The notes under the pieces: model-generated
Told to the model about the DNA's origin: nothing
Seen by the model: only the letters and a program-made list of their open reading frames with translations
The model's database searches: none
Source: Bacillota bacterium
GTDB lineage: Bacteria; Bacillota; Clostridia; Lachnospirales; Lachnospiraceae
Direction: 5' to 3'
Length of the DNA: 64,000 bases
Assembly (NCBI GenBank): GCA_902363515.1
Contig: CABJAN010000018.1
Coordinates: forward strand, 1 to 64,000
Program-made: the position numbers and the translations under genes
Part shown: positions 1-64,000 of the stretch, piece by piece
How positions within the stretch are numbered: the stretch's first letter is position 1
Layout: each line of letters opens with the position of its first letter

Positions 1-112
1 CATAAAACGCTAGTAAAATATGATAAATTTAAAGAATAAAAAAAGCTTGTAAGTAGCTAAACAAAAGCCTTCAAGCTTATAAGCGAACATATGTTACTGC
101 AAAACTGTGGCT

Positions 113-253
113 ATGGCTTGCGGAATTTGTGGTGCTTATAGAGGAGAAATGGTATTTGACAAAAAAGAAGTACAGTTATTAGAAAAGGTAAACCATGTTT
201 CTTTTGAAAAACTTACAAATTCCATAGAGAAAGCGATTGCCCAAATTGCCTAA
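113..253 (+). CDS. Short cysteine-containing ORF or gene remnant
   Basis: A 46-residue reading frame begins at ATG 113 with MACGICGAYRGE and ends at TAA 251. The open frame extends back to about position 83 (ANICYCKTVA) without a better start. It has a C-x2-C pair near the N-terminus and a helical, lysine/glutamate-rich tail. I see no convincing ribosome binding site before the ATG, and I do not recognise the sequence. It may be the 3' end of a decayed gene rather than a functional peptide. The rest of positions 1-300 is AT-rich; a 7-bp inverted repeat AAGCTTG/CAAGCTT lies at 43-49 and 72-78. Confidence that it is a real gene is low. Confidence 0.25.
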   Translation: MACGICGAYRGEMVFDKKEVQLLEKVNHVSFEKLTNSIEKAIAQIA

Positions 254-300
254 TGCGTTTATAATATTGGTGGAATATAAAAAATAAGGAATAGAATCCC

Positions 301-1458
301 ATGTATTATAGAAAACCACAATATTATGACAATTTTACCTGCATAGCAGACCGTTGTCCTGCAACCTGCTGTGCGGGCTGGCAAATCGTGATTGACGAAA
401 AATCCCTGGAAAAATACAACCATGTACAGGGAGAATTTGGCATCCGCCTGCAAAAATCCATTGACTGGGAGGAGGGAGTTTTTCATCAATACAATAGACG
501 ATGTGCTTTTTTGAATAAAGAAAATCTTTGCGACTTATACAGGAAACTGGGAGCAGAGAGTTTGTGCGATACTTGTCGTCTGTATCCAAGACATGTAGAA
601 GAATTTGAAGAAGTTCGGGAATTTTCTCTGTCATTATCTTGTCCGGTGGCGGCTGAGATGATACTGGGACAAAAGGAACCGGTTCATTTTCTGGAAGAAG
701 CGGATGAAGCTTTGGAAGAAGAGGATTATGAAGACTTTGACAGTATTTTGTATGACTGGCTGGAAGAAGCCAGGGAAGTTTTGTTCGGTATTTTGCAGAA
801 TCGGAAACTAAGTATTGCTACCAGGATGGCGCTGATTTTAAACACAGCCGATCTTGCACAGAAAGCATTGGATCATGGAACTTTGTTGGAATTGGATCTG
901 GAGGCGGAAATCCAAGATTTTCTGGGAAGAAGTCAGACAATAGAGAAGGAAAAAACGGAAACAGAATTCCTGGAGATTCGGAAAAAGATGCTGAAGGATT
1001 TGCAGAAACTAGAAGTATTAAAAGAAGAATGGCCAAGGATTTTGGAGCGTTTGGAACAGCAATTATATGCACAGGATGAAGGGCATTATCAGCAAATCAG
1101 GCAGGAATTTTGCAGGCAGATGCAAGGAACAGAAGAGCAAAAACAGCAGTGGGAAATTTATAAAGAACAGCTTTTATTGTTTTTTCTATACACTTATTTT
1201 TGTGGTTCAGTTTATGATGATATGATTTATACAAAGGCAGTTTTGGCAGTGTTCAGCGTTCTGTGGATAGAGGAGTTAGCCATGGACCGATGGCTGTTTC
1301 AAGGAAGAAAACTGGAGTTTCAGGATTTGGTAGAAGTAGCCTACACCTATGCCAGAGAAATTGAACATTCCGATGAAAACCTGAATTTACTGGAAGAATT
1401 TTTTGATACCAGATCGATATATAGACCGGAAAAACTAATGAAAGTTTTGGGAAAATAG
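301..1458 (+). CDS. FliB-family (flagellin lysine-N-methylase-like) protein
   Basis: This 385-residue protein carries the cysteine pattern of FliB-type lysine-N-methylases: C14, C19, C23 and C24 in an N-terminal FTCIADRCPATCC segment, then C68, C77, C89 and C92, together able to bind a metal or Fe-S cluster. The remaining two thirds is helical and acidic. FliB methylates surface lysines of flagellin in Salmonella. The family is common in clostridia, including strains without flagella, and no flagellar gene is visible here, so the real substrate is unknown. AAGGAA lies 9 nt before ATG 301. The next gene follows after 15 nt and also encodes a cysteine-rich protein, so the two may be co-transcribed. 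Confidence 0.75.
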   Translation: MYYRKPQYYDNFTCIADRCPATCCAGWQIVIDEKSLEKYNHVQGEFGIRLQKSIDWEEGVFHQYNRRCAFLNKENLCDLYRKLGAESLCDTCRLYPRHVEEFEEVREFSLSLSCPVAAEMILGQKEPVHFLEEADEALEEEDYEDFDSILYDWLEEAREVLFGILQNRKLSIATRMALILNTADLAQKALDHGTLLELDLEAEIQDFLGRSQTIEKEKTETEFLEIRKKMLKDLQKLEVLKEEWPRILERLEQQLYAQDEGHYQQIRQEFCRQMQGTEEQKQQWEIYKEQLLLFFLYTYFCGSVYDDMIYTKAVLAVFSVLWIEELAMDRWLFQGRKLEFQDLVEVAYTYAREIEHSDENLNLLEEFFDTRSIYRPEKLMKVLGK

Positions 1459-1473
1459 AAAGGAGCAATGGAT

Positions 1474-1821
1474 ATGGAAGCAGAAAACACAAAGAAAGAA
1501 ATAAAAAAAGAACAGGAAAAACCTTACTGGGAGGGAAAACACTTTTCCTTTTATTCTCATAAGGAGTGTGAATTTTTCCCTTGTCATGAGACAAAAGATA
1601 CGGAAAATTTTAATTGCCTTTTTTGTTATTGTCCCCTGTATGCGCTGGGAAGTAAATGTGGGGGGAATTATAAGTATACAGAAAATGGGGTAAAAGATTG
1701 CAGTCATTGTACTCTGCCTCACAAGAGGAAAAATTTTGGCTATATTATGAATAAATATAATGAAATCATGGAGCTTGCAAAGCAGAATATGGAAACTTCA
1801 TGCCACAATGCCAAGAGATAA
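1474..1821 (+). CDS. Cysteine-rich small domain protein
   Basis: A 115-residue cytoplasmic protein with nine cysteines in a regular pattern: CEFFPC, CLFCYC, then KCGG and CSHC. This matches the cysteine-rich small domain family (Pfam PF04071), which is presumed to bind zinc or an Fe-S cluster and is sometimes found near cobalamin or methyl-transfer genes. An ATG at 1468 is in frame, but GGAG at 1462-1465 is only 2 nt from it and 8 nt from ATG 1474, so 1474 is preferred. The function is unknown; pairing with the FliB-like gene just upstream suggests a joint role in protein modification, which is inference. Confidence 0.75.
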   Translation: MEAENTKKEIKKEQEKPYWEGKHFSFYSHKECEFFPCHETKDTENFNCLFCYCPLYALGSKCGGNYKYTENGVKDCSHCTLPHKRKNFGYIMNKYNEIMELAKQNMETSCHNAKR

Positions 1822-1920
1822 AAGAAGTACATAAAAGATATTGGATGGAAATAGAAGAAGAGAATCAAAAAGAGAAGATACCTGAGCTTCATAGCATGGT
1901 GGTTCGAAGGCACAAAAGAA

Positions 1921-1943
1921 GCAGGACACTTGTCATGTCCTGC
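1921..1943 (-). terminator. Rho-independent terminator of the vapD operon
   Basis: A perfect 8-bp stem GCAGGACA/TGTCCTGC with a 7-nt loop lies just beyond the vapD stop codon. Read on the minus strand it is followed by TTCTTTTG. Positions 1822-1920 hold no convincing gene; a 58-codon frame from ATG 1800 runs through the hairpin and is probably spurious. Confidence 0.75.
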
Positions 1944-1956
1944 TTGGTATGTATTC

Positions 1957-2319
1957 TTATTCGGTTAGTTCTTTAGGTGGAGCAATCAGAAGGGAATCGT
2001 CGATTACAATGTCCTCTGATGACTTTAACAGTTCTGTCAAATCGTGCTGCCGTCCTACATTAGTGACATCAATTTTACTGACACAGACACCAATCCATGG
2101 AAGTTGCTGGCTCAAATCATCCATCAGGTCATAGATATCTGCTGTGGTCAGCTTATCCTTGGATATGTACCCGGAGCCTTGCCGGTGTGAAAATTGGTGT
2201 TTCTTAAAAAATCGACGTAAATCATCGTATGCCTGCCGATAGTTGGCTCCCGGATAGTGTTCTTGTAACTGATGTGTATCTAAATCAAAATTTAGTGCCT
2301 TAAAATATTTTCTTTCCAA
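1957..2319 (-). CDS. VapD-like endoribonuclease (toxin of a toxin-antitoxin pair)
   Basis: This 120-residue protein aligns by eye with virulence-associated protein D over its whole length. It has the N-terminal FDLDT motif (D12, D14), then a YRQAYDDLRRFF segment, a QGSGYIS strand, PWIGVCV and a closing DLTELLK. VapD proteins have a ferredoxin-like, Cas2-related fold and cleave RNA; in Haemophilus the toxin is balanced by VapX. The start must be TTG 2319, because an in-frame stop lies just upstream and the next ATG would remove the fold. A GAGGG ribosome site lies within the last codons of the upstream gene, 4 nt away, so translation is probably coupled. The role as a toxin here is inferred. 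Confidence 0.8.
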   Translation of the reverse strand: MERKYFKALNFDLDTHQLQEHYPGANYRQAYDDLRRFFKKHQFSHRQGSGYISKDKLTTADIYDLMDDLSQQLPWIGVCVSKIDVTNVGRQHDLTELLKSSEDIVIDDSLLIAPPKELTE

Positions 2320-2323
2320 AAGG

Positions 2324-2662
2324 TTAAACCCTCATAGCCTGTTTTTTTCTGTAATGGGTCAGCAGATCTTCTTCGTTAAAATCTTCGGGGCTATCAGAAT
2401 CGTCACTGTCATATAAACGCCAGACGGCTACATTATCCATAAACCAAGCCTGCTTTTTTAAAGTATTGACTATTTTCCCAAACAGGCTGAAATCCCTTGT
2501 GCGTCCACAGTCACGATATACCAACGCACCAGAACCATCCTCAATACGAAGAAGTCCCATCGTAAGGAATGTATTATTGATTGTACTGTAAATACCGTCC
2601 AAATGGTATTTTTTCTCTGTCGTAATCTTATCATCATCCATGCGGATCATCATTTTTAACAT
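2324..2662 (-). CDS. Hypothetical partner of VapD (candidate antitoxin)
   Basis: A 112-residue soluble protein starting MLKMMIRMDDDK, with an acidic stretch near the end (DSDDSDSPEDFNEEDL) and a basic C-terminus. AAGGAGG lies 8 nt before ATG 2662. I do not recognise the family. It immediately precedes vapD, with 4 nt between the stop and the TTG start, and encodes the ribosome binding site of vapD in its last codons. This tight coupling and the gene order, small acidic protein first and ribonuclease second, fit an antitoxin. It does not look like a known DNA-binding antitoxin, so it could instead be a target-recognition or fold partner. Confidence 0.65.
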   Translation of the reverse strand: MLKMMIRMDDDKITTEKKYHLDGIYSTINNTFLTMGLLRIEDGSGALVYRDCGRTRDFSLFGKIVNTLKKQAWFMDNVAVWRLYDSDDSDSPEDFNEEDLLTHYRKKQAMRV

Positions 2663-2730
2663 GAAAGCAGCCTCCTTCTGATTTTCATTATATCATCAGA
2701 AAATGTGGGCTACAATCTTGAAAATCTAAA

Positions 2731-2781
2731 TTTTTTGTGAAATACTTCGGACTATTATGGCCCGAAGTATTTCACAAAAAA
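2731..2781. repeat. 51-bp near-perfect palindrome with 20-bp arms
   Basis: Left arm 2731-2750 (TTTTTTGTGAAATACTTCGG) is exactly repeated in inverse at 2762-2781, separated by 11 nt. The T run is on the 5' side and the A run on the 3' side of the stem on both strands, the reverse of a normal Rho-independent terminator. It lies between the start of the vapD-partner operon and the 3' end of the HAD gene. It could end transcription of the HAD gene through stem strength alone, or be the scar of a small mobile element. Confidence 0.7.
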
Positions 2782-2797
2782 GACAGGGCAACAAACA

Positions 2798-3472
2798 TCA
2801 GTAAGGGAGCCTGCTGCATCCCATCAGGTCTTCCAGAAGTGGAATCAGAGCAGTTAAATCCTTAAGAACATAATCGCAAAATGGCTTAAATTCTTCACTA
2901 TAGGGGGTGAGATCCGGTATCATACAGGAGTAAGCCCCGGCTGCTCTAGCTGCTTTTAAACCGTTCATGCTGTCTTCCACAACCATACAATGTTCTATGG
3001 GAACATTCAGTTTTTTGGCTGCTGTGAGAAAGATTTCCGGATCTGGTTTGCTGTTTGTGACCTCATCACCGCAGACAGAAGCTGTGATGAAACCGGTAAT
3101 GGCTGACATTTCCCAGTAGCTTGCAGCACGCTCACGCTCTGTAGAAGTAGCAATAGCAACAGGAAGGTTCTTCTGCTGTAAATACTGCAGAATTTCTTTT
3201 AATCCCTTTTTTTCAGGAAGAGGATGGTGAGCCAGGTAGTTTTCCAGATACCGGGAGCGCATGGCACGGGCTTCCATATAATTGATTCTGCCCCCAAACC
3301 ATTTTTCAAAGAGCGCAGTGCCCCAGGCAGCAGAGCCGCCCCGCATCTGACGGAGTTCTTCTTCTCCCAGAGAAAATCCCATTTTTTCTGCGGTGTCCAT
3401 CCAGCCTTCTTTTAAAATTCGTTCTGTATCGAACAAAACACCATCCATATCAAAAATCATTGCTTGAATCAT
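2798..3472 (-). CDS. HAD-superfamily phosphatase, beta-phosphoglucomutase-like
   Basis: A 224-residue HAD subfamily IA hydrolase. Motif I is FDMDGV with nucleophile D8 and general acid D10; motif II is the ATSTER segment; motif III/IV is the KPDPEIF lysine followed by VVEDSMNGLKAA. The alpha-helical cap between motifs I and II (about residues 15-80) is the type found in sugar-phosphate phosphatases and beta-phosphoglucomutases. The substrate cannot be read from the sequence. GGAG lies 10 nt before ATG 3472. It is divergent from yaaA, with about 140 bp between the two starts. Confidence 0.85.
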   Translation of the reverse strand: MIQAMIFDMDGVLFDTERILKEGWMDTAEKMGFSLGEEELRQMRGGSAAWGTALFEKWFGGRINYMEARAMRSRYLENYLAHHPLPEKKGLKEILQYLQQKNLPVAIATSTERERAASYWEMSAITGFITASVCGDEVTNSKPDPEIFLTAAKKLNVPIEHCMVVEDSMNGLKAARAAGAYSCMIPDLTPYSEEFKPFCDYVLKDLTALIPLLEDLMGCSRLPY

Positions 3473-3562
3473 AACAAAAATTCTCCTTTATCTTCTGACT
3501 ATTCTATTTTCATCATACCACATTCCAAGGTGTCCTGCATTAGAGATTTTTATTGTTGTGTA

Positions 3563-3592
3563 TTGCCTGTGTATTGGGAAAAATGGTACAAT
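3563..3592 (+). promoter_or_regulatory. Probable sigma-A promoter of yaaA
   Basis: TTGCCT at 3563-3568 and TACAAT at 3587-3592 are separated by 18 bp and lie 21 bp before the start codon. Confidence 0.5.
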
Positions 3593-3613
3593 TTATGGAG
3601 GAGGAAAAAACTT

Positions 3614-4378
3614 ATGAAGATCATCATATCACCCGCGAAAAAAATGAATATACAGGAAGACCATCCCTTTGAAGTGACAACACCCGTTTTTCTGGAAGAA
3701 GCTAAAGAACTTCGAAAGAGCCTTCAGACTATGGATTTTAAGAGCCTTCAGAGCCTTTGGAAATGCAGCGAAAAACTGGTGAGAAAGAATATGGAAGAGC
3801 TTTTGGAACTGGATTTAACAAGACAGGTAACACCGGCACTTTTAGCATATGAAGGGATTCAGTATCAATATATGGCGCCGCAGATTTTTACGACAGAACA
3901 GTGGAAGTATGTAACAGAACATCTGCGGATTTTGTCTGGATTTTATGGTGTTTTAAAACCAAGTGACGGGGTTATTCCCTACCGTCTGGAGATGCAGAGC
4001 AGGATGGAAACAACCAGGGGGAAAGACTTATATGCGTTCTGGGAAAAGCGGATTTATGAGGAATTAGTCCGGGATGAATCTGTGATTGTGAACCTGGCTT
4101 CCAAAGAATACAGTAAGGCAGTTGAGGCTTACAAAGAAGAAAACATACAGTGGATAGATTGCATTTTCGGAGAACGAAAAGATGGAAAAATTAAGGTAAA
4201 GGGAACCCTGGCAAAGATGGCAAGGGGAGAGATGGTACGCTGGATGGCAGAGAATCAGATAGAAAATGTGGAAGATATCAAAGCTTTTCAGGGGCTTGAT
4301 TTTGTCTATGAACCGGACTGTTCTTCTGAGGAAAATCTGGTGTTTCTTCAGAGGGAAAAGAAAACACCAGGGGTTTAA
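3614..4378 (+). CDS. yaaA: Peroxide-stress protein YaaA family (UPF0246)
   Basis: A 254-residue cytoplasmic protein with the family hallmarks: N-terminal ISPAKKM, YRLEM near residue 125, NLASKEYSKAV, and the KGTLAKMARGEMVRW helix. In E. coli YaaA lowers free iron and DNA damage during hydrogen peroxide stress; the fold binds DNA and is helix-hairpin-helix-like. The start is ATG 3614, where GGAGGAGG lies about 10 nt upstream and MKIIISPAKK begins exactly like homologues; longer in-frame extensions have no support. Its last codons overlap the end of the convergent MATE gene and contain that gene's terminator. OxyR-type regulation cannot be judged from this sequence. Confidence 0.9.
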   Translation: MKIIISPAKKMNIQEDHPFEVTTPVFLEEAKELRKSLQTMDFKSLQSLWKCSEKLVRKNMEELLELDLTRQVTPALLAYEGIQYQYMAPQIFTTEQWKYVTEHLRILSGFYGVLKPSDGVIPYRLEMQSRMETTRGKDLYAFWEKRIYEELVRDESVIVNLASKEYSKAVEAYKEENIQWIDCIFGERKDGKIKVKGTLAKMARGEMVRWMAENQIENVEDIKAFQGLDFVYEPDCSSEENLVFLQREKKTPGV

Positions 4379-4390
4379 AATTCCCTGGTG
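4358..4390 (-). terminator. Terminator of the MATE gene embedded in the yaaA 3' end
   Basis: An 8-bp stem CACCAGGG/CCCTGGTG (4365-4372 and 4383-4390) with a 10-nt loop spans the overlapping stop codons of yaaA and the MATE gene. Read on the minus strand it is followed by TTTTCTTTT, so the U tract lies inside yaaA coding sequence. Confidence 0.65.
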
Positions 4391-5736
4391 ATGTTCTTAA
4401 TCCATTTGTAGCTTTTGTAATGCTTATACACAAAAGGTATTTTCACAAATTCGTCGGTGCAGATAATAAAGTATACCCACATAGGCGGCAGTTTCAGAAG
4501 AAAGGCTGTAAGAAATCCCATGGGAACTGCGTACACCCACATGTCGATAGTATCACAGATAAAGCCCCATTTGGAATCACCGCCAGAGCGGAAAACGCCG
4601 CAGATGACTGCTGTATTCATAGCCTGTCCCAGGACATAATACATGTTAATGAACAGCATAATGTTTAAATATCCCTGAGCAGTGGGCGTCAAATCTGCCA
4701 TATTCAGGAACAAAGGACGCAGCAGGAAAATGAAAACACCTCCTACGATACCGCTTACAAAGGTTATCCGACAGAACTTAGAAGCATCGGATTTTACAGT
4801 ATCCATACGGCCTGCGCCAATGGATTTTCCAAGGAGAATTGCCCCTGCGTTAGCAATACCAAAGCAGGCTACCGTACCTAAATTCCGGGCAACTACAACC
4901 ACCGCATTAGCTGCTACCATATCACTTCCCAGATGTCCCATAATGACAGAATACATAGAGAATGCCAGTCCCCAGGAGACTTCATTGCCAAAAGCCGGAA
5001 GAGAATATTTCATAAAATCTGCAAATAAAACCTTGTTTCGTTCAAAAATGGCAGCAGGACGGAACCGAATCACTTTAAAGTGAAGGGCATCCAGCATACA
5101 GATTCCAAACTCAATGCCTCTGGCAATGGTAGTAGCAAGAGCAACTCCTGCAATTCCCATTTTAGGCGCTCCCAAAAGACCAAAAATAAATACTGCATTG
5201 AGGAAAATGTTTAAAAGTAGAGCAGATGCATTGGCAGCAGTGGCAAAAATTACACGCTCAATGGTGCGCATGGTACACAGGTAAACCTGGGAAATACTCA
5301 TAAATAAATAGGAAAAACTTACAATACGAAGGTAAGGAATTCCTGTGGCAATAAGCTCCTTATCATTGGTGAAAATCAGCATGAGCAAGGATGGAAAAAA
5401 ACATGCCAGAATAAAGAAAACAGTGGAAATCAGGATAGAAATCCACATACCGATTCCCATAATCCGTTCAATGGTAAGAGTATCCTGTTTGCCCCAATAC
5501 TGGGCCGCCAGCATAATAACTCCGGAGGAGATTCCAGAGTAAACCAGGTTTAGAATAAACATAATCTGACTTGCCAGGGAACCGGCTGCCAGGGCATCCT
5601 GGCTGACAAAGCCAAGCATAATCACATCTGCAGAACTTACGGCTGTGGTAACCAGATTTTGTAATACAATAGGAACAGCAAGGCGAAGGAGATTTTTAGA
5701 AAAAGAAGAGCTGCCCGCTGCATATGAAGTTTGCAT
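4375..5736 (-). CDS. MATE-family multidrug/cation efflux transporter
   Basis: A 453-residue integral membrane protein with about 12 hydrophobic helices in two homologous halves, as expected for MATE exporters. The first helix starts LLRLAVPIVLQNLVTTAVSSADVIMLG and the second half repeats with a FADFMKYSLPAFGNEVSWG segment. Such proteins export drugs or metabolites by sodium or proton antiport; the substrate is unknown. GGGAGG lies 8 nt before ATG 5736. It is monocistronic. The stop overlaps the stop of the convergent yaaA gene, and the terminator lies within that overlap. Confidence 0.9.
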   Translation of the reverse strand: MQTSYAAGSSSFSKNLLRLAVPIVLQNLVTTAVSSADVIMLGFVSQDALAAGSLASQIMFILNLVYSGISSGVIMLAAQYWGKQDTLTIERIMGIGMWISILISTVFFILACFFPSLLMLIFTNDKELIATGIPYLRIVSFSYLFMSISQVYLCTMRTIERVIFATAANASALLLNIFLNAVFIFGLLGAPKMGIAGVALATTIARGIEFGICMLDALHFKVIRFRPAAIFERNKVLFADFMKYSLPAFGNEVSWGLAFSMYSVIMGHLGSDMVAANAVVVVARNLGTVACFGIANAGAILLGKSIGAGRMDTVKSDASKFCRITFVSGIVGGVFIFLLRPLFLNMADLTPTAQGYLNIMLFINMYYVLGQAMNTAVICGVFRSGGDSKWGFICDTIDMWVYAVPMGFLTAFLLKLPPMWVYFIICTDEFVKIPFVYKHYKSYKWIKNITREF

Positions 5737-5867
5737 ATAAAATCCTCCCTATATTATGAATCACATGTTGTATAGAGGATTATAGAAGAAAATATCAGGA
5801 AAATCTTCTAATAAATTGAGAAAAAACTATAGGATTTTGACTTTATCAAAAGAAAAGGAGAGAAAAA

Positions 5868-6533
5868 ATGAGAAATTATGATGTTTTATTATTTGATCTG
5901 GATGGAACTTTGACTGCTTCCGGAGAGGGCATTACGAAATCGGTTCAATATGCCTTGCAAAAGATGGGAAAGGGAGAACTGGGACAGGATTTAGAAACCT
6001 TGAAAGTTTTTATCGGGCCGCCGCTTTTAAAGCAGTTTATGGCTTTTGGTGGATGGAGCGAAGCAGAGGCCGAACAGGCAGTGAAATATTACCGGGAGCG
6101 CTACACAGTAACCGGGATTTTTGAAAACCATCCATATGAGGGTATTGAAAGGCTGTTAAATAATTTGAAAGAGAAGGGATATACGCTGGGTGTTGCCTCT
6201 TCCAAGCCAGATTCTATGGTGCATATTGTGCTGGAACATTTTCATCTGGATTCTTATTTTGATGTAATCCTGGGCAGTGATATCAATCAGCCCAAAATGA
6301 CAAAAGCGGAAGTAATAGAGCAGGTTTTAAGGAAACTTGGCTATGAAAAGAAAAAGGAAAGAGTTGTGATGATTGGGGATAGGAGCCATGATGCAGAGGG
6401 GGCAAAACAGGTGGGAATTGCCTGTATTGGTGTTACTTATGGATACGGAACAAAAGCGGAACTGCTGCAGGCAGGAGCCGGAGAAATTGCAGAAACAGTG
6501 GAAGAGATTGAGAAGGTTTTAGAACAAAAGTGA
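5868..6533 (+). CDS. HAD hydrolase, phosphoglycolate-phosphatase-like
   Basis: A 221-residue HAD subfamily IA phosphatase. FDLDGTL supplies D10 and D12, ASSKPD is motif II with its lysine, and VMIGDRSHDAEGA is the metal-binding motif. The GITKSVQYAL helix after motif I is typical of the Gph/PpaX-like group annotated as phosphoglycolate phosphatases or pyrophosphatases. The physiological substrate is not evident. AAAAGGAG lies 8 nt before ATG 5868. It is followed after 75 nt by the two-component system, whose own promoter box begins only 8 nt after the stop, so the two are probably separate units. Confidence 0.85.
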   Translation: MRNYDVLLFDLDGTLTASGEGITKSVQYALQKMGKGELGQDLETLKVFIGPPLLKQFMAFGGWSEAEAEQAVKYYRERYTVTGIFENHPYEGIERLLNNLKEKGYTLGVASSKPDSMVHIVLEHFHLDSYFDVILGSDINQPKMTKAEVIEQVLRKLGYEKKKERVVMIGDRSHDAEGAKQVGIACIGVTYGYGTKAELLQAGAGEIAETVEEIEKVLEQK

Positions 6534-6540
6534 GGATGTT

Positions 6541-6571
6541 TTAAGTATAATTAAGGTTATGCGCGTATTCT
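6541..6571 (+). promoter_or_regulatory. Tandem TTAAG box and promoter of the two-component operon
   Basis: TTAAG (6541) and TTAAGG (6551) lie one 10-bp helical turn apart. The second is followed at 15 bp by TATTCT (6566-6571), a plausible -10, and there is no TTGACA-like -35. The same arrangement occurs at 16410 and 17467, as expected for a direct-repeat site of an OmpR-type activator, here probably the response regulator encoded just downstream. Confidence 0.6.
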
Positions 6572-6608
6572 TATAAAAAAAGAGAAAAGAAAAAGGGAGG
6601 CTTGTATC

Positions 6609-7286
6609 ATGCGTTTACTGTTGGCTGAAGATGAAAAAGCGTTATCAAAGGCTCTGGTGGCGATTTTGGAAAGAAATAACTATTCGGTAGATGCGGTTTA
6701 TGATGGTCAAAGTGCATTGGATTATCTGGAAATGGATAATTATGATGGAGTTATCTTAGATATTATGATGCCAAAGGTAGATGGACTTACCGTATTAAGA
6801 AAAGTCCGGGAAAAGGGAAATTTGATACCGATTCTTCTACTGACAGCAAAGTCAGAAGTGGATGATAAGGTGGAAGGATTGGATGCAGGAGCCAATGATT
6901 ATCTGGCAAAACCATTTCATTCAAAGGAATTGCTGGCAAGAATACGTGCTATCACACGGACACAGGCTGCGCAGACAAATTCCAAGCTGACTATGGGAAA
7001 TGTGACATTGGACCGAGCTACTTTTGAACTTTCTACTGCAAAAGGAAGCTTCCGGCTTGCCAATAAAGAATTTCAAATGTTAGAGCTTTTAATGTGCAAT
7101 CCTCATCAATTAATTTCCTCAGAACGTTTCCTGGAAAAAATATGGGGATATGACAGTGAAGCAGAAATCAATGTGGTATGGGTTTATATTTCTTATCTGA
7201 GGAAAAAATTATCTGCCCTCCACGCAGATATCCAAATCAAAGCCACAAGAAACGCAGGATATTTACTGGAGGAGAATCCGTCATGA
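6609..7286 (+). CDS. OmpR/PhoB-type response regulator
   Basis: A 225-residue DNA-binding response regulator. The receiver domain (about 1-115) has acidic pocket E7/D8, phospho-acceptor D51 in LDIMMPK, T in LLTAK, and K in LAKPF. A winged-helix output domain (about 125-222) includes RLANKEFQMLELLM and the WVYISYLRKKL recognition region. It forms a two-gene operon with the sensor kinase: the stop TGA overlaps the kinase ATG as ATGA. The tandem TTAAG box upstream suggests autoregulation. The same box precedes the htrA-like gene and the VTC operon, which are therefore likely targets. Confidence 0.92.
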   Translation: MRLLLAEDEKALSKALVAILERNNYSVDAVYDGQSALDYLEMDNYDGVILDIMMPKVDGLTVLRKVREKGNLIPILLLTAKSEVDDKVEGLDAGANDYLAKPFHSKELLARIRAITRTQAAQTNSKLTMGNVTLDRATFELSTAKGSFRLANKEFQMLELLMCNPHQLISSERFLEKIWGYDSEAEINVVWVYISYLRKKLSALHADIQIKATRNAGYLLEENPS

Positions 7287-8500
7287 TCAAAAAACTTCGT
7301 ATCAAATTAATCGCTGCATCTATGGCTTCACTTTTTTTCGTTCTTTTTGTGATTGGAGGAATCGTAGGCATTTTAAATTACAGGAAAATCGTGGCAGATG
7401 CTGATTGGGTACTTGAAATTCTGGAGGAAAATGCCGGGAAATTTCCGCAAAAATTCCCAGGAAACAGAAAAGATGACAGACCAGGAATGTCACCGGAAGT
7501 TCCTTACGAATCCAGATATTTTTCTGTCCTGCTTGATGAAAACGGGGGTATTATTTTAACAGATACTTCAAAGATTGTGGCCATTGATACAACCCAGGCA
7601 ATAGAATATGCTTCAGAAGTTTGGGAAAAGAAAAGCGAACAGGGATTTCTGGAGAATTACCGGTATTGGAGATGCTCTTCTAATGGGGAGGTGCGTATTA
7701 TTTTTCTGGATTGCAGGCGGCAGCTGGACAATTTCCGAAACTTTTTGCTTACAACGTTTGGTGTTTCAAGTATTGGTCTTTTATCTGTGTTTATTTTAAT
7801 GGTTTATTTATCTGCCCGTATTGTAAAGCCATTCTCTGATAATTATGAGAAACAGAAGCGTTTTATTACCGATGCAGGGCATGAACTAAAGACTCCATTG
7901 ACCATTATTGAAGCTGATACAGAGGTTTTGGAAATGGATTTTGGAGAAAACGAATGGCTTCAAGATATCCAAGGACAGACAAAACGGCTTGCAGATCTGA
8001 CCAATACCCTTGTTATGCTTTCCCGTATGGAAGAGGGACAGAACAACAATATGAAAGTAGAGTTTCCTCTGTCCGATATGGTGGAAGAAGTATGCCACAC
8101 CTTTCAGGCTCCGGCAAAGGTACAGGAAAAAGGCTTAACCAGCGCCATTGAACCAATGATATCCATGAAGGGGGATGAAAAAGCAATCCGGGGTCTCATA
8201 ACCATTCTCCTTGACAATGCAGTAAAATACACCAATGAAAAGGGGCAGATTTCTGTTACTTTAGAAAAGAGAAAGAATCGCATCTGCCTGTCTGTTTTTA
8301 ATACAACAGAATATATTTCAAAAGAACAGATATCTCATTTATTTGACCGTTTTTACCGTACAGATGAATCCAGAAATTCCCAGACTGGCGGATATGGATT
8401 AGGACTTTCTATTGCAGCAGCTACGGTAGAGTCTCATAAAGGGAAAATCTTTGCGGAAACAAGGGATGAAAAATCCTTGCAGATTACGGTGGTGTTCTGA
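7283..8500 (+). CDS. Membrane sensor histidine kinase
   Basis: A 405-residue HisKA/HATPase kinase. A membrane helix lies at about 8-30, then a short extracytoplasmic sensor of roughly 120 residues, and a second helix at about 155-178. The phospho-acceptor is H200 in DAGHELKTPLTII; the N box is LLDNAVKYTNEKG and the G2 box GGYGLGLS. A HAMP domain is not obvious between helix two and the H box, so the linker is short. The ATG overlaps the response regulator stop, with GGAGGAG inside that gene's last codons; longer upstream frames are spurious. The signal is unknown, but the proposed regulon (HtrA protease and surface-polymer genes) suggests envelope stress. Confidence 0.92.
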   Translation: MIKKLRIKLIAASMASLFFVLFVIGGIVGILNYRKIVADADWVLEILEENAGKFPQKFPGNRKDDRPGMSPEVPYESRYFSVLLDENGGIILTDTSKIVAIDTTQAIEYASEVWEKKSEQGFLENYRYWRCSSNGEVRIIFLDCRRQLDNFRNFLLTTFGVSSIGLLSVFILMVYLSARIVKPFSDNYEKQKRFITDAGHELKTPLTIIEADTEVLEMDFGENEWLQDIQGQTKRLADLTNTLVMLSRMEEGQNNNMKVEFPLSDMVEEVCHTFQAPAKVQEKGLTSAIEPMISMKGDEKAIRGLITILLDNAVKYTNEKGQISVTLEKRKNRICLSVFNTTEYISKEQISHLFDRFYRTDESRNSQTGGYGLGLSIAAATVESHKGKIFAETRDEKSLQITVVF

Positions 8501-8526
8501 GAAGAAATGTTAGGTGGTGTATCTTT

Positions 8527-9267
8527 ATGTGGATTAGAGCAAAAAATAACCAATTAGAATACCGAAATTGGGTGAACAGCCTATATATCGCATTGCTCTG
8601 GTTCCTCCCACTGTTCCTGATTGGATGGAATCTCTGGAAAAAAATAAACATTGTATACGAAATCAATAAGTTTTCGTCAATAATTTTTATTTCCTACTGT
8701 GTGGTCGGAATTTTGACCTTTTTATCAGCTAATTTTGTCTATGCACTCATAGATGATACTTGGGAAACCACTTTGGCAGATGGAAACTACAGAGTTGGGT
8801 TTTCTACAGGTTCTAAAAGTGAATACTATTATGCTGAACCGGTAAATATATTTTCAAGAAGAAGGTTTGAGTGGACAGTTGAAAAATATGCAGAGAGTTT
8901 ATCGAAAGTATATCATGCAAAATTCCAATATATGGGAGATGATGACGGTAATCCACAATTCATTTCCCCTGAGTATGAGGATATTACTGTAACCGTCTAT
9001 GGAGTGGATGACAGTGGAGAAAATGCACTTGATGAAGATTTTTGCTTTATGGTTACATCCTCAAGGCTGAAGCAGGAATGGGATACTTTTTTCACAAATG
9101 GGGAGGAATGTGTATTATATTATCAGGATTATTATTATAAAAGTGCGCAGCGAAATCCTGTTTATGCTGTTGTAGTATATCGAGACAGAATGAATCTGAT
9201 TATATTGGGACAAGGAATATTCCATACGGAGAAAAAAACAGTAGTTGGATTTATGACGCAAGCGTAA
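8527..9267 (+). CDS. Unrecognised two-helix membrane protein
   Basis: A 246-residue protein I cannot assign. Two hydrophobic helices lie at about 17-37 and 49-71, followed by a soluble region of about 175 residues. That region is rich in tyrosine, phenylalanine and acidic residues, with several predicted beta strands (ITVTVYGVDDSG, NPVYAVVVYRD). AGGTGG about 10 nt upstream supports ATG 8527. It begins 26 nt after the kinase stop on the same strand and is probably co-transcribed, so it could be an accessory of the two-component system. Its sequence is more AT-rich than its neighbours, which may hint at recent acquisition. The function is unknown. Confidence 0.6.
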   Translation: MWIRAKNNQLEYRNWVNSLYIALLWFLPLFLIGWNLWKKINIVYEINKFSSIIFISYCVVGILTFLSANFVYALIDDTWETTLADGNYRVGFSTGSKSEYYYAEPVNIFSRRRFEWTVEKYAESLSKVYHAKFQYMGDDDGNPQFISPEYEDITVTVYGVDDSGENALDEDFCFMVTSSRLKQEWDTFFTNGEECVLYYQDYYYKSAQRNPVYAVVVYRDRMNLIILGQGIFHTEKKTVVGFMTQA

Positions 9268-9322
9268 AGGGAGATGATATTTTATCTGAGTTGGAATCAG
9301 AATTTTAGAAAGTTTTAGCTAA

Positions 9323-9337
9323 TGATAATAAAAATCA
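9323..9337. promoter_or_regulatory. Fur-box-like palindrome upstream of feoA
   Basis: TGATAATAAAAATCA matches the 7-1-7 Fur consensus (TGATAAT-N-ATTATCA) at 12 of 14 defined positions and lies within a larger inverted repeat TAATGAT/ATCATTA at 9320-9340. It is 10 bp upstream of the feoA -35. AT-richness makes chance similarity possible. Confidence 0.4.
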
Positions 9338-9346
9338 TTAAGTCTA

Positions 9347-9378
9347 TTGACAAAAAAAGTCAATTAAATTAGACTAAC
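9347..9378 (+). promoter_or_regulatory. feoA promoter with overlapping DtxR-like operator
   Basis: TTGACA (9347-9352) and TAGACT (9370-9375) are 17 bp apart. The 16-bp sequence ATTAAATTAGACTAAC at 9363-9378 covers the -10. It matches the operators at 9695 and 15202, with the -10 at the same internal position as at 15202. This is a repressor arrangement, fitting an iron-dependent DtxR-type regulator. Confidence 0.65.
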
Positions 9379-9437
9379 TAAAGTAATAAATATATAACTC
9401 ATAGAAATACTTCAAGTATGGAAGGGATAGGGGCGAG

Positions 9438-9656
9438 ATGTTTATGAATCTATCAGAAGCAAAAGAAGGGAAAGAATATATTGTAAAAGCTATATTGACA
9501 GATGACGAAGAATTAAATGAATTTCTATTTTCATTAGGATGTTACAGTGGTGAACCTATCACTGTCATTGCACATCGAAAAGGTGGATGCGTAGTGTCTA
9601 TTAAAGATGGAAGATACAATATTGATACTGATTTAGCACAAGCTATATCAATATAA
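9438..9656 (+). CDS. feoA: Ferrous iron transport protein FeoA
   Basis: A 72-residue SH3-like FeoA protein: MNLSEAKEGKEYIVKAI start, hydrophobic core LNEFLFSLGCYSGEPITVI, and the closing YNIDTDLAQAISI. FeoA is a small cytosolic partner needed for FeoB-dependent ferrous iron uptake. ATG 9444, two codons in, is 10 nt from AGGGG and may be the true start, since 9438 is only 4 nt away. It lies upstream of feoB with a small hairpin between them. The promoter carries a DtxR-like operator and a Fur-box-like palindrome. Confidence 0.88.
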   Translation: MFMNLSEAKEGKEYIVKAILTDDEELNEFLFSLGCYSGEPITVIAHRKGGCVVSIKDGRYNIDTDLAQAISI

Positions 9657-9662
9657 AAAAAT

Positions 9663-9684
9663 AGTGATTACAGTCACTTTTTTT
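9663..9684 (+). terminator. Weak terminator or attenuator between feoA and feoB
   Basis: A short stem AGTGA/TCACT with a 6-nt loop is preceded by an A run and followed by T7. It could uncouple feoA and feoB levels. With so few G-C pairs it is probably leaky. Confidence 0.45.
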
Positions 9685-9694
9685 AAAAGAACTG

Positions 9695-9710
9695 GTTAGA
9701 CAAAACTAAT
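9695..9710. promoter_or_regulatory. DtxR-like operator upstream of feoB
   Basis: GTTAGACAAAACTAAT matches the 16-bp site found at the feoA and DUF3793 promoters. No good -10 overlaps it, so it may act as a roadblock or extra repressor site inside the feoA-feoB transcript. It ends 25 bp before the feoB ATG. Confidence 0.5.
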
Positions 9711-9734
9711 CAAAGGTTGAAGGAGAGTTTGAAT

Positions 9735-11732
9735 ATGAGGATTGCGTTAACGGGAAATCCTAATAGTGGGAAAACAACCATGTATAATGCGCTTACAGGA
9801 AGGAACGAGCGTGTGGGGAATTGGGCTGGCGTTACAGTGGAGAAAAAAGAGGGCCTGATCAAAAAGGGATATTTTGACGGTTCAGAAGAATTAGTAGCGG
9901 TGGATCTGCCGGGTGCTTATTCAATGTCTCCGTTTACGTCTGAAGAGAGCATTACTAGCAGTTATGTAAAACACGAAAATCCGGATGCGATCATCAATAT
10001 TGTGGATGCCACAAACCTGAGCAGGAGTTTGTTTTTTACAACCCAGCTTCTGGAACTTGGGATTCCAGTGGTAGTTGCCCTGAATAAAAGTGATCTTACA
10101 GAAAAGAAAAAAACAGAAATCAATGTAAAGAAATTGGCAGAGAAATTAGGTTGTCCAGTCATTCAAACTGTCTCAACCGCTTCGGGACATGAAGGGTTAA
10201 AGGAAGTGGTAAATCAGGCTGCTACATTAAAAGGCTGTGTACAGAAAGCTCCTTATGTGCAGGCAGATATTAATCTGCAGGATAAAGCACAGGTTGAGGC
10301 GGCAGACAGAAAACGATTTACATTTGTAAATGAAATTGTAGAAGCTGTAGAGAAGAGAAAAGTTTTCACAAGAGAGAAAAACAAACAGGACAGCATTGAT
10401 CAGGTGCTTACAAACAAATTTGTAGGAATCCCAATTTTTGCGGCAATCATGTTCGCTGTATTTTACATCTCTCAGTCAACAGTGGGAACGTGGCTTGCGA
10501 ACTGGCTGGTTGGCTGGATAGAGGCATTCCAGGGCTGGGTTGCCGGTCTGGTGGAAGGGGCAAATCCATTTCTGCAGGCACTGCTGGTGGATGGTATCAT
10601 CGGCGGCGTAGGTGCTGTAGTAGGTTTCCTGCCGCTGGTAATGGTAATGTATTTTCTCATTGCCCTCTTGGAAGACTGCGGATATATGGCTCGTGCTACC
10701 GTTGTGTTAGACCCGATTTTTAAGAGGGTAGGACTTTCCGGAAAGTCAGTGATTCCCATGGTTATTGGAACGGGATGTGCAATTCCGGGTATTATGGCCT
10801 GCCGTACTATTCGTAATGAAAGGGAAAGAAGAGCAACAGCCATGCTGACGCCTTTTATGCCTTGTGGTGCAAAGCTGCCGGTGATTGCATTGTTTGCCGG
10901 AGCGTTCTTTGCAGATGCTTCCTGGGTCGGACCAACCATGTATCTTGTTGGGGTTGTATTGATCTTCTTAGGAGCATTATTAGTGAAGAAAATTACAGGA
11001 TATAAATTCCGTAAATCTTTCTTTATCATTGAACTTCCGGAGTATAAAATTCCGAGCCTGAAACGTGCCACGCTTTCCATGCTTGCTCGTGGTAAAGCCT
11101 ATATTGTGAAAGCCGGAACTATTATTTTAGTATGTAACACCGTTGTACAGATTATGCAGAGCTTTAACTGGCAGTTTGAGGTAGTAGAAGAAGGAATGGA
11201 GCATACTTCCATTCTGGCATCCATTGCCTCTCCGTTTGCAGTGCTTTTAGTTCCTCTTGGATTTGGCGTATGGCAGCTTGCAGCGGCAGCTATTACAGGT
11301 TTTATTGCAAAAGAAAACGTAGTTGGTACACTGGCTGTTGTCTATGGACTGACCAACTTTATTGATACGGATGAATTGGCGCTGGTTGGCGGGGCGAATG
11401 AAGTGGCAACAGTTATGGGGCTTACCAAAGTAGCAGCCCTTGCCTATCTGATGTTTAATCTTTTTACGCCGCCTTGCTTTGCAGCTCTTGGCGCTATGAA
11501 TTCTGAAATGCAGGATAAAAAATGGCTGTGGGGTGGAATTGCCTTACAATTATGTACCGGATATACAGTGGCGTTTTTTGTATATCAGATTGGTACACTC
11601 GTGACAACAGGAACACTTGGAGCAGGATTTGCTCCGGGCTTGATTGCAGTGGCTGTATTTGCAGCAATATTAATTGTACTGGTGCAAAAAAAGGAAAAAG
11701 CATTCAATGCAGAGTACCGTTTGCACGCATAG
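9735..11732 (+). CDS. feoB: Ferrous iron transporter FeoB
   Basis: A 665-residue FeoB with the N-terminal G-protein domain: G1 GNPNSGKTT, the GNWAGVTVEKKEG switch region, G3 DLPGAYS and G4 NKSD. A helical GDI-like segment follows, then the membrane domain from about residue 225, with the two Gate repeats (including CGAKLPVIALFAGAFF) and a hydrophobic C-terminus. It imports Fe2+ across the cytoplasmic membrane. ATG 9735 is 9 nt downstream of AAGGAG and starts MRIALTGNPN, as in homologues; the in-frame TTG at 9717 would place the ribosome site inside the gene. It sits between feoA and the Fur-DtxR fusion regulator, and a DtxR-like operator lies just upstream. Confidence 0.95.
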   Translation: MRIALTGNPNSGKTTMYNALTGRNERVGNWAGVTVEKKEGLIKKGYFDGSEELVAVDLPGAYSMSPFTSEESITSSYVKHENPDAIINIVDATNLSRSLFFTTQLLELGIPVVVALNKSDLTEKKKTEINVKKLAEKLGCPVIQTVSTASGHEGLKEVVNQAATLKGCVQKAPYVQADINLQDKAQVEAADRKRFTFVNEIVEAVEKRKVFTREKNKQDSIDQVLTNKFVGIPIFAAIMFAVFYISQSTVGTWLANWLVGWIEAFQGWVAGLVEGANPFLQALLVDGIIGGVGAVVGFLPLVMVMYFLIALLEDCGYMARATVVLDPIFKRVGLSGKSVIPMVIGTGCAIPGIMACRTIRNERERRATAMLTPFMPCGAKLPVIALFAGAFFADASWVGPTMYLVGVVLIFLGALLVKKITGYKFRKSFFIIELPEYKIPSLKRATLSMLARGKAYIVKAGTIILVCNTVVQIMQSFNWQFEVVEEGMEHTSILASIASPFAVLLVPLGFGVWQLAAAAITGFIAKENVVGTLAVVYGLTNFIDTDELALVGGANEVATVMGLTKVAALAYLMFNLFTPPCFAALGAMNSEMQDKKWLWGGIALQLCTGYTVAFFVYQIGTLVTTGTLGAGFAPGLIAVAVFAAILIVLVQKKEKAFNAEYRLHA

Positions 11733-11741
11733 AAAAATATT

Positions 11742-11780
11742 CAGAAAGCCTGCACCTTAATAAAGAGTGTGGGCTTTCTG
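11742..11780 (+). terminator. Hairpin after feoB, probable terminator
   Basis: Arms CAGAAAGCC and GGCTTTCTG extend inward with mismatches to 14 bp around an 11-nt loop. The downstream sequence TTCATAAAT is a poor U tract, so read-through into the regulator gene is plausible. Confidence 0.5.
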
Positions 11781-11811
11781 TTCATAAATCACAAGAAAAG
11801 AGGTGGCGTCT

Positions 11812-12495
11812 GTGGGCGGTTGTTGGGAAAATAAATCTTGGGATTTTGCCAGAACAGAAATGACAAAGGAGAATATTTTCTGTGAATTAAGAGAGAAAGG
11901 CGGTCGGATTACCAAACAGAGAAAAATACTTTTGGATATCATTTTGGAGGGACAATGTACTTGCTGTAAAGATATCTACTACAAAGCGATAAAACGTGAT
12001 CCTACAATTGGAATTGCAACCGTTTATCGAATGATTAGTACTCTGGAAGATATAGGAGCAATAAGCAGAAACAAGATGTATGAAATCCAGTATCAGGAAG
12101 AAGTTTCAGAAAGAAAAAGATTTATTATGCAGTTAGGTCAATCCATGGAAGATTATCTGAAAACTATTTTTGTACTGCAGAAACAACAGATGGAAGTTCG
12201 TAATATCCAGATTGCTGAAATAATGGGGTGTTCAAAACCAAGCGTCACAGTAGCAATTAATGCATTGGAAGAAAAAGGATATGTGGAACAAAAAACACAC
12301 GGAAATCTCTGTCTGACATTAAAAGGAACAGAACTGGCAAATAAGATATTGAATCGACATCTTTTTTTTCAGAAAATCCTGTTGGAAGCAGGAATTGAAC
12401 AACAGCAGGCAGAGAAAGAGGCTTGTATGTTGGAACATGTTTTATCGGAGGAAAGTATCAATAAATTGAGAGTATATATGGAGAAGGAAAAGTAA
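11812..12495 (+). CDS. Fur-DtxR fusion metalloregulator (FezX-like)
   Basis: A 227-residue protein that joins two metalloregulator modules. The first (about residues 17-95) is a Fur-type winged helix: GGRITKQRKILLDIIL, then GIATVYRMISTLEDIGAIS; the Fur dimerisation and metal domain is missing. The second (about 100-227) is DtxR/MntR-like: SMEDYLKTI, a helix-turn-helix with CSKPSVTVAINALEEKGYV, NRH, and EACMLEHVLS. The Cys-x2-Glu-His pattern matches the iron-type site of DtxR rather than MntR. GTG 11812 has GAGG 8 nt upstream; GTG 11803 and ATG 11860 are alternatives. It lies between feoB and the ferrosome-like genes and probably represses them and the operators listed here. Confidence 0.82.
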   Translation: MGGCWENKSWDFARTEMTKENIFCELREKGGRITKQRKILLDIILEGQCTCCKDIYYKAIKRDPTIGIATVYRMISTLEDIGAISRNKMYEIQYQEEVSERKRFIMQLGQSMEDYLKTIFVLQKQQMEVRNIQIAEIMGCSKPSVTVAINALEEKGYVEQKTHGNLCLTLKGTELANKILNRHLFFQKILLEAGIEQQQAEKEACMLEHVLSEESINKLRVYMEKEK

Positions 12496-12617
12496 GAACA
12501 TTGAGCCTGAGAACATAAAGCATATTGTTATCGAGAAAATATTTCATTAAAAAAGAAAGGCTTTGACCTGACATATATGCGGGAATATAATGAAAAAGCC
12601 AGAGAAGAGGTGATAGA

Positions 12618-12698
12618 ATGAAGCAGCATAAATTTTGGGCATGGGCAATGATTGGTTGCCTTGTTATGTTATTCTATACCGGAAAGCATCACAAATAA
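12618..12698 (+). CDS. 26-residue single-helix membrane peptide
   Basis: A tiny frame with the sequence start MKQHKFWAWAMIG, a short hydrophobic core (CLVMLFYTG) and a basic end KHHK. GAGG 9 nt before the ATG is a good ribosome site, and the codons look used rather than random. It resembles very short proteins annotated in Lachnospiraceae as DUF6219, from memory. It sits between the Fur-DtxR regulator and the DUF6110-like gene, so it may be a small subunit of the iron compartment or transporter. The spacer 12496-12617 before it shows no clear gene, though some frames look peptide-like and might be decayed coding sequence. Confidence 0.6.
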   Translation: MKQHKFWAWAMIGCLVMLFYTGKHHK

Positions 12699-12730
12699 GA
12701 AGTCAAAGAAGACAGAAATGGAGGACACAC

Positions 12731-13027
12731 ATGAATATTTTAAAATTTAAAAATCTTGCATTATTTGCAGGAGGGGTATTATTTGGTACAGCGGGAATTA
12801 AAATCTTATGCAGTAAAGATGTGAAAAAAGTATATGTGGAAGGAACAGCCGCTGTTCTTAGAGCAAAGGATTGTGTTATGAAAACGGTGGAATCTGTTCA
12901 GGAAAATGCAGAAGATATTCTGGCAGAAGCAAAGCAGGTGAATGAGAAGCGTGCAGCAGAGGAAGAGGCTGCTGTGCAGGAAGATGCTGTTGCAGATGAT
13001 GCAGATTCCGAAACAGAGGAAGTGTGA
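12731..13027 (+). CDS. DUF6110-like small membrane protein (FezA-like candidate)
   Basis: A 98-residue protein. One membrane helix (about 8-27) contains glycine spacing typical of packed helices (AGGVLFGTAG). A helical alanine/lysine/glutamate region follows, then a strongly acidic tail (about 78-98). GGAGG lies about 8 nt before ATG 12731; the longer upstream frame is spurious. It ends at TGA 13027 and the ATPase starts with TTG on the very next base. In ferrosome loci a small membrane protein, FezA, directly precedes the P1B-6 ATPase FezB. Position, size and topology fit, but assignment as FezA is inference. Confidence 0.75.
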   Translation: MNILKFKNLALFAGGVLFGTAGIKILCSKDVKKVYVEGTAAVLRAKDCVMKTVESVQENAEDILAEAKQVNEKRAAEEEAAVQEDAVADDADSETEEV

Positions 13028-15109
13028 TTGAAGTTTATTATAAAGCATGAAATTCCGGGTAGAATCCGTATTCATATGGTACAGAAACAAATGTCCTGTA
13101 AAGAGGCTGATGCATTACTGTATTATTTGAATACGCTGGAATATGTCTCGCAGGCAAAGGTTTACAGAAGGACGGCCGATGCCTGCGTTTGCTTTGTGGG
13201 GAAAAGAGAGCCGCTGATTCTGGCCTTAAGAAAATTCCAATATACGTCCTTAGAAATTCCGGATGAAGTATTTATGAATTCGGGAAGACAGTTAAATGAT
13301 GCTTATCAGGAAAAGCTGGTTAGGAAAGTTTGTTTCCACTTTGCAGGAAAACTATTCTTACCGGCTCCATTGAGAAAAGCTGTAATTTTGTGGAAGGCAG
13401 TACATTATCTGAAAGAAGGATGGAAAAGTATTGCCAGGAGAAAGCTGGAGGTAGCAGTATTAGATGCATCAGCGATTGGCATCTCGGTTTTGCGAAGCGA
13501 TTTTAGCACAGCTTCTTCTGTCATGTTCCTTCTGGGGGTTGGGGAAATATTGGAGGAATGGACACATAAGAAATCCGTAGGAGATCTGGCACGCAGTATG
13601 GCTTTAAATACTGAAAAAGTCTGGTTGAAAAGCGGAGAGCAGGAAGTGCTTGTGGATTCCAAAAAAATTGAAGAAGGAGACCATGTTATTGTTCGCATGG
13701 GAAATATCATTCCTTTTGACGGAGTAGTACTTGATGGAGAAGGAATGGTAAACCAGTCTTCCCTTACAGGCGAACCTCTGCCTGTTCTGAAAGCAGCAGG
13801 AGGATATCTATATGCAGGAAGTGTTTTGGAAGAGGGAGAATTGGTTTTTGCTGTGAAAAAAGTCGGGGGCTCCTCGCGGTATGCGAAGATTGTAGAGATG
13901 ATCGAAGAATCTGAAAAGCTGAAATCTTCAGTAGAAGGAAAGGCAGAAAGACTTGCAGACAGATTGGTTCCTGTTACTTTTGCAGGAACAGCCCTTACAT
14001 GGCTTTTAACAAGAAATATCACGAAAGCTCTTGCAGTACTTATGGTAGACTTTTCCTGTGCATTAAAGCTTACGATGCCCATTACCGTTTTATCGGCAAT
14101 CCGTCAGGCCGGGGCTTATGATATTGCTGTAAAAGGCGGTAAATTTTTAGAAGCAGTGGCAGAGGCAGAAACAATCGTATTAGATAAAACAGGTACTCTT
14201 ACAGAAGCAAAGCCGGTTGTAAAAGTGGTGGTTCCTTTTTGTGAAGAAGAGGAAAACGAGCTGCTTCGTATTGCAGCCTGTCTGGAAGAGCATTTCCCAC
14301 ATTCTATGGCAAAAGCGGTTGTGTCGGCTGCAAAGCAGGCAGGGCTCGAACACGAGGAAATGCATTCTAAAGTGGAATATATTGTGGCCCATGGTATTTC
14401 CTCCAGTATAGCAGGAAAGCGTGTTTTGATAGGAAGTGCACATTTTGTTTTTGAAGATGAAAAGTGTATCGTGCCGGAGCAATATCAGGATAGATTTATG
14501 AAACTTCCAGAAGAATATTCTCAGCTCTATCTGGCAATAGACGGTGTTCTTGCAGCAGTAATCTGTATTGAAGATCCGTTGCGTCAGGAAAGTGCAAGTG
14601 TAATAAGTGCCCTGCGGTCAGCAGATTTTCGGAAAATTGTTATGATGACGGGAGACAGCGAGCGTACTGCGGCGGCAGTTGCCAAAAAAGTAGGAGTTGA
14701 TGAGTATTACTCAGAGGTATTACCGGAAGATAAAGCCGGATATATTGAGCGGGAAAAAGCAAAAGGAAAGAAAGTCCTTATGGTAGGGGATGGAATCAAT
14801 GATTCACCTGCTCTTTCCGCAGCGGATGCAGGAATTGCAGTCGGTGATGGCTCAGAACTTGCCAGGGAAATTGCGGATATTACAATTTCTGCAGGCAATC
14901 TGTATCAGATTGTGCAGTTGAAACATCTGAGTCAGGAATTGATGAAAAAGATAAACAGAAATTACAGGGAAATTGTAGGTATTAATACCATGCTTATTCT
15001 TTTGGGAGTAGGAGGAATCATACAGCCTACGACTACGGCAATGCTCCATAATATATCGACTGTAGTAATCAGTCTGCAGAGTATGCAAAATCTTCCGGAA
15101 ATAAAATAA
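13028..15109 (+). CDS. P1B-type metal ATPase with SCA motif (FezB-like)
   Basis: A 693-residue P-type ATPase. The N-terminus (about 1-75) is HMA-like but lacks CxxC, beginning with IPGRIRIHM. Actuator TGEP is at 247-250 and the phosphorylated aspartate D386 is in DKTGTLT. An HPHSMA motif and MVGDGINDSP complete the catalytic domain. In the metal-binding membrane helix the usual CPx is replaced by SCA at 343-345 (DFSCALKL), as I recall for P1B-6 ATPases, which include the ferrosome pump FezB. TTG 13028 abuts the upstream stop, with GAGG inside the previous gene. A strong terminator follows. Iron is the inferred substrate, from the context of feoAB, the Fur-DtxR regulator and flavodoxin. Confidence 0.88.
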   Translation: MKFIIKHEIPGRIRIHMVQKQMSCKEADALLYYLNTLEYVSQAKVYRRTADACVCFVGKREPLILALRKFQYTSLEIPDEVFMNSGRQLNDAYQEKLVRKVCFHFAGKLFLPAPLRKAVILWKAVHYLKEGWKSIARRKLEVAVLDASAIGISVLRSDFSTASSVMFLLGVGEILEEWTHKKSVGDLARSMALNTEKVWLKSGEQEVLVDSKKIEEGDHVIVRMGNIIPFDGVVLDGEGMVNQSSLTGEPLPVLKAAGGYLYAGSVLEEGELVFAVKKVGGSSRYAKIVEMIEESEKLKSSVEGKAERLADRLVPVTFAGTALTWLLTRNITKALAVLMVDFSCALKLTMPITVLSAIRQAGAYDIAVKGGKFLEAVAEAETIVLDKTGTLTEAKPVVKVVVPFCEEEENELLRIAACLEEHFPHSMAKAVVSAAKQAGLEHEEMHSKVEYIVAHGISSSIAGKRVLIGSAHFVFEDEKCIVPEQYQDRFMKLPEEYSQLYLAIDGVLAAVICIEDPLRQESASVISALRSADFRKIVMMTGDSERTAAAVAKKVGVDEYYSEVLPEDKAGYIEREKAKGKKVLMVGDGINDSPALSAADAGIAVGDGSELAREIADITISAGNLYQIVQLKHLSQELMKKINRNYREIVGINTMLILLGVGGIIQPTTTAMLHNISTVVISLQSMQNLPEIK

Positions 15110-15123
15110 GTATGAAAACAAAG

Positions 15124-15158
15124 ACAGTGGCTATCATTTGAGACAGCCGCTGTTTTTT
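15124..15158 (+). terminator. Terminator of the ferrosome-like operon
   Basis: Stem ACAGTGGCT/AGCCGCTGT (one G-U pair) with a 12-nt loop, followed directly by T5. Confidence 0.8.
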
Positions 15159-15185
15159 AATGAGAAATCTTCTCTTTATGCGACA

Positions 15186-15217
15186 TTGACATAGAACAGA
15201 GGTTAGTGTAAACTAAC
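15186..15217 (+). promoter_or_regulatory. Iron-operator promoter of the DUF3793-flavodoxin operon
   Basis: TTGACA (15186-15191) and TAAACT (15209-15214) are 17 bp apart. The perfect palindrome GTTAGT-GTAA-ACTAAC at 15202-15217 covers the -10, exactly as at feoA. It is the best-conserved copy of the site shared with 9363 and 9695. Confidence 0.75.
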
Positions 15218-15276
15218 TCTATAAATGATTCTGAAAAACGGTTGTGTATAAAATATTTTGGGAGGATTTAGAATAT

Positions 15277-15831
15277 ATGGGATTTGAAAAATTATTGATT
15301 GCCCACTGTTCCCCGACACTTGCGTCTTTAAAAATTGCGAATCTTTTTTCTTATTCGTTTGAAACAGAAAAAGAACTGATAAACAGTGTGGGATATTGGA
15401 ATACACAAATGGATAAAACGGGAATATGTCTGCATATATTGCGAAAAAGAAATCGAAAAGCGTTAATCTATGTCTGCCGCTGTGCTAAATTGGAAAGATG
15501 CCTGAAAGATAAGCAGGTTACGAAATTTTTAAGTACATACGGATATACAGACATGGATATTGACAGCGTTTTGGCACACTTGAAAGAGCGGTTAAGTATC
15601 AATGAGGAATTCCCACATGAGATTGGGGTTTTTCTGGGGTATCCATTAGAGGATGTAATGGGATTCATTCATCATAATGGAAAAAACTTTCAGCTTTCCG
15701 GTATGTGGAAGGTATACGGAAATAAGGAAGACGCAGAGGAAAAATTTGGAAAATATAAAAAGTGTACGGATATCTATCTGCGTTTGTGGAACAGTGGAAG
15801 GAGTGTTCAGCAGCTTACTGTAGCGGCTTGA
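15277..15831 (+). CDS. DUF3793 family protein
   Basis: A 184-residue cytoplasmic protein with the family's N-terminal FEKLLIAHCSPTLASLKIANLF and the internal FPHEIGVFLGYPLEDVMGFI motif. The molecular function is not known. Members occur in anaerobic Firmicutes next to flavodoxin and iron-uptake genes, as here, where flavodoxin follows after 31 nt. ATG 15277 has GGAGG 11 nt upstream and matches the usual N-terminus; a GTG 33 nt earlier would add an unconserved extension. The promoter carries a perfect DtxR-like operator on its -10, so expression should rise when iron is scarce. Confidence 0.85.
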   Translation: MGFEKLLIAHCSPTLASLKIANLFSYSFETEKELINSVGYWNTQMDKTGICLHILRKRNRKALIYVCRCAKLERCLKDKQVTKFLSTYGYTDMDIDSVLAHLKERLSINEEFPHEIGVFLGYPLEDVMGFIHHNGKNFQLSGMWKVYGNKEDAEEKFGKYKKCTDIYLRLWNSGRSVQQLTVAA

Positions 15832-15862
15832 CATAAATAAAAATATTTTCAGGAGGACAGAC

Positions 15863-16303
15863 ATGAGTAAAATAGCAGTTGTATATTGGAGTGGAACAGG
15901 AAATACAGAAGCCATGGCATCGGCAGTTCTACAGGGAATTAAGAAAAGTAATGCAGAAGGCATTTTGTATTCTTGCGATGAGTTCAGCGCGGATTTATTA
16001 AAAGAGTATGAAGCAGTAGCTTTTGGCTGCCCGGCCATGGGAGATGAAGTTTTAGAAGAGAGTGAGTTTGAGCCGATGTTTGAGTCCTGCGTAAGTTCAC
16101 TAAGTGGAAAGAAGGTTGCCTTGTTTGGTTCGTATGGATGGGGCGATGGAGAGTGGATGAGGAGCTGGGAAGAACGGTGTGAAAATAATGGAATCCATCT
16201 GGTCGGTGAAGGGGTCATTTGCAACGAAATGCCTGATGAGGAAGGGCTCATGCAGTGTGAAAAATTAGGGGAAAGGCTGGTAGAAGAAAGTGAGAGAAAA
16301 TGA
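15863..16303 (+). CDS. Flavodoxin
   Basis: A 146-residue short-chain flavodoxin. WSGTGNTEAMA forms the FMN phosphate loop near residue 10, FGCPAMGDE is the second FMN-contact loop, and FGSYGWGDGEW supplies an aromatic stacking residue. Flavodoxins replace ferredoxin as a low-potential electron carrier when iron is limiting. This fits its place behind DUF3793 under a promoter with the iron operator. AGGAGG lies about 8 nt before ATG 15863. A strong terminator follows at 16343. Confidence 0.92.
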   Translation: MSKIAVVYWSGTGNTEAMASAVLQGIKKSNAEGILYSCDEFSADLLKEYEAVAFGCPAMGDEVLEESEFEPMFESCVSSLSGKKVALFGSYGWGDGEWMRSWEERCENNGIHLVGEGVICNEMPDEEGLMQCEKLGERLVEESERK

Positions 16304-16342
16304 GTAGTTTATTGCCAGAGAAATGATTTATATATTTATGAT

Positions 16343-16384
16343 AAAAGGGGCTGTCGGTCAATTTTCCGATAGCCCTTTTTTGTT
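16343..16384 (+). terminator. Strong terminator after flavodoxin
   Basis: Stem AAAAGGGGCTGTCGG/CCGATAGCCCTTTT with an 8-nt loop and one G-T pair, ending in a T6 run. Confidence 0.88.
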
Positions 16385-16409
16385 CAGTATTTCAGAAATG
16401 ATGATTCTT

Positions 16410-16440
16410 TAAAGTGTAATTAAGGTAAAGGTTGTAAGCT
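16410..16440 (+). promoter_or_regulatory. Tandem TTAAG box and promoter of the htrA-like gene
   Basis: TAAAG (16410, one mismatch) and TTAAGG (16420) are 10 bp apart, with TAAGCT (16435-16440) 15 bp after the second repeat as a possible -10. The layout is the same as at 6541 and 17467. Confidence 0.55.
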
Positions 16441-16477
16441 ATTCCCATCAAAAGAGAAAAAACAGGAGGAACTGCAA

Positions 16478-17446
16478 ATGTATAAAGAAGAAAAATCATA
16501 TCTGAATGAAAGAAATAGACGGAGACAACTGCAAAGGCGCCGGAAAAAAAGAAAAATATGGAATATGGCAGCAACCTTAACCTTAAGTGCCCTTCTTTTT
16601 GGAACAGTAGCAGGCAGTACCGGCTATGCTGTGGAGCAATATCTTGCAGGGAAAAAAGACGAAGCAACAATAGCACAAAATACAGGCAGTGACACAGATA
16701 CAACTGTATTATCCTTATCTGCAACAACAAATTCCAGCACTGATCAGTTCAGTGTAACGGAAATCGCAGCTTCCGGTCTTTCTTCTGTGGTTTCTGTAAC
16801 AAACATATCCGTACAGGAAGTAGAAGATTATTTTGGTGGACATGGAGGAAACCGGAACAGACCGTTTGCTCCTTCGCAGACAGAAGAAACTGTAAGCTGC
16901 GGCTCTGGAATTATTTTATACGAAGAGGATTCCCAGCTCTATATGTTGACCAATTATCATGTGGTAGAGGGTGCTTCTTCTCTTTCAGTGACCTTTGTAG
17001 ATGATGAGACGTATGAGGCTGTTTTGTGCGGTTATGATGAGGATACCGATCTGGCAGTGCTTAAAGTGGATATCTCTGCGTTATCAGAATCCACATATTC
17101 ACAAATCCACGTGGTAGAACTTGGGGATTCGGATGCTTTGGAGGTAGGTGAGCAGGTTGTGGCCATTGGAAATGCCCTGGGTTATGGACAGTCCGTTACA
17201 ACAGGAATCGTCAGTGCAGTCAATCGTTCTATTCGTGAAAATACCCAGTCCTCTTCTCTTGGCTATATCCAGACAGATGCAGCAATTAATCCCGGAAATA
17301 GCGGTGGCGCTTTATTAGATATGGAAGGAAAACTGGTGGGCATCAATACAGCAAAAATCTCTTCCACAGAGGTAGAAGGCATCGGTTATGCAATTCCCAT
17401 TTCCCAGGTGCTAGAGCTGGTGGCATCCCTGATGGAAGAAAATTGA
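16478..17446 (+). CDS. Membrane-anchored HtrA-like serine protease without PDZ domain
   Basis: A 322-residue trypsin-like protease. A very basic cytoplasmic tail (about 10-27) precedes one membrane helix (about 30-48), so the protease faces outward. The catalytic triad is H161 (TNYHVV), D191 (DEDTDLAVL) and S275 (NPGNSGGAL). HtrA/DegP proteins normally carry at least one C-terminal PDZ domain; this one ends about 45 residues after the serine, at the edge of the protease fold. Substrate choice must therefore work without PDZ binding. AGGAGG lies 7 nt before ATG 16478. The TTAAG box upstream links it to the two-component system at 6609-8500. Confidence 0.9.
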   Translation: MYKEEKSYLNERNRRRQLQRRRKKRKIWNMAATLTLSALLFGTVAGSTGYAVEQYLAGKKDEATIAQNTGSDTDTTVLSLSATTNSSTDQFSVTEIAASGLSSVVSVTNISVQEVEDYFGGHGGNRNRPFAPSQTEETVSCGSGIILYEEDSQLYMLTNYHVVEGASSLSVTFVDDETYEAVLCGYDEDTDLAVLKVDISALSESTYSQIHVVELGDSDALEVGEQVVAIGNALGYGQSVTTGIVSAVNRSIRENTQSSSLGYIQTDAAINPGNSGGALLDMEGKLVGINTAKISSTEVEGIGYAIPISQVLELVASLMEEN

Positions 17447-17466
17447 TGGAGGAATTTAAAAGATTT

Positions 17467-17497
17467 TTAAGTTAAATTAAGGTTAAGAAAGTATTTT
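17467..17497 (+). promoter_or_regulatory. Tandem TTAAG box and promoter of the VTC operon
   Basis: TTAAG (17467) and TTAAGG (17477) lie 10 bp apart, followed by a further TTAAG at 17483, with TATTTT (17492-17497) 15 bp after the second repeat. This is the best copy of the box seen at 6541 and 16410. Confidence 0.65.
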
Positions 17498-17529
17498 ATA
17501 TATGTAAAATACAAAACAGGAGGAACACT

Positions 17530-18249
17530 ATGGCCTATCAAATGACCTTTAAGCGTTATGAATTAAAATACCTGCTGAACAGGCAGGAAAAGGAACAGGT
17601 ACTTCTGGCAATGCAGCCCTATATGAAGCTGGATGATTATGGAAGAACCATTATAAGAAATATTTATTTTGATACGGATACCTTCCGGCTCATCCGGCGT
17701 TCACTGGAAAAACCAGTATATAAAGAGAAGCTCCGCATCCGAAGCTATAAGCCAGTACAGACAAGCGATCCGGTATTTGTAGAAATCAAGAAAAAATACA
17801 AATCTGTGGTTTACAAGCGGAGATTGCAGCTTCCGGAAGAGAAAGTTATGGAAAGTTTTCAGACAGGAACTCCCCTTCCAGTACATTCCCAAATCGGAGA
17901 TGAAATTCAGTATTTTCGTGATTACTATGAAAACCTGCACCCGTCCGTATTTTTATCTTATGAAAGGGAAGCCTATTATTCCCTGGATGGCAGTGACTTT
18001 CGGGTAACTTTTGATGAAAATATTCTTTACCGAAGGAAGGATTTTTCTCTCGGCAGTGAAATTTATGGCGTTTCATTGCTGGGTGAAGACCGGACATTAA
18101 TGGAAATTAAAACTTCCGGCGGGATTCCCCTCTGGATGAGTGAAACACTTACCAAACATCATTTATATAAAACATCATTTTCAAAATATGGTTCTGCTTA
18201 TCAGTGTATGCTGGCAGAATCTTTACAGGGAGGATATAACAATGTCTAA
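17530..18249 (+). CDS. VTC-domain polyphosphate polymerase-like protein
   Basis: A 239-residue soluble VTC-fold protein. The tunnel-fold motifs appear in order: RYELKYLL (about 9-16), NIYFDT, KLRIRSY (basic residues for triphosphate binding), FVEIKKK, SYEREAY, FRVTFDENI, LMEIKT and SFSKYGSAY near the end. Yeast VTC4 makes polyphosphate from ATP; the bacterial proteins are annotated as polyphosphate polymerases, but activity is rarely shown. AGGAGG lies 6 nt before ATG 17530. Its last 8 nt overlap DUF4956, its usual partner. It is the first gene of a long operon with surface-glycan functions. Confidence 0.88.
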   Translation: MAYQMTFKRYELKYLLNRQEKEQVLLAMQPYMKLDDYGRTIIRNIYFDTDTFRLIRRSLEKPVYKEKLRIRSYKPVQTSDPVFVEIKKKYKSVVYKRRLQLPEEKVMESFQTGTPLPVHSQIGDEIQYFRDYYENLHPSVFLSYEREAYYSLDGSDFRVTFDENILYRRKDFSLGSEIYGVSLLGEDRTLMEIKTSGGIPLWMSETLTKHHLYKTSFSKYGSAYQCMLAESLQGGYNNV

Positions 18250-18937
18250 TACTTTATTTCAGGGAATTTTTGATACGGATATGACCAGTGTGATTTCTAT
18301 TTCGGATTTTTTATTATGCGTGGGATGTGCCCTTGTGATTGGCCTGATTTTAACAGGTACTTATATGTATGGAACCAAATATACCAAAAGCTTTGTGGCA
18401 ACCCTGGCCTTGCTTCCGGCAGTAGTCTGTGTGGTCATTATGATGGTCAACGGAAATGTGGGAACCGGCGTGGCGGTTGCAGGAGCCTTCAGCCTGGTGC
18501 GTTTCCGTTCTGTTCCCGGTTCAGCAAAAGAAATCGGTGCGATTTTCCTGGCTATGTGCTCCGGTCTGGTAGCGGGAATGGGTTATCTGGCCTATGCGCT
18601 GTTATCTGCACTGATTCTTGGCGGAATCATGCTGCTGTATAACCGTATGGATTTTGGAACAAGAAAACATGGATTACGTTATAAGACCTTACATATTACC
18701 ATACCGGAAGATTTGGATTACAGTGGGGTATTCGACAAAATCTTAAAGAAATATACCACAGATTACGAAGTTGTACAGATTAAAACCACTAACATGGGAA
18801 GCTTATTTAAACTTACTTATAACCTGACATTAAAAGATCCTGTAAAGGAAAAAGAACTCATTGATGCTCTCCGGTGCAGAAATGGAAATCTGGAGATTAC
18901 TATGTGCAGGCAAGAAACGGTAATCGGAGAATTATAG
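18242..18937 (+). CDS. DUF4956 membrane protein
   Basis: A 231-residue protein with about four membrane helices in the first 140 residues (SDFLLCVGCALVIGLILTG and onward) and a C-terminal cytoplasmic alpha/beta domain of about 90 residues. The loop GAFSLVRFRSVPGSAKEIG is the conserved family signature. DUF4956 proteins usually sit beside VTC-domain proteins and may form the membrane channel or scaffold through which a VTC product passes, as in yeast VTC; this role is unproven. ATG 18242 overlaps the VTC stop by 8 nt and lies behind GGGAGG, so translation is coupled. Confidence 0.88.
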   Translation: MSNTLFQGIFDTDMTSVISISDFLLCVGCALVIGLILTGTYMYGTKYTKSFVATLALLPAVVCVVIMMVNGNVGTGVAVAGAFSLVRFRSVPGSAKEIGAIFLAMCSGLVAGMGYLAYALLSALILGGIMLLYNRMDFGTRKHGLRYKTLHITIPEDLDYSGVFDKILKKYTTDYEVVQIKTTNMGSLFKLTYNLTLKDPVKEKELIDALRCRNGNLEITMCRQETVIGEL

Positions 18938-18958
18938 AAATATAGGAGATGATGACCA

Positions 18959-20812
18959 ATGCGTAAAAGAGAAATTTTATTGTTTTTCATGATGGGTACT
19001 ATGATGTTGTCCGGCTGTAGCAAACAGACGGAACAGAACACACAGCAAAACACAGAGCAAAGCACAGAATCCTCTTCTGCAGTAAACAATGGGGTTACAG
19101 AAATAGATACTGCTGATATGTTTTCTGACCGCGACAAAGAAGTTGGATATGAAGAGTCAGAAAGTGTTGTCATTTCTCTGGCTGATAATGGTTCTTCCTG
19201 TGAGTCAGATGCTGTGTCCATTACAGAAAATACCGTGACAATTAAAGAAGAAGGAACGTACATTCTTTCCGGTTCGCTATCAAACGGGATGGTAATCGTG
19301 GAAGCAGAGGATACAGATAAAATTCAGCTGGTTTTGAACGGTGTAAGCATCTCCAGTTCCCAGTCGGCGGCTCTGTATGTCCGCTCTGCAGATAAAGTGT
19401 ATGTCACCACTGTTTCCGGAACAGAAAACAGCCTGGAACATAGCGGTACTTATACTGCTATCGATGAAAATAATATTGATGCAGCAGTATTTTCAAAATC
19501 AGATCTGACCTTTAATGGAGAAGGAATGCTTACCGTTACAGCCCAGGAGGGACATGGGATCGTATCAAAGGATGATCTGGTGCTGACAAGTGGAACTTAT
19601 GTAATCACCAGCGCCAGTCACGGGATTTCAGGAAAGGACAGTGTCCGTATTGCCAATGGTTCTTACACCATTGTATCTGGAAAGGATGGAATCCATGGGG
19701 AAAATACAGAGGACAGCAGCCTTGGTTTTGTCTATCTTGCAGGAGGAACTTTTGACATTAAATCCCAGCAGGACGGAATCAGTGCCAGCTCATGGTTACA
19801 GGCAGAAGACGGAACCTATACGATTCTGACAGGAGAGGGCAGTGCCAGTGTACAAAATCAGAATGATGGAGACAGGAAATCCATGGAACAGACAGCCCAG
19901 GAGGAAACAGACGAAGATACTACCAGCATCAAGGGAATGAAAGCAGCTACACAAATGGTATTAAAAGGCGGTACCTACACCATTGACGCAGAAGATGATA
20001 CTTTTCATTCCAATGGAAATCTTGCTATCCATGGAGGCACTTATACATTGTCATCAGGAGATGATGGAATTCACGCTGATTCCAATGTAACCATTTCCGG
20101 CGGAACCATAGACGTTGCAAAAAGCTACGAAGGAATCGAAGGGCTGAGTATCGATGTTACAGGCGGTGAGATTTCTGTACTGGCATCGGATGATGGGATG
20201 AATGCAGCAGGAGGAAACGACAGCAGCGGTTTTGAAGGGCCAGGGGGAGATCAGTTTGCATCCACAGAAGGAGCTTATATTCATATTTCAGGAGGTATGC
20301 TTCATGTAAATGCCTCTGGAGATGGAATGGATTCCAATGGAGATATTACGGTAGCAGGAGGTGAAACGTATGTCTTTGGACCTACCAATGACGGAAATGG
20401 AAGTTTAGACTACAGTGGAGACGCCCAGATAACAGGTGGTATCTTTGCAGCATCCGGTTCCTCTGGTATGGCACAAGGTTTTGGCTCTTCTTCCACCCAG
20501 GGCGTTATTATGGTGAATGTAGAGGAACAGGAAACGAATACGGAGATTGCACTTCTGGATATCAGCGGTACAGAGCTTCTTGGCTGGACAGCAGAAAAGG
20601 AATATTCTTCTGTGATTGTAAGCAGCCCGGAAATCCAGCAGGGAGAAACCTATACCCTAAAAGCCGGAACAGAAGAACAGAGTATTACCATGGACAGTCT
20701 GGTTTATGGAAATCATTCTCAAGGAGGTGGTCCTGGAAGCAACGGTGAAGAAAGAGGAGGAATGAAAGAAGGCGGTATGCAAGGCGAACCGGGGAAAGGA
20801 GGAAGGCACTGA
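18959..20812 (+). CDS. Cthe_2159-like carbohydrate-binding lipoprotein
   Basis: A 617-residue secreted lipoprotein. The signal peptide ends in LSGC with lipidated C20, followed by a Gln/Thr/Ser-rich linker. From about residue 90 to 520 it consists of repeating short strands with GGTYTI- and DDGIHADSNVTISGG-type turns, a parallel beta-helix like the acidic-polysaccharide-binding protein Cthe_2159 of Clostridium thermocellum. The C-terminus is glycine-rich and charged. CotH kinases often occupy this slot in VTC/DUF4956 operons; here the beta-helix protein takes it. It could bind calcium and uronic-acid or other anionic polymers at the cell surface. GGAGATG precedes ATG 18959, and its stop overlaps the next start. 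Confidence 0.8.
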   Translation: MRKREILLFFMMGTMMLSGCSKQTEQNTQQNTEQSTESSSAVNNGVTEIDTADMFSDRDKEVGYEESESVVISLADNGSSCESDAVSITENTVTIKEEGTYILSGSLSNGMVIVEAEDTDKIQLVLNGVSISSSQSAALYVRSADKVYVTTVSGTENSLEHSGTYTAIDENNIDAAVFSKSDLTFNGEGMLTVTAQEGHGIVSKDDLVLTSGTYVITSASHGISGKDSVRIANGSYTIVSGKDGIHGENTEDSSLGFVYLAGGTFDIKSQQDGISASSWLQAEDGTYTILTGEGSASVQNQNDGDRKSMEQTAQEETDEDTTSIKGMKAATQMVLKGGTYTIDAEDDTFHSNGNLAIHGGTYTLSSGDDGIHADSNVTISGGTIDVAKSYEGIEGLSIDVTGGEISVLASDDGMNAAGGNDSSGFEGPGGDQFASTEGAYIHISGGMLHVNASGDGMDSNGDITVAGGETYVFGPTNDGNGSLDYSGDAQITGGIFAASGSSGMAQGFGSSSTQGVIMVNVEEQETNTEIALLDISGTELLGWTAEKEYSSVIVSSPEIQQGETYTLKAGTEEQSITMDSLVYGNHSQGGGPGSNGEERGGMKEGGMQGEPGKGGRH

Positions 20813-21870
20813 TGAGTCCATGTTTAAAAATTGCATTAATTCCAGCCTATAATCCGGAGAAGTGCTTGATTCAGGTGGTGCATCAATTAAGAGAGAAAGG
20901 TTTCTGGATTTTAGTAGTTGATGACGGAAGCACCGGGGAACATAAGGAAATCTTTAAGGAGATTGATGATGCCGGAAGTGTACTAATCCTTACACATACA
21001 AAAAATAAAGGAAAAGGCAGCGCCTTAAAAACAGGTCTGACGTATATTCAAAAGTATATATCAGAAAATTATATTGTTGTAACCCTGGACGCAGATGGCC
21101 AGCATCGTCCCAAAGATGTGGAAATAGTATATAAGGCAGCTAAGAAGCATCCGGGATATCTGATTCTTGGAAGCAGAAAAATACAGAAGGAGACGCCTTT
21201 AAAAAGCAGGCTGGGGAACCAGATTACACGTATGGTCTATGCACTTACCACAGGTATCCGTATTTATGATACCCAGACAGGGCTTCGTGCTTTTGACAAT
21301 ACGATTCTTCCCGAACTTCTGGCAATTCCAGGGAAACGGTATGAGTATGAAATGAACGTATTATTAGTATGCTCCAGAAAAAAGATTCCCATGAAAGAAA
21401 TCGGGATTGAAACCATTTATATCAATGACAACGCAGGTTCTCATTTTAATCCTTTGAAAGATTCCTACAGGATTTATAAAGAGATTTTAAAGTTTTCTGC
21501 CTCATCCCTGATTAGTTTTTTTCTGGACTATGGAATATACAGTCTGCTTCTTTGGTTTACAGGAGGATTTTCAAAAAATATTTCTCTGTTTCTTTCCAAT
21601 GTTATGGCAAGAATCTTGAGTGGATGTTTTAACTATCAGGTGAACCGGAATCTGGTTTTTCAAGAAAAAACAGGTTCTGGAAGAACAGCAGTACAATATG
21701 TGTTGTTAGCTGCCGGAATTTTGGCTGGAAATACGTTGCTTCTGGAAGTTCTTGTACATTTTGGTATGAACCAGTATATAGGAAAGCTTTGTACGGAACT
21801 GATATTTTTCTTCATAAGCTGGTTTGTTCAAAGAACCTTCATATTCAGGCAGCAAAGGAGCGGATGTTAA
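20812..21870 (+). CDS. GT2-GtrA fusion glycosyltransferase
   Basis: A 352-residue bifunctional protein. Residues about 5-230 form a GT-A glycosyltransferase of family 2, close to dolichyl/undecaprenyl-phosphate sugar synthases: VVDDGST nucleotide site, LDADGQH metal site and TQTGLRAF. Residues about 235-345 are a GtrA-like domain with four membrane helices, implicated in flipping the lipid-linked sugar. It probably makes and translocates a polyprenyl-phosphate sugar for surface decoration. ATG 20812 shares one base with the previous stop (TGATG), with GGAGGAAG upstream. The next gene begins 2 nt after the stop. Confidence 0.9.
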   Translation: MSPCLKIALIPAYNPEKCLIQVVHQLREKGFWILVVDDGSTGEHKEIFKEIDDAGSVLILTHTKNKGKGSALKTGLTYIQKYISENYIVVTLDADGQHRPKDVEIVYKAAKKHPGYLILGSRKIQKETPLKSRLGNQITRMVYALTTGIRIYDTQTGLRAFDNTILPELLAIPGKRYEYEMNVLLVCSRKKIPMKEIGIETIYINDNAGSHFNPLKDSYRIYKEILKFSASSLISFFLDYGIYSLLLWFTGGFSKNISLFLSNVMARILSGCFNYQVNRNLVFQEKTGSGRTAVQYVLLAAGILAGNTLLLEVLVHFGMNQYIGKLCTELIFFFISWFVQRTFIFRQQRSGC

Positions 21871-21871
21871 G

Positions 21872-22606
21872 ATGTTCAGATATTTAAAGGTACATGGAAT
21901 TGGTCTTTTGTATGGTGTTTTACTGACTGGCTTTACCGTTTATTTATTCATGGATACCTTTTTCATCTCAAAGGTTTATCGTGTGGCAGAGGAAACAGAA
22001 GAGCAGGATATTGTTCTGGAAAATAATCAGGAAGAAGCATCTTATGAAGACGGGAATATTTCCATTACTCTGACAGAATACAGGGAAGAGGATACCAGTA
22101 TTTATGTGGCAGATATTGTACTTTCTTCCCCTGAATATCTCAAAACTGCTTTTGCACAAAACAGTTACGGAAAAAATGTAACAGAAAAAACTTCAGAGAT
22201 CGCAGAGGGAGTAAATGCCATGCTGGCAATCAACGGAGATTATTACGGTGCACAGGAACTCTTATCTTTTGGTCCTGCTCTCATAGAAAATGGAACCATT
22301 GCTGTAACAGAAGAAGATGAGGTGGGAAAAGCCATGGCCAGTAATCCAAGAACAGCCATTGGTATTATCGATAATCTTCATTATGTATTTGTTGTTTCTG
22401 ATGGGCGTACAGAAGAAAGTGAAGGCTTGTCACTTTTAGAACTGGCAGAATTTATGGATGGTCTTGGTGTAGAAACTGCGTACAATCTGGATGGCGGCGG
22501 TTCCTCTACCATGTATTTTAACGGAGAAGTGATAAATACCCCAACAACGGATGGTCACAGTGTAAAGGAAAGGAGTGTGAGTGATATTGTCTATATCGGA
22601 TATTAA
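21872..22606 (+). CDS. Membrane-anchored phosphodiester glycosidase (NAGPA family), short form
   Basis: A 244-residue protein with one N-terminal membrane helix (about 8-30) and an extracytoplasmic NAGPA-type domain: AINGDYYGAQE, SFGPALIENG, NPRTAIG, YNLDGGGSSTMYFNG and RSVSDIVYI. The family hydrolyses sugar-1-phosphodiester bonds such as those in phosphoglycans or teichoic-acid-like polymers. Members usually have some 45-50 residues between the GDYYGAQE and FGPAL motifs; here the two motifs nearly touch, so a loop may have been deleted in frame. The two aspartate/glycine-rich active-site motifs remain. AAAGGAG about 11 nt upstream supports ATG 21872. Confidence 0.82.
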   Translation: MFRYLKVHGIGLLYGVLLTGFTVYLFMDTFFISKVYRVAEETEEQDIVLENNQEEASYEDGNISITLTEYREEDTSIYVADIVLSSPEYLKTAFAQNSYGKNVTEKTSEIAEGVNAMLAINGDYYGAQELLSFGPALIENGTIAVTEEDEVGKAMASNPRTAIGIIDNLHYVFVVSDGRTEESEGLSLLELAEFMDGLGVETAYNLDGGGSSTMYFNGEVINTPTTDGHSVKERSVSDIVYIGY

Positions 22607-22979
22607 GAAATCCAGAAAAGAGATAGAGAAACTTGTGTTCACCTACCTTCTTGTAACCATAGCTTGTGCTATCCTTGGAGCTGTTTATGAATCTTTTAGT
22701 CATGGGGTATATTCCTATTATATGCTCTACGCTTTTATGATCCCGTTGCTTGGCGGAACCCTTCCCTTTTCTTGTGTGCTGTACTTCCGAAACAAAATTC
22801 CCAGACCCATGGCGCGACGTTTTCATCATTTTGGAATTTCCACCTTAACGGTAGGTTCTATCTTCTGTGGAGTACTGGAAATATATGGAACAACCAACCG
22901 TCTGGTAATCATATACTTCATCCTTGGAGGAATCTTTCTTTTTCTTGGAAATCTTATGTATTTATTACAAAAGAAATGA
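22581..22979 (+). CDS. Four-helix membrane protein of unknown function
   Basis: A 132-residue protein that is almost entirely membrane: helices at about 20-40, 47-69, 83-102 and 108-129, connected by short basic loops (RNKIPRPMARRFHHFG). I do not recognise the family. It starts at GTG 22581 (AGGAG 5 nt upstream) or TTG 22587, both inside the end of the phosphodiester glycosidase gene, overlapping it by about 20-26 nt. This coupling makes it part of the VTC operon. It could be a small scaffold or permease subunit. Confidence 0.7.
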   Translation: MILSISDIKKSRKEIEKLVFTYLLVTIACAILGAVYESFSHGVYSYYMLYAFMIPLLGGTLPFSCVLYFRNKIPRPMARRFHHFGISTLTVGSIFCGVLEIYGTTNRLVIIYFILGGIFLFLGNLMYLLQKK

Positions 22980-23003
22980 ACTGTGTAGCAGGGAGGTGAT
23001 TTT

Positions 23004-23612
23004 TTGACACCAGAAGAATATTATGGGAATGCATTTCCCTTATTAAAGCAGGGAGAAGCCTATTTAAAGTCATTAATAGAAACCTATCCAAATGCCTGTG
23101 CTGAAGATGAACTGCAATCGATTTTATATGTTAAGACAAGAATCAAATCACCGGAAAGTATGATGGGAAAATTAAAAAAACGTGGCCTTATGGAAGACGC
23201 TCATACCGCCCTTCAAAGTACTCATGATGCAATCGGCATCCGGGTCATATGCTCCTTCGTGGAGGAGGTGTACCAGATTGCAAGGTGGCTTGAAAAGAGA
23301 GAAGATATTCAGATCATAGAAAAGAAAGACTATATTTCCTATCCAAAACCAAATGGTTACAGAAGTCTGCATTTGATTGTGCAGTTTGCAGCAAAGAACT
23401 TAAAGAGTATCACTGCAGAAATTCAGCTTCGAACCATTGCCATTGATTTTTGGGCAACGTTAGAGCACCAGATGAAATACAAAAGAAATGTACAGCACGA
23501 AGAAACGATTCGAAAGGAATTAAAGCGGTGTGCGGATGAAATTGCTTCTGTCGATTTATCTATGCAGACCATAAGGGATATTTTGCAGAGTAATATGTGG
23601 AAACAAATATAA
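23004..23612 (+). CDS. Small alarmone synthetase, RelQ/YjbM-like (p)ppGpp synthetase
   Basis: A 202-residue stand-alone synthetase domain without hydrolase or TGS/ACT domains. Motifs in order: RIKSPESMMGKLKKRG, DAIGIRVIC, YPKPNGYRSLHLIV (GTP-binding loop), AEIQLRT and DFWATLEHQMKYKRN. Such enzymes transfer pyrophosphate from ATP to GDP or GTP and often respond to envelope stress. TTG 23004 has a very strong GGGAGGTGAT 3 nt upstream. It lies 24 nt after the last VTC-operon gene on the same strand, so alarmone production may be co-regulated with surface-polymer genes. A strong terminator follows. Confidence 0.9.
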   Translation: MTPEEYYGNAFPLLKQGEAYLKSLIETYPNACAEDELQSILYVKTRIKSPESMMGKLKKRGLMEDAHTALQSTHDAIGIRVICSFVEEVYQIARWLEKREDIQIIEKKDYISYPKPNGYRSLHLIVQFAAKNLKSITAEIQLRTIAIDFWATLEHQMKYKRNVQHEETIRKELKRCADEIASVDLSMQTIRDILQSNMWKQI

Positions 23613-23615
23613 AGG

Positions 23616-23659
23616 GGAATGCCCCCTGACTGTCTGTTTTGGCAGTATGGGGGCATTCC
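23616..23659. terminator. Bidirectional terminator between relQ and the EamA gene
   Basis: Perfect 11-bp stem GGAATGCCCCC/GGGGGCATTCC with a 22-nt loop between two convergent genes. Flanks are moderately T-rich on both strands. Confidence 0.75.
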
Positions 23660-23661
23660 TA

Positions 23662-24582
23662 TTATAGTTTCTTCTTTAAAAATTGTTTTGGATTTATCTG
23701 AGCCAGCAAAATAGCTGCAAACATAAGGACACAGCCAGTAAGCTCTCTGGCAGATAATTTCTCTCCCAAAAGCACCCATCCGGCCAGTACAGAAATCACA
23801 GATTCCAGACTGAGAATCAGGGACGCAATAGTAGGATCCGTGCCTCTTTGACCGATAATCTGGAAGGTGTAGGCAACACCGCAGGAAAGAATACCGGCAT
23901 AGGCAATGGGCAGCCAGGCAGCGCAGATGGAGGACAGCTTTGGTTCTTCATACAGGAACATCAGCACTGCGGAGAGACCTCCTGCAAAAAGAAACTGGAT
24001 GCAGGATAACTTGGTTCCGCTGACTTTTTCTGTGAAATAATCTACCACCATAATGTGCATGGCAAAGGTAAGAGAACACAGCAGAATCAGGAAATCTCCC
24101 TTGCTGATGGAAAAGCTGCCTTTCATGCAGAGAAGGTATAAGCCAACCACTGCAATAAGAACACTGATCCAGATCTTCAATCCTGCTTTTCGTTTCAAAA
24201 AAATACCCAGGACGGGCACCATAATAATATAAAGAGCAGTAATAAACCCAGCTTTTGCAACGGTTGTGTACATGATTCCAACCTGCTGCAGGCTGGTAGA
24301 TACAAACATGAGAAAACCACAGGCAAGACCACCTATGAGTAAATCCTTTGGCCGGTCTTTTGGCATGGCGCTGTTCTTTGCACTGTCTGTCTGCCTGCTA
24401 TTGATACGGTTTAGCAGAAAGACACAGGGGATGAGTACCACCCCTCCAAGAAGAGAGCGCACTGCATTGAAAGTAAAAGGACCTACATAGTCCATCCCGG
24501 CGCTCTGCGCTACGAAAGCAACACCCCAGATAATTGCTGCAACAAACAGCAGCAGAGAATTCTTCGATGATTTTACAGACAT
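23662..24582 (-). CDS. EamA-family (DMT) transporter
   Basis: A 306-residue membrane protein with ten predicted helices in two EamA repeats: the first opens with LLLFVAAIIWGVAFVAQSAG, the second with KGDFLILLCSLTFAMHIMVVDYF. Members export amino acids, drugs or other small metabolites; the substrate is unknown. ATG 24582 (MSVKSSKN) is about 11 nt from GGAG. A TTG 30 nt earlier is in frame but lacks its own ribosome site. It lies downstream of the orphan carB on the same strand, separated by a terminator, and is convergent with relQ. Confidence 0.88.
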   Translation of the reverse strand: MSVKSSKNSLLLFVAAIIWGVAFVAQSAGMDYVGPFTFNAVRSLLGGVVLIPCVFLLNRINSRQTDSAKNSAMPKDRPKDLLIGGLACGFLMFVSTSLQQVGIMYTTVAKAGFITALYIIMVPVLGIFLKRKAGLKIWISVLIAVVGLYLLCMKGSFSISKGDFLILLCSLTFAMHIMVVDYFTEKVSGTKLSCIQFLFAGGLSAVLMFLYEEPKLSSICAAWLPIAYAGILSCGVAYTFQIIGQRGTDPTIASLILSLESVISVLAGWVLLGEKLSARELTGCVLMFAAILLAQINPKQFLKKKL

Positions 24583-24610
24583 TTTCTTTTGTACTCCTTC
24601 ATTTCGATAC

Positions 24611-24651
24611 AAAAAAGGGGCTACTGCATTGTATACAGCAACCCCTTTTTT
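24611..24651 (-). terminator. Terminator of the orphan carB
   Basis: A-run, GGGG and an imperfect stem around CTGTATACAATGCAG, with CCCC and a T6 run. The structure works on both strands; it lies just past the carB stop, so the minus-strand role is clear. Confidence 0.8.
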
Positions 24652-24663
24652 ATCATTCAGATT

Positions 24664-27600
24664 TTATGCGTTTTCCAGAGTTTTGTGATATTCCTGTAAG
24701 GATTTCAGGTTGGAAACCGTCTTGTTCTGTACTGCATGGATTCCTTTTACACTTGCCAGAGCTGCTGACATGGTGGTGATATATGGAATCTTTTTGTTGA
24801 TTGCAGTTTTTCTCAGATAAGAGTCGTCATATTTACTCTGCTTGCCGGATGGAGTGTTGACAATTAAGTCAATTTTTCCATTAATCATAGCATCGTGAAT
24901 GTTTGGACGTCCTTCCTGCATTTTCTTCAGAGTTTCACAAGGTACTCCGTTTTCATTGAAATACTGTGAGCATCCGGAAGTGGAAACAATCTTGAATCCC
25001 AGTTCATGAAGCTGTTTTGCAACTTCCAGAGCGCCTGCGCGGTCATTTTTATTAACACTGACTAAAGCAGTTCCACTAAGAGGAAGTTTAGAACCTGTTG
25101 CTTCCTGAGCTTTGTAGTAAGCCATTCCAAAGGATTCGCTAAGTCCCAGTACCTCACCGGTAGAACGCATTTCCGGTCCCAGAAGAGGGTCAACTTCAGG
25201 GAACATATTAAATGGGAACACAGCCTCTTTTACACCATAGTATGGATGAGCCTGTTCTGTAAAGGTTGTTACATCAGGACGTTCTCCTGTTAATTCGTAA
25301 GCCATAAGTTTGGTAGCAATGTTTGCCATGTTAATGTTGCAAACCTTAGATACCAGAGGTACGGTACGGGAAGCACGTGGATTGGCTTCCAGAACATAAA
25401 CCTTACCTTCACAGATTGCATACTGCATGTTCATAAGACCTACAACACCCATTTCACATGCAATGGCAGTGGTATATTTACGGATTAAAGCCTTATTTTC
25501 TTCTGAAATTTCTACAGAAGGAATTACACATGCAGAGTCACCGGAGTGAATACCAGCCTGCTCAATGTGCTGCATAACAGTAGGAACGAATGCATGAGTA
25601 CCGTCAGAAATAGCATCGGTTTCACATTCCAGCGCATTCTGAAGGAATTTATCCATAAGGATTGGACGTTCCGGTGTCACATCAATAGCAGCAGCCATGT
25701 AGTTTCTCAGCATATCATCATCGTAAACAACTTCCATGCCGCGTCCGCCTAATACATAAGAAGGACGAACCATCATAGGATAACCAATGCGGTGTGCGAT
25801 TTCCAGAGCTTCTTCTACATTGACAGCCATTCCTGATTCCGGCATAGGAATTTCCAGCTTGTGCATCATTGCATTGAATAAGTCACGGTCTTCTGCCATG
25901 TCAATGACAGCAGGAGAAGTTCCCAGGATATGAGCGCCGCGTCTTTCCAGTTCTGCCGCAATGTTCAGAGGAGTCTGTCCGCCGAATTGAACAATAATAC
26001 CAAGTGGTTTTTCTTTATTGTAAATGGACATAACGTCTTCTACAGTCAGAGGCTCAAAATACAGTTTATCAGAAGTATCGTAGTCTGTAGAAACAGTTTC
26101 CGGGTTACAGTTTACCATGATAGTTTCAAAGCCTAACTCTCTTAAAGTAAGAGCAGCGTGTACACAGCAGTAGTCAAATTCGATACCCTGTCCGATACGG
26201 TTTGGACCGCCGCCAAGAACCATAACTTTTCTGCCATTTGATACAGGAGTCTTGTCTTCTCCGATATAAGTGGAGTAGTAGTAAGCAGTCGGATCTTTGA
26301 CACCGCTTACCGGTACTGCATCCCAGCGTTCCTGCATGCCAAGAGCTTCTCTGCGTTTGAACAATTCCCATTCGTCTGTTTCCAGAAGCTGTGCCAGATA
26401 TTTATCAGAGAAACCATCTTTTTTCGCCTGAATCAGCAGTTCATCCGGAAGTTCCTGTCCTTTGTAGGAAAGGATCTTTTCTTCTTCGTCTACCAGTTCT
26501 TTCATCTGTTCTAAGAACCACATTTTGATGTAAGTCATTTTGTGAAGTTCTTCCAGAGGAGCGCCTTTGCGGATTGCTTCATATAAGATAAACTGTCTTT
26601 CGCTGGTTGGCTCTGCCAGTTTTGCATACAATTCATCTAAGGTAAGTTCATGAAGGTCTTTCATAAAACCAAGACCATAGCAGCCTTTTTCCAGAGAACG
26701 GATGGCTTTCTGGAGAGCTTCCTTGTAGTTCTTACCAATGGACATAACTTCGCCTACAGCTTTCATCTGAGTACCCAGTTTGTCCTGAGCGCCTTTGAAT
26801 TTTTCAAATGCCCAGCGGGCAAATTTAATTACTACATAGTCGCCGGATGGTTTGTATTTATCCAGAGTTCCTTCTTTCCAGTATGGAATTTCATCCAGAG
26901 TAAGTCCTGCAGCAAGAAGAGCAGATACATAGGCAATAGGGAATCCGGTTGCTTTACTTGCAAGAGCAGAAGAACGTGAAGTTCTTGGGTTGATTTCAAT
27001 AATTACTACACGGTCTGATACCGGATCATGTGCAAACTGTACGTTTGTACCACCGATAACGCCTACGGACTCTACAATAGCGTGAGCCTGTTTTTCCAGA
27101 CGATCCTGCAGTTCCTGTGAAATGGTGAGCATAGGAGCAGAGCAGAAGGAATCACCAGTATGAATACCAACCGGGTCAATGTTTTCAATGAAGCACACAG
27201 AAACTTTGTTTCCTTTGGCATCACGTACAACTTCTACTTCCAGTTCTTCCCATCCCAGAATAGATTCTTCTACCAGAACCTGGTTAATCATAGAAGCAGC
27301 AATACCTCTTGCGGCAACTTTCTTTAATTCTTCTTCATTATAAACAAGTCCACCGCCAGTACCGCCCATGGTATAAGCAGGACGGATAACGCAAGGATAA
27401 CCAAGATCTTTGGCAATGTTTACTGCTTCTTCTACAGAATAAGCAGGAGCGCTTCTTGCCATTTCAACACCAAGCTCATCCATGGCTTTTTTGAATTCGA
27501 TACGGTCTTCTCCGCGGCTGATGGCATCTACCTGAACACCGATAACTTCTACATGATATTTGTCTAACACACCAGCGTGATACAATTCTTCACAGAGATT

Positions 27601-27888
27601 AAGACCTGACTGTCCTCCCAGGTTTGGAAGAAGGGCATCGGGTCTTTCTTTTTCAATAATCTCAGTGAGACGGTCTACGTTTAAGGGTTCAATGTAAGTT
27701 ACATCTGCTGTGGAAGGGTCGGTCATAATAGTAGCCGGGTTTGAGTTTACTAAGACGATTTCATATCCAAGATTTCTCAAGGCTTTACATGCCTGTGTAC
27801 CGGAGTAGTCAAATTCGCAAGCCTGGCCAATGATGATAGGACCGGAACCGATAATAAGAATTTTGTTAATATCACTTCTCTTTGGCAT
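24664..27888 (-). CDS. carB: Carbamoyl-phosphate synthase large subunit, orphan copy
   Basis: A full-length 1074-residue large subunit. The N-terminal carboxyphosphate half begins MPKRSDINKILIIGSGPIIIGQACEFDYSG, the second ATP-grasp half repeats with KVMVLGGGPNRIGQGIEFDY near residue 550, and a C-terminal methylglyoxal-synthase-like allosteric domain starts at about 930. It makes carbamoyl phosphate from bicarbonate, ATP and glutamine-derived ammonia, for pyrimidines or arginine. No carA lies next to it, while a complete carAB occurs at 57586-61849. It may borrow that CarA, have a distant partner, or use free ammonia. GGAGG lies about 7 nt before ATG 27888. It is flanked by its own terminator. 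Confidence 0.95.
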   Translation of the reverse strand: MPKRSDINKILIIGSGPIIIGQACEFDYSGTQACKALRNLGYEIVLVNSNPATIMTDPSTADVTYIEPLNVDRLTEIIEKERPDALLPNLGGQSGLNLCEELYHAGVLDKYHVEVIGVQVDAISRGEDRIEFKKAMDELGVEMARSAPAYSVEEAVNIAKDLGYPCVIRPAYTMGGTGGGLVYNEEELKKVAARGIAASMINQVLVEESILGWEELEVEVVRDAKGNKVSVCFIENIDPVGIHTGDSFCSAPMLTISQELQDRLEKQAHAIVESVGVIGGTNVQFAHDPVSDRVVIIEINPRTSRSSALASKATGFPIAYVSALLAAGLTLDEIPYWKEGTLDKYKPSGDYVVIKFARWAFEKFKGAQDKLGTQMKAVGEVMSIGKNYKEALQKAIRSLEKGCYGLGFMKDLHELTLDELYAKLAEPTSERQFILYEAIRKGAPLEELHKMTYIKMWFLEQMKELVDEEEKILSYKGQELPDELLIQAKKDGFSDKYLAQLLETDEWELFKRREALGMQERWDAVPVSGVKDPTAYYYSTYIGEDKTPVSNGRKVMVLGGGPNRIGQGIEFDYCCVHAALTLRELGFETIMVNCNPETVSTDYDTSDKLYFEPLTVEDVMSIYNKEKPLGIIVQFGGQTPLNIAAELERRGAHILGTSPAVIDMAEDRDLFNAMMHKLEIPMPESGMAVNVEEALEIAHRIGYPMMVRPSYVLGGRGMEVVYDDDMLRNYMAAAIDVTPERPILMDKFLQNALECETDAISDGTHAFVPTVMQHIEQAGIHSGDSACVIPSVEISEENKALIRKYTTAIACEMGVVGLMNMQYAICEGKVYVLEANPRASRTVPLVSKVCNINMANIATKLMAYELTGERPDVTTFTEQAHPYYGVKEAVFPFNMFPEVDPLLGPEMRSTGEVLGLSESFGMAYYKAQEATGSKLPLSGTALVSVNKNDRAGALEVAKQLHELGFKIVSTSGCSQYFNENGVPCETLKKMQEGRPNIHDAMINGKIDLIVNTPSGKQSKYDDSYLRKTAINKKIPYITTMSAALASVKGIHAVQNKTVSNLKSLQEYHKTLENA

Positions 27889-28008
27889 AAAGAACCTCCA
27901 TAATATATTTTTATTGTACCATTAGTTTAATCAGGACAAGTATAACACCACAAACTTGCAGACGCAAGAAAAAATATCAGATTCACAGAGGATATTGAAA
28001 GGATTTTC

Positions 28009-28037
28009 TTTACCTCCATAAAATTTCCTGTTATACT
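28009..28037 (+). promoter_or_regulatory. Probable promoter of the ABC exporter operon
   Basis: TTTACC (28009-28014) and TATACT (28032-28037) with 17-bp spacing. The 225-bp spacer 27889-28113 also holds the divergent carB start region, where TACAAT is visible on the minus strand but no good -35. Confidence 0.5.
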
Positions 28038-28113
28038 AAGGTACAAAGCTGTAAATTTTTATACAATTATGTGCAAAGTCAAAAACTATCAGAGAAAAGA
28101 GGGAGGATTTTCT

Positions 28114-28818
28114 ATGATTGAAGTGAAGAACCTGACAAAATATTACAGAGGTGTTTTGGCACCAGCAGTAAAAAACGTTTCTTTTTGTGCAAATCCCGGG
28201 GAAATTACCATTTTACTGGGGCCAAATGGGGCGGGGAAATCCACAACCATTAAAAGTATTGTAAATCTTCTAAATTACAATGGAAAAATTTTCATCTGCG
28301 GTTATCCAAATGATTCTATGGAAGCCAAAAAGTGTTTTGGTTATGTTCCGGAAGTGCCTATGCTGTATGACCTGCTGACTGTGGATGAGACCATGGAATT
28401 TATTGGAAAGGCTTACCGGCTTCCTGATTATAAGGAAGTGGGAGAGCATTACCTGGAATTGTTTCAGCTTTCGGAGCAAAGAGGAAAACTGGCAAAAGAG
28501 CTGAGTAAGGGAATGCGGCAAAAGCTCAGCATGATTCTGGCTCTGCTGATTCAGCCCAAAGCCCTGCTGGTTGATGAACCTATGGTAGGTCTGGACCCGG
28601 CCAGTATTGAAGAGCTTCTTCAGCTTTTTGTGGCTTTGAAGCAGCAGGGAACATCAATTTTAATCAGTACTCACATTATTGATGTGGTCAATGACATCTG
28701 GGACTGCGCCCACATTATGAATAAGGGAGAGATTGTAAGAAGCATCCGAAGAGGAGAAGAGGGAAGTGAAACTCTGAAACAGATTTTCTTTGAAACCACA
28801 ACGGAGGAATCTGTATGA
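28114..28818 (+). CDS. ABC transporter ATP-binding protein
   Basis: A 234-residue ABC ATPase: Walker A GPNGAGKST, signature LSKGMRQKLS, Walker B ALLVDEPMVGLD and switch histidine in STHIID. The N-terminal MIEVKNLTKYYRG is the usual start; GGGAGG lies 8 nt before ATG 28114, so an earlier ATG at 28069 is unlikely. It overlaps the permease start as ATGA and forms an exporter with it. The substrate is unknown. The family is the one that works with large export permeases of Firmicutes, often for peptides or envelope components. Confidence 0.9.
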   Translation: MIEVKNLTKYYRGVLAPAVKNVSFCANPGEITILLGPNGAGKSTTIKSIVNLLNYNGKIFICGYPNDSMEAKKCFGYVPEVPMLYDLLTVDETMEFIGKAYRLPDYKEVGEHYLELFQLSEQRGKLAKELSKGMRQKLSMILALLIQPKALLVDEPMVGLDPASIEELLQLFVALKQQGTSILISTHIIDVVNDIWDCAHIMNKGEIVRSIRRGEEGSETLKQIFFETTTEESV

Positions 28819-30377
28819 AGTCATTAGTTTATTTATCTATGATGAAATGGAAGGGAACTATCCGCAATCAGTTCCGCAGCATCGGTTCCGGTATTCTTAC
28901 TATTTTTATGGTGCTTTTATATGGAGGACTTTTTGTGGCAGTGTTTCTGATTCCTTCGGATGCCATGCGGGAAGTCATGAATATGCAGTTTAATACAGCC
29001 TTGCTTATGGGACTGGGGGTGCTGGCTCTTTTATGTGTGACGGTTTTCATGAATAAGAGGAAAGCGCTGGTATATGATACGGATGCGTTCTATCTCTTTG
29101 CAGGCCCCTATACCAGAAAACAGATAAATTGCTTTATTCTTGTGCAGACCTGGTTTCAGTCTGCCATATATGGTTTAATATGTTCCTACATCACAGCCAT
29201 GATGTCCTTTGGCAGTGGCTTTACAGTGTCCATGATGCTGTTTTCTTTTGTGGTATATTGGCTGATTATGGCATTTTTCCTCACCCTTACAGATTATATT
29301 TATCTCTGGTCCTTAGTGAAGAAGAAACATGAAATCTGGAATTATGTGGTTGTGCTGCTTGTGGTCTTTTCGGCAGCGGCTGTGTTCTTTTTGTCTGTAC
29401 AGCGTACAGGTTATGATTGGAAAAATGGATATATGGATTTTGCCCTGAGCCGGGAGTTTTATATGGTACCTTTCTTTGGATGGGGGAAATGGGCAATCAA
29501 TGCTTTTAGCCAGGGAAATTATTTGTCTATGCTTTGGGGAATCCTGCTGCTTGGTGGATGCAATCTGGTATTGGGCATTTTGTTTTTGCATTTTCAGAAG
29601 GATATTGTGGAACAGGCAGTGGAAGACGCTCAGTCTGTCAGTGACTATATGCGCAAGGTGCGGGCAAACAAAGGAAATTCCATTATGGATACTAAAAAAG
29701 TGAAACGCATCAAAGGGGAGTTTCCAGAGGGGGCCAAAGCCATTTTTTATAAGAATATGCTGATGATGCGGAAAACCGGAAATTTTTTGCGCAGGCAGGA
29801 TATTTTTGTGATTGTGCTATATTTTGTGATTAGCTATGTGTGTATGCCAGGTCACCGGTTTTATATGTTCTGTTATATGATGATGATTTGGATGTTTGGC
29901 TTAATGAATGATGCAGAGCTTTTGGGAGATTTGAAAAATTATCAGATTTATTTGATTCCGGAAAAGCCTTTGAAAAAGCTGGTCTATGCCGTGATTCCGG
30001 CTTATCTGAAAATCGGAATCATTCTGGGAACTGCCATTGTGTTTGCCGGAGTTTTAAACCGTATGCCGGTTCTGGATATTGTGCAGTATGTACTCATGCT
30101 TTTGGGCTATGCCATGATTTTTCTGGCAGGAACAGTGCTGTCTGTGAGGCTTTTGAAGAGCCGCACCAATGTGATGATGGAAAATCTTCTGCGGATGCTG
30201 ATTATTTTAGTGTGCGCCATTCCTTCCGGAGCGTTGGGCGTTCTTTGCTATTTTATTTTCAGAGATTTGAATATGATTGTAATGGTGGTTTCCATTATTA
30301 CCCTGGTGCTGAATTTTGCGGTATCTGGTTTGATTATTATTGCCTGCCAGGGTATGATGAATGGAAAACAGATGTAG
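28815..30377 (+). CDS. Putative ABC exporter membrane protein
   Basis: A 520-residue membrane protein with about 11-12 helices arranged in two blocks separated by a cytoplasmic, lysine-rich stretch (about 265-310, including KVRANKGNSIMDTKKVKRIKG). It resembles the putative ABC exporter family (PF16962, from memory) that always pairs with an ATPase gene. ATG 28815 overlaps the ATPase stop. It probably forms the transmembrane dimer of the exporter. Hydrophobic segments end near the C-terminus with no extra domain. The substrate is unknown. Confidence 0.8.
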   Translation: MKSLVYLSMMKWKGTIRNQFRSIGSGILTIFMVLLYGGLFVAVFLIPSDAMREVMNMQFNTALLMGLGVLALLCVTVFMNKRKALVYDTDAFYLFAGPYTRKQINCFILVQTWFQSAIYGLICSYITAMMSFGSGFTVSMMLFSFVVYWLIMAFFLTLTDYIYLWSLVKKKHEIWNYVVVLLVVFSAAAVFFLSVQRTGYDWKNGYMDFALSREFYMVPFFGWGKWAINAFSQGNYLSMLWGILLLGGCNLVLGILFLHFQKDIVEQAVEDAQSVSDYMRKVRANKGNSIMDTKKVKRIKGEFPEGAKAIFYKNMLMMRKTGNFLRRQDIFVIVLYFVISYVCMPGHRFYMFCYMMMIWMFGLMNDAELLGDLKNYQIYLIPEKPLKKLVYAVIPAYLKIGIILGTAIVFAGVLNRMPVLDIVQYVLMLLGYAMIFLAGTVLSVRLLKSRTNVMMENLLRMLIILVCAIPSGALGVLCYFIFRDLNMIVMVVSIITLVLNFAVSGLIIIACQGMMNGKQM

Positions 30378-30386
30378 GAGGTTAAG

Positions 30387-31409
30387 ATGCTAGGAACAAA
30401 GGATGAAATCAGGATTGAACAGGCAATTGTACATATTTTGGACTCCTCTCTTGGAATGCCTGTACTGTCCGATGTGGTACTGGACTGTGGATCTGATTTT
30501 TCGGATTTTTTGAAAGGGCATATTTTCAAAGTGGATTCCAGTGACGAAATCAGAAGCTGTACCTTTCAGGAGGAATCTTTGGTGTTTCATCTGGCAGAGG
30601 AATGGAATCCAGAGAAGTTTATTGAGATTACCCAGAAAATTGCCGGAGAGTTATATACCATTATGAACCAGAATATTGATATTCCGGCGGCAGATTTGCT
30701 GGCTGTGGAGTATCGGGTGGAGAAACATAGATATCTGGCGCTTCTGAAAATGAATTATAAAACGTCTTATACCCATATGACAAACTCAGACCCCTGGGGG
30801 AATAATAATGATATTATTATGCAAAAAGCCATTTTGCCGGGAGAGACACAGAAGCTTTCCGAGGCAGCCCTTATTGATCTGGAAGCGCCTCAGTATGTCC
30901 GGCTGGTGGAGAAGAAATATGATGTGAATGGGGTAAAGACAAACTATTTTTCCAAGCTGTTTTTAAAATGCAGCGGAGCTTTATCTTCTAAAACCAAGCT
31001 GGCCATTGTGAACAAAGCAGTGGAAGAGGTGCAGAAAAAGTATTTCAATGAATCGGAGCAGTTTGAAGTGCGGATGGAAACCAAAAGCATTCTCAATGAA
31101 GAATTTACCCAGCAGGGAGGCTTTGAGGTGCCGGTAGTCATTGACAAGATTTTTAAGGAACATCCGGAAATGAAGGAAGAGGTTCAGGAAAAACTGGAGA
31201 AATATAATCTGAAGGAAGCTACCGTGGAGCCTCAGAATCCCAATACCACCAAGAAATTTACGAAACAACATTTAATGACCGATACGGGAATTGAACTGAA
31301 AATTCCTATGGAAGAGTATAACAATAAGGATAGAATCGAATTTATTACCAACCCGGATGGAACAATTTCTGTTTTGATTAAAAATATTGGGAGTATTGAA
31401 AGCCGCTAA
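30387..31409 (+). CDS. Nucleoid-associated protein, NdpA/YejK family
   Basis: A 340-residue soluble protein of the 37-kDa nucleoid-associated family. The N-terminus begins with EIRIEQAIVHILDSSLG, and the central HRYLALLKMNYKTSYTH segment and FLKCSGALSSKTKLAI fit the family. In gamma-proteobacteria NdpA binds the nucleoid; clostridial members are poorly studied. AGGAGG lies about 7 nt before ATG 30387, 9 nt after the ABC permease stop, so it is probably in the same transcript, with no evident functional link. Confidence 0.8.
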   Translation: MLGTKDEIRIEQAIVHILDSSLGMPVLSDVVLDCGSDFSDFLKGHIFKVDSSDEIRSCTFQEESLVFHLAEEWNPEKFIEITQKIAGELYTIMNQNIDIPAADLLAVEYRVEKHRYLALLKMNYKTSYTHMTNSDPWGNNNDIIMQKAILPGETQKLSEAALIDLEAPQYVRLVEKKYDVNGVKTNYFSKLFLKCSGALSSKTKLAIVNKAVEEVQKKYFNESEQFEVRMETKSILNEEFTQQGGFEVPVVIDKIFKEHPEMKEEVQEKLEKYNLKEATVEPQNPNTTKKFTKQHLMTDTGIELKIPMEEYNNKDRIEFITNPDGTISVLIKNIGSIESR

Positions 31410-31429
31410 AGAAAATATGAAAATCAACC

Positions 31430-31458
31430 TTGAGATTCAGAAAAAATCATGGTATAAT
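31430..31458 (+). promoter_or_regulatory. Promoter of the NSS transporter gene
   Basis: TTGAGA (31430-31435) and a consensus TATAAT (31453-31458) with 17-bp spacing, about 95 bp before the start codon. The remaining leader shows no clear terminator or riboswitch. Confidence 0.7.
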
Positions 31459-31552
31459 TTCGGCATAACGTCTGTTTGAAGTGTTTATGTGCTAATGAAT
31501 TAAAATATTAACTTATTACAGGCGAAGAGAAGAAATAGAAGAGGTAATGAAA

Positions 31553-32920
31553 ATGGAAAGAGAAAAATTTTCTTCACGCCTTGGCTTCATTCTTATTTCT
31601 GCGGGATGTGCCATTGGGCTTGGAAACGTATGGCGTTTTCCTTACATAACAGGGAAATACGGTGGGGCAGCCTTTGTTCTGATTTATCTGTTTTTCCTGA
31701 TTGTAATGGGGCTTCCCATTATGGTTATGGAGTTTGCAGTAGGACGCGCCAGTCAGAAAAGTATCGCCACATCCTTTAATGTGCTGGAAAAGAAGGGGAG
31801 CAAGTGGCATATTTACCGGTATTTTGGTATGGCGGGAAACTATCTGCTGATGATGTTCTACACCACCATTGGAGGCTGGATGCTGGCTTATTTTGTGAAA
31901 ATGATAAAAGGTGACTTTAAAGGTCTGGATGCTGCCGGGGTAGAGCAGGCATTTGGAAGTCTCACTACAGATTTGGGAACCATGTTGTTCTGGATGCTCC
32001 TGGTGGTGGTTATTGGCTTTGCCATTTGTTCTCTGGGTCTGCAAAGCGGTGTAGAACGAATTACCAAAGGCATGATGGTCATTTTACTTCTGCTTATGAT
32101 TGTGCTGGCTGTGAATTCCTGTCTTCTTCCGGGAGGAACGGAAGGACTGGAATTTTATTTAAAGCCGGATTTTGGAAAGCTGACAGAATATGGATTATCA
32201 GAAGTGATTTTTGCTGCTATGGGGCAGGCGTTTTTCACTTTGAGTCTTGGGATCGGAGCGCTGGCTGTTTTTGGAAGCTATATTGGGAAAGAGAGAAAGC
32301 TTACCGGAGAAGCTGTGAACATTCTAGTTCTGGATACCTTTGTGGCTTTGACGGCCGGTTTGATTATTTTCCCTGCCTGCTCTGCCTTTGGGGTAGATCC
32401 GGGAGAGGGGCCGGGACTGGTGTTTGTTACCCTTCCCAATGTATTTAATAATATGAAGGGCGGAAGATTCTGGGGAAGTCTGTTCTTCCTGTTTATGACC
32501 TTTGCGGCGCTGTCTACCATTATTGCAGTGTTTCAGAATATTATTTCCTTTGCTCAGGATTTATGGAACTGGAGCTTGAAAAAAGCAGTGCTGATTAACG
32601 GAGCTGCCATTGCAATATTGTCTTTGCCATGTATTTTCGGTATGACCATCTGGAGCGACTTTAGTATTTTGGGCAAGAGTATTCTGGATTTCGAGGATTT
32701 CCTGGTAAGCAACAACATGCTGCCTCTGGGTTCCCTGGTGTATCTGTTATTCTGTGTGACACGATATGGATGGGGATGGAAAAACTTCTTAAAAGAAGCC
32801 AACACCGGAGAGGGCATAAGCTTTCCCAAAAAGATAAAAGTGTATCTCACCTTTATTCTGCCGATTATTGTCCTTTACATTTTCGTACAGGGCTATATCA
32901 GCTTATTTAAGAGCTTATAA
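31553..32920 (+). CDS. Sodium-dependent neurotransmitter-type (NSS) transporter
   Basis: A 455-residue NSS/SNF family transporter. Helix 1 contains the unwound sodium/substrate site GCAIGLGNVWRFPY, and FGMAGNYLLMMFYTTIGGW and AMGQAFFTLSLGIGALAVFGSYI are the characteristic helices 3 and 6. About 11-12 helices are predicted, as in MhsT and Tyt1. It is likely to import amino acids such as tyrosine, tryptophan or branched types with sodium. ATG 31553 is 8 nt from GAGG; ATG 31547 is too close. It is a single-gene unit between its own promoter and terminator. Confidence 0.9.
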   Translation: MEREKFSSRLGFILISAGCAIGLGNVWRFPYITGKYGGAAFVLIYLFFLIVMGLPIMVMEFAVGRASQKSIATSFNVLEKKGSKWHIYRYFGMAGNYLLMMFYTTIGGWMLAYFVKMIKGDFKGLDAAGVEQAFGSLTTDLGTMLFWMLLVVVIGFAICSLGLQSGVERITKGMMVILLLLMIVLAVNSCLLPGGTEGLEFYLKPDFGKLTEYGLSEVIFAAMGQAFFTLSLGIGALAVFGSYIGKERKLTGEAVNILVLDTFVALTAGLIIFPACSAFGVDPGEGPGLVFVTLPNVFNNMKGGRFWGSLFFLFMTFAALSTIIAVFQNIISFAQDLWNWSLKKAVLINGAAIAILSLPCIFGMTIWSDFSILGKSILDFEDFLVSNNMLPLGSLVYLLFCVTRYGWGWKNFLKEANTGEGISFPKKIKVYLTFILPIIVLYIFVQGYISLFKSL

Positions 32921-32925
32921 AAGAG

Positions 32926-32962
32926 AAGAACTGTGGCATTTTCATGCAACAGTTCTTTTTTT
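32926..32962 (+). terminator. Terminator of the NSS transporter gene
   Basis: Stem AAGAACTGT-GCA/TGC-ACAGTTCTT with small bulges and a 6-nt loop, followed by a T7 run. Confidence 0.85.
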
Positions 32963-32974
32963 CTGAAATATTTC

Positions 32975-33003
32975 TTGAAATCAAGTCATATTATGGGTAT
33001 ACT
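32975..33003 (+). promoter_or_regulatory. Promoter of the pyrH-rseP operon
   Basis: TTGAAA (32975-32980) and TATACT (32998-33003) with 17-bp spacing, 45 bp before pyrH. Confidence 0.65.
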
Positions 33004-33047
33004 TAATACAACGATGCAACATAATCAAAGATAAAGGAGCTTTAAGC

Positions 33048-33743
33048 ATGAAGAGAATATTACTGAAGTTAAGCGGAGAAGCTTTGGCAGGACCAAAGAA
33101 AACCGGATTTGACGAAGCAACGGTTATGGAAGTGGCAAAACAGGTGAAAGTTCTCGTGGAAGAAGGAATCCAGGTAGGGATTGTGATTGGCGGAGGAAAC
33201 TTCTGGAGAGGACGAACCAGTGAAAATATAGACCGTACCAAGGCAGATCAGATTGGAATGCTGGCTACGGTTATGAACTGCATTTATGTTTCCGAAATTT
33301 TCAGAGCAGCAGGAATGAATACCAGCGTTCTTACACCTTTTGAGTGCGGTTCTTTTACCAAGCTGTTTTCTAAGGACAGAGCAGTGAAATATCTGGAAAG
33401 AGGCACCGTGGTCTTTATGGCTGGTGGTACCGGTCATCCGTATTTCTCTACGGACACAGCCACTGTGTTAAGAGCCATTGAAATTGAGGCAGAAACTATT
33501 TTCCTTGCAAAAGCAGTGGACGGTGTTTATGACAGCGACCCGAAGGTAAATCCCAATGCAAAGAAATATGACGAAGTGAGCATTCAGGAGGTCATTGACC
33601 AGAAGCTGGCAGTGGTAGATATGACAGCATCCATTCTGTGTATGGAAAATAAAATGCCAATGCTGGTATTTGGATTAAACGAAGAAAATAGTATTGTAAA
33701 TACTGCACATGGCAAGTTTACAGGCACAAAGGTGCTGGTATAA
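33048..33743 (+). CDS. pyrH: Uridylate kinase
   Basis: A 231-residue bacterial UMP kinase of the amino-acid-kinase fold: KLSGEALAG at the N-terminus, VIGGGNFWRGR, and MLATVMNCIYVSEIF with TGNPYF-like GGTGHPYFSTDTA. It phosphorylates UMP to UDP in pyrimidine synthesis and is a GTP/UTP-regulated hexamer. AAAGGAG lies 7-8 nt before ATG 33048. In most Firmicutes pyrH follows rpsB and tsf; here it has its own promoter and follows an unrelated transporter, so the ribosomal part of the cluster lies elsewhere. frr follows after 33 nt. Confidence 0.96.
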   Translation: MKRILLKLSGEALAGPKKTGFDEATVMEVAKQVKVLVEEGIQVGIVIGGGNFWRGRTSENIDRTKADQIGMLATVMNCIYVSEIFRAAGMNTSVLTPFECGSFTKLFSKDRAVKYLERGTVVFMAGGTGHPYFSTDTATVLRAIEIEAETIFLAKAVDGVYDSDPKVNPNAKKYDEVSIQEVIDQKLAVVDMTASILCMENKMPMLVFGLNEENSIVNTAHGKFTGTKVLV

Positions 33744-33776
33744 AACAGAAAAGAGAAGAAAGAAGAGGAAAAAATC

Positions 33777-34331
33777 ATGGCAGATGAAAGATTAGAAGTA
33801 TATGAGAGCAAAATGACAAAGACTTTAGATGGACTGAGAAAAGAATATTTAACCATCCGCGCAGGACGTGCAAATCCACATATTCTGGATAAATTAACCG
33901 TAGACTATTATGGAACACCAACACCACTGCAGCAGGTGGCAAACATTACAGTACCGGAAGCCCGCATGATTCAGATTCAGCCATGGGAAGCATCTCTGAT
34001 TAAAGAAATCAGCAAGGCAATTCTGTCATCTGATCTGGGACTGAACCCAAATACAGATGGAAAAATCATTCGTCTGGTACTTCCTGAGCTTACCGAAGAG
34101 CGCAGAAAAGAGCTGGTAAAAGATGTGAAGAAAAAAGGCGAGGCTGCCAAGGTAGCGGTAAGAAATATCCGCAGAGATGCCAACGATGCCTTTAAGAAAC
34201 TGGCAAAACAGGATGTATCTGAGGATGAAATCAAAGAATTGGAAGACAAAGTACAGAAGCTGACAGATAAATTTACAAAAGAAATTGAGAAGGCAGTGGA
34301 AGACAAATCAAAGGAAATTCTTACTGTATAA
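33777..34331 (+). CDS. frr: Ribosome recycling factor
   Basis: A 184-residue RRF with the full-length coiled-coil and beta/alpha domain layout: [39 protein letters not shown], then a long helix to the C-terminus rich in Lys and Glu. It splits post-termination ribosomes with EF-G. It starts 33 nt after pyrH, in the conserved pyrH-frr order, and is followed by a hairpin that could lower transcription into uppS. Confidence 0.96.
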
Positions 34332-34352
34332 TATACTGTGTAAAAAGCAAGG

Positions 34353-34390
34353 AAAGGGGCACGTACAGAATTTGGTATTGTGCCTCTTTT
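34353..34390 (+). terminator. Possible attenuating hairpin between frr and uppS
   Basis: Stem AAAGGGGCAC/GTGCCTCTTT with a 17-nt loop, followed by only T then ATG. The weak U tract suggests partial termination. Confidence 0.45.
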
Positions 34391-34407
34391 ATGCGTAGGA
34401 GGAAAAA

Positions 34408-35115
34408 ATGAAAATTCCAAATCATGTGGCTATTATTTTAGATGGCAACGGACGATGGGCAAAGTCCAAGGGAATGCCAAGGACTTATGGTCATATTAAG
34501 GGATGCGAAAATCTGGAAAAAATCTGCAGTATGGCAAAGGAGCTGGGGGTAAAATACCTTACGGTTTATGCCTTTTCCACAGAAAACTGGAAACGTTCCA
34601 GAGAAGAGGTTGACGGGCTGATGAAGCTATTCCGCAACTATATGAAAAAATGCCTGAAGATTTCTGCAGAAAATAAAATGCGTGTGCGTGTCATTGGAGA
34701 TCCCAGAGCTTTTGATGAAGATTTGCAGCAGAAAATCAAGGAGCTGGAGGAGTTTTCCAGTCAGTTTGATGAATTGCATTTTCAGATTGCCCTGAATTAT
34801 GGAAGCAGGGATGAAATCCGAAGAGCAGTTCAGGATATGGCAAGGGACGTGAAGAAAGGGGCGCTGGACCCGGAAGAGATTACAGAAGAAACGATTTCCG
34901 ATTATCTGGATACCAAAGGGCTTCCGGACCCTGATTTGCTGATTCGCACCAGCGGGGAAGAGCGGCTGTCCAATTATCTTTTGTGGCAGCTTGCCTATAC
35001 AGAGTTTTACTTTACAGATGTGCCATGGCCGGATTTTGACAAGGCAGAATTTGTCAGAGCTATCGAAAAGTATAATGGCAGAGACCGCAGATTCGGGGGA
35101 GTAAAGGAGGAGTAA
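34408..35115 (+). CDS. uppS: Isoprenyl transferase (undecaprenyl diphosphate synthase)
   Basis: A 235-residue cis-prenyltransferase. AIILDGNGRWAKSKGMPRTYGH contains the catalytic aspartate (D12) and the farnesyl-diphosphate P loop; RTSGEERLSNYLLWQLAYTEFYF is the C-terminal substrate motif. It makes the C55 lipid carrier for cell-wall polymers, from farnesyl and isopentenyl diphosphate. AGGAGG lies about 6 nt before ATG 34408. Only one base separates its stop from cdsA. Confidence 0.96.
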   Translation: MKIPNHVAIILDGNGRWAKSKGMPRTYGHIKGCENLEKICSMAKELGVKYLTVYAFSTENWKRSREEVDGLMKLFRNYMKKCLKISAENKMRVRVIGDPRAFDEDLQQKIKELEEFSSQFDELHFQIALNYGSRDEIRRAVQDMARDVKKGALDPEEITEETISDYLDTKGLPDPDLLIRTSGEERLSNYLLWQLAYTEFYFTDVPWPDFDKAEFVRAIEKYNGRDRRFGGVKEE

Positions 35116-35116
35116 T

Positions 35117-35929
35117 ATGTTTAAGACCAGACTTTTAAGTGGAATTGTACTTGTGATTATTGCGATTGCCTCTGTTGCAGCAGGAGGGCCGGTACTATTT
35201 GGTGTGCTGCTGGCTATTTCCCTTATTGGCGTTTACGAGTTGTATAAGGCTATGAGTGTGCATCAAAAGGGGTTTGCGCCTCTGGAGATGGCAGGATACA
35301 TTGGAACAGTGCTGTATTATCTCACCCTTTTATGGGAGCCTTTGTACAGTTATTCTATGATGGCAGTTTTGTTTGCCCTGGTACTGATTATGAGCGTTTA
35401 TGTTTTTTCCTATCCTAAGTACCAGGCAGAACAGGTGATGGCAACCTTATTTGGAGTTATTTATGTGGCAGTTATGCTTTCCTACATCTTTAAGACCAGA
35501 AATCTGGAAGGAGGGGCATGGCTGGTAGGTCTTATCTTTTTAAGCTCCTGGGGCAGCGATACCTGTGCATACTGTGTGGGAATGCTCTTTGGAAAACATA
35601 AAATGGCGCCGGTTTTAAGTCCGAAAAAATCTGTAGAAGGCGGTGTGGGCGGCGTTTTGGGAGCAGCGCTTCTGGGTGCTCTTTATGCATTTGCCATTTC
35701 AGGGGTAAATCCTGCATCCGGACACACACCTCTTATGTATGGAATTATCTGTGCAGTGGGAGCGCTGATTTCCATGGTAGGGGATTTGGCTGCTTCTGCC
35801 ATTAAGAGAAACAAAGAAATTAAGGATTATGGCACCTTGATACCAGGACATGGAGGAATCCTGGACCGGTTTGACAGTGTGATTTTTACAGCGCCATTTA
35901 TTTACTTTTTGGCAACTCTATTGATTTAA
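35117..35929 (+). CDS. cdsA: Phosphatidate cytidylyltransferase
   Basis: A 270-residue membrane enzyme with about seven or eight helices and the CdsA signature: SSWGSDTCAYCVGMLFGKHK, then SPKKSVEGGVGG and HGGILDRFDS near the C-terminus. It makes CDP-diacylglycerol from phosphatidate and CTP, for phospholipid synthesis. AAAGGAGGAG overlaps the end of uppS, 1 nt before the start, so translation is coupled. dxr follows after 10 nt. Confidence 0.95.
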   Translation: MFKTRLLSGIVLVIIAIASVAAGGPVLFGVLLAISLIGVYELYKAMSVHQKGFAPLEMAGYIGTVLYYLTLLWEPLYSYSMMAVLFALVLIMSVYVFSYPKYQAEQVMATLFGVIYVAVMLSYIFKTRNLEGGAWLVGLIFLSSWGSDTCAYCVGMLFGKHKMAPVLSPKKSVEGGVGGVLGAALLGALYAFAISGVNPASGHTPLMYGIICAVGALISMVGDLAASAIKRNKEIKDYGTLIPGHGGILDRFDSVIFTAPFIYFLATLLI

Positions 35930-35939
35930 GGAGACAGCT

Positions 35940-37082
35940 ATGATAAAAATTGCGATTTTAGGCTCTACAGGCTCTATTGGAACTCAGACCCTGGATATTG
36001 TACGGAAAAATAAAGATTTGGAAGTCGTGGGAATTGCGGCAGGAAGCAATATTGCCATGCTGGAGGAACAAATTCGGGAATTTCATCCAAGGCTTGCTGC
36101 TGTAGGTGATGAAGAAAAAGCGGCAGAACTGCGAGTGAGGGTCAAAGATACGGACTGTAAAGTAGCAGGAGGCATGGATGGACTTCTGGAGCTGGCTGCT
36201 ATGAAGGAATCCCAGATTCTGGTGACTGCCATTGTGGGAATGATTGGTATCCGTCCTACCATAGAAGGAATGAAAGCCGGCAAGGATATTGCCCTGGCAA
36301 ATAAAGAAACCCTGGTAACAGCAGGCCATATTATTATGCCTCTGGCAAAAGAGTACGGGGTGAGAATCCTTCCTGTGGACAGTGAGCACAGCGCTATATT
36401 CCAGGCGCTAAATGGAGAAGAACACAAGACTATTGATAAACTTCTCATCACCGCTTCCGGTGGTCCCTTCCGCGGAAAAAAGACAAAGGATTTGGAACAT
36501 ATTCAGGTGGAAGATGCCCTGAAGCATCCAAACTGGGCAATGGGACAAAAAATTACCATAGATTCTGCAACCCTGGTAAACAAAGGCCTGGAGGTTATGG
36601 AAGCAAAATGGCTCTTTGGCATGGATTTGAATCAGATTCAGGTGGTGGTACAGCCTCAGAGTGTGATTCATTCTATGGTGCAGTTTACAGACGGAAGCAT
36701 TATCGCTCAGCTTGGGACACCGGATATGCGGCTGCCTATTCAGTATGCCATTTACGGAGGAACCAGAAGATATCTGGATGGAGAGCGGCTGGATTTTGCA
36801 AAGCTGGGTTCCATTACCTTTGAAAATCCAGATATGGAAACCTTTAGAGGACTGCCCCTTGCCATGGAAGCTGCCAGAGTAGGAGGCTCCATGCCTACAG
36901 TGTTTAATGCGGCAAATGAAAAGGCAGTAGCTCTTTTCCTTCAGAGAAAAATCCGTTTCCTGGATATTTATACAATTATTGAAGATGCTATGGAAAGACA
37001 TGAGGTAGTTTCCAATCCTACCGTAGAAGAAATTTTAAAAATTGAGCAAGAGATATACAAGAGGATTGAAAGCAGGTGGTAA
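35940..37082 (+). CDS. dxr: 1-deoxy-D-xylulose 5-phosphate reductoisomerase
   Basis: A 380-residue DXR. The NADPH-binding fold starts ILGSTGSIGTQTLDIV; ANKETLVTAG, PVDSEHSAIFQ and TASGGPFR are the metal and substrate motifs; MGQKITIDSATLVNKGLEVMEA completes the active site. It carries out the second step of the MEP isoprenoid pathway, feeding uppS in the same operon. AAGGAG lies about 7 nt before ATG 35940. The rseP start follows the stop by one base. Confidence 0.96.
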   Translation: MIKIAILGSTGSIGTQTLDIVRKNKDLEVVGIAAGSNIAMLEEQIREFHPRLAAVGDEEKAAELRVRVKDTDCKVAGGMDGLLELAAMKESQILVTAIVGMIGIRPTIEGMKAGKDIALANKETLVTAGHIIMPLAKEYGVRILPVDSEHSAIFQALNGEEHKTIDKLLITASGGPFRGKKTKDLEHIQVEDALKHPNWAMGQKITIDSATLVNKGLEVMEAKWLFGMDLNQIQVVVQPQSVIHSMVQFTDGSIIAQLGTPDMRLPIQYAIYGGTRRYLDGERLDFAKLGSITFENPDMETFRGLPLAMEAARVGGSMPTVFNAANEKAVALFLQRKIRFLDIYTIIEDAMERHEVVSNPTVEEILKIEQEIYKRIESRW

Positions 37083-37083
37083 A

Positions 37084-38364
37084 TTGAAAATTATAATTGC
37101 GCTACTGGTATTCTCTGTGATTATATTATTTCACGAGCTGGGGCATTTCCTTCTGGCAAAACGAAATAATATTGCAGTGACAGAGTTTTCCCTGGGAATG
37201 GGACCCAGACTTCTCTCTACAGAAAAGGGCGGCACCAGATATTCCTTAAAACTTTTTCCCATTGGTGGTTCCTGTATGATGGTAGGGGAAGATGATGATG
37301 ACAACACAGAAGGTTCTTTTAACAATGCGTCTGTCTGGGCCAGAATATCTGTAGTTGCAGCAGGGCCTATTTTTAACTTTATTTTAGCCTTTGTATTTGC
37401 CATGATTATTACCAGTGTGGTTGGGTATGACCCGGCCAAAGTTTTGCAGGTGACAGAAGGTTCTCCCGCAGCAGAAGCAGGGCTTCAAGAAGGAGATGTG
37501 ATTACAGAATTTCAGGGAAGACACATTTCCATTGGGCGAGATTTAGATTCCTATATGAACCTCCATGGCCTGCAGGATGAGGAGATTTCCCTGACATATA
37601 AACGAGATGGAAAGAAATATGATATTACCTATACAGCAGACAGTGAAAAACGTTATATGTTAGGTTTTTATTATATGACAGAGGGAGAACCTCAGATAAC
37701 CCAGGTAATGATTGGAAGTTCTATGGCAGAAGCCGGGGTGATGCCGGGGGATATTATCCGGGAAATTAACGGCGTGGCTGTGGCAGATGCCAAAGAACTT
37801 CAGGAGTATCTTTCCGGGCATCCTCTGGATGGTTCGGAAGTCACACTTGGTATGGAGCGGGATGGAAAAGTTGAGACCATTGTGGCAACTCCGCAAATGA
37901 CGAAAACCGTGGATTCTGGATTTGTTTATAATATTTACAGGGAAAAGACGAATTTTCTAGGCGTGATGAAATACAGCGCTGTGGAGGTGCGGTATTGGAT
38001 TTCCAGTACTATAGAAAGTTTGATGATGTTTGTAAAAGGACAGTTTTCTGTGAATGATTTATCCGGACCAGTGGGTATCATAGACGTTATTGGGGATTCC
38101 TATGAAGAAGCGAAAGAAGAAGGCGCAGTCATGGTGTGGATGCAAATGTTATACTGGGCGATTTTATTGTCTGCCAACCTGGGTGTTATGAATCTTCTGC
38201 CGATTCCTGCTTTGGATGGAGGAAGATTAGTATTTCTTCTCATTGAAGCAGTGAGAAAGAAGCGCTTAAATCCCAATGTGGAGGGGATGATACATTTTGC
38301 AGGATTTATGCTGCTGATGCTTTTAATGGTGTTTGTCATGTTTAACGATTTCAGGAGATTATAA
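37084..38364 (+). CDS. rseP: Site-2 protease RseP family metalloprotease
   Basis: A 426-residue intramembrane zinc protease. The first helix holds FHELGH (HExxH zinc site), AAGPIFNFILA is in the second, a PDZ domain lies at about 115-195 with a weaker second repeat (about 200-275), and NLLPIPALDGGRL provides the third zinc ligand. It cleaves membrane anti-sigma factors or signal peptides. TTG 37084 begins KIIIALLVFSVIILFHELGH, with AGGTGG 5 nt upstream; the longer frame reads through dxr and is spurious. In many clostridia ispG follows; here a terminator closes the operon. Confidence 0.93.
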   Translation: MKIIIALLVFSVIILFHELGHFLLAKRNNIAVTEFSLGMGPRLLSTEKGGTRYSLKLFPIGGSCMMVGEDDDDNTEGSFNNASVWARISVVAAGPIFNFILAFVFAMIITSVVGYDPAKVLQVTEGSPAAEAGLQEGDVITEFQGRHISIGRDLDSYMNLHGLQDEEISLTYKRDGKKYDITYTADSEKRYMLGFYYMTEGEPQITQVMIGSSMAEAGVMPGDIIREINGVAVADAKELQEYLSGHPLDGSEVTLGMERDGKVETIVATPQMTKTVDSGFVYNIYREKTNFLGVMKYSAVEVRYWISSTIESLMMFVKGQFSVNDLSGPVGIIDVIGDSYEEAKEEGAVMVWMQMLYWAILLSANLGVMNLLPIPALDGGRLVFLLIEAVRKKRLNPNVEGMIHFAGFMLLMLLMVFVMFNDFRRL

Positions 38365-38370
38365 AAAGAA

Positions 38371-38434
38371 AAGAACATTTCATCAGAATTAATCAGAGAT
38401 TTCCTTGATTGATTCTTTGAAATGTTCTTTTTTT
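38371..38434 (+). terminator. Terminator closing the pyrH-rseP operon
   Basis: 12-bp perfect stem AAGAACATTTCA/TGAAATGTTCTT with a 35-nt loop that contains a smaller AATCA/TGATT stem, followed by a long T run. It lies between convergent operons; the ANTAR gene ends at 38437. Confidence 0.85.
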
Positions 38435-38436
38435 GT

Positions 38437-39021
38437 TTAGGAATAGGTTTTGATGATTTCCTCTGCCACAATTCGTTTAGATACGCAACGGTCCATGGCT
38501 TGCTTTTCTATGTAACGGTGAGCATCCGGCTCACTCATCTTCAGTTCACTGATCAGAAGCCATTTCGCTCTGTTTACTAAACGTATTTCTGCCATCTTTT
38601 CATCAACAGATAAAGATTTTTTCTCAAATTGCCGCAGCCGTTCTCTGGCACTTTCCATCCATCCAAGTGACTGAAGTAACGTAGGCTTTGAAGTAGGCTT
38701 TGGCAGGGTAAATACGCCATAATCCACCACTTTATCATGAATCTCGTTATGCAGTTCCCGCTTCACCAGCAGAAGAACCGCACAAGATTTTCCGGTACAG
38801 GTGTCCATAGCCAGACGTATGCCACTTTCATCTGTGAGGGGAGAATTGATGATGACAAAATCAAAGGTATTCTCCGTCAGGATTCTTTTTGCAGCACTGA
38901 CACTGGAAACTTTGTGAACCAGTTTATATCTGGAAGGCGGAAGAAAACCGGTAAAGGCAGAGGTAAAGCTATCGTTTGAGGATACAAGTAAAACACTGTA
39001 AATGCGTTCTTTTAAACTCAT
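38437..39021 (-). CDS. ANTAR-domain antitermination regulator with degenerate receiver
   Basis: A 194-residue protein: receiver-like domain (about 8-125), a coiled linker (about 125-140) and a C-terminal ANTAR domain (about 140-190; VNRAKWLLISELKMSEPDAHRYIEKQAMD). ANTAR domains bind paired hairpins in nascent RNA and stop terminators forming. The position of the phospho-acceptor aspartate is occupied by asparagine (N59 in VIINSP), so control by phosphorylation is unlikely; protein partners or ligands are more probable. AGGAGG lies upstream of ATG 39021. It is the last gene of the glutamate-synthase-like operon, whose leader contains a strong terminator, so autogenous nitrogen control is likely. 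It resembles clostridial NitR-type regulators, from memory. Confidence 0.85.
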   Translation of the reverse strand: MSLKERIYSVLLVSSNDSFTSAFTGFLPPSRYKLVHKVSSVSAAKRILTENTFDFVIINSPLTDESGIRLAMDTCTGKSCAVLLLVKRELHNEIHDKVVDYGVFTLPKPTSKPTLLQSLGWMESARERLRQFEKKSLSVDEKMAEIRLVNRAKWLLISELKMSEPDAHRYIEKQAMDRCVSKRIVAEEIIKTYS

Positions 39022-39054
39022 TTTGTTCCCCCTCCTTTTTGATTTTTCTTACGC

Positions 39055-40266
39055 TTACCGGCTGCAGTAAAGTTCTGTAATGGCTTTAGGAATACATTTT
39101 TTGATAAAACTGCTGTTTTTTGCTTCCTGGCAGGCAGCAGGAAGATTTCCGGGAAGCTGGCGGAAATTTGCAAGAACTTCAATAGGTGCCTTAAAAAGGT
39201 TCAGATCCGCAGGCGCTGGAAGCTCCAGATTCTCTTTGATTCCATACATGCTGGCATAGATTAACAAGGCAAATGCAAGATAAGAATTTGCAGCAGGGTC
39301 AGGAGAACGCAGCTCTGCTCGGCGGTATTCTCCCAGTGCAGCAGGAACACGGACAAGCTGGGAGCGGTTTTCGCTGGACCAGGAGATATAGCGTGGTGCC
39401 TTATCCTGGCCAAAACGTTCATAGGAATTCTCAAGAGGATTCAGAAAAAGAGTCATTTCCGAAGCTTTATCCAGAATCCCGGCAATCATAGAGTTCATAC
39501 AATCCTGGTCATAAGCAGATTTCACAGATATATTGATGTGAAATCCATTTCCGGGCTGATGGTGCAGCGGTTTAGGACTAAAATCAGCATAAAGGCCGTT
39601 TCGTAAAGCAATTGCTTTTACCACGGTCTGAAAGGTCATTGCATTGTCAGCCGCTGTCAGAGGATCTGAGTAGCGGAAATCAATCTCATTCTGCCCAGGT
39701 CCCTGTTCATGGTGAGAGCTTTCCGGCCGGATTCCCATTTGCTCCAGAGTCAGACAGATTTCTCTTCGGATGTTTTCACCCTTGTCTTCCGGTGCAATGT
39801 CCATATACCCGGCATGATCATATGGAATCTTGGTAGGTTCACCATGGTCATCCAGCTGGAAGAGATAAAACTCCTGTTCTGTGCCAAAGAAGAACTGAAG
39901 ACCTTCTTTGGAAGCTTCTTCAATGGCCTGCTTCAGAATCATACGGGAATCATATTCAAAAGGAGTACCATTTGGGTAGGTAATGTTACAGAACATCCGC
40001 ACCACACTGCCTTCTTCTGGTCTCCAGGGCAACGGCATGAGGGTGTCCGGTTCTGGGTGGAGAAACAGATCCGAGTGGGTTTCATCACCAAATCCGTCAA
40101 TCGCAGATGCATCAATGGCAATGCCATAAGTGAAGGCTTTTGGAAGCTCATCGGGCATAATGGATATATTTTTCTGTTTTCCAAATATGTCACAGAAGGC
40201 CAGACGGATAAACTTCACATCCTCTTCTTGGACATACTGAATAATTTCTTGCTGGGAATATTTCAT
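39055..40266 (-). CDS. Glutamine synthetase type I-like ligase
   Basis: A 403-residue member of the GS superfamily, shorter than typical GSI (440-470). The beta-grasp N-domain is about 1-100. Active-site elements are FFGTEQEFYLF, HHEQGPGQNEIDFRY, GNGFHINIS and the ENRSQLVRVP arginine loop, ending with RSPDPAANSYLAFALLIYA. An adenylylation-loop tyrosine is not evident. It joins an amine, probably ammonia, to glutamate; GS-like ligases next to split glutamate synthase genes in methylotrophs make gamma-glutamylmethylamide instead. AGAGG lies upstream of ATG 40266. A separate GSIII is encoded at 50758, so this copy may have a specialised substrate. Confidence 0.88.
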   Translation of the reverse strand: MKYSQQEIIQYVQEEDVKFIRLAFCDIFGKQKNISIMPDELPKAFTYGIAIDASAIDGFGDETHSDLFLHPEPDTLMPLPWRPEEGSVVRMFCNITYPNGTPFEYDSRMILKQAIEEASKEGLQFFFGTEQEFYLFQLDDHGEPTKIPYDHAGYMDIAPEDKGENIRREICLTLEQMGIRPESSHHEQGPGQNEIDFRYSDPLTAADNAMTFQTVVKAIALRNGLYADFSPKPLHHQPGNGFHINISVKSAYDQDCMNSMIAGILDKASEMTLFLNPLENSYERFGQDKAPRYISWSSENRSQLVRVPAALGEYRRAELRSPDPAANSYLAFALLIYASMYGIKENLELPAPADLNLFKAPIEVLANFRQLPGNLPAACQEAKNSSFIKKCIPKAITELYCSR

Positions 40267-40284
40267 AGCGTAACCTCTTTCTTG

Positions 40285-41007
40285 TTAATTTGCTACATAC
40301 ATCTGTTTATATGGATTTTTGCTGTCTGGTGTGACCAGGGTAAAAGGAGAGGAGAGTATGGTTTCCAGGTCATAGTAGAAGTCCTCACAATACTCCTTTA
40401 AATCCTCCATGATTTCCTGCAAGTCTTCACAGGTGGCAATGGCTGCGGTAACTTGTGCAGGAAATTTCAGGTTTCTGAAATCTCCCCGGAGAAATAATTT
40501 TCCGCCGTGCATACCTGTGCAGGGAAAATTTCCAACAATAGGGCGGCCAGATGCATTCAGTCCAAGCACTACAAGAATCCCTCCGGCCTGGTATTCGCCC
40601 AGAAAGCTTCCGGCACATCCGCCAATGATCATAACAGGAATTTTGTCTTTGTAAGCTTTCATATGAATCCCTGCCCGGTAGCCTGCATGATCACGGACAT
40701 AGATTTTACCGCCTCTCATAGCATATCCGGCTGCATCTCCGATACTGCCATGAATCAGGATTTTTCCCGCATTCATGGTATCACCTACTGCATCCTGTGC
40801 ATTGGCATTTACGGTAATATTAGCATTGTTTAAGTAAGCACCAAGAGCATTGCCGGAAATCCCCTGGATGGTAATATCCCGGTCAGACATGCCGGCTCCA
40901 ATGAAGCGCTGGCCACAGCAGTTTTGGATCACATAGCTGTGTTCCGGCTGCCGCAGGGCTTCATTTAATGTTTTATAATCTAAAGCAGCAGCATCAATCA
41001 CTTTCAT
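40285..41007 (-). CDS. GXGXG-domain protein (glutamate synthase C-terminal subunit, GltB3/GlxC-like)
   Basis: A 240-residue protein made of the GltB C-terminal beta-helix. It has repeating G-x-G turns such as GNALGAYLNNANITVNANAQDAVG, GSIGDAAGYAMRGGKIYV and GGCAGSFLGEYQAGGILVVLGLNA. In fused glutamate synthase this helix holds the two active sites together; here it is a free subunit, as in archaea. Start ATG 41007 gives MKVIDAAALDYKTLNEAL, with GGAG 12 nt away; the longer frame is unlikely. It lies between the FMN subunit and the GS-like ligase genes. Confidence 0.9.
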   Translation of the reverse strand: MKVIDAAALDYKTLNEALRQPEHSYVIQNCCGQRFIGAGMSDRDITIQGISGNALGAYLNNANITVNANAQDAVGDTMNAGKILIHGSIGDAAGYAMRGGKIYVRDHAGYRAGIHMKAYKDKIPVMIIGGCAGSFLGEYQAGGILVVLGLNASGRPIVGNFPCTGMHGGKLFLRGDFRNLKFPAQVTAAIATCEDLQEIMEDLKEYCEDFYYDLETILSSPFTLVTPDSKNPYKQMYVAN

Positions 41008-41044
41008 AGTATAACACATCTCCTTACTAAAATGATATAATATT

Positions 41045-42550
41045 TTATTCTCCGGCATGGGAAATTCCCAGGATTTCTAGCTCTTTTTCGTTTAAACCAA
41101 TGCCACGGAGCATCAGACGGTTGCCACGGAGAGCTTCAATGGAATTAATCCCCATGCCTCCCATAAGTTCTTTGATTTCGTGCTTCCAGGCAGTCATTAA
41201 ATTTATGAGACGCTGGCTTCCTGTTTCCGGATCCAGTCTTTTTACAAGCTCCGGACGCTGGGTAGCGATTCCCCAGTTGCATTTGCCGCTTTGGCAGGTG
41301 CGGCAGAGATGGCAGCCCAGAGCCAAAAGAGCTGCTGTTGCCACATAACAGGCATCAGCTCCCAGGGCAATGGCTTTTACCACATCAGAAGCACTACGGA
41401 TACTGCCTCCTACCACAAGGGAAACCTGATTTCGGATACCTTCATCCCTAAGTCTCTGGTCTACAGCGGCCAGAGCCAGTTCCACAGGAATTCCAACATT
41501 GTCACGGATTCTGGTAGGTGCTGCTCCGGTACCGCCCCGGAAACCGTCAATGGCAATGATATCTGCACCGCTTCTGGCAATTCCGCTGGCAATGGCTGCA
41601 ATATTGTGGACAGCAGCTACTTTTACAATAATCGGCTTTTTATATTCCGTGGCTTCTTTCAGTGAATAAACCAGCTGGCGTAAATCTTCAATAGAATAAA
41701 TATCGTGATGAGGAGCAGGAGAGATGGCATCAGAGCCTTCTGGAATCATTCGGGTGCGTGATACGTCTCCCACAATTTTAGCTCCGGGAAGATGTCCGCC
41801 AATACCCGGTTTCGCTCCCTGTCCCATTTTGATTTCAATGCCTGCACCTGCCTTTAAATATTCCTCATGGACACCAAAGCGTCCGGATGCTACCTGGACA
41901 ATGGTGTTTTCTCCATAACAGTAAAAATCCTCGTGGAGTCCCCCTTCTCCGGTATTATAAAGGATTCCAAGCTCTGTTGCGGCAAGAGCCAGAGATTTGT
42001 GTGCATTATAGCTGATGGAGCCATAACTCATGGCAGAGAACATGACAGGCATAGACAGTTCCAGCTGGGGAGGCAGTGCACAGTCTAAACTTCCGTCAGC
42101 AAGCCGGTGTACCTGCTCTGGTTTTTTCCCAAGATAAACTCTGGTTTCCATAGGTTCCCGTAAGGGATCAATGGGAGGGTTGGTCACCTGGGAAGCATTA
42201 ATCAAAATGCGATCCCAGTAAACAGGGAGTGGGTTGGGATTTCCCATGGAAGAAAGGAGAACACCGCCGCTGCTGGCCTGTTTGTAGATTTCCTTCATAG
42301 TGCTTTCTGACCAGTTGGCATTTTCACGGAAAGAACAGTCGCTTTTGGTGATTTTTAAGGCTTTGGTGGGGCAGAAGGAAACACACCGATGACAGTTGAC
42401 ACATTTACTTTCGTCACATTCCATCCGTTTTGTTTCGCTATTATAGGAATGTACGCCATTGGCACATTGCTGCACGCAGACCCTGCAGGAAATACAGCGG
42501 TTTTCATTCCGGATTACTTCAAATTCAGGGTAGATAAATTCAATGCTCAT
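41045..42550 (-). CDS. Glutamate synthase FMN/Fe-S subunit (GltB2/GlxD-like)
   Basis: A 501-residue protein. The N-terminus carries two [4Fe-4S] ferredoxin motifs (CISCRVCVQQC and CVNCHRCVSFC). From about residue 95 it has the FMN-binding glutamate synthase barrel: FSAMSYGSISYNAHKSLALA, GAKPGIGGHLPG, DGFRGGTGAAPTRI. The [3Fe-4S] ligands are in CHLCRTCQSGKCNWG. The enzyme converts 2-oxoglutarate and ammonia to glutamate using reduced ferredoxin or flavodoxin. Its ATG overlaps the stop of the glutaminase-domain gene (ATGA). N-methylglutamate synthase of methylotrophs has the same subunits, so the amine substrate is open. Confidence 0.92.
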   Translation of the reverse strand: MSIEFIYPEFEVIRNENRCISCRVCVQQCANGVHSYNSETKRMECDESKCVNCHRCVSFCPTKALKITKSDCSFRENANWSESTMKEIYKQASSGGVLLSSMGNPNPLPVYWDRILINASQVTNPPIDPLREPMETRVYLGKKPEQVHRLADGSLDCALPPQLELSMPVMFSAMSYGSISYNAHKSLALAATELGILYNTGEGGLHEDFYCYGENTIVQVASGRFGVHEEYLKAGAGIEIKMGQGAKPGIGGHLPGAKIVGDVSRTRMIPEGSDAISPAPHHDIYSIEDLRQLVYSLKEATEYKKPIIVKVAAVHNIAAIASGIARSGADIIAIDGFRGGTGAAPTRIRDNVGIPVELALAAVDQRLRDEGIRNQVSLVVGGSIRSASDVVKAIALGADACYVATAALLALGCHLCRTCQSGKCNWGIATQRPELVKRLDPETGSQRLINLMTAWKHEIKELMGGMGINSIEALRGNRLMLRGIGLNEKELEILGISHAGE

Positions 42551-43644
42551 ACGAAAACTCCTTCCTTTACGGTTACAATAACAGGCTCACCGCCAGCAGG
42601 TGCCCAGATATTTTCAGCCTCTGGTTCCATGGCACGGATGGCAGTTTCTTCACTGGCAATATAAACCATATCCTCTTTTTCGCCTACTACCATGGAACGG
42701 AGTTTCAGGCGGTCATTGAGTGCCATGAGGCCTCCGTTAAATCCAAATACAATGGAAAAAGGCCCGGTGATCAGGAGGCTTGGAAACATGGTTCTTAAAT
42801 ACGTGTGTTTTTTCTGGTCTTCCAAATCCGTTTTTGATGCAATGGTACTCCAGAACGGGGCAGCAATGACGCTGGCGGCTTCTCCAAGGGTCAGACCCTG
42901 TCTGCGCAGCAGATAGTCAAGAATATATGTAATGACTTCTGTATCCGTCTGAAGGGTGCATTGATATCCGAACATTTCCATGAACCGTCGGTTGGCATCA
43001 TAGGAAGAGATTTCTCCGTTATGTACAACAGAATAGTCCAGAAGAGTAAAGGGGTGTGCACCGCCCCACCAGCCAGGGGTGTTGGTAGGATAACGTCCAT
43101 GGGCAGTCCAGGAATATCCATGGTATTCATCTAATTTATAAAAAACACCAATATCTTCCGGATAACCTACTGCCTTAAAGGTACCCATATTTTTTCCGCT
43201 GGAAAAGACATAGGCTCCAGGCATCTGGGTATTGATTTTCATTACGGTACGTACCACATATTCCTTTTCATCCAGCTGCATGGATGTGAGAAGGGACTTT
43301 AAGGGAGCCACAAAATATCTCCAGATAATAGGCTCATCTGTGATTTCCGGTATTTTCCGGGTGGGAATAATTTCCGACTGCACGATTTCAAACCGTTCCT
43401 TTAAAAAGGCCTCACATTCTTTTCTGGTAGCCCTGCTGTCAAAAAACATATGAAATGCATAAAAATCCTTATATTCCGGATAAATCCCGTAAGCGGCAAA
43501 ACCGCCTCCCAAACCATTGGAGCGGTCATGCATGGGTTTCATGGCATTGGTAATGGCTTCTCCGGATATCCGGTTTCCTTCTCTGGAAATCATGGCTGCA
43601 ATAGCACATCCGGAAGGAATCCGTACTTGACCTTCTAGTTTCAT
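42547..43644 (-). CDS. Class II glutamine amidotransferase (GltB1/GlxB-like)
   Basis: A 365-residue Ntn-hydrolase domain protein. C13 in PSGCAIAAMIS is the probable N-terminal nucleophile after removal of a 12-residue leader; GAHPFTLLDYSVVHNGEISSY and CTLQTDTEVITYILDYLL are the glutamine-binding and Ntn-fold motifs. It releases ammonia from glutamine for the FMN subunit encoded next. AAGGAAGG lies upstream of ATG 43644. It is the first gene of the operon, about 100 nt behind a promoter whose transcript begins with a terminator hairpin. Confidence 0.9.
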   Translation of the reverse strand: MKLEGQVRIPSGCAIAAMISREGNRISGEAITNAMKPMHDRSNGLGGGFAAYGIYPEYKDFYAFHMFFDSRATRKECEAFLKERFEIVQSEIIPTRKIPEITDEPIIWRYFVAPLKSLLTSMQLDEKEYVVRTVMKINTQMPGAYVFSSGKNMGTFKAVGYPEDIGVFYKLDEYHGYSWTAHGRYPTNTPGWWGGAHPFTLLDYSVVHNGEISSYDANRRFMEMFGYQCTLQTDTEVITYILDYLLRRQGLTLGEAASVIAAPFWSTIASKTDLEDQKKHTYLRTMFPSLLITGPFSIVFGFNGGLMALNDRLKLRSMVVGEKEDMVYIASEETAIRAMEPEAENIWAPAGGEPVIVTVKEGVFV

Positions 43645-43675
43645 TTTCCTTTACCTTCCTTTCTTTTTTCAATAT

Positions 43676-43735
43676 AAAAACAAAGGCGTCCATTTTAAAA
43701 GCAGAAACTATCTGCTTTCGAAATGAACGCCTTTG
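43676..43735 (-). terminator. Leader attenuator of the glutamate-synthase-like operon, also closing trpA
   Basis: Minus-strand RNA folds into a 15-bp stem CAAAGGCGTTCATTT/AAATGGACGCCTTTG (one G-U pair) carrying an inner AAAGCAGA/TCTGCTTT hairpin, followed by TTTTTATATT. The promoter at 43776-43748 would start RNA only a few bases upstream. The structure must be bypassed for the operon to be expressed, which fits control by the ANTAR protein encoded at the operon's end. As trpA has no other terminator, it also stops trp transcripts. Confidence 0.8.
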
Positions 43736-43747
43736 CTCATATGCATA

Positions 43748-43776
43748 TTTATACAACGATTTAAAATGTTTGTCAA
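43748..43776 (-). promoter_or_regulatory. Promoter of the glutamate-synthase-like operon
   Basis: Minus-strand TTGACA (43776-43771) and TATAAA (43753-43748) with 17-bp spacing. The -35 overlaps the trpA stop codon. Confidence 0.8.
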
Positions 43777-44549
43777 TTACAATTTATTGCATCCTTCATA
43801 GATTTCACATAAGCTCCGATATAGGAAGGAGCTTTTTTCCCATATTGGGCAAGGAGTTTGATGATGGCGGAACCTACAATGACACCGTCTGAGAAGGCAG
43901 ACATCTGCCTGGCCTGCTCTGGTGTAGAGATTCCAAATCCTACTGCACAGGGAATCTTTGTATTTTTTCGCACTTCTTTCAGAATGGGGGTTAAATCTGT
44001 TTTGATTTCTTTTCTGGTTCCCGTAACACCAAGGCTGGAAACAATGTAGAGAAAGCCCTGGGCTTCTTTGGCAATCATGGCGATACGCTCTTTGGAAGTG
44101 GGGGCAATCAGTGAAATCAGATCAATGCCATATTCCCGGCAGGCAGGAAGAAATTCTTCTTTTTCTTCAAAGGGAAGATCCGGAAGAATCAGGCCATCCA
44201 TCCCAACCGCAGCACATTCCTGCAAGAAACGCTGTGTGCCATAAGAAAAAACTACATTGGCATAAGTCATAAAAACTAAAGGAATGTGTACTTTTTTTCT
44301 GAGTTCTTTTACAAAGGCAAAGATTTTATCTGTAGTGATACCACCTTGCAAGGCTCTGAGATTGGCACTTTGGATCACAGGGCCTTCGGCTGTAGGATCC
44401 GAAAAAGGAATTCCAAGTTCAATCAGGTCTGCTCCATTTTCCTGGGCAGCAAGGACAGCGGCAGCAGTGGTTTCCAGATCCGGATCGCCGCAGGTGATAA
44501 AAGCAATAAAAGCTTTTCCCTTTTGAAAGGCATGTTTGATATTACTCAT
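43773..44549 (-). CDS. trpA: Tryptophan synthase alpha subunit
   Basis: A 258-residue TIM barrel. [13 protein letters not shown] contains the family signature, [17 protein letters not shown] holds the catalytic aspartate, and LGVTGTR is the substrate loop near residue 180. It cleaves indole-3-glycerol phosphate to indole, which is channelled to TrpB. ATG 44549 (MSNIKHAFQ) lies 6 nt after GGAGG and overlaps the trpB stop by 8 nt; the upstream extension in frame is not supported. It is the last trp gene. Confidence 0.95.
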
Positions 44550-45732
44550 GAAGATCCTCCCCTCTATAGCGTGCAATGGCAGCACAATCTTTATCTCCCC
44601 GTCCGGAGATTGTGATTACAAGTATCTGGTCTTTATTCATGGTAGGCGCAAGCTTGATGGCATGTGCAACAGCGTGTGCAGATTCAATAGCCGGAATAAT
44701 ACCTTCTGTTTTAGCCAGGTATTCGAAGGCACATACTGCTTCCTCATCTGTAACCGGAACATACTGGGCGCGGCCAATATCATAAAGCTGAGCATGCTCA
44801 GGCCCGATGCCAGGGTAATCAAGCCCTGCAGAAATAGAATATACAGGAGCAATCTGTCCGTACTCGTCCTGGCAGAAATAGGACTTCATGCCATGGAAAA
44901 TACCAAGTTTTCCAGTTGCGATGGTAGCTGCTGTTTCCCTGGTATGAACGCCCCGTCCTGCGGCTTCACAGCCAATCAGAGAAACCTCCCTGTCTTCTAT
45001 AAAATGGTAGAAACTTCCTATGGCATTGGAACCGCCTCCTACACATGCAAGCACAGCATCCGGAAGTTTTCCCTCTTTTTCTAAAATCTGCTCCTTGATT
45101 TCTTTTGAAATTACAGCCTGAAAATCACGCACAATGGTAGGAAAAGGATGCGGTCCCATGACAGAGCCAAGACAGTAATGGGTATCAGAAATCCGGGAAG
45201 TCCATTCCCGCATGGCCTCTGAAACAGCATCCTTTAAGGTGGCGGTACCGCTTTTTACCGCAATGACTTCAGCACCTAATAGTTTCATGCGGTAAACATT
45301 TAAAGCCTGTCTTATGGTATCCTCTTCTCCCATAAATACTTTACATTCCATACCGAACAGGGCAGCAGCAGTGGCAGTTGCAACTCCGTGCTGGCCGGCA
45401 CCAGTCTCAGCAATCAGCCTCGTCTTTCCCATTTTCTTAGCCAGCAGTGCCTGCCCCAGTACATTATTGATCTTATGTGCTCCTGTGTGATTCAAATCTT
45501 CCCGCTTCAGGTAAATCTTAGCACCTCCCAGATCACGGGTCATCTTTTCCGCATAATAAAGCCGGGAAGGTCTTCCTGCATAATCTTGAAATAACTGGCT
45601 TAACTCCCGGTTAAAGGCAGGATCCTGTTTATAAAAGTCATAGGCTTCTTCCAACTCAATCACAGCATTCATCAAGGTTTCGGGAATATACTGTCCTCCA
45701 TGAATGCCAAAGCGTCCTTTGGGATTTGTCAT
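44542..45732 (-). CDS. trpB: Tryptophan synthase beta subunit
   Basis: A 396-residue PLP enzyme of the TrpB1 type. [24 protein letters not shown] has the PLP lysine; GAGQHG and [11 protein letters not shown] are cofactor-binding loops. It condenses indole with serine to tryptophan. Its ATG overlaps the trpF stop by 4 nt. Length and motifs are complete. Confidence 0.97.
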
Positions 45733-46340
45733 AGCTTTTCTCCTCTCTTTCTTACTGCTGCCATAAAAGCAGCTATTTTTTCTTTGTCTTTTTTTCCATT
45801 GGTTTCAATGCCTGAGCTTACGTCCACCCCATAAGGGTGAACCTGGCAGATAGCGTCTGCCACATTTTGGGCATCCAGCCCTCCTGCCAGGAAAAAATCC
45901 TGGCGGATGTTCTTTAATAGGTTCCAGTCAAAGGTCTGGCCTGTGCCTGCCCCGGAATCCAGAAGCAGGAAGTCTGCTGTGCTGTCTGCGGCTTTGTACA
46001 AATCCTTTTCGGAACGGATCTGAATAGCCTGTATCAAAGGCTTACAGGTAAGTCCCCGGAGGGTATGAAGATATTGGGAATCTTCCTGCCCATGAAGCTG
46101 TGCAGCATCAAGGATTCCATTTTCAAGAAGGCCTGCAATGACCTCAGGTTTCTCATCCACAAAAACACCTACTGTCTGAATCCCGGGCAACAGCTGTTCT
46201 TTTAATATTTTTGCTTTCTCAAAGGAAACGTACCGCTTACTTTTTTTATAAAATACAAAACCAGCATAGTCTGGTTTCCACTGGTTTACAGCCATAATAT
46301 CCTCAGGCCTGGAAATTCCGCAAAGCTTGATTTTGGTCAT
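45729..46340 (-). CDS. trpF: Phosphoribosylanthranilate isomerase
   Basis: A 203-residue TIM barrel with [11 protein letters not shown] (catalytic Cys), [25 protein letters not shown] and the closing [15 protein letters not shown]. It performs the Amadori rearrangement of phosphoribosylanthranilate. It overlaps trpC and trpB by 4 nt each, and is a separate protein rather than fused to TrpC. Confidence 0.96.
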
Positions 46341-47119
46341 AGGCTGCCTCGCAGTTCTAAAAGCAGTGCTTTTTTATCTTTGGCTTTCATGAATGCTTCC
46401 CCGATTAAAAGGGCATCTGCACCGGTTTCCAGGATTGCTGCTACATCTCCTGCATTTTGAATACCGCTTTCCGAAACAAAGAGAATGTCCCTGGGCACCA
46501 TCTGTCTCAGACTCCGGCTGTTCTCTGTATTTACTGAAAAATCCTTTAAATTCCGGTTATTAACGCCCACAATAGTAGCTCCGGCACAGAGGGCTTTTTC
46601 CACCTCTTCTTCATTATGTGCCTCTGTCAGGGCAGAAAGCCCCAACTCTTTGGAAATCTCCAGGTATTCTTTTATCTGCTCCTGAGAGAGGAGAGAACAG
46701 ATCAGAAGAACGGCAGATGCCCCCAGAACCTTTGCCTGGTAAATCATATATTCATCTACAAGAAAGTCCTTTCTGAGACATGGCACAGATACCTGTTCTG
46801 CAATTCCTCTTAGATATTCATCACTTCCCAGAAACCATCTTGGTTCTGTCAGGACGGAAATGGCATCTGCCCCGGCTGCTTCATAATCTTTTGCAATCTG
46901 AAGGTAGGGAAAATCTGGTGCGATCACTCCCTTAGAAGGAGATGCTTTTTTACATTCGCAGATAAAGGAGAGACCAGGTTTTCTCAGTGCTGCCTCAAAG
47001 GGAAAGGTTCCTTTTGGAAGGGATAGGGCTGTTTGGCGAAGTTCAGACAGGGAGAGGCTTTTTTTTGCCTGTTCGGTACGCTCCCTTGCATGGGCAGCTA
47101 ACTGCTCTAAGATGTTCAT
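46337..47119 (-). CDS. trpC: Indole-3-glycerol phosphate synthase
   Basis: A 260-residue TIM barrel: [19 protein letters not shown] (catalytic Lys/Glu), [41 protein letters not shown] and SESGIQ. It closes the indole ring from carboxyphenylaminodeoxyribulose phosphate. ATG overlaps the trpD stop by 4 nt. Confidence 0.96.
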
Positions 47120-48144
47120 ACCATCACCTCCTGATTGCTGATTTGAATCAGCTTTTCCAGTACTGCAAGAGCCTTCTTGGAATCAATCAGTTCCCCGGCA
47201 AGAGCAATTCCATCCTTTAAGGTTTCAGCTTTTCCTCCGATATACAGTGCAGCCCCTGCATTCATTAAGACTGCATTTCTTTTTGGGCCTTTTTCACCCT
47301 TTAGAAGAGCCAGGGTAATGTCTGCATTTTCTTTTGGGGTCCCTCCCTTTAGATCCTCCCGGGTGCACCGTTGAAAGCCGAAATCCTCCGGAGCGATTAC
47401 AGAAGTCTTAAACCAGCCGTCACGGATTTCACAGATTGTAGTAGGAGCACTCAGGGAAATTTCATCCAGTTTATCCTGTCCGTACACCACCATGCCGCGT
47501 TTCACACCAAGATTAATCAGAACCTGGGCAAGAGGTTCCACAAGATATTCGTCATACACGCCAAGAAGCTGCATGGATGGTGTTCCCGGGTTAGTCAGGG
47601 GACCAAGAATATTAAATACAGTACGGAAGCCCAGTTCTTTGCGGATGGCTCCCACATATTTCATGGAAGTATGATAGTCCTGTGCAAAGAAGAAACACAT
47701 TCCTGCTTTTTTCAGAAGCTCAACACATTTTTCTGGTGTCTGGTGGATATTTACCCCCAGAGCTTCCAGGCAGTCTGCTGTACCGCACTGGGAGGAGGCT
47801 GCCCTGTTTCCGTGCTTGGCTACCTTCATTCCTCCTGCCGCTGCCACAAGTGCAGAGGTTGTGGAGATATTAAAGCTGTGTGCATTGTCGCCTCCAGTAC
47901 CTACGATTTCGAAAAGTTCCATACCGGTATCGACTTTTATGGCGTGGGCTCTCATGGAGGAAGCACACCCTGCGATTTCATCGGTGGTTTCTGCCCTGGC
48001 ACTTTTGGTAGACAGTGCAGCAAGAAATGCAGCGTTTTGTGTAGGCGTTGTCTTTCCGCTCATGATTTCATTCATCACCTCATAAGCCTCATCATAGGTC
48101 AGGTCTTCTTTGTCTACAATTTTTACAATGGCTTCTTTAATCAT
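47116..48144 (-). CDS. trpD: Anthranilate phosphoribosyltransferase
   Basis: A 342-residue class IV phosphoribosyltransferase: [15 protein letters not shown] (PRPP loop), [21 protein letters not shown] and [11 protein letters not shown]. It transfers the phosphoribosyl group of PRPP to anthranilate. It begins 3 nt after trpG, and is a separate protein from TrpG. Confidence 0.96.
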
Positions 48145-48147
48145 GGT

Positions 48148-48717
48148 TCATATCTCCTTTATAAAATTTTTGATCATGGTTTTTCCTTCTGGAGTCATGA
48201 CAGATTCCGGATGGAACTGTACGCCGAAAATGGGATATTCCTGATGCTGCACACCCATAATTTCCCCATCTGAGGTAAGAGCAGTTACTTTCAGGGAATC
48301 CGGAAGTGTATGGGGTGCGGCAGCGAGAGAGTGGTACCTTCCTACAAGACTTTTGCTTTTGCAACCATGAAACAGCGGACAGGTTAAATCCAGGCTGATT
48401 TCAGACTGCTTTCCGTGCATCAGCTGTCCGGCATAGACAATGGAAGCCCCAAAAGCAGAGCAAATGGCCTGATGTCCCAGACACACGCCGAGTATGGGGA
48501 TGTCTTTTCCCAGGGTCTTTACCACATCAATAATGTTTCCCGCATCCTCCGGTCTGCCGGGACCGGGAGAAAGTACGATTTTATTAGGTTGATTTTCCTG
48601 GATTTCTTCCAGCGTCATTTCATCATTTCGAACTACCAGAATATCGGGATTCCATTCTCCGAGAAACTGATAAAGATTAAAAGAGAAGCTGTCATAATTA
48701 TCAATTAATAAGATCAT
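48148..48717 (-). CDS. trpG: Anthranilate synthase glutaminase subunit
   Basis: A 189-residue class I glutamine amidotransferase: LIDNYDSFSFNLYQFLG start, LSPGPGRPEDAG, nucleophile Cys in LGVCLGHQAI and the His-x-Glu pair in VQFHPES. It supplies ammonia to TrpE; in related bacteria it can also serve PabB (4-aminobenzoate). ATG overlaps the trpE stop as ATGA. Confidence 0.95.
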   Translation of the reverse strand: MILLIDNYDSFSFNLYQFLGEWNPDILVVRNDEMTLEEIQENQPNKIVLSPGPGRPEDAGNIIDVVKTLGKDIPILGVCLGHQAICSAFGASIVYAGQLMHGKQSEISLDLTCPLFHGCKSKSLVGRYHSLAAAPHTLPDSLKVTALTSDGEIMGVQHQEYPIFGVQFHPESVMTPEGKTMIKNFIKEI

Positions 48718-50180
48718 AAGTCCTCCTCCTGTGCCAGTTCCAGTGCATGCAGGGAAGCCCTGGCTTTATTCAGGCACTCTTCATATTCTTTTTCCGGTAC
48801 GGAATCTGCTACGATTCCAGCTCCGCTTCGTACATACACTTGTCCGTCTTTTTTATAGGCAATACGTATGGCAATGCAGGTATCCATATTGCCGGTGAAA
48901 TCTATATAGCCGATGGCACCTCCATAAATTCCCCGTTTGTTGTATTCCAGCTGACGGATAAGCTGGCAGGCTCTGATTTTCGGTGCTCTGGACAGGGTTC
49001 CTGCTGGCAGGACTGCTTCAATGGCATCCAGGGCATCTTTTCCTTCACAAATTTCACTGCGGATGGTGGAACCGATGTGCATTACATGAGAGAAACGCTG
49101 GATGGCATGGAATTCTTCTACCTGAACGGATCCAATCTTACTGATTTTTCCTAGATCATTTCTTCCCAAATCTACCAGCATATTGTGCTCAGCCAATTCC
49201 TTCTCATCTGCCAGCAACTCCTGCTCCAGCAGTTTATCCTGTTTTTCTGTATTGCCCCTTGGTCGGGTTCCGGCAAGAGGAAATGTATGGAGAATACCGT
49301 TTTCCAGTTTTACCAAAGTCTCAGGGGAAGCACCCGCTGCTTCTACATCAGTTCCTGAAAAATAAAACATATAGGGAGAAGGATTCATAGTGCGCAGAAG
49401 CCGGTAAGTATTGAGCAGGCTTCCTTGAAAGGGAGCATGGAAATAATTAGAAAGAACAATCTGAAAAATATCCCCTTCCTGAATGTATTGTTTTGCCTTC
49501 TCCACCATGGAACAAAACTGCTCCTTGTTAAAGAAAGAAACCGGCTTATCCAGCATTTTTCCGCCTGGTTCTTTTTTCTTTTTTCCTGTCCGCAAAAGCC
49601 GGATAAGCTGTTCCAGTTCCAGTACAGCTTTGTGATATCCTGACTCCGGATCTTTTAATTCCATGTTTACTATGAGAATGAGCTTTTGGCGTACATGGTC
49701 AAAAGCAATGACTTTATCAAAAAGCATCAGATCCAAATCCTGAAAAGCCTGCTCATCCTCCGGATACCCGGGTACAGAAGGTTCTGTGTATCCGAAATAA
49801 TCATAAGAAAAATATCCAACCAGCCCCCCGGTAAAAGGTGGAAGATGAGAAAATCCCGGACTTTTCCGTTCAGCCATAATCTGACGGATGTAATTGGAAG
49901 GATGACTGGTTTTTAGTTTCAAATCTCCGATTTTCATGTTCCCGTTCCTGCAGGTGATTTCCAGCTTGGGGTCATATCCCAGAAAACTGTAGCGGCCCCA
50001 TTGCCCTTGCGGAACAGCCGATTCCAGTAAATAACAATGGGTAGAAACCTGTTTCAGTATTTTCATGGTCTCCAGAGGAGTGGTAAAGTCGGACAGGATC
50101 TCGCAGCTTACAGGAAGTATCTGATACAGTCCTTTTGCTGCTATGTTCTGTACTTCTTTCAGTGTTGGTGTAATGTTCAT
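48714..50180 (-). CDS. trpE: Anthranilate synthase component I
   Basis: A 488-residue chorismate-utilising enzyme. The N-domain (about 1-180) includes LLESAVPQGQWGRYSFLG, the tryptophan-feedback region; the catalytic C-domain includes GDIFQIVLSNYF, FPLAGTRPRG, ELLADEKELAEHNMLVDLGRNDLG and IYGGAIGYIDFTG. It converts chorismate to anthranilate with ammonia from TrpG. AGGAGG lies about 8 nt before ATG 50180, which follows a T-box leader. It is the first of seven tightly packed trp genes. Confidence 0.96.
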   Translation of the reverse strand: MNITPTLKEVQNIAAKGLYQILPVSCEILSDFTTPLETMKILKQVSTHCYLLESAVPQGQWGRYSFLGYDPKLEITCRNGNMKIGDLKLKTSHPSNYIRQIMAERKSPGFSHLPPFTGGLVGYFSYDYFGYTEPSVPGYPEDEQAFQDLDLMLFDKVIAFDHVRQKLILIVNMELKDPESGYHKAVLELEQLIRLLRTGKKKKEPGGKMLDKPVSFFNKEQFCSMVEKAKQYIQEGDIFQIVLSNYFHAPFQGSLLNTYRLLRTMNPSPYMFYFSGTDVEAAGASPETLVKLENGILHTFPLAGTRPRGNTEKQDKLLEQELLADEKELAEHNMLVDLGRNDLGKISKIGSVQVEEFHAIQRFSHVMHIGSTIRSEICEGKDALDAIEAVLPAGTLSRAPKIRACQLIRQLEYNKRGIYGGAIGYIDFTGNMDTCIAIRIAYKKDGQVYVRSGAGIVADSVPEKEYEECLNKARASLHALELAQEEDL

Positions 50181-50490
50181 AAGCTTGTCCTCCTAATAAA
50201 AAAAGTCCCTGACAGAATCATAGAATCTGTCAAGGACGAATTTGAAAATCCGCGGTGCCACCTTGCTTCACAGGCAATACCTGTACTCTTAGCGGGATAC
50301 CAGCATATCCCCGGCAACTGACGTATGCCTACACGTTACAGAATACTGGGTATAAGAAAATCTTATACTTTTGACTGTACCCTCAGCAGTCCATTTGACA
50401 ACTTGTTTCTCACCCGCTCTCAGCATCCGGGTTCTCTGTACAGGCATCATTGCCGTTATCTCTGCTTCATCGGTTTATTGTATGAAATTA
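50181..50490 (-). ncRNA. Tryptophan T-box leader of the trp operon
   Basis: The minus-strand leader has the conserved T-box element AGGTGGCACCGCGG at about 50264-50251, preceded by a long stem I region with a GGGTGAGAAACAAG-like segment and a UGG triplet (50393-50391) in the place and context of the specifier, followed by A. The terminator lies at 50237-50197. Uncharged tRNA-Trp should stabilise the antiterminator and switch on trpEGDCFBA. Confidence 0.92.
50197..50237 (-). terminator. T-box regulated terminator before trpE
   Basis: Minus-strand stem GTCCTTGACAG/CTGTCAGGGAC (G-U pairs) with further pairing in the loop, followed by a T7 run, ending 17 nt upstream of trpE. Confidence 0.88.
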
Positions 50491-50496
50491 TTTTGG

Positions 50497-50525
50497 ATTA
50501 TAGCACCGAGAAAAAACCTTGTCAA
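50497..50525 (-). promoter_or_regulatory. Consensus promoter of the trp operon
   Basis: Perfect minus-strand TTGACA (50525-50520) and TATAAT (50502-50497) with 17-bp spacing; transcription would start near 50490, at the beginning of the T-box. Confidence 0.9.
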
Positions 50526-50572
50526 TAAAAAAATAAAGAAAATTTTGTACTTACAAAAAAACAAAAAAGCCA

Positions 50573-50602
50573 TTGACAAAGAGGTTTGTACGGTGTTATC
50601 AT
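50573..50602 (+). promoter_or_regulatory. Promoter of the glnN operon
   Basis: TTGACA (50573-50578) and TATCAT (50597-50602) with 18-bp spacing, divergent from the trp promoter. The start point would lie near 50609, a few bases before the first repeated AAGGCAAGGGCGTCTTT. Confidence 0.65.
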
Positions 50603-50612
50603 GCAACACGTA

Positions 50613-50656
50613 AAGGCAAGGGCGTCTTTGAGAACATAATCTCAGAGACGCTTTTT
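50613..50656 (+). terminator. First leader terminator upstream of glnN
   Basis: Repeat copy 1 (50613-50629) leads into stem GCGTCT/AGACGC with an upper GAGA/TCTC stem and an ACATAA hexaloop, then T5. It lies at the very start of the transcript, so most initiations would end here unless it is prevented from folding. Confidence 0.72.
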
Positions 50657-50683
50657 CTATTGTAACAATCGAATAGCTTAAAG

Positions 50684-50736
50684 AAGGCAAGGGCGTCTTT
50701 CATGTGGAAAACAGGAAAGGCATCCTTGCCTTTTTT
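50684..50736 (+). terminator. Second leader terminator upstream of glnN
   Basis: Repeat copy 2 (50684-50700, identical to copy 1 over 17 nt) pairs with CCTTGCCTT (50724-50732) and, above a small bulge, GTCTTTC with GAAAGGC. A T6 run follows, 21 nt before the glnN start. Copy 1 could pair with the same 3' arm, giving an alternative fold. Confidence 0.78.
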
Positions 50737-50757
50737 AATACGAAAGGAGTGTCATTT

Positions 50758-52860
50758 ATGAAAAGAAAGAATGTTTCAAAATACTTTGGCTGTATGGTTT
50801 TTGATGACAGAGTCATGAAAGCAAGCCTATCTGCAAAAGTGTACCAGTCTTTGAGAAAAACCATAGATGAAGGTGTAAAGCTGGACAGCAGCGTGGCAGA
50901 TGCAGTGGCAGAGGCCATGAAGGAATGGGCGGTATCAAAAGGTGCAACTCATTATACCCACTGGTTTCAGCCTCTTACCGGAATCACAGCGGAAAAACAT
51001 GACAGCTTCATATCTCCTTCTCCAAACGGAGGCGTTATCATGGAGTTTTCCGGAAAAGAGCTGATTAAGGGAGAACCAGATGCCTCTTCTTTTCCTTCCG
51101 GTGGTTTAAGAGCGACCTTTGAGGCAAGAGGATATACTGCATGGGATCCTACCTCTTATGCATTTATTAAGGGAAAAACCTTATGTATTCCAACTGCTTT
51201 TTGTTCCTATGGAGGAGAAGCCCTGGATAAGAAAACACCACTGCTTCGTTCCATGAAGGCTCTGAATAAACAGGCACTTCGGATTCTCCGTCTCTTTGGT
51301 AATGACAAGGTAAACTATGTTACTACCTCTGTAGGGTCGGAGCAGGAATACTTCCTCATTACAAAAGAAATGTATGACCAGAGAAAAGACCTCCAATTTA
51401 CAGGACGTACTTTGTTTGGTGCAAGACCTCCAAAAGGCCAGGAAATGGATGATCATTATTTCGGTGTGATTAAACCAAGGGTGGAAGCTTATATGTCTGA
51501 CTTAAATGAGGAACTCTGGAAGCTTGGTATTCTTGCAAAGACGCAACACAACGAAGTGGCTCCGGCACAGCATGAACTGGCTCCTATCTATACAACCACC
51601 AACATTGCTACGGATCATAACCAGCTTACTATGGAAATCATGCAAAAAGTAGCTGCAAAACATGGGCTTGTCTGCCTGCTCCACGAAAAACCTTTTGCAG
51701 GAGTCAATGGAAGTGGAAAACACAATAACTGGTCTATTTCCACAGATACAGGTATAAATCTGCTGGCACCGGGAGAAACACCTTATGAAAACGCTCAGTT
51801 TTTACTCTTCCTGTGTGCAGTGATCAAGGCTGTAGATGACTATCAAGATCTTTTAAGACTGTCTGTAGCAACTGCCGGAAACGACCACCGTCTTGGAGCA
51901 AACGAGGCACCGCCTGCTGTGGTATCCATGTTCCTTGGAGATGAGTTAAACGGTGTCTTAGAGGCCATTGAAAAAGACATTCCTTATGAAGGTGCAGAGA
52001 AAACACAAATGAAGCTTGGAGTGGATGTCCTTCCGAAATTTAACAGGGATACCACAGACAGAAACCGTACTTCACCTTTTGCCTTCACGGGAAATAAATT
52101 TGAATTCCGTATGCTTGGTTCCTCCAATAGCATTGCATGTGCCAATATGATGCTCAACAGTGCAGTGGCAGAAAGCCTGAAAATCTATGCGGACAGGCTG
52201 GAACAGGCGGAAAACTTTGAAGAAGCTCTGCATGCTATGATCCGGAAAACCATCAAAGATCATAAGCGGATTATATTCAACGGAAATGGTTATGATGATG
52301 CGTGGATAAAAGAAGCCACAGAGGTAAGAGGGCTTTTGAATTATCCGTCTACACCGGACTGTATGCCTCATTTGTTAGATGAGAAGAATGTCCAAATGCT
52401 GACTTCACATAAAGTATTCTCTAAGACAGAGTTGGAGTCAAGATGTGAGATTATGCTGGAAAACTACTGTAAGACCATTGTAATAGAAGCAAATACCATG
52501 GTAGATATGGCAAAGAGAGAAATCATTCCGGCAGTAGAAGCCTACACCATGGAACTGGCCAGAACAGCTTCTGCGAAAAAAAGCGTGGATGAGACATTGG
52601 CATGCAGGTATGAAAGCAGCCTGATCAAGAAGCTTTCTACTCTTACAGATCAGATGGCAATTAGAACCGATGCACTGGAGGCTGCACTGGTAGAGATTCA
52701 GAATGCAGAAGATATTGTGTCACAGTCTTACGAAATCAGGGATAAGGTATTGACAAGAATGCAGGAATTAAGAGTTGCCTGTGATGAAGCAGAAACCGTT
52801 ACAGCAAAGAAATACTGGCCTTTCCCAACCTACGGAGATTTGTTGTTCAGTGTAAAATAA
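50758..52860 (+). CDS. glnN: Glutamine synthetase type III
   Basis: A 700-residue GSIII, the large dodecameric class with an extended C-terminus. Motifs are [70 protein letters not shown] and ANTMVDMAK. It makes glutamine from glutamate, ammonia and ATP. ATG 50758 lies 8 nt after AAAGGAG; a longer in-frame extension would run through the leader terminator. It opens a run of genes for glutamine-consuming enzymes and is controlled by two leader terminators. Confidence 0.95.
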
Positions 52861-52871
52861 AAGAAAATACA

Positions 52872-52922
52872 AGGAACTGTTTACAGCGAGTATGGGAGAG
52901 TGAGAGCCATGCAGCAGTTCCT
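52872..52922 (+). other. Hairpin in the glnN-asnB spacer
   Basis: 8-bp perfect stem AGGAACTG/CAGTTCCT with a 35-nt loop and no U tract. It may protect or process the mRNA between the two genes, ending 20 nt before the asnB start. Confidence 0.4.
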
Positions 52923-52942
52923 GAAAAACGGAGGTAACATGT

Positions 52943-54523
52943 ATGTGTTCAATTATGGGATATTGTGGCCAGGGAGCCGATTTTGATCAATTTAAACTAG
53001 GTTTCGACCAAACCATTTCCAGAGGTCCGGATGACAGCCGGATCGTTGATACAGGAAATGGTCTTCTTGGGTTTCACAGACTGGCGATTATGGGACTGGC
53101 CCCATCCGGGATGCAGCCTTTCCAGATGGGCAGCAGCTATGTGGTCTGCAATGGAGAAATCTATGGATTTGAGAAAATAAGAGAAGATTTATCCTGCCGT
53201 TATACCTTTGTAAGTGATTCGGACTGTGAAATCCTTTTGCCACTGTATAAAGAATACGGTACAGATATGTTTGCCATGCTGGATGCAGAATTTGCTCTCA
53301 TTCTCTACGATGGGGAAAAGGAGGAATATATTGCTGCCAGAGATCCCATTGGAATACGTCCTCTATATTACGGATATGACGAAAAAGGTGTGATTCTGTT
53401 TGCCAGCGAAGCTAAAAATCTGGTGGGGCTAACAGACAAAATCATGCCCTTTCCGCCTGGATATTATTACAGAAATGGAACGTTCACCTGCTACTGCGAT
53501 ATTGCCAAAACAGAAGCGGTATGCCCGGATGATATGGAAACTGTTTGCCAAAAGATTCATGATCTGCTCACAGCGGGAGTAAAAAAACGTCTTGTAGCAG
53601 ATGCTAAGGTAGGCTTTCTTCTCTCCGGTGGGCTGGATTCTTCTCTTGTCTGTGCTATTGCCGCAAAAGAAAGCCGTGAACCCATCCGTACCTTTGCTAT
53701 TGGTATGAGTGAAGATGCCATTGATTTAAAATATGCCAAACAGGTAGCAGAGTATATTGGAAGTGAGCACACAGAGGTTTATATGACACCAAAGGAAATC
53801 ATTGACACTTTGGAAGAGGTGATTCAGATTCTGGGGACTTATGATATCACTACCATCCGTGCATCCATGGGTATGTATCTGGTTTGCAAGGCGATTCATG
53901 AGCAGACAGATATCCGTGTACTGCTTACCGGAGAAATTTCTGATGAATTATTTGGTTATAAATATACGGATTTTGCACCTGATCCAAAGGCATTCCAGGA
54001 AGAATCGGTGAAGAGGATTCGGGAGCTTCATATGTATGATGTACTAAGAGCAGACCGCTGTATTTCCGTCAATTCTCTGGAAGCGAGAGTTCCTTTCGGC
54101 GATTTGGATTTTGTAACTTATGTGATGGCTGTAAATCCGGAATTGAAAATGAATCACTATGGAAAAGGAAAATATCTCCTCCGCCATGCATTTCAGGAAG
54201 ATGAGTGTCTTCCAGAAGAGATTCTATGGAGAGAAAAAGCCGCTTTTTCCGATGCAGTAGGCCATTCTATGGTGGATTACCTGAAGGAATATGCAGAATC
54301 TGTTTATACAGATCAGGAACTGGAAACACGGGCAGAGAAATACACCTATGCAAAGCCCTTTACCAAAGAATCCCTGCTGTACAGGGAAATCTTTGAAAAA
54401 TATTATCCGGGGCAGGCAGAAATGATAGCCGGTTTCTGGATGCCGAATAAGGAGTGGGAGGGCTGTAATGTCAATGATCCTTCTGCCAGAGTGCTTTCCA
54501 ATTATGGAGAAAGCGGAAAATAA
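52943..54523 (+). CDS. asnB: Asparagine synthase (glutamine-hydrolysing), AsnB type
   Basis: A 526-residue protein. C2 of MCSIMGY is the N-terminal nucleophile of the class II glutaminase domain (about 1-200; RGPDDSRI, VVCNGEIYG, DSDCEILLPLY). The synthetase domain (about 210-526) has the ATP pyrophosphatase loop LLSGGLDSSL and TGEISDELFGYKY. It converts aspartate and glutamine to asparagine. GGAGG lies 8 nt before ATG 52943. Confidence 0.94.
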   Translation: MCSIMGYCGQGADFDQFKLGFDQTISRGPDDSRIVDTGNGLLGFHRLAIMGLAPSGMQPFQMGSSYVVCNGEIYGFEKIREDLSCRYTFVSDSDCEILLPLYKEYGTDMFAMLDAEFALILYDGEKEEYIAARDPIGIRPLYYGYDEKGVILFASEAKNLVGLTDKIMPFPPGYYYRNGTFTCYCDIAKTEAVCPDDMETVCQKIHDLLTAGVKKRLVADAKVGFLLSGGLDSSLVCAIAAKESREPIRTFAIGMSEDAIDLKYAKQVAEYIGSEHTEVYMTPKEIIDTLEEVIQILGTYDITTIRASMGMYLVCKAIHEQTDIRVLLTGEISDELFGYKYTDFAPDPKAFQEESVKRIRELHMYDVLRADRCISVNSLEARVPFGDLDFVTYVMAVNPELKMNHYGKGKYLLRHAFQEDECLPEEILWREKAAFSDAVGHSMVDYLKEYAESVYTDQELETRAEKYTYAKPFTKESLLYREIFEKYYPGQAEMIAGFWMPNKEWEGCNVNDPSARVLSNYGESGK

Positions 54524-54538
54524 AAGAGAGAGGAATAA

Positions 54539-56158
<1,620 letters not shown>

Positions 56159-56164
56159 TCAGGT

Positions 56165-57580
56165 ATGGGGATTCATGAAGAATGCGGTGTGTTTGGAATA
56201 TTAAGCAATCAAAAAGAAAATCTTGGGAAACTGGTTTATTATGGCCTCTACGCACTGCAGCACAGAGGTCAGGAAAGCTGTGGTATTGTTGTGAATGATG
56301 ACGGTATGTTTTCCTCTTATAAAGACCTGGGACTTGTAAGTGAAGTGTTTTCCAGAGATACCCTTGCACACCTTTCAGAAGGAACTATGGCTGTGGGACA
56401 TGTGCGGTATGGAACCACAGGAGGTACCATTCGCAATAACTGCCAGCCTATTGAAGTAAATCATCAGAAAGGAAAAATGGCACTGGCTCATAATGGGAAT
56501 TTAAGTAATGCCTTGGAGCTTCGTGATAAGCTGGAATTGTCAGGGGCTATTTTTCATACCACCAGTGATACAGAAACCATTGCCTATATGATTACCAGAG
56601 AACGGCTTACAGCACCCAGTATTGAGGATGCTGTAAGTCATGCCATGAATGCTCTGGAAGGAGCTTATTCCCTGATTTTAATGTCCTCTGCAAAAATGAT
56701 TGCAGTAAGAGATCCTTATGGATTTCGCCCTCTTTGTTACGGTAAAATGCAGGACGGTTCCTATGTGATTGCCTCAGAAAGCTGTGCTCTGACAGCTGTT
56801 GGTGCAAAGTTTGTCCGGGATTTGCTCCCCGGGGAAATTTTGGTGTTCAGTGAGCAGGGAATTGAATCACGCCGGGAGCACTGCAATACCAGGAAACAGA
56901 AAACCTGTATCTTTGAATATATTTATTTTGCCAGACCGGACTCAGTGATAGATAAGGTTTCTGTTTCAGCAGCGAGAATGCAGGCAGGAAAGATACTGGC
57001 ACAGAAAAAGCCTGCCAAGGCAGATGTTGTCATCGGTGTTCCTGACAGCGGTCTGGATGCAGCCCTTGGCTTCTCCCAGGCTTCGGGGATTCCATATGGA
57101 ATCGGGCTGGTGAAAAACAAATATATTGGAAGAACTTTTATTTCACCTGGTGAAAAGGAACGCGTGGATCTGGTGCGAATGAAACTAAGCCCCATTATAT
57201 CGGCCATAAAAGGGAAACGTGTGGTTTTAATTGATGATTCTATTGTAAGAGGAACGACCAGCAAACAGATAGTAACTCTTTTAAGAGAAGCAGGTGCCAA
57301 AGAAATCCACATGCGAATCTCAGCACCGCCCTTTCTCCATCCCTGTTATTATGGAACAGATATTGATTCCGAAGAAAATCTCATTGCATCCCATCATGGA
57401 GAGGAAGAGATTGCTGATCTGATTGGTGCAGATTCTCTTGGCTACCTTCCCCTGGAATGCCTTCATGAATTAATTGGGAATCATGCATATTGTGATGCTT
57501 GTTTTAGCGGAAATTATGCAACCAAGATTCCGCAAGATGTCCGGAAGGACCGATTTGAACGAAAACTATCCGAGAGGTGA
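56165..57580 (+). CDS. purF: Amidophosphoribosyltransferase
   Basis: A 471-residue glutamine PRPP amidotransferase. C7 in HEECGVFGI becomes the N-terminal nucleophile after propeptide cleavage; ALQHRGQESCGI and VGHVRYGTTGG are glutaminase motifs; VVLIDDSIVRGTTS is the PRPP loop. Cysteines near the C-terminus (CDACF) and in the middle fit the Bacillus-type [4Fe-4S] cluster. It starts 6 nt after pyrG. It begins purine synthesis and is placed here without other pur genes. Confidence 0.95.
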   Translation: MGIHEECGVFGILSNQKENLGKLVYYGLYALQHRGQESCGIVVNDDGMFSSYKDLGLVSEVFSRDTLAHLSEGTMAVGHVRYGTTGGTIRNNCQPIEVNHQKGKMALAHNGNLSNALELRDKLELSGAIFHTTSDTETIAYMITRERLTAPSIEDAVSHAMNALEGAYSLILMSSAKMIAVRDPYGFRPLCYGKMQDGSYVIASESCALTAVGAKFVRDLLPGEILVFSEQGIESRREHCNTRKQKTCIFEYIYFARPDSVIDKVSVSAARMQAGKILAQKKPAKADVVIGVPDSGLDAALGFSQASGIPYGIGLVKNKYIGRTFISPGEKERVDLVRMKLSPIISAIKGKRVVLIDDSIVRGTTSKQIVTLLREAGAKEIHMRISAPPFLHPCYYGTDIDSEENLIASHHGEEEIADLIGADSLGYLPLECLHELIGNHAYCDACFSGNYATKIPQDVRKDRFERKLSER

Positions 57581-57585
57581 AACAG

Positions 57586-58686
57586 ATGAAAAAATGGAAT
57601 AGAAAACTGCTTCTGGAAGACGGAACACAATATTATGGTTATGGCTTTGGAAGCCAGGAAGAAACAATAACAGAGCTGGTATTTAATACAGCACCTGTTG
57701 GGTACCAGGAGATTCTTTCAGACCCATCTTACACATACCAGACCGTCGTCATGGCCTATCCGTTAATTGGAAATTACGGGATTGCAAAAGAGGATTTTGA
57801 GACAAAGAAGCCCACCATTGGCGGGCTTGCTGTGCGGGATTACAATGATCTGCCTTCTAATTTCCGCAGTATAGGAACATTGAATGAAGTTATGAAGCAG
57901 TATCACATACCTGGAATTTCCGGTATTGATACCAGAAAACTAGTAAGAAAAATACGTGATTTCGGAAGCTGTAAGGTGCTTCTCACAGATGCAGAAACTC
58001 CACTGGAAGAAGGGCTGAAAAAACTGACAGAATATGAAATCCCCAAAGATGCTGTGTCAAAGGTAAGCTCCAAAGAAATAAGAACCTGTGCTGCAGAGCA
58101 GGAAAAGTATCTTGTGGCAGCCATAGACTGCGGAATGAAAGAAAATATCATAAGAAGTCTGAATGCAAGAGGGTGCAGTGTCATGGTATATCCCTGGAAC
58201 ACCTCTTATGAAGAAATCCAGAAGCAAAATCCGGATGGTGTGTTTCTGTCTAACGGACCTGGAAATCCAGAGGATGTAAAACCGGTTCTGGAACTGGTGC
58301 AAAGACTAAAAGGAAAGTATCCCATGTTTGGAATCTGTCTTGGCCATCAGATGATTGCACTTGCTTATGGTGCCAGGACTTATAAACTGAAATTTGGACA
58401 CAGGGGAGGAAATCATCCGGTAAAAAACCTGGAAACAGGGAAGATAGAGATTACCTCCCAGAATCATTCTTACGCTGTGGATTGTGAAAGCCTGAAGAGT
58501 ACCAGGCTGGAGGTGACACATATTAATCTCCTGGATCAGACGGTAGAAGGCCTGGCTTGCAAAACGGATCAGGTTTTCAGTGTTCAGTATCATCCGGAAA
58601 GTGCACCTGGACCTCAGGACAGCGGGTACTTGTTTGATCAATTTATACAGATGATGGAGGAAAACAAACATGGCAAAGCGAACTGA
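57586..58686 (+). CDS. carA: Carbamoyl-phosphate synthase small subunit
   Basis: A 366-residue CarA: N-domain begins [15 protein letters not shown], with [21 protein letters not shown]; the class I glutaminase has SNGPGNPED, nucleophile Cys in [14 protein letters not shown] and QYHPES. It provides ammonia to CarB. ATG 57586 is 8 nt from GAGG; a GTG 9 nt earlier is in frame but less likely. Its last 17 nt overlap the carB start. Confidence 0.95.
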
Positions 58687-61600
58687 CATAAAGAAAATAC
58701 TGGTTATTGGTTCCGGTCCCATTGTAATCGGGCAGGCAGCAGAATTTGATTATGCAGGAACCCAGGCATGTCTCGCACTGAAAGAAGAGGGCTATGAAGT
58801 GATTCTGTGCAATTCTAATCCGGCTACCATTATGACAGACCCTGCCATCGCAGATAAAGTCTACATGGAGCCTCTTACACTGGAATACATGGCCAAGATT
58901 GTCCGCCATGAGCGGCCGGATGCCATTGTACCTGGAATCGGAGGCCAGACAGGTCTGAATCTTGCAATGCAGTTGGAGAAAAAGGGAGTTTTGAAGGAGT
59001 GTCAGACAGAATTGCTGGGAACCAGAAGTGACAGCATCCGGCAGGCAGAAGACAGGGAACTATTTAAAGAACTATGTGAAAAACTGGGAGAACCGGTCTT
59101 GCCTTCCTCCATTGCCAATACGGTGGAAGAGGCTGTCCAGGCTGCACGTTCTATTGGTTATCCTGTGGTTCTAAGGCCTGCATTTACCCTTGGTGGAACC
59201 GGAGGCGGATTTGCAGATGATGAAAAGGAATTTCTGGGGCTTATTAAAAACGCCCTGGCTTTGTCCCCGGTTCATCAGGTCTTGATTGAAAAAAGCATCA
59301 AGGGATTTAAAGAAATTGAATATGAAGTAATCCGTGATTCCAATGACACAGCCATCACAGTATGCAACATGGAAAATCTGGATCCTGTTGGAATCCATAC
59401 TGGCGATTCCATTGTAGTCTGCCCTTCCCAGACACTTACGAATAAGGAATACCAGATGCTAAGAGACAGTGCCCTGAGATTAATCCGGGCACTCCAGGTA
59501 GAAGGCGGCTGCAATGTACAGTTTGCATTGGATCCTCATTCCTTCCAGTATTATGTTATTGAAGTAAATCCCCGGGTTTCCCGTTCATCCGCACTGGCCT
59601 CAAAAGCAAGCGGATATCCTATTGCCCGGGTTTCCGCAAAAATCAGTGTAGGCATGACTTTGGATGAGATTCCTCTTGTGAATACGCCGGCTTCCTTTGA
59701 ACCTGCCCTGGATTATGTAGTGACGAAAATGCCTCGTTTTCCTTTTGATAAATTTGCAGATGCCAATCAAAGGTTAGGTACTCAGATGAAAGCCACAGGG
59801 GAGGTTATGAGCATTGGCAGAACCTTTGAAGAAAGCTTGCTAAAGGCAGTACGTTCCCTGGAAACAGGAGTGTTTCATCTGTACATGGAAAAATTTGACC
59901 ATATGAGCAACGAAGAATTGCTTTCTTATATTAAAATAGGAACCGATGACCGGATCTTTGCCATTGCACAATTACTGAGACTGGGCTGCGATATCCGGCA
60001 GATTGTCCTGGAAACAAAAATTGACCGTTTTTTCCTGGATAAGATAAAGAAAATCATAGAAACAGAAAACCTGTTACAGGCAAATCCCTGGGATAAGGAG
60101 ATTCTCTGCCAGGCAAAAAAAGAAGGATTTTCCGACTGTGCCATAGCCTGGCTTTGGAATACAGAAGAAGAAAAAATCTTTCACATCAGGAAAGAGCAGC
60201 AAATGTTTCCGGTTTATAAAATGATTGATACCTGTGCTTCGGAATTTGACAGTTATGTTCCTTATTTTTATTCCACCTACGAAGAGGAGAATGAATCCAT
60301 AGCAGGAGACCGAAAGAAAATTCTGGTGCTTGGTTCCGGTCCTATCCGTATCGGACAGGGAGTAGAATTTGACTATTCCACGGTTCATGCTGTAAAAACC
60401 ATCCGGAATGCCGGATATGAAGCCATTGTCATCAACAATAATCCCGAAACCGTTTCTACGGATTACACCACATCAGATAAGCTGTATTTTGAACCTCTCT
60501 GCGTAGAAGATGTGATGAATGTCATTGAACTGGAGCAGCCGGAGGGAGTCATTGCCTCTCTGGGCGGACAGACAGCCATTAATCTGGCAGAGCCTTTGGA
60601 AGCCAGAGGTGTCACCATTATCGGAACAGACTGCAAAGCCATTGAAAAAGCAGAAAATAGGGAGTCCTTTGAAAAGCTTCTCGCAAAGCTTTCCATTCCA
60701 CAGCCAAAAGGGCAGGCAGTGACCAATATTGAAGACGGAGTCCGGGTAGCTGCTTCCATAGGGTATCCTGTGCTAGTACGTCCAAGTTTTGTTCTGGGTG
60801 GAAGAGCCATGCAGATTGTGGCAAAAGAGGAGCAGCTTCGCCAATATCTGAAAACAGCGGTAGAAATCAATGAGGAAAAGCCCGTACTGGTAGATCACTA
60901 CATCAGGGGTAAGGAAGTGGAAATCGATGGTATTTGTGACGGACAGGATGTCTTTGTGCCGGGCATCATGGAGCTGGTGGAGCGTACAGGCGTACATTCC
61001 GGAGATTCTATTAGTGTGTATCCAACCTATAGTATTTCAGAACACGTAAAAGAAGTGATCCTGGAATATGCCAGAAAATTAGGACTTGGAATCGGAATCA
61101 GAGGGTTATTTAATATTCAGTTTATTGTGGATCAGGAAGAGCAGGTATATATCATAGAGGTGAATCCACGCTCCTCAAGAACCGTTCCGTTTCTCTCAAA
61201 AGCAACCGGATATTCTCTGGCGGATATTGCAACCAGAGTCATACTCGGTATTAGCCTGAAAGAACAGGGAATTATCCCACATTATCCGAAAGAAAAAGAC
61301 TTCTGGTATGTAAAGGCTCCTGCATTTTCTTTTGCAAAATTAAATGGGATGGATGCCTATTTGTCTCCAGAGATGAAATCAACAGGAGAGGCTATAGGAT
61401 ATGACCGGAAGCTTTCCCGTGCCATGTACAAGGCTTTGATTGCCTCCGGGGTAAAAATGCAGAACTACGGAACGGTCATGGTAACTCTTGCAGATGAAGA
61501 TAAAGAGGAGGCTCTTCCTTTTATCCAGCGGTTCTATGACATGGGATTCAACATAGAAGCAACTGTTGGAACCGGAGAATTTTTGAAAGCACATGGAATC

Positions 61601-61849
61601 CGGACCCGTATCCGCAGAAAACTCAGTGAAAACAGCACAGAGATTCTGGAAGCCATACGTTCCGGCTATGTAAGCTATGTAATCAATACCAGAGCAATTT
61701 TGTCTGGCATTCATTATGAAGATGGGCTGGCAATCCGCCGCACTGCAATTGAAAACAATGTAACCATGTTTACGTCTCTGGATACAGTCAAAGTACTTCT
61801 GGATGTACTGGAGGAAATTACAATAGGGGTTTCGCCTCTTTATGCATAA
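58670..61849 (+). CDS. carB: Carbamoyl-phosphate synthase large subunit
   Basis: A 1059-residue CarB with the two ATP-grasp halves ([17 protein letters not shown] at about 14; [18 protein letters not shown] near 545) and a C-terminal MGS-like allosteric domain from about 920. It overlaps carA by 17 nt, so the subunits are co-translated. This is the second carB in the window; the orphan copy at 24664-27888 is clearly homologous but distinct in sequence. With carA it forms the complete glutamine-dependent enzyme for pyrimidine or arginine synthesis. Confidence 0.96.
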
Positions 61850-61876
61850 GGACAGAACAGAAAAGGAGATGCAAAA

Positions 61877-63067
61877 ATGATACCAAACATGAATTATCGG
61901 AATTTAAAAGACTCTTACTTATTTTACAATATTGCCCAGAAAACAAAGGCTTACCTGGAAGAACATCCGGAAAAACATCTTTACCGTATGGGGATTGGGG
62001 ACGTTTCCCTGCCCCTTTGCGATGCGGTCATTCAGAAACTCCATGAAGCAGTAGAAGACCAGGCAAGCCAGGACACATTTCACGGCTATATGCCGGAATG
62101 CGGAGACCCGCAGCTTCGGAAAACCATTGCAGCATATTATCAAAAAAGAGGGGTGGTTTTAAGTGATGAGGAAGTGTTTGTTTCCAGCGGTGCAAGCGAT
62201 GAACTGGGAGACATTCTGGATTTGTTTGGAAAAGAGAAGACTGTTTTAATCATGGAGCCTGCTTATCCTGCCTATGTGGATGCCAATGTCATTGCAGGTA
62301 ATACCATCATCCATATTCCCGCAGGGGAGGAAAACGGATTTGTCCCCATGCCGGATTTCAGTATTATGGCAGATATCATTTACATCTGTTCACCGAATAA
62401 TCCCACCGGTGCTGTTTTTAACCGGGAAGCTCTGCAGGCATGGGTAGATTATGCCAATCAGATAAATGCACTCATTCTTTTTGATGCTGCCTATGAAGCA
62501 TTTATTGAAGAAGAGGAGATTCCACACAGCATTTTTGAGATAGACAGAGCGAGAAACTGTGCTATTGAGATCTGCTCTCTGTCAAAAACAGCAGGTTTTA
62601 CAGGGACACGCTGTGGATATACTGTAATTCCAAAAGACATCTTCCGAGGTGGAATGAACCTGAATCAAATGTGGGTTAGAAACCGTACCACAAAAACAAA
62701 CGGTGTTTCTTATATTATTCAGAAAGGAGCTTCTGCCGTATTTTCTGAAGAAGGACAAAAGCAGATCCATGATTACATTCAAATTTATAAAAAGAACGGA
62801 GCCTGCCTAATGGACGTACTGGATCGGCTTGGCATCTGGTATTGTGGAGGGAAAAACGCCCCCTACATCTGGATGAAATGCCCAAATGGAATGGGAAGCT
62901 GGGAGTTTTTTGATTACCTGCTCCGTGAAATTCAGGTAGTGGGAACACCGGGGGAAGGATTCGGTGCATGTGGGGAAGGCTATTTTCGTTTTTCTACCTT
63001 TGGCTCACCGGAGGATACCAAAGAGGCAGCCAGAAGACTGGAAGTACTTCTTCGAAAAAAAAACTAA
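61877..63067 (+). CDS. dapL: LL-diaminopimelate aminotransferase
   Basis: A 396-residue class I/II PLP aminotransferase of the DapL type. YRMGIGDVSLPLCDAV near the N-terminus, GYMPECGDPQLRKTIA, the ICSPNNPTGAVF motif, and PLP lysine in EICSLSKTAGFTGTRCGY. It makes LL-diaminopimelate from tetrahydrodipicolinate and glutamate in one step, for lysine and peptidoglycan. AAAGGAG lies 8-9 nt before ATG 61877, 27 nt after carB, so it is probably the last gene of the long operon. Confidence 0.9.
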   Translation: MIPNMNYRNLKDSYLFYNIAQKTKAYLEEHPEKHLYRMGIGDVSLPLCDAVIQKLHEAVEDQASQDTFHGYMPECGDPQLRKTIAAYYQKRGVVLSDEEVFVSSGASDELGDILDLFGKEKTVLIMEPAYPAYVDANVIAGNTIIHIPAGEENGFVPMPDFSIMADIIYICSPNNPTGAVFNREALQAWVDYANQINALILFDAAYEAFIEEEEIPHSIFEIDRARNCAIEICSLSKTAGFTGTRCGYTVIPKDIFRGGMNLNQMWVRNRTTKTNGVSYIIQKGASAVFSEEGQKQIHDYIQIYKKNGACLMDVLDRLGIWYCGGKNAPYIWMKCPNGMGSWEFFDYLLREIQVVGTPGEGFGACGEGYFRFSTFGSPEDTKEAARRLEVLLRKKN

Positions 63068-63128
63068 TTACCTATTGACATAGTAGGTAATTGGCGTTAT
63101 ATTAATACCTATCAAATAAGTAGGTATT
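63066..63128. promoter_or_regulatory. Promoter of metY with two Rrf2/CymR-like palindromes
   Basis: Two palindromes share the TACCTA-N9-TAGGTA core: AATTACCTA/TAGGTAATT at 63066-63092 and AATACCTA/TAGGTATT at 63104-63128, centres 37 bp apart. The promoter lies across the first: TTGACA (63075-63080) and TATATT (63098-63103), 17 bp apart. One palindrome covers the -35, the other starts just after the -10, a strong repression layout. A cysteine/sulfur regulator of the Rrf2 family is the likely ligand. Confidence 0.65.
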
Positions 63129-63145
63129 AGAAAGGAGTATTGTTT

Positions 63146-64000
63146 ATGGGAAATTTAAGATTTGAAACATTACAGCTTCATGTAGGTCAGGAAAGTCCAG
63201 ATATAGCCACAGACGCACGGGCGGTTCCAATTTATGCCACCACCTCTTATGTATTTCATGATTCTGCCCATGCGGCAGCACGTTTTAATCTTACGGATGC
63301 AGGAAATATTTACGGAAGGCTGACCAATTCCACCCAGGAGGTACTTGAAAAACGAGTAGCCGCCCTGGAGGGTGGTACAGCGGCTTTGGCTCTTGCCTCC
63401 GGTGCAGCAGCTATCAGTTATACCCTAGAGGCATTGGGGCAAAACGGTGGTCACTTTGTTGTGCAGAAGACCATTTACGGAGGCAGTTACAATCTGCTGG
63501 CACATACGCTTCCCAATTTTGGAATTACCGCAAGCTTTGTAAATATCCATGATTTAGAAGAAGTGGAAGCAGCCATTCAAGAGCAGACAAGAGCCATCTA
63601 TGTTGAAACCCTTGGAAATCCCAACAGCGATATTCCGGATCTGGATGCACTGGCTGAGCTTGCTCATAAGCATGGACTGCCCCTGGTGGTGGATAATACC
63701 TTTGGAACACCTTATTTCATCCGTCCCATTGAGCATGGTGCAGATATTGTGGTACACTCTGCCACAAAATTCCTGGGAGGACATGGCACAACCCTTGGAG
63801 GAATCATTGTAGATTCCGGCAATTTTGACTGGAGTGCAGGTGGCAAATACCCGGCGATTGCAGAACCTAATCCAAGCTACCATGGAGTCTCCTTTGTAAA
63901 TGCAGCCAAAGATGCAGCCTTTGTTACCTATATCCGTGCTATTTTGCTCCGTGATATGGGTGCATCTATTTCTCCTTTTGCAGCATTTCTTCTCCTGCAG
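63146..64000 (+). CDS. metY: O-acetylhomoserine sulfhydrylase (partial, 3' end outside window)
   Basis: The first 285 residues of a Cys/Met-metabolism PLP enzyme. FETLQLHVGQESPD start, IYGRLTNSTQEVLEKRVAALEG, TIYGGSYNLLAHTL, VVDNTFGTPYF and PLP lysine in VVHSATKFLGGHGT. Full proteins are about 425-430 residues, so roughly a third is missing. It makes homocysteine or methionine precursors from O-acetylhomoserine and sulfide. AAAGGAG lies about 8 nt before ATG 63146. Confidence 0.92.
   Translation, partial: MGNLRFETLQLHVGQESPDIATDARAVPIYATTSYVFHDSAHAAARFNLTDAGNIYGRLTNSTQEVLEKRVAALEGGTAALALASGAAAISYTLEALGQNGGHFVVQKTIYGGSYNLLAHTLPNFGITASFVNIHDLEEVEAAIQEQTRAIYVETLGNPNSDIPDLDALAELAHKHGLPLVVDNTFGTPYFIRPIEHGADIVVHSATKFLGGHGTTLGGIIVDSGNFDWSAGGKYPAIAEPNPSYHGVSFVNAAKDAAFVTYIRAILLRDMGASISPFAAFLLLQ

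Follow-up and report, generated by a model that had tools for sequence, protein, structure and literature searches.

A probable iron homeostasis island in a gut Lachnospiraceae bacterium, with a ferrosome-like pump, a selected micropeptide and a predicted Fur-on-DtxR chimeric regulator

Ferrosome (fez) clusters, which have a similar gene order, encode FezB, a P1B-6 ATPase, and SCA is the TM4 motif of that class. In C. difficile, the membrane protein FezA and the transporter FezB are under the control of Fur, which is described as repressing fezAB (PMC12574912). A FezC cytochrome is known from some fez clusters; the passages on C. difficile in the same review do not mention one (PMC12574912). 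A second point of reference is CtpC, the partner of PacL, which exports zinc (PMC9374683). The literature couples DUF6110 proteins with P1B6 pumps (PMC9374683, PMC13043812), of which the HN motif is a feature (PMC9374683). Two further precedents concern accessory peptides and regulation. For KdpF, a stabilising role in the KdpABC complex is supposed (PMC3618439). The Fur protein of B. subtilis is a repressor of import and at the same time a direct activator of PfeT, an Fe(II) pump (PMC9993123), which we count in favour of the explanation proposed here.

We analysed a 64,000-nt stretch (the window) of contig CABJAN010000018.1 (GCA_902363515.1) from a Lachnospiraceae gut bacterium. Its best overall explanation, which we favour by a modest degree, is an iron homeostasis island that combines FeoAB uptake, a pump with a DUF6110 partner and a micropeptide, and a chimeric regulator as the switch. 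The original prediction had placed a regulator, a membrane peptide, a FezA-like protein and a P1B ATPase here, and all four genes lie where it put them. They are preceded on the same (plus) strand by feoA (9438–9656; PF04023, E 2.7e-14) and feoB (9735–11732; TIGR00437, E 2.1e-142), and followed, again on the plus strand, by a DUF3793 protein, a neighbour in iron loci (15277–15831; PF12672, E 7.2e-61), and a short-chain flavodoxin (15863–16303; PF00258, TIGR01753). Two listed reading frames differ from these placements: that of feoB opens at TTG 9717, where we prefer ATG 9735, which follows GAAGGAGAG, and that of the DUF3793 gene opens at GTG 15244. The order feoB, fur-like gene, DUF6110, pump was found in 8 of 80 regulator loci and in the window, with many of the contigs being short. 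The loci compared were mostly fetched via the regulator and are related to each other; both the peptide and the pairing of DUF6110 with the ATPase are seen again in many genomes, which suggests that the arrangement is more than chance.

The pump gene (13028–15109, plus strand) encodes a FezB-like metal ATPase, classed as P1B-6 on its motifs, its phylogeny and a structure model. Its TM4 reads MVDFSCALKL, with SCA in place of CPx, its TM6 carries LHNxST, and its first 150 residues contain no CxxC, as first read; the HN motif in TM6 and the missing CPx and CxxC all agree with the P1B-6 assignment of the original prediction. Phylogeny within the P1B subclasses bears this out: in a tree whose reference pumps sit on long branches, the window pump falls inside a clade of DUF6110-linked pumps (support 100/100), apart from CopA, ZntA and PbrA. 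The N-terminus is predicted to adopt a beta-alpha-beta-beta-alpha, ferredoxin-like fold (mean pLDDT 71) in a model whose pTM of 0.52 does not support fine detail. As had been noted, the ATPase begins on the base directly after the stop of the small gene (TTG 13028 after TGA 13025–13027). A CPx-type Cu or Zn exporter is ruled out by the SCA and LHN motifs together with the tree. More broadly, P1B pumps are diverse and sister-type CtpC-like pumps handle zinc, but a pump for Mn, Zn or Cu seems very improbable without CPx and CxxC and among neighbours that include feoAB, a flavodoxin, DUF3793 and iron-type regulators with their boxes.

The gene ending at that stop (12731–13027, plus strand) encodes the FezA-like one-helix protein of 98 aa, a member of the PacL-like DUF6110 family (PF19605, E 7.1e-39), of which we found 7985 homologues among 7999 scored candidates. 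The loci compared contain 64 distinct DUF6110 genes, counting the N-masked one of L041 once, and a pump lies directly 3' of 62 of them, as expected of a partner tied to its pump; of the two exceptions, one contig (L111) ends 160 bases on and the other locus (L091) has no pump. These 64 genes are not a random sample, as they came from scanning for the regulator, from searching for DUF6110 and from one match each to the peptide (L139) and to a plasmid pump (L158); a class-wide sample gave a pump with DUF6110 in 18 of 19 places. Nine distant DUF6110 proteins, used as the query of a profile search, gave 743 matches; C. difficile does not appear among the 120 matches listed, whose names, where given, are Peptoniphilus, Finegoldia, Anaerococcus, Clostridium and the like, and the 14 control genomes did not include it.

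All nine distant proteins match DUF6110 and eight of them also match DUF1490, the PacL family (E up to 10, best 8.5e-7), and published work terms DUF6110 proteins PacL-like (PMC13043812). Because PacL is the partner of an efflux platform, plain efflux has to be weighed: DUF6110 would gather the pump in plasma-membrane patches, as in PacL/CtpC, and the pump would export excess Fe(II) with no organelle involved. The DUF1490-linked Rhodococcus pump that is sister to the DUF6110 pump clade in our tree fits such a platform, and so does the activator-like Fur box described below, which resembles the control of the exporter PfeT. We nevertheless consider it rather unlikely, given that the window partner ends in an acidic tail without His and lacks the His-rich metal-binding motif of PacL-type C-termini, that the pump has SCA and not CPC, and that FezA and FezB of C. 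difficile are reported to be necessary for ferrosome formation (PMC12574912). The window protein itself gave no match to DUF1490 at E up to 1.

Between the regulator and this partner, positions 12618–12698 (plus strand) encode a 26-residue single-helix micropeptide, MKQHKFWAWAMIGCLVMLFYTGKHHK, shorter than the minimum length that gene callers usually accept. It is a genuine gene under selection: its pN/pS is 0.27, start codons across relatives are ATG, GTG or TTG, and the amino-acid sequence is kept more than the DNA. A profile of the peptide recovered 13 distinct matches at 53–70 bits, all upstream of DUF6110 and six of them used to build the profile, with the next best at 12.4 bits; these matches and the pN/pS rule out a chance ORF. 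Strong matches occur in 47 of the 299 family-level genomes. In 38 of these 47 the peptide lies directly upstream of DUF6110, while the other nine place it elsewhere (one beside a ferritin, one beside a CsoR-type repressor), which rules out a role solely as a fez component. Conversely, an upstream peptide match is absent for 41 of the 64 distinct DUF6110 genes in the DNA of the compared loci, with the L118 peptide, which a narrower distance rule misses, counted as present. The original suggestion of an extra component thus stands as far as a conserved gene that mostly accompanies DUF6110, but not as one confined to such loci.

By profile comparison, the peptide is a single-repeat relative of DUF6219 (PF19727): each half of DUF6219 resembles it, and 13 of 13 peptides match the family (E up to 1, best 1.8e-6). 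Where the peptide has one helix or motif copy, DUF6219 has two in tandem, and its members here are open frames of about 69–99 residues. The window peptide scores 16.1 bits, under the curated cut-off of 27 bits, with the relation clear at the profile level; for DUF6219 itself we found nothing in the open-licence literature. These tandem copies, the occurrence of the family in other contexts and the variable gap to the DUF6110 match (30 to 291 nt) would suit a general DUF6219-type membrane micropeptide, or an upstream ORF that tunes DUF6110 translation, rather than a pump component. Such a role appears doubtful to us in view of the 38 matches beside DUF6110, the stronger conservation of the protein than of the DNA, and one genome whose two DUF6110 genes (L091 and L103) each have the peptide, although L091 has no pump.

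The regulator (11812–12495, plus strand; 227 residues) goes beyond the earlier reading in a similar way to the peptide, whose recognition as a selected gene is likewise new. We place its start at GTG 11812, since GAGGTGG, its ribosome site, lies 5 nt before this codon and is overlapped by the GTG of the listed frame (11803). The Fur–DtxR fusion first proposed holds in that both Pfam families exceed their cut-offs, but it joins the Fur DNA-binding half alone to both DtxR domains and is not a union of two whole regulators. The Fur DNA-binding domain spans residues 19–86 approximately, followed by a low-confidence linker (88–108) and a two-domain DtxR part (about 110–226), in a model whose pTM of 0.48 does not support fine detail. 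With PF01325 and PF02742 over cut-off and the motif ACMLEH, which we take to be the C-x-x-E-H ligand motif (Cys102/Glu105/His106 of DtxR), this part falls within the DtxR family; the C-terminal metal-binding dimer domain of Fur is absent, which leaves the protein outside the full Fur family. Judged by its domains, it is a natural graft of a Fur DNA-binding domain onto a complete DtxR protein, and relatives show intermediate stages of the fusion. A sequencing error is ruled out by the same fusion in P0124 (99% identical) and P0125–P0128. No Fur–DtxR chimeras were found in the open-licence literature, and the FezX label for the fused regulator found no support, there being no FezX paper among the matches listed from that literature. 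All three relatives searched carry a second, stand-alone DtxR, which could serve the same boxes.

Candidate operators add to this picture, mainly through the relatives. DtxR-type boxes (up to 3 mismatches) precede feoA in 34/43 regions, feoB in 27/50, fur-like genes in 23/89 and DUF3793 in 10/24, against 0.4–0.7% in controls of shuffled 2-mer blocks, with a motif that was derived from the window; over the whole window, that motif at up to 3 mismatches is not enriched (8 found, 18.4 expected). Within the window, all on the plus strand, a promoter-like site before feoA (TTGACA-17-TAGACT, 9347–9375) is overlapped by a weak candidate operator, ATTAAATTAGACTAAC (9363–9378; both together 9347–9378), with 3 mismatches by one pattern and more than 3 by a stricter one; a second candidate with 3 mismatches, GTTAGACAAAACTAAT (9695–9710), lies between feoA and feoB, and a DtxR-type palindrome without mismatches, GTTAGTGTAAACTAAC (15202–15217), overlaps a promoter-like site at 15186–15214 (both together 15186–15217). 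The peptide, DUF6110 and ATPase genes have their own promoter-like site before the peptide gene (TTGACC-17-TATAAT, 12563–12591, plus strand; 11/12 matches), of a kind that is hardly enriched overall (21 found vs 17.6 in shuffles). A degenerate Fur-type 7-1-7 box, CGAGAAAATATTTCA (12532–12546, plus strand), ends 16 nt before its -35 and, at 4 mismatches against an average of 4.7 in shuffles of the same region, is alone no better than chance. Upstream of fez in relatives, a Fur-type box at up to 2 mismatches occurs in 23 of 63 regions vs 0.28% in the shuffled control, with a motif picked after viewing 22 of the 63; the 41 regions not viewed beforehand gave 15/41 vs 0.28% at the same threshold. 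A spacing of 15–16 nt between box and -35 was counted, without a shuffle control, in 15 of 41. In the relatives, feo and DUF3793 promoters are marked by DtxR-type boxes, and a Fur-type box at a fixed spacing precedes the fez -35. The proposed link with feoAB and iron-type regulation is supported by these boxes at feo promoters and by the gene order in relatives.

Gene order, pump class, the conservation and coding selection of the peptide, the domain graft, and the boxes with their spacing in relatives are the genomic evidence for the iron island, in which FeoAB would import Fe(II). The FezB-like pump, with iron as its presumed cargo, would clear Fe(II) from the cytosol, and the most likely destination is a compartment of the ferrosome type, if one is formed. 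Its DUF6110 partner, FezA-like and with a glycine-rich helix, would cluster the pump in the membrane, and the 26-residue transmembrane peptide from the same operon may assist pump or partner, perhaps by direct contact with the pump, as supposed for KdpF in the Kdp pump. When loaded with iron, the regulator may repress feoAB and DUF3793–flavodoxin through its DtxR part and act at the fez promoter through its Fur part, from a position that would suit activation, so that one protein might repress uptake and activate storage or efflux. We regard membership in the ferrosome family as likely; the ferrosome-like interpretation holds for the P1B-6 pump, its coupled one-helix partner and the link to feoAB and iron regulation; a FezX identity of the regulator found no support. 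Several points weigh on the other side of the explanation, namely the poor Fur box of the window, the weak feoA operator, the strong peptide matches away from fez, the DUF6110 genes with no peptide match upstream, the stand-alone DtxR in relatives and the likeness of DUF6110 to PacL. The Fur repression of fezAB in C. difficile, where the activator-like box of this locus would imply the contrary sign, counts against the proposed regulation. A bolder version seems unlikely as a whole, a shade more so than either plain efflux or a peptide that is no pump component: a stepwise Fur-on-DtxR graft would silence feoAB through DtxR boxes and activate fez through the Fur-type box, the reverse of C. difficile, with the peptide as a third fez subunit that would join FezA in shaping or gating the compartment of FezB.

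With DUF6110 present in 127 of the 299 sampled genomes of the family, and the pump behind it in nearly all genes compared, commensals too, and not just one pathogen, may often have iron compartments or platforms for iron efflux. The conserved micropeptide offers a concrete and testable candidate for a part that the machine still lacked, the regulators of the relatives display several stages in an exchange of domains between two families of iron sensors, and the box spacing predicts that iron turns fez on, unlike the published case in C. difficile.

Compared with the fez clusters of C. difficile, D. magneticus and R. palustris, the locus has in common a P1B-6-type pump, a small membrane protein and predicted iron-type regulation; it differs by the additional 26-residue peptide, the fused Fur–DtxR regulator and the Fur-type box upstream of the -35. 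A scan of 13 window proteins between 7178 and 20812, which did not take in at least the ORF at 18140–18937, found no cytochrome resembling FezC. With PacL1–CtpC of M. tuberculosis it shares a one-helix partner that has conserved glycines in its TM segment and is rich in Glu and Ala in its cytosolic part, and a P1B6-like HN-motif pump (PMC9374683, PMC13043812), whereas the window has DUF6110 and not DUF1490, no C-terminal metal-binding motif, SCA and not CPC, and an iron rather than a zinc context. KdpF, with 30 residues and one helix, is likewise a very small peptide that accompanies a P-type ATPase, the Kdp potassium pump, and serves as an analogy only. Finally, Fur and MntR of B. subtilis repress import and activate efflux (PMC9993123), and the window holds domains of both families in one polypeptide.

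All four genes of the original prediction (regulator, membrane peptide, small protein and metal ATPase) were found at 11812-15109, running in the same direction after feoA (9438-9656, +) and feoB (9735-11732, +) and followed downstream by a DUF3793 gene and then a flavodoxin gene. The ATPase gene (13028-15109, +) does begin on the base after the stop of the small gene (12731-13027, +). The analysis establishes a P1B-6 pump, paired with a DUF6110 partner, in iron-related surroundings, and ferrosome formation would be the likeliest use of the locus; the new parts are a conserved micropeptide and an apparent stepwise Fur-DtxR graft.

The pump matches the heavy-metal P-type ATPase family TIGR01525 (E 2.3e-147), with TM4 reading MVDFSCALKL, TM6 LHNISTVV and the N-terminus KHEIPGRIRIH; the SCA motif is as predicted, and no CxxC occurs in its first 150 residues. 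The proposed P1B phylogeny was computed on 27 rows, each >620 residues (29 were collected, taking no frames <550, and two shorter rows were dropped). It placed the window pump in a 19-row clade (100/100) of DUF6110-linked pumps, one of them from Deinococcus. Sister to this clade (99/99) is a Rhodococcus pump with motif CPC whose gene adjoins a DUF1490 gene; E. coli CopA and ZntA, PbrA, two S. meliloti pumps and two further pumps of a relative fall outside, several reference branches being long.

The 98-residue protein belongs to DUF6110 (E 7.1e-39), its nearest named homologue (99%) coming from a MAG called Blautia producta. DUF6110 was present in 127 of 299 genomes from a relative's family (125 above cut-off) and in 18 of 243 from a relative's class (14 above cut-off). 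A P1B-6-type pump directly follows 62 of the 64 distinct DUF6110 genes in the collected loci; one exception lies at a contig end and the other (L091, a relative's locus) is pumpless. Nine of nine distant DUF6110 proteins matched the DUF6110 profile; under a permissive limit (E up to 10), eight also matched DUF1490, to which PacL belongs, the best at 8.5e-7. PacL clusters require conserved transmembrane residues, two glycines among them (PMC13043812), and the window DUF6110 helix is likewise glycine-bearing (GGVLFGTAG). Given these likenesses, a putative role as membrane clustering factor for the pump suits the partner best.

For the 26-residue peptide (12618-12698, +), a profile from six sequences was first run on all frames of the loci collected by then, giving 16 matches at 53-70 bits and nothing else >12.4 bits. 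These represent 13 distinct genes (six being profile sources), all upstream of DUF6110, and the aligned peptides keep M1, K2, H4, W7, A8, M17, T21 and G22 (counting GTG and TTG starts as M). Among the 299 family genomes there were 47 strong matches (E <1e-10), 37 of them, judged by coordinates, preceding DUF6110 by 30-291 nt (median 51) and one more, in genome G269, on reading its locus; the other nine are located elsewhere, one preceding ferritin, DUF3793 and flavodoxin genes and another a CsoR-type repressor gene. The suggested extra component is thus conserved in this position (38/47) without being exclusive to fez-like loci (9/47), and it precedes 23 of the 64 distinct DUF6110 genes. Because pN/pS is 0.27 (496 pairs from 32 sequences, 23 upstream of DUF6110 and nine elsewhere), differences at codon positions 1, 2 and 3 are 0.28, 0.16 and 0.52 in the same pairs, and 6 of the 32 genes start with GTG or TTG at an unchanged position, the peptide is very likely translated and under selection. 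At 81 nt, such genes are shorter than gene finders usually accept, which would explain why they stay unannotated. By analogy with KdpF, a presumed helper of the Kdp pump (PMC3618439), the peptide likely aids this pump.

Weaker profile matches include DUF6219 proteins, which carry the motif in two tandem copies. Such tandem proteins occur in relatives' loci L140, L142, L143, L144 and L149, with several copies in some genomes; those of L140 and L142, when scanned, were DUF6219, a name under which a search of open-licence papers found none. Elsewhere, in L131 (853-3907), a formate/nitrite transporter gene is followed in turn by genes for the peptide, ferritin, DUF3793 and flavodoxin, and the DUF3793 gene there is preceded by a perfect DtxR-type box. 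In L135 (3189-4139) a copy of the peptide shares its reading frame with the end of a metallo-beta-lactamase-fold-like protein, so read by likeness to a protein scanned in L136, a possible fusion; L079 holds a possible decayed remnant (7451-7495) immediately before DUF6110.

The regulator (11812-12495, +), downstream of feoAB, had been called a Fur-DtxR fusion. Its DtxR half is whole (residues 110-226), and Fur is represented by its DNA-binding domain alone (~19-86). A PDB profile search agreed, with Fur chains at ~19-109 and DtxR, MntR or IdeR chains at ~109-226; a model (pTM 0.48) showed two winged helices and a dimer domain with a low-confidence linker between, and its 50 best Foldseek rows were DtxR-family chains or a relative. 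Translations from relatives' loci showed a complete Fur with a separate DtxR gene after it (L006, L039, L071) or a Fur reduced to its DNA-binding part beside a separate DtxR gene (L001, L003, L005). The fused form occurs in the window, L002 and homologues P0124-P0128, and a Fur part joined to the DtxR dimer domain alone in L004 and, by precomputed Pfam, in P0129, P0130 and P0132-P0137. The relatives form a series that reads as a stepwise graft. The window keeps the metal motif ACMLEH unchanged; L004 carries an altered form, ASMLEY. A search of open-licence papers on Fur-DtxR chimeras found none.

Several neighbours may be mentioned. Upstream of feoA lie a sensor histidine kinase (7178-8500) and a 246-residue protein (8527-9267) in which a scan gave no Pfam match. 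An HtrA-like serine protease (16478-17446), whose weaker matches include MamE and MamO, two magnetosome proteases, at scores far under the cut-offs for them, adjoins the flavodoxin gene. Genes for a VTC-domain protein, of the polyphosphate polymerase type, and for a Cthe_2159 carbohydrate-binding-domain protein are situated 2-6 kb downstream (17530-18249 with 18959-20812); phosphate polymer genes beside a locus of iron-storage type may be coincidence.

Two boxes were distinguished. The DtxR-type motif GTTAGTNTAAACTAAC, derived from a perfect palindrome at 15202-15217, occurs at <=3 mismatches upstream of feoA in 34/43 regions, feoB in 27/50, fur-like genes in 23/89 and DUF3793 in 10/24 (control 0.4-0.7%). 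In front of DUF3793, the -10 of a promoter-like site is overlapped by the 15202 site, a candidate operator placed to suit repression; at feoA, the site at 9363-9378 also overlaps a -10 but is weak, and that before feoB has three mismatches. The second motif, TGATAAAATTTATCA, follows the Fur 7-1-7 pattern; 23/63 loci carry it upstream of DUF6110 with <=2 mismatches (control 0.28%). Where the box has <=4 mismatches, the best promoter begins 15-16 nt past it in 15/41 loci and 20 nt past it in three. The window is among the 15 (box 12532-12546, -35 at 12563), its box taken alone being no better than chance (4 mismatches against a shuffle mean of 4.7). Such spacing puts the box near -60, a position that suits activation. 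A second DtxR was present in all three relatives searched, and a second Fur-family protein in two. Activation by Fur would have a parallel in B. subtilis, whose iron pump PfeT it switches on (PMC9993123), a likeness in the direction of control, whereas the ferrosome genes of C. difficile are described as Fur-repressed (PMC12574912), in contrast to the position suiting activation among the relatives of the window.
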